Shown here in pieces: positions 1-20,171 of a stretch of DNA of 20,171 nt; positions within the stretch are counted from its first letter, which is position 1, and every line of letters begins with the position of its first letter. The notes beneath the pieces were generated by a model, which saw nothing but the letters and a program-made list of their open reading frames with translations, was not told the origin of the DNA and made no database searches. The translations under genes and the position numbers were made by a program. The stretch is from a virus, in IMG/VR virus record IMGVR_UViG_3300036406_000738, positions 1 to 20,171 of that record; one strand, given 5' to 3'.

Positions 1-230
1 GCATGGTCGACGTCGTTCTGCAGGCAGGTGTGGATGAAGGTGTCCATCTGCGGAAACAGTTCCATGAGGTAGGTCACTTCCGCGCAGCCGTCTGGCGTCT
101 CCATGGTCACCTTGAGGATGTCCGCCTGCCACAACGAGTTGCCGGGCTCGTTCCTCCCGTCCCACCCGCCATCCCACTCGATGACGAGGTACTGACCTTG
201 TCCGAGGTCGATTGAATGTTCTTTAGCCAT
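1..230 (-). CDS. hypothetical protein, N-terminal part, runs off left edge
   Basis: An open frame starts with ATG at 230 and reads 76 codons to the window edge without a stop, so only the N-terminus is visible. The fragment begins MAKEHSIDLGQGQY, is rich in Trp, Gly, Asp and Glu, and shows no signal peptide or membrane segment. I do not recognise the family. The gene is supported mainly by context: a Bacteroidota-type promoter lies just upstream, the leader before the ATG is A-rich (AAACAATCAAAGAC), and a strong terminator separates it from the lysis genes. It is therefore probably the first gene of a separate transcription unit. The opposite-strand frame over the same bases has no such signals. 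Confidence 0.6.
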   Translation of the reverse strand, partial: MAKEHSIDLGQGQYLVIEWDGGWDGRNEPGNSLWQADILKVTMETPDGCAEVTYLMELFPQMDTFIHTCLQNDVDH

Positions 231-251
231 GTCTTTGATTGTTTGACAGGG

Positions 252-282
252 CAAACGTACTAAACTTTTCTATAGAGTCAAT
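252..282 (-). promoter_or_regulatory. Bacteroidota-type promoter (TTG-N19-TAnnTTTG)
   Basis: Read on the minus strand, ATTG at 282-279 is followed by exactly 19 bases and then TACGTTTG at 259-252. This matches the -33 (TTG or TTTG) and -7 (TAnnTTTG) elements known for the primary sigma factor of Bacteroidota, with the usual 19-21 base spacing. Transcription would start near 245, some 15 bases before the ATG at 230. It lies just downstream of the terminator at 292-324, where a new promoter is expected. The site was identified by eye. Confidence 0.65.
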
Positions 283-291
283 AGGTAGCCT

Positions 292-324
292 AAAAAAAAA
301 GAGCCCCCGCCGTTGCGAGGGCCC
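292..324 (-). terminator. rho-independent terminator closing the lysis operon
   Basis: On the minus strand GGGCCCTCGC (324-315), loop AACG and GCGGGGGCTC (310-301) form a 10-bp stem with two G-T pairs, followed by nine T residues (300-292). It lies 36 bases after the stop codon of the last lysis-region gene and before the promoter at 252-282, so it should end the long late transcript. The A run on the other side makes it specific to the minus strand. Confidence 0.85.
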
Positions 325-359
325 TCCATCAAACTAACCAAATGAATGCAATGCGGATT

Positions 360-602
360 CTACTCGCTTGCGAAAGATAGGCACAAGGGCGTAACAGCCA
401 CAGCGCAAAGCACGACGGCCGGCCAGGTCACGCCGTTCACCAGGATGTCGTTGCATGCGGTCAGGGCGATGACGCCGCCGACGGTACGTTTGGCCGACCA
501 CCGCCGCAGGTCGCCCTTGGTCTTAAATGCCTCGGTAAGGTCAAGCGCGCCGAGCGCCTTGCCTATCACCTGGGCGACGGTTGCCGGGTTGACTGGGCTC
601 AC
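360..602 (-). CDS. small membrane protein, holin candidate
   Basis: This 80-residue frame has no internal ATG. The best start is GTG at 602, which overlaps the TGA of the upstream gene as GTGA, the same junction used by the M15 peptidase gene. A longer reading from the ATG at 827 would run through the metallophosphoesterase gene and give an Arg- and His-rich, shadow-like N-terminus, so I rejected it. Residues about 1-38 are polar and helical. Two hydrophobic stretches follow, about 41-55 and 59-77, with a short turn between them. Two membrane segments in a small protein at the end of a lysis block fit a holin, but no family is recognised and the role is inferred from position and topology. 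Confidence 0.5.
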   Translation of the reverse strand: MSPVNPATVAQVIGKALGALDLTEAFKTKGDLRRWSAKRTVGGVIALTACNDILVNGVTWPAVVLCAVAVTPLCLSFASE

Positions 603-757
603 TTGCTCCGGCCCATCACTACCGCGTTCAGGATCCGCTTCAGGATGTCCACCATCGTGTCGTCCTTCGTGGAATTTGTGAGCGCCGTGATGGTGCCCAT
701 TGCGCCTACCACCGCGAGGGCGATTTCTGCCCAGTGCATAGTCAAGAAGTCCCACAT
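599..757 (-). CDS. 52-residue single-span membrane protein, possible lysis accessory
   Basis: The frame starts with ATG at 757, 17 bases after the stop of the metallophosphoesterase gene, and ends in TGA at 599. It begins MWDFLTMHWAEIALAVV. One membrane segment covers about residues 8-26, followed by a charged patch (KDD near 31-33) and a short amphipathic helix. Similar short proteins with one N-terminal membrane helix and a Lys-Asp-Asp turn occur beside lysins in marine and Bacteroidota phages, as far as I recall, but no function is established. It is coupled to the next gene by a GTGA overlap. Holin, anti-holin or spanin part are all possible. Confidence 0.6.
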   Translation of the reverse strand: MWDFLTMHWAEIALAVVGAMGTITALTNSTKDDTMVDILKRILNAVVMGRSK

Positions 758-774
758 GATTTCTATTTAGGGGT

Positions 775-1644
775 TTATGTTGCTTCGCGAAACGAAAGAT
801 ACGGCCGGGCCACATCCACCCCGTCATGCTTTGTGCGGCGCAGCTCGGCGTCCATCCACCACCCGCCGAGGCGAGGCTGTTGAAAGCCTTTCTCCACCTC
901 CCATCCTGCGAACCGGTCGAGCTTCTTGTAGCTGCCGAGCTTCAGGTGGTGCACCGTGTCCTCGTACGTGTTGAGGCGGTCGGTGATTCGCTCCACGCTC
1001 ATCGGCACGTGCCACTTCTGGTGCGTGTGGCCGCTCACGATGACGTCGGCATCGGGCCACTCCTTCTGATCCAGGTCAACGTTCAGCACGCCCTTGCTCC
1101 TGGGCGCGTTGCCTCCGTAGCCATGGTGAAAGTGCAGCATGCGCTGGTGGCGGCCGCCATGGTTGTTCGCATTGCGGCTGTAGACGAGCTGCACCCAGCC
1201 GCTGTAAGGTCCGGCCATGATGCCGCCGCCCAAGGCGCCGACGAGCCGGTCGATGGGCGAGGTGCTGAGCCGCTTCTCGATGTTCGTCTCGTGGTTGCCT
1301 CGGCCCACCATGGCGAGCACCTCCTTGTATGGCTCGAGGAACTCCACCGCGTCGTTAATGACGTCGTCGAGGTAGGTGATGGACTTGTACTCGGGGCGCA
1401 GGCTGCTGTAGCTCCGCCGCGGGTCGTACATGCCTTGCATCAGGTCGAACCAGTCCCCGAAAATATAAACGCTCGCCTTGAGAGCGAGCGCCTTGTCCAG
1501 GTGGTCCTTCAGCATGTCCCGGTCGCACTTGGTGGAGTCGAAGTGAACGTCGGAGAGCAGAAGTCCTACCGTGGTAACTTCATTCGGCTTGAGGATGCGC
1601 TCCTCGCGGAACTGCCTCGGGCCGTGTTGGGTCAGTATAGCCAT
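775..1644 (-). CDS. metallophosphoesterase (calcineurin-like)
   Basis: The 289-residue product carries the full metal-binding signature of the calcineurin-like phosphoesterase fold. D32 and H34 lie in LLSDVHFD, GDWFD at 63-67, GNHE at 116-119, a His-rich strand around H171-H174 and GHTH at 205-208. Such enzymes bind two metal ions and hydrolyse phosphomono- or diesters; the substrate cannot be told from sequence. It has no signal peptide, so it should act in the cytoplasm. It starts 13 bases inside the end of the M15 peptidase gene and sits between that lysin and two small membrane proteins, an odd place for a nucleic-acid enzyme. A role in nucleotide or DNA processing, or in host defence evasion, is possible but not shown. 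Confidence 0.88.
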   Translation of the reverse strand: MAILTQHGPRQFREERILKPNEVTTVGLLLSDVHFDSTKCDRDMLKDHLDKALALKASVYIFGDWFDLMQGMYDPRRSYSSLRPEYKSITYLDDVINDAVEFLEPYKEVLAMVGRGNHETNIEKRLSTSPIDRLVGALGGGIMAGPYSGWVQLVYSRNANNHGGRHQRMLHFHHGYGGNAPRSKGVLNVDLDQKEWPDADVIVSGHTHQKWHVPMSVERITDRLNTYEDTVHHLKLGSYKKLDRFAGWEVEKGFQQPRLGGWWMDAELRRTKHDGVDVARPYLSFREAT

Positions 1645-2021
1645 ATGGTGTCCTCCGGCTTGCCGGGATCGTTATCGACGTGAATGAAAGTCTTGGCGAT
1701 GCCGAGACGATTAAAGCCGGCCTCCATGAGGGCGTCGATAATGCGGAAGCGCTTGGCGCTGTCGGTGCAGTGGATGTCGGCGGCGTAGCCTGCCAGGTGC
1801 GCGCTGTTCTTGGCAATCGGGTATCCCTGCTTGCCGAGCTTGTCGTGGTGCGCCTTGGTGCGGTAGCCGCTGTTAATTTTGAACGGCACCTGTGCGATGC
1901 TACGGGCTTTGTCTATCATGAACAGGAACTCCTTGTCCATGTTGGCGCCGCTGCCGGGAGCGTCGGGGCTGTCGAACTCGGACAGCTTGAAGTGTTTGAG
2001 CTGGTGGTTCATCCAGGTCAC
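1632..2021 (-). CDS. M15-family peptidase, probable endolysin
   Basis: The 129-residue protein matches the M15 (M15_3-type) peptidase core. INSGYRTKAHHD lies at 49-60, then SAHLAGYAADIH at 73-84 gives zinc ligands H75 and D82, and FIHVDN at 112-117 gives the third ligand, H114. Members cut peptide cross-bridges or D-Ala bonds in peptidoglycan, and phage versions are lysins. No signal peptide or separate wall-binding domain is present, which is normal for small lysins of phages of Gram-negative hosts that rely on a holin. The GTG start at 2021 overlaps the previous TGA as GTGA. ATG at 2012 (residue 4) is an alternative start and changes nothing in the domain. Confidence 0.88.
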   Translation of the reverse strand: MTWMNHQLKHFKLSEFDSPDAPGSGANMDKEFLFMIDKARSIAQVPFKINSGYRTKAHHDKLGKQGYPIAKNSAHLAGYAADIHCTDSAKRFRIIDALMEAGFNRLGIAKTFIHVDNDPGKPEDTIWLY

Positions 2022-2242
2022 CGGTCGAGGCGCGCCACGAGCTGCGCGAGGGTGATTTCTATCTTGTGGATGCTGTCGAGCAAGTCGGCCTGCACTTTCT
2101 TGTGGCCGTCGTTGTCGAGCTCAAGCTGAATGACGCGCGACTTCATCCGTGCGACGTCGTTGGACAGCTTCACCCAAACGCCCACCACCCCACCGAGGGT
2201 GCCGAGTAGGGTGATGACGAGGGAGAGTGGCATGGGGTCCAT
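2018..2242 (-). CDS. small protein with N-terminal membrane helix and coiled coil
   Basis: I chose ATG at 2242, giving 74 residues; ATG at 2233 is also possible. One hydrophobic helix (about residues 5-24, LSLVITLLGTLGGVVGVWVK) is followed by a heptad-like, charged helix to the C-terminus (KLSNDVARMKSRVIQLEL onward). This layout, membrane anchor then coiled coil, recalls XhlA-like or spanin-like proteins and other small lysis accessories. It sits immediately upstream of the M15 peptidase and is coupled to it by a GTGA overlap. It may be a holin partner or an inner-membrane spanin component, although no lipoprotein partner is seen. Family membership is not certain. Confidence 0.65.
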   Translation of the reverse strand: MDPMPLSLVITLLGTLGGVVGVWVKLSNDVARMKSRVIQLELDNDGHKKVQADLLDSIHKIEITLAQLVARLDR

Positions 2243-2272
2243 GGCGCGCAATTTAGCACAGAGGCAGTTGGC

Positions 2273-2413
2273 CTACCGGCCTTGCCCTTTGTACGGTTTC
2301 TTGTACAGTTTAGAGCGCTTGTGCGTGCCTGTCTTTGTCTTCGCGTGCACTCCGGGCCGCGAAATCTTCCGCTCGATGCGCACCGGCTGCGCCTGCTGTT
2401 TAGCTTTCGCCAT
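2273..2413 (-). CDS. 46-residue strongly basic protein
   Basis: The ATG at 2413 lies 14 bases inside the end of the preceding gene. The 46-residue product has 15 Lys or Arg, 2 His and a single acidic residue. It contains the stretch SRPGVHAKTKT (18-28) and ends KGQGR. I recall short proteins with the same SRPGVHAKTKT and GQGR pattern in phages of Bacteroidota, which supports that this is a real gene, but they have no known function. The charge suggests nucleic acid or ribosome binding, or packaging with the virion DNA. A longer reading from upstream of 2413 overlaps the neighbouring gene and is not favoured. Confidence 0.6.
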   Translation of the reverse strand: MAKAKQQAQPVRIERKISRPGVHAKTKTGTHKRSKLYKKPYKGQGR

Positions 2414-2651
2414 CGGTTTCGGGAATTTCAGGGAACGGGTTCGGGTCGTTCCACTCCGGGCCTGCGACAACAGTCAGAGCTTCGGCCTCGTCAACCCAAC
2501 GGACATTTACATCCAACTCGGGAGCACGCTCCACAATGCAGTGCGATCCATCCAAGTTCCATCTCTGCGATTCGCGCGTGCCTTTGATGCCACCCACCGG
2601 TGCCCGGTCGAAGGTTTCGCGTGATATTATTCGGTAGTATCTCTGGCTCAT
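2400..2651 (-). CDS. hypothetical protein
   Basis: The 83-residue product starts MSQRYYRIISRETFD at an ATG that overlaps the TGA of the LamG-like gene as ATGA. It is soluble and mixed alpha-beta in character, with an acidic, proline-rich tail (NPFPEIPETDGES). I do not recognise a family. Its coupling to the receptor-binding gene suggests co-expression with it, perhaps as a small chaperone or structural accessory, but nothing in the sequence proves this. Confidence 0.65.
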   Translation of the reverse strand: MSQRYYRIISRETFDRAPVGGIKGTRESQRWNLDGSHCIVERAPELDVNVRWVDEAEALTVVAGPEWNDPNPFPEIPETDGES

Positions 2652-3370
2652 AGCCCGTACAATCTGCGGTGTGCGTTCCAGTTCCTTGTTACTTCTGCGG
2701 CGGTAAGCCCTTTCCCTTTGTAGACGCGCAGTTGCGCTAATTTCCCGTTGGAATAGGCGCTTCCTTCGATATTTCGCCCAATGTAGTAGACGCCGTAATC
2801 TGTAAAACTGACGTTTATCGTTGTTGTTTTGTCTAAAACATTGTTGACATAGAATCGTGTATCATTGGTTGCTGTACTGCTCCGAGACAGCACTAAATGG
2901 TACCAAGTATTTGCGCTTAATGCGGCGTTACTTGTAAAAATTGTGGCCGTATTTCGATAAACATTGAAGGTGTCATTTGACGGTTCAATGAAATCCGAGT
3001 ATCCAAAGTTACTGCTGTAAAAACTACTGCGTCGCCTGCTGTCTAAAACAGTATGGTAGGCCGTCATGTTATCATATTTCACCCAGTATTCTACTGTAAA
3101 TGCGCCACTTCCAAATCCAAATGGCGTGCCTGTGGTGCTTCCATCGTCACCGTAATCGTTCACACCGTCAAAATCCAATATGCCTCCGTTGTCGGTGCTG
3201 AACGTCGGGCTGTTGTACAGCGTTGCATTGTTCGCGTTCGTGCTTAAATCTGTCCACGTAGATCCAGAGCCTGGATAGCTGTCCGTATCGTGCGCCGAGA
3301 GATACAGGGAAAGGTCGGTAGTAATAACACCTTCCAGCCTTGCGGCGCTTACTGCTTTGAGGAACATCAT
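2648..3370 (-). CDS. LamG/concanavalin-like tail fibre or receptor-binding protein
   Basis: The 240-residue protein has the layout of a Laminin-G_3/concanavalin-A-like lectin domain. SGSTWTDLSTNANNATL lies near 35-51, then LDFDGVNDYGDD (65-76), FTVEYWVKYD near 91-100, a WYHLVLSRSS strand near 154-163 and, close to the end, LAQLRVYKGKGLTAAEV. Such domains bind sugars, and at this spot, after the fibre gene, would sit at the tail tip for host recognition. The last segment, ending in NWNAHRRLYGL, is typical of phage LamG proteins. It overlaps the fibre gene by ATGA. The DNA is clearly AT-richer than the rest of the window (for example 21 G or C in the 60 bases from 2821), which suggests recent acquisition. 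Confidence 0.82.
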   Translation of the reverse strand: MMFLKAVSAARLEGVITTDLSLYLSAHDTDSYPGSGSTWTDLSTNANNATLYNSPTFSTDNGGILDFDGVNDYGDDGSTTGTPFGFGSGAFTVEYWVKYDNMTAYHTVLDSRRRSSFYSSNFGYSDFIEPSNDTFNVYRNTATIFTSNAALSANTWYHLVLSRSSTATNDTRFYVNNVLDKTTTINVSFTDYGVYYIGRNIEGSAYSNGKLAQLRVYKGKGLTAAEVTRNWNAHRRLYGL

Positions 3371-5112
3371 GCGAGCTGGCGTTCACCGGTGAGTGTCCAC
3401 GTGTCAGAAGCTACGCGCTTCAGAGCGATAACAGAATATCGGCCAGCCGTCTTGAGGGTTTCGCTGCTGTTGACCGTTACCCCCGAAGCTCCTGCAATCG
3501 TTATTTGTCCGGTGTTGTTCTGCTCGAAGTAGATCTCGGTATCTGCCACCCATGCTACCGACGACTGGAGCGGCACCGTAATCGTGACGGCCGTGGTGCT
3601 GGTGGTTTGGATATAGTCGCCTGCATCACCAAGCACCAGTGTGTACGTGGTTCCGCTCTGCGTCCGCACCGCGCTGTACGATGCGCCGCCGCCGGATGCC
3701 GTTGCCCATGACAGCGTGCCGCTGCCGTTGGTGGATAGCAGCTGGCCGCTGGTCCCGTCTGCCGATGGCAGGGTGTAGGTGGTGTTGGCCGCAAGTGATG
3801 CGGGCGCCTGCACCGCCACGTAGTTGGTGCCGTTGGCCGTGGCCTCACCGAGTCGCAGCACCGCACCCGTGGATGCTGTGCCGTTAGCTACGCTGATGCC
3901 GTCCTCGTCAACGCTAAACATGACGTTGCCGTCGCCGTCCTTCACGCGGAACGCCTGGCTGCTTTCGTTGTCGTCGTAATCCAGCACCACGTCGCAATTG
4001 CCGTTGGTGCGGATTTCAAGGTCGGCCGGATCGGTAGGCAGCGCGTTGTTCGGGCCGATTGATGTGGTGCCGCCGCCGGTGAAGTTTAAGGTGACCAGCG
4101 TCGCGCTGTCCGCGCTAATTACACCTGTAACCGATACGTCCCCACCTGCGATGACGTCGTCGCACACGACGTTGCCAATGGCTGTCAAGGCGCCGGTGAC
4201 GCTAACGCTGCCGGTGACGATGTCGGTGCCAAGGCCAAAGGTCACGGTGTCTGTGGTGGCGTTGGTGGTTATGACGACGTTCGTGTTGGCCGCTGCCAGC
4301 GTCAGCGTGTCCGTTGTGCTGTCTGCCACCACCGCGCTTTGCCCCGATACCTCAATGGTGCCGAAGGTGTTTGGCGCCGTCACGCTGTTGGTGATTGTGA
4401 TGTTGTCGTTAACGTCGTCGGTGGTGATGCTGATGCCTGTGCCTGCCACTAACGTCAGCGTGTCGTTGGTACTGTCTGCCGCTACGGTGTTCTGTCCGGT
4501 CACCGCCACGTTGCCGAAAGCGTTGGCACCCGTGGCGCTGTTGGTGATTGTGACCGTGTCCGTGGTGGCGTTGGTGGTGATTGTGATGCCGGTGCCGGCC
4601 GCCAAGTTTAGGGTGTCCGTTTTGCCATCTGCTGCCACGGCGTCCTGACCAGTCACCGCCACGTTGCTGAACGCGTTTTGGTTCACCTCCGCGCCGGTGG
4701 CGATGCCGGACAGCTTTGTCCGCTCGGCGCTCGTTAAGTACAGGTTGGTTGTGCCCTGGGCGAGATCATCCGACGTCGTGGCTCCGGCCGTGTCTGTGTT
4801 TTCCGCCAGTGTTATCGCCACCTTCACACCTGCGCCGCTGCTGTACAGCTTGATGTAGTCGTTGTTCTGTAGGTTGAACGGCTCGACCATCACATCGACG
4901 TCGTCATCCGGCAGCGACGTGGCAGGCACCGTGATAGGCACCTCGATGCTGGCGCTGTTATCGTACACTGCCAGGTGATAGGTCAGCGCGCCGCCGCTTT
5001 CGTTGGCGATGCGCACCGACTTTACGTGGGTGGCCACCGCCGTAGCGGTGAAGACGGTGTCCGGAGAGCTGGCGTCGCTCGTGGCCGTGACCAGTTTGTA
5101 GTTGATTGCCAT
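3367..5112 (-). CDS. tail fibre protein with 51-residue repeats
   Basis: The 581-residue protein starts directly after the stop of the previous tail gene (TAA then ATG, no gap). Residues 1-105 form a beta-rich head. LTSAERTKLSGIATGAEVNQ (126-145) is a linker seen in many phage fibres. Three repeats follow, each with a V-V/E-V-T/S-GQ motif and a D-T-L-x-L strand, with 51-residue spacing (F148, F199, F250). Next come strands of the SVTG type and a C-terminal domain (about 478-581) with a WVADTEIYFEQNNTGQITI strand and final TWTLTGERQLA. The whole is Thr-, Ala- and Gly-rich, typical of trimeric fibres. It probably forms a tail-tip fibre and is coupled to the LamG-like gene by an ATGA overlap. 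Confidence 0.85.
   Translation of the reverse strand: MAINYKLVTATSDASSPDTVFTATAVATHVKSVRIANESGGALTYHLAVYDNSASIEVPITVPATSLPDDDVDVMVEPFNLQNNDYIKLYSSGAGVKVAITLAENTDTAGATTSDDLAQGTTNLYLTSAERTKLSGIATGAEVNQNAFSNVAVTGQDAVAADGKTDTLNLAAGTGITITTNATTDTVTITNSATGANAFGNVAVTGQNTVAADSTNDTLTLVAGTGISITTDDVNDNITITNSVTAPNTFGTIEVSGQSAVVADSTTDTLTLAAANTNVVITTNATTDTVTFGLGTDIVTGSVSVTGALTAIGNVVCDDVIAGGDVSVTGVISADSATLVTLNFTGGGTTSIGPNNALPTDPADLEIRTNGNCDVVLDYDDNESSQAFRVKDGDGNVMFSVDEDGISVANGTASTGAVLRLGEATANGTNYVAVQAPASLAANTTYTLPSADGTSGQLLSTNGSGTLSWATASGGGASYSAVRTQSGTTYTLVLGDAGDYIQTTSTTAVTITVPLQSSVAWVADTEIYFEQNNTGQITIAGASGVTVNSSETLKTAGRYSVIALKRVASDTWTLTGERQLA
4234..4677 (-). repeat. three tandem repeats inside the fibre gene
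   Basis: Residues 146-293 of the fibre contain three copies of a unit of 51 residues (153 bases). Each has an AF or TF, then VAVTGQ or IEVSGQ, a variable AVAAD or AVVAD segment, DTLxL, a G-I-T-I-TT or V-V-I-TT strand, then DTVTIT or similar. The third copy is the most diverged (AANTNVV replaces AGTGIT). Such repeats usually form successive segments of a trimeric beta shaft, and can change in copy number by recombination. Confidence 0.75.
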
Positions 5113-7626
5113 TTAGTCCGCAAGATAAAATGCCCAGTACTTGGCCACGTTAATGTCGCTCCCTCCGGTGATGCCGTCCACTGTTGTCTTTAATGCGCTG
5201 ACATCGACACCGTCCACCAAACCATTGACGATGATGTCGCCATCTACGTTAACGTTGCCCAAAATATCCAAGACCTCGAGCGGCGTGCGCGTTCCGATGC
5301 CTACGTATGGCGTGCCTGCAGTTGCGGTGGCGTACAGCGCTAACACACTGGCCGCCGTTGGTGTGGCGTCGTCCTGCAGCTTCAGTTCAAATACCCCCGG
5401 GCTGTTTTCCGCTAAAGAGATAGACGAATTACCGGTGCCAGACAACACGTTGACGCCGCTGGGTTCAAGCTCAATGGTGCCGCCGTCGGTCTTTCCGTCC
5501 TCATACTTGATGGATGTCTTTGCGAAGTCATCACCTTTCGGTTGGAAGGTGTCATACAGCAGCTCGAGCTTGCTGCTAATTCCGGTGACGCTGGCGTCTA
5601 TATCTGCAAGGTCCACGCCTATCTGCCCTGCGTTGTTTGCAGCCTCTTGGATGCCTTGTGTGAATCCGTTTGAAGGGCTGCTCGGGAATCCGTTGACAGG
5701 CCCGCGCACGTCTTCTGTGTCGCTGGTAGTGTCGGTGATGCCGGTGGCGTCGCGGTTGACGTAGAAAGCCTCGACGGTCGTGGTGCGGCTGTTGGCCTCA
5801 ACGCTCAGCTGAAACGGCAAGAAGTAGCGCTCGCCGTCGTAGAGCGTGTGATACATTTCAATCGGCCCCTTGTAGAGCTCGCCCCGTTGCACGCGCGTGT
5901 GCAGCCGCTGGCCGGCCAGTACCTCGCGCACGCCCAGCAGGTGGATGCCGATGCCGGTGCCGGTGTAGTTCAACGATGTCCACCCGGTACTTGGCAGGAG
6001 CTGCCCGCCGTCCACAATCTTTAAGATGCCCTTGCTGTTTTGCGAGACGGCATCACCTACGTACACCTTGGGCTGCTCGTACACCACGCGCGACGAGCTG
6101 AGCCCATGCGCGCTGAACGTCACCTCGTCGCCATTGGTGGCGTCCTCCTCAATCTGATCTACACGCAACAGCTGCACCCGGTAGTTCGTGTTGACGTTCG
6201 TCACGTTCGACAGGTTGCCTTGGTAGCTCACGTTCTGAATTGCACCCGTGAGCTCGATGCTATTCGACTGCGCTGTCAGCGGTGGCGTCACGATGTCCAT
6301 GGCCACCACGAGCGCGCCTTCACCGGTGCAGCCCTCGTTGATGTCGTAGACGTCGGTCACGATTTCAAAGGGCCCGGCAGTCAAGGACCAGGTCGTGGTG
6401 TTGTACGTGTGCGGCTCGTATGAAAGCACGCTCCCTGCCTCCATCTGAAACAAGTTCTGCACCCCTGCGAAGGTCGCGGTGCGCCGCAGGTAGTAGTTGC
6501 CCACCTTCAGAGTGAAGCGCAGCAGGAAGCGCCCTACCCGAGCGTTGCCCGTTGTGGTGCCGTCGCCTGGCTGCGTAATATAGGCGGTGCCGCTGAGACG
6601 CAGCACGCTATTGGCTGCGTAGTCGAAGTCAGCGTCTTCCAAGGCTGTGCCGAAGTCGGTTTTCTCGTAGACGTTGGCAAAGATGCGCGGCACGTTGCCG
6701 CTGTAGTTCTGCGGCCGCTCCACGCGCAGCAAAGGAGGCAGGAAGCTGTGCTCGTAGCCCGCCATCTTGATGACGTCCGTGCCGAGGGTGAGCACCGTGT
6801 TGAGCGAGGTGCTGCTGCCGCTGACGGTGCCGCCCTTGGTGCAGGTGAAATAGTTGAGTGTGGTGCTGTACTGGTATGCGCCTACTGGGATGAACCAGAA
6901 AGTGCCGTTGGCCTGAAAGATGCGCGCGTTGAATGCCGTCGCGAAGGATTCGAGCACCGTGTAGATGGACAGGAACTGGTTGACGCCATCCTCGTCCGGG
7001 TTGTAGAAGCTGTTGTGCAGCACTTTCGTGTTGTACAGAAAGTTGCTCGCCGCCACGTGGTCGTCACTGCGGAAGTCGTCGACGTACTTCAGCATCACCG
7101 TGCTCGTGCCCCACAGGTGCGACTGGCGCACCCACGAGAGGCCTATGATGAGATGATCTACGACAGTGCTCGGCGAGGCGAGGCCGTAGCCGGTGCCGCC
7201 GTTGTTGTACAGCACGTTCTTGAGGTTGCCCAGGTCATCGACTGCACGCAGGGTGGTGCGCACCGGAAAGTACTCGTCTTGGATGACGCACTGGTCCGGC
7301 TGCAGCACTCCGCCCCAGTAGAGCGCGTTCACCCCGTCGGGGTCTTTGATGATGGCGACGGTGAACTCACCCTCCGCCGATGTGGCCAGCGCCTCGATGA
7401 AGGTGCTGTGGTCGCTCGTGGTTTCGGTGAACGGGATGCTAACCGATGAGCCGATGATAGGCTGGTGCCGGCTTTGGTTGTCGCCCTCGTACGAAAGCGT
7501 AAAGCCCTCGCCGCCCAGGTTGAAGGTGTGGGTGCTGCCGAGGTAGCCGTCTTGGTAGATGTTAACGCGCCAGCCGTTGCCGTCCTGGTCAAGGAACTCA
7601 CTGTACAGCCTCAGGTTGTATGCCAT
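5113..7626 (-). CDS. large tail-tip or baseplate protein
   Basis: The 837-residue protein shares one base with the tape measure stop (TGATG) and sits where tail-tip hub genes occur. The first 150 residues (LRLYSEFLDQDGNGWRV, VDDLGNLK) resemble the N-terminus of tail proteins I recall from phages of Bacteroidota; the region to about residue 560 would be the hub or baseplate part. The remainder changes character: helical and coiled (about 670-705), then beta-rich with ELKLQDD and a GIGTRTPLEVLDILGNVNV motif (797-815), which is a fibre-type element. It may thus be a hub fused to a central spike or fibre base. Specific residues that would assign a catalytic role are not seen. Function is inferred from position and composition. 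Confidence 0.72.
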   Translation of the reverse strand: MAYNLRLYSEFLDQDGNGWRVNIYQDGYLGSTHTFNLGGEGFTLSYEGDNQSRHQPIIGSSVSIPFTETTSDHSTFIEALATSAEGEFTVAIIKDPDGVNALYWGGVLQPDQCVIQDEYFPVRTTLRAVDDLGNLKNVLYNNGGTGYGLASPSTVVDHLIIGLSWVRQSHLWGTSTVMLKYVDDFRSDDHVAASNFLYNTKVLHNSFYNPDEDGVNQFLSIYTVLESFATAFNARIFQANGTFWFIPVGAYQYSTTLNYFTCTKGGTVSGSSTSLNTVLTLGTDVIKMAGYEHSFLPPLLRVERPQNYSGNVPRIFANVYEKTDFGTALEDADFDYAANSVLRLSGTAYITQPGDGTTTGNARVGRFLLRFTLKVGNYYLRRTATFAGVQNLFQMEAGSVLSYEPHTYNTTTWSLTAGPFEIVTDVYDINEGCTGEGALVVAMDIVTPPLTAQSNSIELTGAIQNVSYQGNLSNVTNVNTNYRVQLLRVDQIEEDATNGDEVTFSAHGLSSSRVVYEQPKVYVGDAVSQNSKGILKIVDGGQLLPSTGWTSLNYTGTGIGIHLLGVREVLAGQRLHTRVQRGELYKGPIEMYHTLYDGERYFLPFQLSVEANSRTTTVEAFYVNRDATGITDTTSDTEDVRGPVNGFPSSPSNGFTQGIQEAANNAGQIGVDLADIDASVTGISSKLELLYDTFQPKGDDFAKTSIKYEDGKTDGGTIELEPSGVNVLSGTGNSSISLAENSPGVFELKLQDDATPTAASVLALYATATAGTPYVGIGTRTPLEVLDILGNVNVDGDIIVNGLVDGVDVSALKTTVDGITGGSDINVAKYWAFYLAD

Positions 7627-10067
7627 CAGAATCCGCGGATGCGGCCCCGGTCGATGGAGGCCCGTTCGTTAACGAGGAGGAGGTCGTTGCCGGAGATGCG
7701 GCCGGTCACGACGACGTTGCCGCCTGCGTTGCCTATCATGCTCCGCAGCTTGTCCAAAGGTGCGACCACTTCCGGGTTGGTGCGCGCTCCGGAGTACTCA
7801 CCCATGAGGCCCAAAGTAGGCCCGCTAATTACACCACCGTCGGCAAAGGCCATGACGTTGCTGAACACACTCTTGATGAGCGCCATGCCCGCCGTAATGA
7901 GCGCAGGGAGCACGATGGCTGCACCCGGTCCGGTGCCGACGGCCGTCTGCCCTGCCGCCTGAATTGCGAGGGCGGTGGCTGCGTTGAATGCGGCATCGAC
8001 TGCTGCGCTTGCCACGCCCTTGAGCGCTTCCTGTGCACCTTCGCCGGTCACGATGAGCGTGCCGAGTGCAGTGCCGAAAGCGTCGCCCATGGAGAGCACG
8101 TCGCTCTTCAGGTTCTGCACGATGTTTTGAATTTCGTCCGCGCGCTCCTTCGCTGCTGCAAACTCTTGATCCGCGAGGCCGGTGTCGGCGACGGTAGCGC
8201 CGGGCGCCATGAGGCCGCGGTTGTCAAGGGCCGGGTTGGGAATTTGCCCTGGCGCAATCATCGGCGCCGGGCCTTGGCCGGTAGCCATGCGAGCCAGCTG
8301 CGCGCTGCGCTCGTTCTCGCCGAGCAGCTTTGCCGCCACCGCTGCGTCGTTGTATGCGCCCTTCAGTCCGTCGAGGTAGGCCTCGTAGTCGCCAGATACC
8401 GCGAGCTCTGCCTGCAACAGAAACAGCCGCTCCGCCAGCACGTCCTTGTAGGTCTTCTCAGCTTTCTCCGCCTTGTCCGTGCTGTCAGCCACAGCGGTCA
8501 CAGCCTTTGCGGTAGCCGCGGCGGCTGGCACAACCTTTTCCAAGGCCTTGCCAAAGTCGCTGGTCGCGGCCGCAGCGCTGTCGCCCTTGTATTTAATGCT
8601 GTCGAAGAAGCCGTCTACCTTGGCTTGGATGCCGTTCAGCCAGCCTGCGATGTTGCTGTCGGCACCGACCGCAGCCAGCACCATATCCACCGCGCCAGCA
8701 ATCTGCTCAAATGCGCCGATGACAGTGCGCACCACTGTCTGCATAACGGTCACACTTATGTTGGCCAAGCTGCCAAAGAATCCCATCCAGTCGCCGGTGA
8801 ACAGCGAGGTAAATGCGTTGAGCAGGTTGCCGATAATCCCGAATGCACCGCGGAAGATGCCCATGATGAGGTCGAGCGCGTTGCCGATGTAGGCGCTGAT
8901 GTGGGTTCCAAAGCGGTCCCACACGATTTGAAACAGCGCCACACCTGCAGACCACACCATCTTGATGGCTTCGATGGCTGCGCTCACCGTCTCCTTGAGG
9001 GTGTCAAAGACCTTGGCACCGTTGCCGGTGGTGAAGTAGGCCTTGATGTCGTCCCAGTTGGCGATGATGAGAGCGACGGCAGCCGCCACAGCGACTGCGA
9101 TGAGGCCGATGGGGTTGGCGGCGAGGCTTACCGTCATAGCCTTTACCGCCGTCGATGCTACCAGGCTGGCCGCACGCACCGCCACGAGCGCCTTGCTGAA
9201 CGCGCCAAAGCCGAGGAGCAGCGGACCGATGGCCGCGGCGATGCCTCCGATGATGAGAATGATCTTCTTGGTACGCTCGTCAAGCTGTTGGAATGAGGCT
9301 GCCATCTCGGTCACCTTGTCGATGGCTTTGGTAACCATAGGCAGCAGGAGCTCGCCGATGCTGGCACCGGCCTGCTTCAGGTTGTCGAGCGCGGTGCTGA
9401 ACTTCCCCGCGGCCGTCTGGCTGAGGCGCTCCATAGCTTGGTAGGCAAAGCCGCCCTCTTCCGCGAATCCGCGCAGCACCTCGTTGAACTGCTCGACGCT
9501 AACAGCGCCTGCGCCCAATGATGAGGCAGGCAGGCCGGTGGCCTCGCTTAGCGCCGTGAAGATGGGGATGCCGCGCTCGGCAAGCTGGTTCAAGTTCTCA
9601 AGCTCAACCTTGCCCTTGGCTTGCACCTTGGCGAAGATGGCCGTGATGTCCTCGATGCTCTCGCCGGAGGTGGCTGCGATGTCGCCGAGGAAGCCCAGCT
9701 GCTCGTTCACCTGGCTGATGTCAGTGCCAGCCGCCAGCAGCTGGCGAGCGGCTCCGGCTATTTCCTCGATTTGAAACGGTGTAGCCGCAGCGAACTGGTT
9801 GAGCTGGTCCACCATGGCGCCCGCCTGCTCAGCTCCGCCCGTGAGCGAGATGAACTGCGTCTCCATGGTCTCGAGGTCGGCGGCGGCTTTGACGGCCGCA
9901 GCGCCGAGGCCCACAATCGGCAGGGTCACGCCCATGGTCATGGTTTTGCCCATGTCCATGATGTTGTCCGACGTCTGCCGGATCTGCCGCTGAATCTTGC
10001 CGAGCTGCTTGTTGAAGTCGCGGGTGTCCGCACCTACGCGAACTATCAGGTCGCCGAGTTTAGCCAT
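7626..10067 (-). CDS. tail tape measure protein
   Basis: The 813-residue protein begins 8 bases inside the end of the chaperone gene. It has the TP901-type tape-measure layout: an N-terminal domain (LGDLIVRVGADTRDFNKQLG), helical segments through 60-260, hydrophobic stretches at about 268-290 and 319-337 (NPIGLIAVAVAAAVALI), then a long helical rod. It ends in FADGGVISGPTLGLMGEYSG and PEVVAPLDKL, a C-terminus I recall in phages of Bacteroidota. Tape measures set tail length and are held in the tube until DNA ejection. At the usual rough 1.5 angstrom per residue, the tail would be about 120 nm. No peptidase or lysozyme domain is visible in it. Confidence 0.92.
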   Translation of the reverse strand: MAKLGDLIVRVGADTRDFNKQLGKIQRQIRQTSDNIMDMGKTMTMGVTLPIVGLGAAAVKAAADLETMETQFISLTGGAEQAGAMVDQLNQFAAATPFQIEEIAGAARQLLAAGTDISQVNEQLGFLGDIAATSGESIEDITAIFAKVQAKGKVELENLNQLAERGIPIFTALSEATGLPASSLGAGAVSVEQFNEVLRGFAEEGGFAYQAMERLSQTAAGKFSTALDNLKQAGASIGELLLPMVTKAIDKVTEMAASFQQLDERTKKIILIIGGIAAAIGPLLLGFGAFSKALVAVRAASLVASTAVKAMTVSLAANPIGLIAVAVAAAVALIIANWDDIKAYFTTGNGAKVFDTLKETVSAAIEAIKMVWSAGVALFQIVWDRFGTHISAYIGNALDLIMGIFRGAFGIIGNLLNAFTSLFTGDWMGFFGSLANISVTVMQTVVRTVIGAFEQIAGAVDMVLAAVGADSNIAGWLNGIQAKVDGFFDSIKYKGDSAAAATSDFGKALEKVVPAAAATAKAVTAVADSTDKAEKAEKTYKDVLAERLFLLQAELAVSGDYEAYLDGLKGAYNDAAVAAKLLGENERSAQLARMATGQGPAPMIAPGQIPNPALDNRGLMAPGATVADTGLADQEFAAAKERADEIQNIVQNLKSDVLSMGDAFGTALGTLIVTGEGAQEALKGVASAAVDAAFNAATALAIQAAGQTAVGTGPGAAIVLPALITAGMALIKSVFSNVMAFADGGVISGPTLGLMGEYSGARTNPEVVAPLDKLRSMIGNAGGNVVVTGRISGNDLLLVNERASIDRGRIRGF

Positions 10068-10383
10068 TACTACTCTTCGCTATTTGGCGCAAGATAGCCA
10101 AGCCATCCGCAGCGGGTTTGCGCTTTGCCTCCCAGGGGAACTCGGCGATGTCCTCGGGCTTGAGGCGCTTCTTCGTGTGTGGGTTCAGCAGCAGGCAGGC
10201 CAGCCACCTGGTGCGCTCCCACTCGCGCTGGTCGCGCTCTTTCTCGAGCTCGAAGAAGCCGGTGACTGCGTTGTTGAACTCGGCGAAGGTGAGGCCGTAA
10301 AGCACGGACGGGGTCAGACCCAGCTGGCCCAACCCCGTCGCTTCAAGTTCGTCCCAGTTCAGGGCTTTGCCTTTCCCGCGCTT
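10060..10383 (-). CDS. tail assembly chaperone, downstream (T-like) part made by -1 frameshift
   Basis: The frame from 10383 to the stop at 10060 is the -1 frame of the upstream chaperone gene and stays open across the whole join. It has no ATG at the right place; a TTG at 10332 would be the only late start. Translated after the slip, it reads KRGKGKALNWDELEATGLG and continues into a Trp- and Glu-rich helical domain (LYGLTFAEFN, then EWERTRWLACLLLN) with a Lys-rich tail. The shifted product would be 200 residues, the first 93 shared with the upstream chaperone. This mirrors the lambda G and GT proteins, which help load tube subunits on the tape measure. The TAC family cannot be named with certainty. 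Confidence 0.72.
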   Translation of the reverse strand, partial: KRGKGKALNWDELEATGLGQLGLTPSVLYGLTFAEFNNAVTGFFELEKERDQREWERTRWLACLLLNPHTKKRLKPEDIAEFPWEAKRKPAADGLAILRQIAKSSNG

Positions 10384-10661
10384 TTTTTTTGGTCGCCTCC
10401 GAGCAAGGCCGCGACGGCCTGCGTGAGGGTCTCAAGGTCGGCGATGGTGCAAAGCTCGAGGAAGTCGTCCGCCGTCAGGTCCCATGTGTGGCCGTTCGCT
10501 TTGGCTCCTGCCTCGGCAAAATAGTAGGCCAGCTCGGGGATGCGCGTGACGTCTGTCTGGTCGATGTTAGCCACCTTCACGCCGGTGTTCTGTTCGAACT
10601 TGCGCCACGCCCCGAGGGATGCGCGCAGGGTGAAGGTGCGGCCGCTTAATTCAACCAGCAT
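10359..10661 (-). CDS. tail assembly chaperone, upstream (G-like) protein
   Basis: The 100-residue protein (MLVELSGRTFTLRASLGAWR) sits between the tail tube and the tape measure, the fixed place for tail assembly chaperones. It overlaps the tail tube stop by one base. The central part is helical (IPELAYYFAEAGAKANG, then DDFLELCTIADL) and it ends in QKKSAGKAKP. A tract of nine A residues close to the 3' end, followed by the open -1 frame, argues that part of the ribosomes continue into the next frame to give a longer protein. The short form is the likely G equivalent. Confidence 0.75.
   Translation of the reverse strand: MLVELSGRTFTLRASLGAWRKFEQNTGVKVANIDQTDVTRIPELAYYFAEAGAKANGHTWDLTADDFLELCTIADLETLTQAVAALLGGDQKKSAGKAKP
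10381..10391 (-). promoter_or_regulatory. predicted -1 ribosomal frameshift site (A9)
   Basis: Read on the minus strand the sequence is C followed by nine A (10390-10382) and G. The zero frame reads CAA AAA AAA AGC, so an A AAA AAA heptamer sits in the proper phase for a -1 slip of both tRNAs. The downstream frame is in the -1 position relative to the upstream gene and open. GC-rich sequence follows, but I could not define a stem or pseudoknot by eye. Confidence 0.75.
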
Positions 10662-11107
10662 CAGACGATGACTTCACGTACAACAGCGCCGGTGAGGTCC
10701 ATCGTCAGCGACCAGGTCACGTTGTCCTCAAAGCCAGCCGTTTGCTCGATGCTGGTGATGTAGCCCGCGACGTCGAACTCCTCGTCGCCTGCGTTAGGCA
10801 AGCTGCCGCTGCCAACGTTGGAGAATACCGCAAAGACCTTGGTGCCTGCGATTTGGTAGTCGACCAAAGCGTTGAAGCTGTTGGTAGCGTCCTCAGCGAA
10901 GATGCCGCTGACATTGATGCTGGCCGACTTCAAGGCCGGCAGGATTTCGCGCCAGCCGGCCGACGTCTTGGTGGTGATGTCGCGCACGTCGGTGGACATT
11001 GAGATGCTGCACTCGGTCACAGCGCCGACCACCGTGTGGGTGCCGTCGGTCGTGCCGGTGAAAAAGCGAATGCTCGAGGCATTCAGGTAGCCAGTGGTCT
11101 GTGCCAT
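10661..11107 (-). CDS. major tail tube protein
   Basis: The 148-residue protein begins MAQTTGYLNASSIRFFTGTT and resembles the TP901-1 type major tail protein family (Phage_tail_2). Typical features are an N-terminal strand with a FFTGTTDGTHTVVG segment, an SISMSTDVRDITTKTSAGWREIL motif near residues 34-56, an ISGIF-like segment (NVSGIFAED) and a C-terminal strand region with WSLTMDLTG. The protein forms the rings of the tail tube. It lies just before the chaperones and tape measure, the expected order. It shares one base with the preceding gene (TGATG). Confidence 0.85.
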   Translation of the reverse strand: MAQTTGYLNASSIRFFTGTTDGTHTVVGAVTECSISMSTDVRDITTKTSAGWREILPALKSASINVSGIFAEDATNSFNALVDYQIAGTKVFAVFSNVGSGSLPNAGDEEFDVAGYITSIEQTAGFEDNVTWSLTMDLTGAVVREVIV

Positions 11108-11343
11108 CAGTCGGGAGTGTTTTCGGGTTGGAGTTCAGGTGCGGGTTGATCAGTGAGCTCAGGCTGCGGCGCAGGCGCTTTCTTCGCCTTGGCCGCTTTC
11201 TTGTAGGCCTCGTCGTCCGGGTGGGCGTCGCAGTACTCGCCAGCGACGAGGATGCGGTAGAACTTCATCGACACTTCGACGGTCTTGCCTGTTTCCCATT
11301 CGTAGCCGTAGAGCTTCAGGGGCTTCTTGAGAGTCACAATCAT
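11107..11343 (-). CDS. small neck or tail accessory protein with Ala/Pro-rich tail
   Basis: The best start is ATG at 11343, giving 78 residues; an upstream reading overlaps the previous gene and begins with unlikely residues. The first 50 residues (MIVTLKKPLKLYGYEWETGK, then VSMKFYRILVAGEYCD) are a compact mixed domain. The rest is a low-complexity linker of Lys, Ala, Pro and Glu. Small proteins beginning with a similar beta-hairpin lie between tail terminator and tube genes in several phages, but I cannot name the family. It is followed by the tail tube gene with one-base overlap. Confidence 0.6.
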   Translation of the reverse strand: MIVTLKKPLKLYGYEWETGKTVEVSMKFYRILVAGEYCDAHPDDEAYKKAAKAKKAPAPQPELTDQPAPELQPENTPD

Positions 11344-11366
11344 GGCCCGAATGTACGGAGTTTGCC

Positions 11367-12152
11367 TTACTTGGATTTCCGCTGCGTGATGTACCACTGT
11401 CCGCCGATGCAGTGCACCGTGATGCCGTCGTAAGAGCGGTCCATGGTGGCCGATGCGCTGCCGTCGATGGTGACGCTCGTGTCGGTAGCGGCAGGGCTCA
11501 GGGTGAGCGTGCGCTGGTTGGACAGGTGGTTACCGGTCTTTAAGCGAATCTCTCGGCCCTCGTTGCCGCTTACTGCCGGCAGGCGCAGGGTTGCCGACGC
11601 GTTGCCGCTGGCGCTGGCGTAGTTGGCAAAGAGCAGGTGATCGTCGGAGTTTACCGTGAAGGTCGCGCCGTTGGTGAGTGCCAGGATGCGCGGCTCGTCG
11701 TACACCGCACCGCGGATGTACAGGTCAGGCCGTATGGCAGAGGTGGTCGGCAGGGTGTAGTTGCTCCTGTCGATGCGCACCTCGTAGTCGCTCATCACCC
11801 GGTAGAGGCGCTGCGGTTCCTCGAAGTCCATCACCTCGGTGATGTATTGGATGCTTTGAACGTTCACGCCCGAGTAGGTGCCGCTGCGCCGGTCGAGGCA
11901 GGTGCGCACCGCATCGGACAGGTCGATGGCTGCGGTGTAGCTCAGGGCGTAGCAGTTCACCTCTACGCTCGCCGTGTCAAGCGCAGACGGTGCCGCCTGC
12001 ACGTCGCTCGGGTCGTTGCTGCGGATGCTGTAGACCACGTAGGGTTTCGTCTGCTCCTGGTCTGCAATCTCCGGAAAGACGCGCGTGCCCACGATGGCGC
12101 TGATGGGGCCGTCGTTGGTGAGCAGGTAGTAGATGGCTTTGCCGGCAATCAT
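11367..12152 (-). CDS. tail terminator (DUF3168-like) with a C-terminal beta-rich appendage domain
   Basis: The first 130 residues fit tail-completion proteins of the DUF3168 type: a helix at the N-terminus, the segment RVFPEIADQEQTKPYVVY (24-41), the strand SVEVNCYA (62-69) and the helix AIDLSDAVRTCL. Such proteins close the top of the tail tube and join it to the neck. Family members are normally about 120-150 residues, but this one has 261. The extra part from about 145 onward is beta-rich, with GREIRLKTG, SVTIDGSASATM and a final DGITVHCIGGQWYIT strand. These resemble domains at the ends of phage fibres. The start ATG overlaps the gp10-like stop as ATGA. Confidence 0.78.
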   Translation of the reverse strand: MIAGKAIYYLLTNDGPISAIVGTRVFPEIADQEQTKPYVVYSIRSNDPSDVQAAPSALDTASVEVNCYALSYTAAIDLSDAVRTCLDRRSGTYSGVNVQSIQYITEVMDFEEPQRLYRVMSDYEVRIDRSNYTLPTTSAIRPDLYIRGAVYDEPRILALTNGATFTVNSDDHLLFANYASASGNASATLRLPAVSGNEGREIRLKTGNHLSNQRTLTLSPAATDTSVTIDGSASATMDRSYDGITVHCIGGQWYITQRKSK

Positions 12153-12637
12153 CGCATGTATTTTTCGAACTCCTGTTTTAGCTCCTGCTGCAGCTTCACG
12201 CGCATCTGCGCCTGCGTCGCTTCCATCGCACGACGGATTATTTTGTAGTTAGGGTGGCTTGCCGACTTGCCGCCGAACTCCTCCGGGAAATCTCCCTCCT
12301 CCACGATGTGGGCGAACCAGCCGTCGGAGGTAGCTGGCACCTTGCGCTTCATCGGGTGGTTGGCGCGCGGGCCTGCCAGTACCGTCGGGAACTTGTTGTC
12401 GGGTGACCATGTACCCATCGAATCGCGCAGCTGGCCGCGGTAGACGAGCAGGGCGTCTTTGTTCGGCCGCACCACGATGTCGCGCTTGTACGGCTTTATC
12501 ATGCCCTTGGCCTTGCGCACGAATATCTGCGCCACCTTGCGGTACCGTCGGCGCACGTCTTTTTCGTTGATAGCGCCGAACTGTGCCGCGCGCTCCAACT
12601 TCTTAAAAACGTTTTGCTCGAGCTGCCAATAGATCAT
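12149..12637 (-). CDS. HK97 gp10-like neck protein
   Basis: The 162-residue protein starts at an ATG that overlaps the adaptor stop (ATGA). It has a helical N-terminus (NVFKKLERAAQF), then basic KGMIKPYKRDIVVRPNKDALLVY, a YRGQLRDSM helix near 66-74, then HIVEEGDFPEEFGG (110-123) and a helical end. Position and layout match the HK97 gp10 and minor-capsid/neck protein family that works next to the head-tail adaptor and tail terminator. The reading frame extends upstream but is a shadow of the adaptor gene there. Confidence 0.7.
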   Translation of the reverse strand: MIYWQLEQNVFKKLERAAQFGAINEKDVRRRYRKVAQIFVRKAKGMIKPYKRDIVVRPNKDALLVYRGQLRDSMGTWSPDNKFPTVLAGPRANHPMKRKVPATSDGWFAHIVEEGDFPEEFGGKSASHPNYKIIRRAMEATQAQMRVKLQQELKQEFEKYMR

Positions 12638-12963
12638 TCCCGTATCGTGCAAGTGAGGCGCAGGCCCTCGTTCCTCCCGATCTCTTGGATGGCCTCGATG
12701 TTGTAGGCCTTGCTGTTGTAGGTCACCCGGTCCTTCGGAGTCACCGCCGCCACCGTCGTAGAGTAGCGGATGATGAAGTGCACCGGCTGCTTGCTCATGA
12801 GCTGCAAGCTCTGTATCGCCTCGTTGCCGGAACCCTCGCGGAAGATGACGTCGGCCCAGACGGTGGCCAGGGTGGTCCATGCCTGCGCGCGCTCGCCGTA
12901 CGCGTTCGTGGTCAGGGTCGCCCGCTCGATGAGGATGCGGGAGTCCATCCGGCCGAACTTCAT
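12634..12963 (-). CDS. head-tail adaptor (stopper-like)
   Basis: The 109-residue product has the layout of the phage head-tail joining family (SPP1 gp16-like, Phage_H_T_join): an N-terminal RILIERATLTTNAYGERA strand-turn, a WTTLATVWADVIF motif near 29-41, and a beta barrel with HFIIRYSTT and KAYNIEAIQEIGRN followed by LRLTCTIRE. It closes the portal channel after DNA is packed. It overlaps both neighbours by ATGA, as usual for neck genes. Confidence 0.82.
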   Translation of the reverse strand: MKFGRMDSRILIERATLTTNAYGERAQAWTTLATVWADVIFREGSGNEAIQSLQLMSKQPVHFIIRYSTTVAAVTPKDRVTYNSKAYNIEAIQEIGRNEGLRLTCTIRE

Positions 12964-13520
12964 TGCAGCACCCGGTAGGGGCTGACGAGGGCGTCGATGC
13001 CCAACTTCAGCCGCGTGGTTATCGTGCCCGTCACTTCCTCCACCCGGTTCTCGTACAGGTGCCCCACGATGAGGCGCACGGCCTGCAGCAGTGGCGTCGG
13101 GATGTCAGCCTCCGCGTAGCCCACCGTCATGTTCACGCGCACCCGGTTGAGTGCGTCGGTGTACAGGTCGGGCGGGCTCACCCACTGCAGCCTGGCGGGT
13201 TTGGTCTGCAGGTCGTAGTAGTATTTCGAGGCGTCGAGGGTCAGTAGCGTGTTGGCCGTCGACAGGTAGGTCACACTGCTGATGGAGGCCACCGGCCCGA
13301 TGGGGATGCGGGTCGGGTAGAAGCTGTCCATGTAGCCCACCGCAGTCACGTCGCCCAGGCGCGTGTCCGTCATAGCCTCGACGTAGGTAATGGCCACCTG
13401 CCGCAGGGCGGTGATGTACGTGTCCTCGTCGGCGTGGTCCACGCGGAGGAACTCTTTTAGCGCCGCCACCGTCACGATGTCGTTGAGCACTGGCGCGCTG
13501 GTGATGGTCACTGTCATCAT
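12960..13520 (-). CDS. head-tail connector (gp6-like)
   Basis: I take ATG at 13520 as start, giving 186 residues; the reading from 13535 uses TTG inside the terminator tail and is less likely. The N-terminal part has the helix-rich connector pattern (ALKEFLRVDHADEDTYITAL, about 20-39), a central beta region (DSFYPTRIPIGPVASISSVT) and a helical end (PTPLLQAVRLIVGHLYENR), typical of the HK97 gp6 / phiE125 gp8-like family. These proteins form a ring below the portal. It lies directly after a terminator hairpin, so its transcript depends on read-through. Confidence 0.85.
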   Translation of the reverse strand: MMTVTITSAPVLNDIVTVAALKEFLRVDHADEDTYITALRQVAITYVEAMTDTRLGDVTAVGYMDSFYPTRIPIGPVASISSVTYLSTANTLLTLDASKYYYDLQTKPARLQWVSPPDLYTDALNRVRVNMTVGYAEADIPTPLLQAVRLIVGHLYENRVEEVTGTITTRLKLGIDALVSPYRVLQ

Positions 13521-13533
13521 GGGCCGAAAATAC

Positions 13534-13558
13534 AAAAGCCCGGGGGAGTGCCCCGGGC
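13534..13558 (-). terminator. hairpin terminator after the capsid gene
   Basis: On the minus strand GCCCGGGG (13558-13551), a five-base loop and CCCCGGGC (13545-13538) form a perfect 8-bp GC stem, followed by TTTTGTATTTT (13537-13527). It follows the capsid stop at 13584 by about 25 bases and precedes the connector ATG at 13520. It may be a partial terminator that lowers expression of tail genes relative to capsid. The T run is interrupted, so strength is uncertain. Confidence 0.65.
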
Positions 13559-13583
13559 CTTTGCTATGTGCTCAGCTCTGCAG

Positions 13584-15497
13584 TTACGCGTTGATGTCGA
13601 TGATCTTGGAGAGAGCACCAGCCTGGCGCACGTCGAAGTCAAAGAAACGGTTAACGTGCAGCACAATCTGCGCCGTGCCTGCTGCGCTGTACGGGTCAAC
13701 CAAGAGGTCGATACCGCCGAAGTAGGCGAGGATGCAGCCCTGTTGGAAGTTACCGAACAACATCTGACCGACTCCCGAAGATGCGTCCGTGAGGTACGGA
13801 GTAGCTACAGCCGGGTAGCCGTTAAACGTGTTCGTGCCGAGGTCGTACAGGGCAGAAACCGATGCCACCTGCGCGATGTTCTTTGCGAACTTGTAAGCCG
13901 ACGGGCTCATCACGTAGCGGGCTGCTGCGAGGTTGCCGCCAGCTGCAAGCACTGCAGCTTCCATAGCCACTGCAATTGCCGACGTCAAGGTCGTCGTGCC
14001 GTCCGTCGACTGGTTGTTGATGCTGGCACCGTCCAACGTGTCGAATGCCGTCGTGTCGATGATGGCGTTCATTGCTGCCTGCAGCTCCTGTGCGATGACC
14101 ATGTCGACTGCTGCGCCGCCTTGGAGGAGGAGCTGCTTCGAGTAGGTCGTCTTTGCAGATGCGCGCTGCGGAGAGAGCGTGAGCTCGTCCATCTCGAGGG
14201 CGGATGCTGCGTTAGCGTCGACTTCGCCCTCAAGCGTACCGACGGCCTTCACAGAAACCCGCGGGAACTTCAGGTTGCCCGTCATGCCCTGCAGGGTCGT
14301 CGTGCCCAACAGCTCGATGACAGAGGGAGCGCGCAGAGCTTCGATAGCCCCTGGCACGTTCGTAGCTACAAAGCCGTTGCCGTCGCCGCTGTCGGCTTGG
14401 AAGTTGTCCGCAGCGCCTGCGCGGAAGAGGGCCTTCGACGGGATAGCCACCTGGCCGACCGACTGCAAGCCTTGAGCCCGCATCTCGCGCTGTGCCTCCT
14501 GTGCCCACTCCGCCTCGGCGCCCTCCAAAGAGCGGCCGTTGGCTGCCTGCATTACGGCACGGCTCAAAGAGAAACGCCCATGCACGCGCTCGATTTCGCG
14601 CTGCTCGCTCTTGCCTACGGCCTCGCCGCCAGCCATCCGGGCCACCATCGTCTCATGGTCTGCGCGGTGCTTGATCTTCTTGTCTAAAGCTTCGACTTCG
14701 CCGACGAGCCACGCTGCGCGCTGCTCTTCTGCATCCGTCATCAAACGACCGTCACGGTCGGTTCCTTCGACGAGGGCGACGTGCTCCTCGTAGTGCTTGG
14801 CGCGGAGCGCCTTCAACTCGTTCAAGTTCATGGTGTGGGTGGGTTTATTGGGTGCTAATTTATGCACTGGTGAGATAGGGGTATTTCGTACTTCGGGCTC
14901 GGCCTGCGCAGCCTCCACAGGTGCGTCGATGGCCTCGAGGATTTCTTCGACCACCTCGTCCTCCGGGCCGGCCGCCTTAGCGCGGGCCGCCACCGTCGTC
15001 GTGGGGTAGGCCGGGTAGGTCACCGGGCTGACGTCAAGCAAAGCGCCCATCCGGGTGATGGTGCGCAGGTTCGCTTTGCGGTCCCAGTCCTCATCCGCAA
15101 TCGTGAATGCGAAGGAGCTCTGCGAGATGTCGCCGCGCTTGATGAGCTTGTACAGGTCCCGGCCCTCGGTGGTGTCTGCCAGCCGCGCGGTGTAGCGCAG
15201 GCCGGTGTCGTCCACCTCGAGGTCGAGGGTGCCGTTCGTGGTCCGCGCCAGCGGCACGCCGGTGTGGTTGATGAGCAGCCGCACGTCGTCCTGCATCACG
15301 CCCTCGAATGCTCCGCGGGCAATCCGCTCCTTGAAGTAGCCGATGTCGGTGATGTCGTCAAAGACGGCCGCGTAGCCGCTGACGGTGAGGGTGTCGTCGG
15401 AGGCGGCACGCACCTCGCTGACGCGCAGCTCCACCGCCTCGCCGTACTGCGAGCGCACCTGCTCGGGCGCCTCAGGCGTTGTCGTTGTCTGTGTCAT
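13584..15497 (-). CDS. prohead protease fused to HK97-fold major capsid protein
   Basis: A single 637-residue frame starts at ATG 15497, 26 bases inside the portal end. Residues about 18-175 match the HK97 prohead protease (S78 family): LTVSGYAAVFDD (37-48), LLINH with H78, and GDISQSSFAF with the likely catalytic S128. An Ala/Glu/Pro linker runs to about 220. MNLNELKALRAKHYEEH (223 onward) starts a coiled delta-type region to about 300, and residues from about 340 form the HK97-fold capsid (GNGFVATNVP, VIELLGTTT, LKFPRVS, then FGNFQQGCILAYFGGI and a final VRQAGALSKIIDINA). M223 (position 14831) could serve as an internal start for free capsid protein. Most HK97-type phages keep the two as separate genes. 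Confidence 0.88.
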   Translation of the reverse strand: MTQTTTTPEAPEQVRSQYGEAVELRVSEVRAASDDTLTVSGYAAVFDDITDIGYFKERIARGAFEGVMQDDVRLLINHTGVPLARTTNGTLDLEVDDTGLRYTARLADTTEGRDLYKLIKRGDISQSSFAFTIADEDWDRKANLRTITRMGALLDVSPVTYPAYPTTTVAARAKAAGPEDEVVEEILEAIDAPVEAAQAEPEVRNTPISPVHKLAPNKPTHTMNLNELKALRAKHYEEHVALVEGTDRDGRLMTDAEEQRAAWLVGEVEALDKKIKHRADHETMVARMAGGEAVGKSEQREIERVHGRFSLSRAVMQAANGRSLEGAEAEWAQEAQREMRAQGLQSVGQVAIPSKALFRAGAADNFQADSGDGNGFVATNVPGAIEALRAPSVIELLGTTTLQGMTGNLKFPRVSVKAVGTLEGEVDANAASALEMDELTLSPQRASAKTTYSKQLLLQGGAAVDMVIAQELQAAMNAIIDTTAFDTLDGASINNQSTDGTTTLTSAIAVAMEAAVLAAGGNLAAARYVMSPSAYKFAKNIAQVASVSALYDLGTNTFNGYPAVATPYLTDASSGVGQMLFGNFQQGCILAYFGGIDLLVDPYSAAGTAQIVLHVNRFFDFDVRQAGALSKIIDINA

Positions 15498-16725
15498 TGT
15501 TTCCGTTGTGTTCTTGCGTTTCCATGCCGCTCGATTCGCTGCTTTCGTGGGCGAGCTTTTCGCTGTACTGGCCGAAGTACTCGAGCGCAATCTGGTTGAC
15601 TTGCACCGTGTGCACGTCGCCGCCGGTCACCGGGTTCATATCCTCCTTCATACGCACCTCGTTGATGGAGACCACGCCGGCCTGCAGCATCTGGGTGTAG
15701 AAGTTCGCGCGGGCCGCCATGTCGCCGCGGTACAGGTCGGTCATGTCGTGGCGGCTGTAGATCTGCGGGCGCTGAAAGGACTGAATCAGCTTGCGGTCTA
15801 CCTCCTGCTGCAGCCGTACCGCCCATGGCGTGATGGTGTGGCGAGCGAATTGGATGCTCTGCTGCTCGACGTTGTTGAAGGTCGACTGGCCCGGCACCTG
15901 CACGAGGTCGGGCGGCACACTGAAGATGCGGCAGATTTCCTCTGCTTGGAACTTGCGCGTTTCGATGAACTGCGCCTCGTCGGGCGGGATGGTCAGCGCC
16001 TGGTACTTCATGCCGTACGACAGCAGCTTCACGCCCGCGTCGCTGCTCTCCTTCCATGACTTCGCAAGCTGGGCGAGCTGCTCCGCCTTCATCGGCTGCT
16101 CGGGAGCGAGGATGCCAGTAGGCCGTGCACCGTTGCCGAAGTATTCGGCGCCGTAGTCCTGCACCGCCTTGGCCAGGCCGAGGTTCTCCCGGTGCATGCG
16201 CAGCGGGCTCATGCGTCCGTGGTTCGCAAGCTCGAGCATGTTCTCCGGGCGCACGATGCCCAGGTCTTTTACGACGTACACTTTCTCCCCTGCGATGATT
16301 TTGGGCTCGACGTCGTAGTAGTGGAGGATGTCGAGCTGGGTGGCGTCGCCGCGGTTGTCCCGGGTGATCATGGCGTAGCCCACGCCGTACATGAGCGCCT
16401 GGGTGTAGAGCGCCTCCCAGAACTCGTACGCGGTCTGGTAGCCGTTGGGCTCGTACCGGCACAGGTCAAATGCCGGATGACTCTCCGCCAAGGTCACCTC
16501 GCGCCCGCTGCGTTGGTAGATGTTGAGGGCGAGTGACGCACAGGTGGAAGAGATACGGTAGATGCACGCGTAGACGGTCGAGAGCGCAAGGGCGCCCTGC
16601 TCGGTGACGGTGACGCCCGATCCGGTGTTCATGAAGACGCCCAGCTCACGCGCGATGGTGGCGCTGTCGAACTTGCCCACACGGGCCCGCTTTTGGATGC
16701 CGAGGCGCTCGAGGATAGTAGCCAT
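15472..16725 (-). CDS. portal protein (HK97 family)
   Basis: The start is ATG at 16725 (TTG at 16734 is possible), giving 417 residues. It has the HK97-type portal pattern: VYACIYRISSTCASLALNIY near 51-70, an AYEFWEALYTQALMYGVGY segment near 99-117, LDILHYYDVEPKI, RMHRENLGL, then QAEEICRIFSVPPDLV near 280-295 and NNVEQQSIQFARHTITPW. The dodecameric portal is the DNA gate at one head vertex and docks the terminase. It follows the large terminase by 15 bases. The C-terminus is Asn/Asp/Glu-rich and overlaps the protease-capsid start. Confidence 0.92.
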   Translation of the reverse strand: MATILERLGIQKRARVGKFDSATIARELGVFMNTGSGVTVTEQGALALSTVYACIYRISSTCASLALNIYQRSGREVTLAESHPAFDLCRYEPNGYQTAYEFWEALYTQALMYGVGYAMITRDNRGDATQLDILHYYDVEPKIIAGEKVYVVKDLGIVRPENMLELANHGRMSPLRMHRENLGLAKAVQDYGAEYFGNGARPTGILAPEQPMKAEQLAQLAKSWKESSDAGVKLLSYGMKYQALTIPPDEAQFIETRKFQAEEICRIFSVPPDLVQVPGQSTFNNVEQQSIQFARHTITPWAVRLQQEVDRKLIQSFQRPQIYSRHDMTDLYRGDMAARANFYTQMLQAGVVSINEVRMKEDMNPVTGGDVHTVQVNQIALEYFGQYSEKLAHESSESSGMETQEHNGNNDTDNDNA

Positions 16726-16740
16726 GTGCGCCAAAAGTAC

Positions 16741-18291
16741 TCAAAGCGAAATAACGCCCCAGAACTCCTCGCCGCTGCCGCTCGTGCGGAAATGGCTGTA
16801 CTCGTTCATGGCGATGATGGAGGCAATGATGCCGTCTACCTTCTTGGTCTCGCTGCGCTCCTTGGTCACCCGCTTGTTCTCATTAACGTCGGTGTACACC
16901 ACCGCGCATCCCATCTGCCACCGCAGCACCTCGTTGCCGCCGTGCACGATGTTGCCCTGCATCACCTGCATCTCAAATTCCTTGGTGGGGCCGTTCATGG
17001 TGGTGATGTTCTGCGCCATTGGGCGCATGTCGACGTCTTCGCTGATGAGCTCGCTCACGATGTAGGTGCTGAAGCGCGGGTCGTATCCGATGGAGCGCAG
17101 GTCGTACTTGCCGGCCGCCTCGAGGATGTGCTCCTTCACGATGCGGAAGTCGGTGACGTTGCCGGGCGTCACGGTGATGTGGCCCTCTTTGGCGTAGCGC
17201 ATGTAGTCGATGCCCGCGCTCAGCTTCTTGCTTTCGGCTTTGTCTTGGTTGACGAACTGGTGAACCTTGAGGTAGAAGCAGTCGGCCTCGTCGTCGCGGA
17301 ACAAGAGCGCAAACGCCGTGAGGTCGGTGGTGGATGCCAGGTCGAGGCCGCCCCAGCAAGGCAGCCCGCGCAGCACCTCGTCGGGCGGGAGTGGGTCGGC
17401 ACCGCGCATAAAGATGTCGTCGGGGATCCACGCGGTCTCGGCCGTCGTCCACACGTTGAGGTTGAGCCGCAGGAACGTGTTGAGGTAGCTGGGTACGTTC
17501 TTGGCCTTCTGCACCTCCTGCTCGAAGTACTCTTTCCGGCAGATGCTGCCGTAGCCCGGGTTCGCTTTCTGCCAGGTCTCCTCCTGTGTCCAGTCGTCGT
17601 CCGGCTCCGCGCCGTACAGCACCGGCAGGAACGTCTCGTCCACCAGGGTGCCGGCCTTCACCTGGCGGGCGTACTCGTGCACCTCCCAGCAGATGGAGTT
17701 CCGGTCGTGGCCCGCTGTGGTGAGGGCGATGATGAGAGGCTGGGTGCGGGCTCCGGTCGACGTGACGAGTACATCCCACAGGTCGCGGTTCGGCTGGGTG
17801 TGGAGCTCGTCGAAGATTACCGCATGGCAGTTGAAGCCGTGCTTGGTGGAGGCCTCGGCGCTGATGGACTTGTAGAAGCTCGACTTGTACTCCACAGAGT
17901 TGCGCAGCACCTTGCACCGCTTCCGCAGCTCGGGGTTGTTGTGGATCATCTCCTGCGCCACACTGAAGACGATGTTGGCCTGCTGCCTGTCCCCAGCAGC
18001 CGAGATAACCTCGGCACCTGGCTCGCCGTCGCTGAACAGCATGTACAGTGCGATGGCTGCCGAGAGGTTCGACTTGCCGTTCTTCCGGGGGATTTCGACG
18101 TAGCAGGTGCGGTACTTGCGCCGGCCGTCGGGCCGCTTCCACCCAAACAGCGGGCGGATGATGTCGTCCTTCTGCCAGGGCTCGAGCAGGAACGGCTTGC
18201 CGCCGAGCTCGCCCTTGACGTGGGTGCAGAAGCGCTCGATGAAGTTCACCGCACGATCTGCGGCGGCTGCATCGTAGTGGTAGTCGGTCAC
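16741..18291 (-). CDS. terL: terminase large subunit
   Basis: The 516-residue protein shows both terminase domains. The ATPase has the Walker A motif PRKNGKS at 68-74 and Walker B AVIFDELH with D161 and E162. The nuclease has GGLDLAST with D317, then D404 and a C-terminal VDGIIASI with D486 as metal-ligand candidates. It belongs to the HK97-like Terminase_1 group. The enzyme cuts concatemeric DNA and pumps it into the prohead through the portal. It overlaps the small subunit by ATGA. No intein or intron interrupts it. Confidence 0.95.
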   Translation of the reverse strand: MTDYHYDAAAADRAVNFIERFCTHVKGELGGKPFLLEPWQKDDIIRPLFGWKRPDGRRKYRTCYVEIPRKNGKSNLSAAIALYMLFSDGEPGAEVISAAGDRQQANIVFSVAQEMIHNNPELRKRCKVLRNSVEYKSSFYKSISAEASTKHGFNCHAVIFDELHTQPNRDLWDVLVTSTGARTQPLIIALTTAGHDRNSICWEVHEYARQVKAGTLVDETFLPVLYGAEPDDDWTQEETWQKANPGYGSICRKEYFEQEVQKAKNVPSYLNTFLRLNLNVWTTAETAWIPDDIFMRGADPLPPDEVLRGLPCWGGLDLASTTDLTAFALLFRDDEADCFYLKVHQFVNQDKAESKKLSAGIDYMRYAKEGHITVTPGNVTDFRIVKEHILEAAGKYDLRSIGYDPRFSTYIVSELISEDVDMRPMAQNITTMNGPTKEFEMQVMQGNIVHGGNEVLRWQMGCAVVYTDVNENKRVTKERSETKKVDGIIASIIAMNEYSHFRTSGSGEEFWGVISL

Positions 18292-18611
18292 CCGAAGTAG
18301 GTCTCCACGTCGGTCTCTTTGTCCTCCACGCCTTTCGCTTTCTGCTCAATCTTTGCAATCAAGGCTTGCTTGCGTAGGCGGGCCTCCTTGAGCTGCTGCC
18401 ACTCTGGGCGGGCTCGGTTGTAAATGTCCCCACTGTTGCCGACGACCGCGTAGCAGGTGCCGTTTTCGTTCACGTAATCCTGAAGCGTTTCTTCCTCAAT
18501 CTCGACGCAAGCCAGTGTCCAAATGAGCGCCTCAATGCCGGGCGTGATTTCGGTCGATGCGCCATACTCCTGCAGCCGCTTTTCAAACCGCTCCTTTTGC
18601 TTGCCGTTCAT
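18288..18611 (-). CDS. probable terminase small subunit (P27-like)
   Basis: The 107-residue protein lies directly before the large terminase, overlapping by ATGA. It has an N-terminal basic helix (MNGKQKERFEKRL), a helical core with IEALIWTLACVEIEEETLQD, and a YVNENGTCYAVVGNSGDIY turn followed by PEWQQLKEARLRKQ and a charged end. The G-T-Y, G-D-Y/I-Y and PE-W pattern recalls the P27-type small subunit, which binds DNA at the packaging site. An AGGAG at 18616-18620 lies 4 bases before the ATG; it is inside the end of the upstream GIY-YIG gene. Assignment is from position and pattern, not a strong motif. Confidence 0.65.
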   Translation of the reverse strand: MNGKQKERFEKRLQEYGASTEITPGIEALIWTLACVEIEEETLQDYVNENGTCYAVVGNSGDIYNRARPEWQQLKEARLRKQALIAKIEQKAKGVEDKETDVETYFG

Positions 18612-19470
18612 GGTACTCCTGTTTGGTCAAAGGTAGGATAGTGAGGTCGTGTCGTACATAGCGGCCGTCTTGTGTCAAGTTTTTGCGTAGTCCTTTGCGG
18701 CATACAGCATGCGCTCTGGCTGCGGCTTTTGTACTGTGATATAACAGCTCACTGCCATCGGTTTGAATGACCAGCACAGGGTTGCGTACCAAGGCCGGGC
18801 GCTCCCATTTTACCATTGGCTTGCGCACCTTGTAGCGCATGGCCGCCGCTTCTTCATCTGACTTATAGCCACGCTGCAAAGCCTTGCCCAAATAAGTCCA
18901 CCCAAATATGCTGTTGTCGGTCAGTTCCTTGTAAGTGCTCCACCAGCGGCCGTTGTAATAGACCTTCAACTCACAATATCTCGGGCCTTTCCATTTTGGC
19001 TGTTTGGCTTCTTCGCGTTGAATGAGCTCGGCGTGCTTGCGCAACTCAATGTCTTCGTCGCTTGTGCATCCTTGCGCCATGTACTTTCTGACGCTTGCAA
19101 TGCTGTACTTGCTTGATGCCGCCGCATCCACCAAGCTCGCTCGCACGCAACCGTTCCAGTGCATGCGTTGTGCGTTCCATCCGCCCGGGTTGTGATCAAC
19201 TTCCTTCTTGATGTTCATGCACCGCTGGTCATCAATTACCGCGTCTATATGTTGCTGCTCAACCGTACGTAGTTCCTGCTTCATGCAGGTTGCCACTATC
19301 TTGAAGTTGAAGTCCTGGTACTTGTCAAAGACAGCTTGCATCTTGACGTTGTGGTGCCGCCTTCTTTCAAGCGTGCCTCGGTGTACCGACCGTCTTTTCT
19401 CAATGGCTACAGAGCTTCCAACGTAGAAATACGGGCCTATCTCAATCCTATAAATGCCGCAAGTGCTCAT
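18583..19470 (-). CDS. GIY-YIG homing endonuclease with HTH/NUMOD-like modules
   Basis: The 295-residue protein begins with a GIY-YIG nuclease domain: GIY at 5-7, YVGSS at 16-20, R26 and H30, E71 and N86, the expected catalytic set (Y7, Y16, R26, H30, E71). Two similar modules follow: a helix-turn-helix with YSIASVRKYMAQGCTSDEDI, and RWWSTYKELTD with LGKALQRGYKSDEEA. The end (HSTKAAARAHAVCRKGLRKNL) resembles NUMOD1. Such DNA-binding repeats belong to free-standing phage homing endonucleases, which cut related phage genomes to spread their own gene. It is AT-richer than its neighbours (28 of 60 G or C from 19261) and overlaps the small terminase by 29 bases, consistent with insertion into the packaging operon. 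Confidence 0.88.
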   Translation of the reverse strand: MSTCGIYRIEIGPYFYVGSSVAIEKRRSVHRGTLERRRHHNVKMQAVFDKYQDFNFKIVATCMKQELRTVEQQHIDAVIDDQRCMNIKKEVDHNPGGWNAQRMHWNGCVRASLVDAAASSKYSIASVRKYMAQGCTSDEDIELRKHAELIQREEAKQPKWKGPRYCELKVYYNGRWWSTYKELTDNSIFGWTYLGKALQRGYKSDEEAAAMRYKVRKPMVKWERPALVRNPVLVIQTDGSELLYHSTKAAARAHAVCRKGLRKNLTQDGRYVRHDLTILPLTKQEYHERQAKGAV

Positions 19471-19584
19471 TTTAGTTTTGATTGTTTCTTCCGCTAAGGT
19501 ACAAGAAAAAGGCTCAGGTACTCACAATGTGAACTGGTCTAACGGCAGGGATGACATGGCGTTCCGAGGCATTTTCCGCACCCC

Positions 19585-19878
19585 CTATCCCCTCCGTGCA
19601 TGCGCTTCGTGGGCGGTCTTGATGCCATGGCACCGCCTGCATAGCGTCTGCCAATTGGCTGAGTCCCAGAACTCTCCACCGTCTGCGACTGCGATGATGT
19701 GGTCGACGAGCGTTCCGAGCTGGTCGCACCTAGTGCAGATGGGGTTGTTGCGCAGGTGTACTTCGCGGCCTCTGCGCCACTGCATCGACCAGTAGCGGGT
19801 GTCCTGCTGCACCGTCTCGAAGGGAATCTTCTCGCGGATCCATGGCGAGCGGCGCCGGCCTTTGGGTATGTACGCCAT
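19585..19878 (-). CDS. HNH endonuclease near the terminase genes
   Basis: With ATG at 19878 the protein has 97 residues. It shows a basic N-terminus and an HNH core: CTRC (48-51), VDHI (58-61, with D59 and H60), an N75 in the middle, and CRRCHGIK (80-87, with C80, C83, H84). The two CxxC pairs are a structural zinc site. HNH proteins beside terminase genes help DNA packaging and end cutting in several HK97-type phages; others are homing enzymes. Here the setting, two genes upstream of the small terminase, favours the packaging role. It overlaps the preceding stop by one base (TAATG). Confidence 0.85.
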   Translation of the reverse strand: MAYIPKGRRRSPWIREKIPFETVQQDTRYWSMQWRRGREVHLRNNPICTRCDQLGTLVDHIIAVADGGEFWDSANWQTLCRRCHGIKTAHEAHARRG

Positions 19879-20171
19879 TACTTGGGGCGGAATGGTGGGT
19901 GACCGGTAATCTCGTAGAGCCTGGGGAGCACCTTGGCCATGCGCCACTTGAAGATGTCCTCGTTTTTGTGGTCGCAATATGTGGTCAGCGCTTCAAGCCG
20001 CTTACTCCTCAGCTCCTCCAACTCCTCCCTCTCTTCCGGCAGGATGTCCCACTCGCTTGACACTGGCGAGAACTCCTGCACGCGCTTTGAGCACTCGTGC
20101 CCTTTCCACCAGCTCTGCCACCTTGTACGCTCTGTGGTGGAGCGCTCGCTGCATAACTGCATGAGCTCGTC
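19878..20171 (-). CDS. hypothetical protein, may continue past the right edge
   Basis: The frame ends with TAA at 19878 and is open to the window edge. ATG at 20162 is the first visible candidate start, giving 94 residues; but the three codons before it are also open (Asp-Glu-Leu), so the true start may lie outside. The protein is soluble and Glu-, Trp- and Arg-rich, with a likely helix around ILPEEREELEELRSKRLEAL and a C-terminal WRMAKVLPRLYEITGHPPF. I do not recognise a family. It is the gene before the HNH nuclease and overlaps its start by one base. Confidence 0.6.
   Translation of the reverse strand, partial: DELMQLCSERSTTERTRWQSWWKGHECSKRVQEFSPVSSEWDILPEEREELEELRSKRLEALTTYCDHKNEDIFKWRMAKVLPRLYEITGHPPFRPK

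Follow-up and report, generated by a model that had tools for sequence, protein, structure and literature searches.

An A9 run kept at constant length joins tail-assembly chaperone genes in two reading frames in phages and prophages of Bacteroidota and suggests RNA polymerase slippage

The frameshift that links the tail-assembly chaperone genes G and T is a textbook case of conserved recoding in long-tailed phages and is assumed to take place on the ribosome. In phage lambda, overlapping open reading frames (ORFs) between the tail-tube and tape-measure genes give rise to a short G protein and, by a ribosomal -1 shift at G GGA AAG, to a C-terminally extended GT protein. The locus described here shares this arrangement, but in place of the mixed heptamer of lambda it has a run of nine A residues (A9), the T frame of its relatives lies in either -1 or +1, and the machine that slips is probably a different one. 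The tail chaperone of phage Mu, made by a -2 ribosomal shift, has T in the +1/-2 frame, as is the case in 19 clusters of the present family, and to our knowledge the Mu site is not a direction-indifferent A9 run. In dnaX of E. coli, a Shine-Dalgarno (SD)-like element is located upstream of the ribosomal slip site.

Homopolymers can also be slipped on during transcription. Bacterial RNA polymerase, with a hybrid of 9-10 bp, slips efficiently on nine A/T in vivo, and dnaX of Thermus uses nine T's (PMC5009743). In transcription slippage of E. coli single-A insertions dominate and increase with run length, and one-base deletions are rare (PMC5574713). The dnaX gene of Thermus thermophilus resembles our locus in its nine-base A/T homopolymer, and its homologue in other species uses a ribosomal -1 shift; in contrast to dnaX, where the product of slippage is truncated, the gene studied here is a phage assembly gene in which slippage would open a conserved C-terminal domain. 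Transcriptional slippage on A/T-rich runs also provides a share of extended product in IS elements and in type III secretion genes of Shigella. As a further likeness, Spa13 and Spa32 of Shigella concern needle length; no phage tail is involved, and there is no homology to the proteins studied here. For tail chaperones, no report of polymerase slippage was found in the open-access literature.

The DNA analysed here, referred to as the window, is a stretch of 20,171 nucleotides of the IMG/VR virus record IMGVR_UViG_3300036406_000738. On its minus strand the gene order is tail tube - G - T - tape measure, which is also encountered in Cellulophaga phage phi39:1 and in Bacteroides phage F4. The major tail tube gene (10661-11107, minus strand) was recognized by PF06199 (E = 9e-14) and phrog_1407 (E = 2e-23) and the tape measure gene (7626-10067, minus strand) by PF20155 (E = 2e-16) and phrog_991 (E = 3e-38). 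Between them, a G-like ORF for an upstream chaperone of 100 amino acids occupies positions 10359-10661 of the minus strand, with its ATG at 10661 and its stop codon TGA at 10361-10359, a few codons past CAA AAA AAA AGC. The A9 run (T9 on the plus strand) is located at 10382-10390 and is read there in the zero-frame codons GAC CAA AAA AAA AGC GCG GGA AAG GCA AAG CCC TGA, which places a heptamer A AAA AAA of the type X XXY YYZ in phase with the zero frame of the G ORF. The -1 frame is bounded upstream by a TGA at 10434-10432, is open from 10431 and ends with a TAA at 10062-10060, overlapping the start of the tape measure gene; this T-like frame (10060-10431, minus strand) contains the Phage_TAC_6 domain and is the predicted C-terminal half of GT. 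A G-T fusion across the A9 run is predicted to comprise 200 residues (...GGDQKKKRGKGKALNWDELEATG...). The +1 frame is shut about 15 codons past the run. In the -1 frame, no ATG is present in the stretch from the A9 run to the conserved T domain, the earliest start-like codons of the T frame are a TTG at 10332 and a GTG at 10305, and neither of them is preceded by a Shine-Dalgarno sequence. When the sequence was read again, the run, the frames and all coordinates of the preliminary description proved correct, as did its statements that the -1 frame remains open to 10060, lacks a proper start and yields a 200-residue product.

For T, matches to PF09550 (Phage_TAC_6) were obtained in 27 of 57 members with a best E value of 2.2e-11; the window's own T scored just below the curated cut-off of PF09550 (E = 0.001) and matched phrog_16333 with E = 2e-14. 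Both PF09550 and phrog_16333 cover the T domain alone, and the junction is outside of these family descriptions. No sequence family was found for G, and an NCBIfam search of G was also without match. An AlphaFold model of G (pLDDT 86.6) resembles predicted viral proteins that are named tail assembly chaperone or are unnamed, with E values down to 5e-6. Its likeness to solved chaperones is weak (YqbN, 3klu, Z = 3.3; HK97, 2ob9, Z = 2.7), Foldseek returned no significant match of the G model in the PDB, and a structure search with T against BFVD gave nothing below 1e-3. The matches of T to PF09550 and phrog_16333 and the gene order, and perhaps also the likeness of the G model, support the view that G and T represent a G/GT-type tail-assembly-chaperone pair joined through A9, and the lambda-like arrangement proposed earlier is borne out by the order of the four genes, by PF09550 and by the conserved run. 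Elsewhere in the window (13584-15590), a single ORF of 668 amino acids fuses a prohead protease (PF04586) with an HK97-type capsid protein (PF05065).

Apart from the A9 run and a U-tract at 292-300, the whole 20-kb window, which has a GC content of 60%, is free of homopolymers of 6 or more bases. Among the lysine codons of the window's other genes, AAG (177) is about three times more common than AAA (57), and a second AAA AAA pair does not occur in those genes. A chance A run was therefore rejected, based on the rarity of long homopolymers, the preference for AAG, the absence of AAA AAA pairs elsewhere and the maintenance of the run in relatives.

Relatives were gathered by searches with T and T profiles, which provided 247 usable loci in 61 protein clusters at 85% identity. 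An uninterrupted run of A8-A10 is present at the junction in 58 of the 61 clusters (A9 in 51, A8 in 6 and A10 in 1), whereas A7 is found in two distant clusters and G GGA AAC in one. Counted by loci, there are 206 cases of A9, 36 of A8, 2 of A10, 2 of A7 and 1 without a run. Interrupted A runs were not seen at the junction of any related locus, and runs of at least 8 bases elsewhere amount to 6 in 297 kb. A9 occurs in 206 of the 247 loci, among them isolate phages as well as several bacterial genomes, and is never interrupted, which led us to reject an artefact of assembly or of sequencing. DNA-level phase variation was not supported either: loci of one lineage seldom differ in run length, and what separates the A10 pair L204/L205 from its A9 sister lineage is a substitution at the border of the run and not an indel. 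G genes of like length that are recognisably homologous are found across nearly all lineages and, therefore, the zero frame is certain. Comparison of relatives had been set beforehand as a refutation test for the proposed frameshift, and the proposal passed it: the run is kept in all but a few distant loci, and relatives also maintain an open frame downstream. Of the conservation anticipated in the preliminary description, the length of the run stands, while its codon phase varies and the T frame of relatives is not always -1.

The same arrangement is present in prophage-like loci of bacterial genomes (L159, L295, L296, L298 and L300). A scan of bacterial genome contigs with the motif EWERTRW gave no match, and a scan with T of a Bacteroides phage revealed six prophage-like loci, one of which (L157; 3990-4306, in a Prevotellaceae genome) is a T-domain remnant without a G gene and probably a decayed prophage. 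In Bacillus phage Andromeda (L283, 1712-1730), GAA AAA AAA GCC TAG (A8) is located between tail genes with T in the -1 frame, and this pair is annotated as two separate hypothetical proteins. The record of Dulem virus 31 (L279, PP511318.1) is filed as Microviridae and yet has genes for tail sheath, tail tube and tape measure, and it looks as if either its taxonomy or its assembly is wrong. Classic heptamers are found in the distant relatives L160 (G GGA AAC), L042 (A AAA AAC) and L289 (G GGA AAG), and actinophage chaperones examined as controls carry mixed heptamers. Within one lineage, G GGA AAG with T in -1 (L289, 2423-2860) stands against A8 with T in +1 (phi39:1, L068, 2945-2960).

Clearly, the frame in which T continues is not fixed across the family. 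Of the 61 clusters, 42 (202 loci) have T in the -1 frame and the other 19 (45 loci) have it in the +1 (= -2) frame, and an earlier remark that the long run makes both slip directions possible was apt. Also, A9 occurs in all three codon phases (AAA AAA AAA; NAA AAA AAA A; NNA AAA AAA AA). On the T tree a minimum of 4 direction changes, two of which are required by branches with good support, and a minimum of 12 phase changes have to be assumed, while the length stays nine; these counts are minimal estimates, as the tree was obtained from about 116 columns, contains several long-branched rows and is partly unresolved. Two loci with T in +1, L222 and L237 (GTA AAA AAA AAG TGA), belong to the window's own well-supported clade of 11. 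In both of them the T frame opens within the run and G stops directly past it, leaving an overlap of 11 nt, and the run is therefore the only possible place for the shift. In L249 and L097 an identical sequence of 15 bases, TCA AAA AAA AAG TAG, is found before T, which lies in -1 in the former and in +1 in the latter. In phi39:1 an A8 run is joined to T in the +1 frame, and in Bacteroides phage F4 an A9 run is joined to T in the -1 frame.

If the shift were a ribosomal -1 event, T should always be in -1 across the family, and 19 of the 61 clusters have it in +1. For transcriptional slippage, a homopolymer of about 8-9 or more A/T should be kept whatever its codon phase, and this is what was observed. 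Selection for an in-phase 7-mer alone would lead to exactly nine bases at most 19% of the time, and the excess of nine over about 15 independent phase/direction lineages corresponds to P values of about 5e-7 to 6e-5 in a rough test. A ribosomal heptamer would need seven bases, would tolerate A AAA AAG or other heptamers, would let the flanking A's drift and would fix the frame of T; since none of this holds and the length is fixed while phase and direction are free, polymerase slippage is favoured over a ribosomal -1 heptamer. Judging from these sequence patterns, A9 is probably a programmed slip site that would give rise to a minority G-T fusion, most likely by slippage of RNA polymerase.

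When copying the nine-base run of the window, the polymerase would slip and a minority of mRNAs would gain one A, whereas in relatives with T in +1 the mRNAs would have one A fewer or two more. Ordinary translation of such slipped mRNAs would then lead to GT, which we infer to be expressed as the minor product next to G. A single inserted A leads exactly to the -1 frame, which is the commoner arrangement, and two inserted or one deleted lead to the +1 frame; because one-base deletions are rare in E. coli, slippage to +1 would require insertions of two bases or another bias of the polymerase in the lineages concerned. An upstream nascent hairpin like that of the Roseiflexus IS gave no signal in the relatives by plain folding. 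By analogy with lambda, free G might coat the tape-measure protein and GT might recruit tail-tube subunits.

Among the relatives, the host is known for Cellulophaga phage phi39:1 and the Bacteroides phages F1, F2 and F4, and prophage-like relatives are located in Bacteroidales genomes. TTG-N19-TACGTTTG is the promoter pattern of Bacteroidota, and one match to it was obtained in the window where 0.07 would be expected. SD-like sequences are present upstream of only 3 of the 17 starts of the window. Based on the hosts of relatives, the promoter match and the few SD-like starts, the host of the virus is very likely a member of the Bacteroidota. The U-tract at 292-300 sits behind a strong hairpin (-28.4 kcal/mol) and therefore forms a terminator. 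Within 252-345, this minus-strand terminator (hairpin and U9) is followed by the Bacteroidota-type promoter, and the region is probably the end of the late operon and the start of another operon.

Among other explanations, ribosomal frameshifting, in which tandem lysyl-tRNAs would slip by -1 on A AAA AAA and ribosomes would shift by -2 (or +1) in the +1 lineages, is the best one and we consider it possible, though somewhat unlikely. A point against slippage of the polymerase is that ribosomes are known to shift by -1 on A AAA AAA, a heptamer that every A9 run has in phase and that is in phase in the window. At 10396-10400 (minus strand), 5 nt before the A run, a Shine-Dalgarno-like GGAGG, present in the window's clade, is a candidate ribosomal stimulator, and SD-like sequences upstream of the run are enriched in clusters with T in -1 (14 of 39) when compared to clusters with T in +1 (2 of 19) or to control windows (13%). 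Classic heptamers occur in distant members of the family and in actinophage chaperones, and tail chaperones with -1, -2 or +1 ribosomal shifts are known (PMC5009743). However, ribosomal shifting explains neither the retention of nine A's in any phase, nor why A AAA AAG never substitutes for the run in -1 lineages, nor why the direction has switched repeatedly while the run remained the same. Moreover, no conserved RNA structure was found downstream of the run by plain folding without pseudoknots (z = -0.78 for the window, mean z = -0.08), and because so few starts of the window are SD-like, it is doubtful whether an SD would act as a stimulator in this host. Ribosomal -1 frameshifting is therefore probably not the main mechanism, and a contribution of it in this window is one option. 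Of the -1 frameshift put forward originally, the slip site and the -1 position of T in the window hold, while its specifically ribosomal nature is not supported, given T in +1 in 19 of 61 clusters, the free phase and the lack of a structure.

Sliding of ribosomes on poly(A), free of any one tandem-slip geometry, would be indifferent to direction as well, and ribosomes of E. coli do slide on A runs; this process, however, is robust only with A11 and gives little product with A9 or A10 (PMC4363877), and as A10 or longer runs are nearly absent in this family, we judge it very improbable. That G and T are separate genes, with T made from an internal start of its own or by translational coupling and without any fusion, is the least credible possibility, for although the two are annotated apart, as hypothetical proteins, in Cellulophaga phage phi39:1 and Bacteroides phage F4, and the in-frame TTG at 10332 and GTG at 10305 exist, these candidate starts lack an SD, the stretch from the run to the T domain is without ATG in 25 of 57 clusters and without ATG, GTG or TTG in 13 of 57, and the conserved A9 would be left unexplained.

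With regard to polymerase slippage, we lean towards the view that a ribosomal -1 shift has been swapped for slippage of RNA polymerase on a length-fixed A9 run across a large group of phages and prophages of Bacteroidota, and that T has moved freely between -1 and +1, since polymerase slippage is indifferent to phase and can yield either frame. The ancestral mode of the family may have been ribosomal, as the distant L160, L289 and L042 keep classic heptamers, and the data would also fit if some lineages shifted on the ribosome and others through slippage of the polymerase, as known for dnaX. The G/GT arrangement and ribosomal -1, -2 or +1 shifts of tail chaperones are known, whereas the open-access literature yielded no report of polymerase slippage for this gene. 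In practice, such pairs can be found by a simple rule, A8-A9 in the interval from the tail tube gene to the tape measure gene and T in either frame, and slippage of this kind, if true, would account for their annotation as two unrelated genes. It would also represent a transcriptional solution to a problem for which only ribosomal solutions have been known so far; a different machine would have arrived at the same product ratio, as in the two forms of dnaX. The course of the switch could then be followed along a tree on which phase and direction have changed independently many times.
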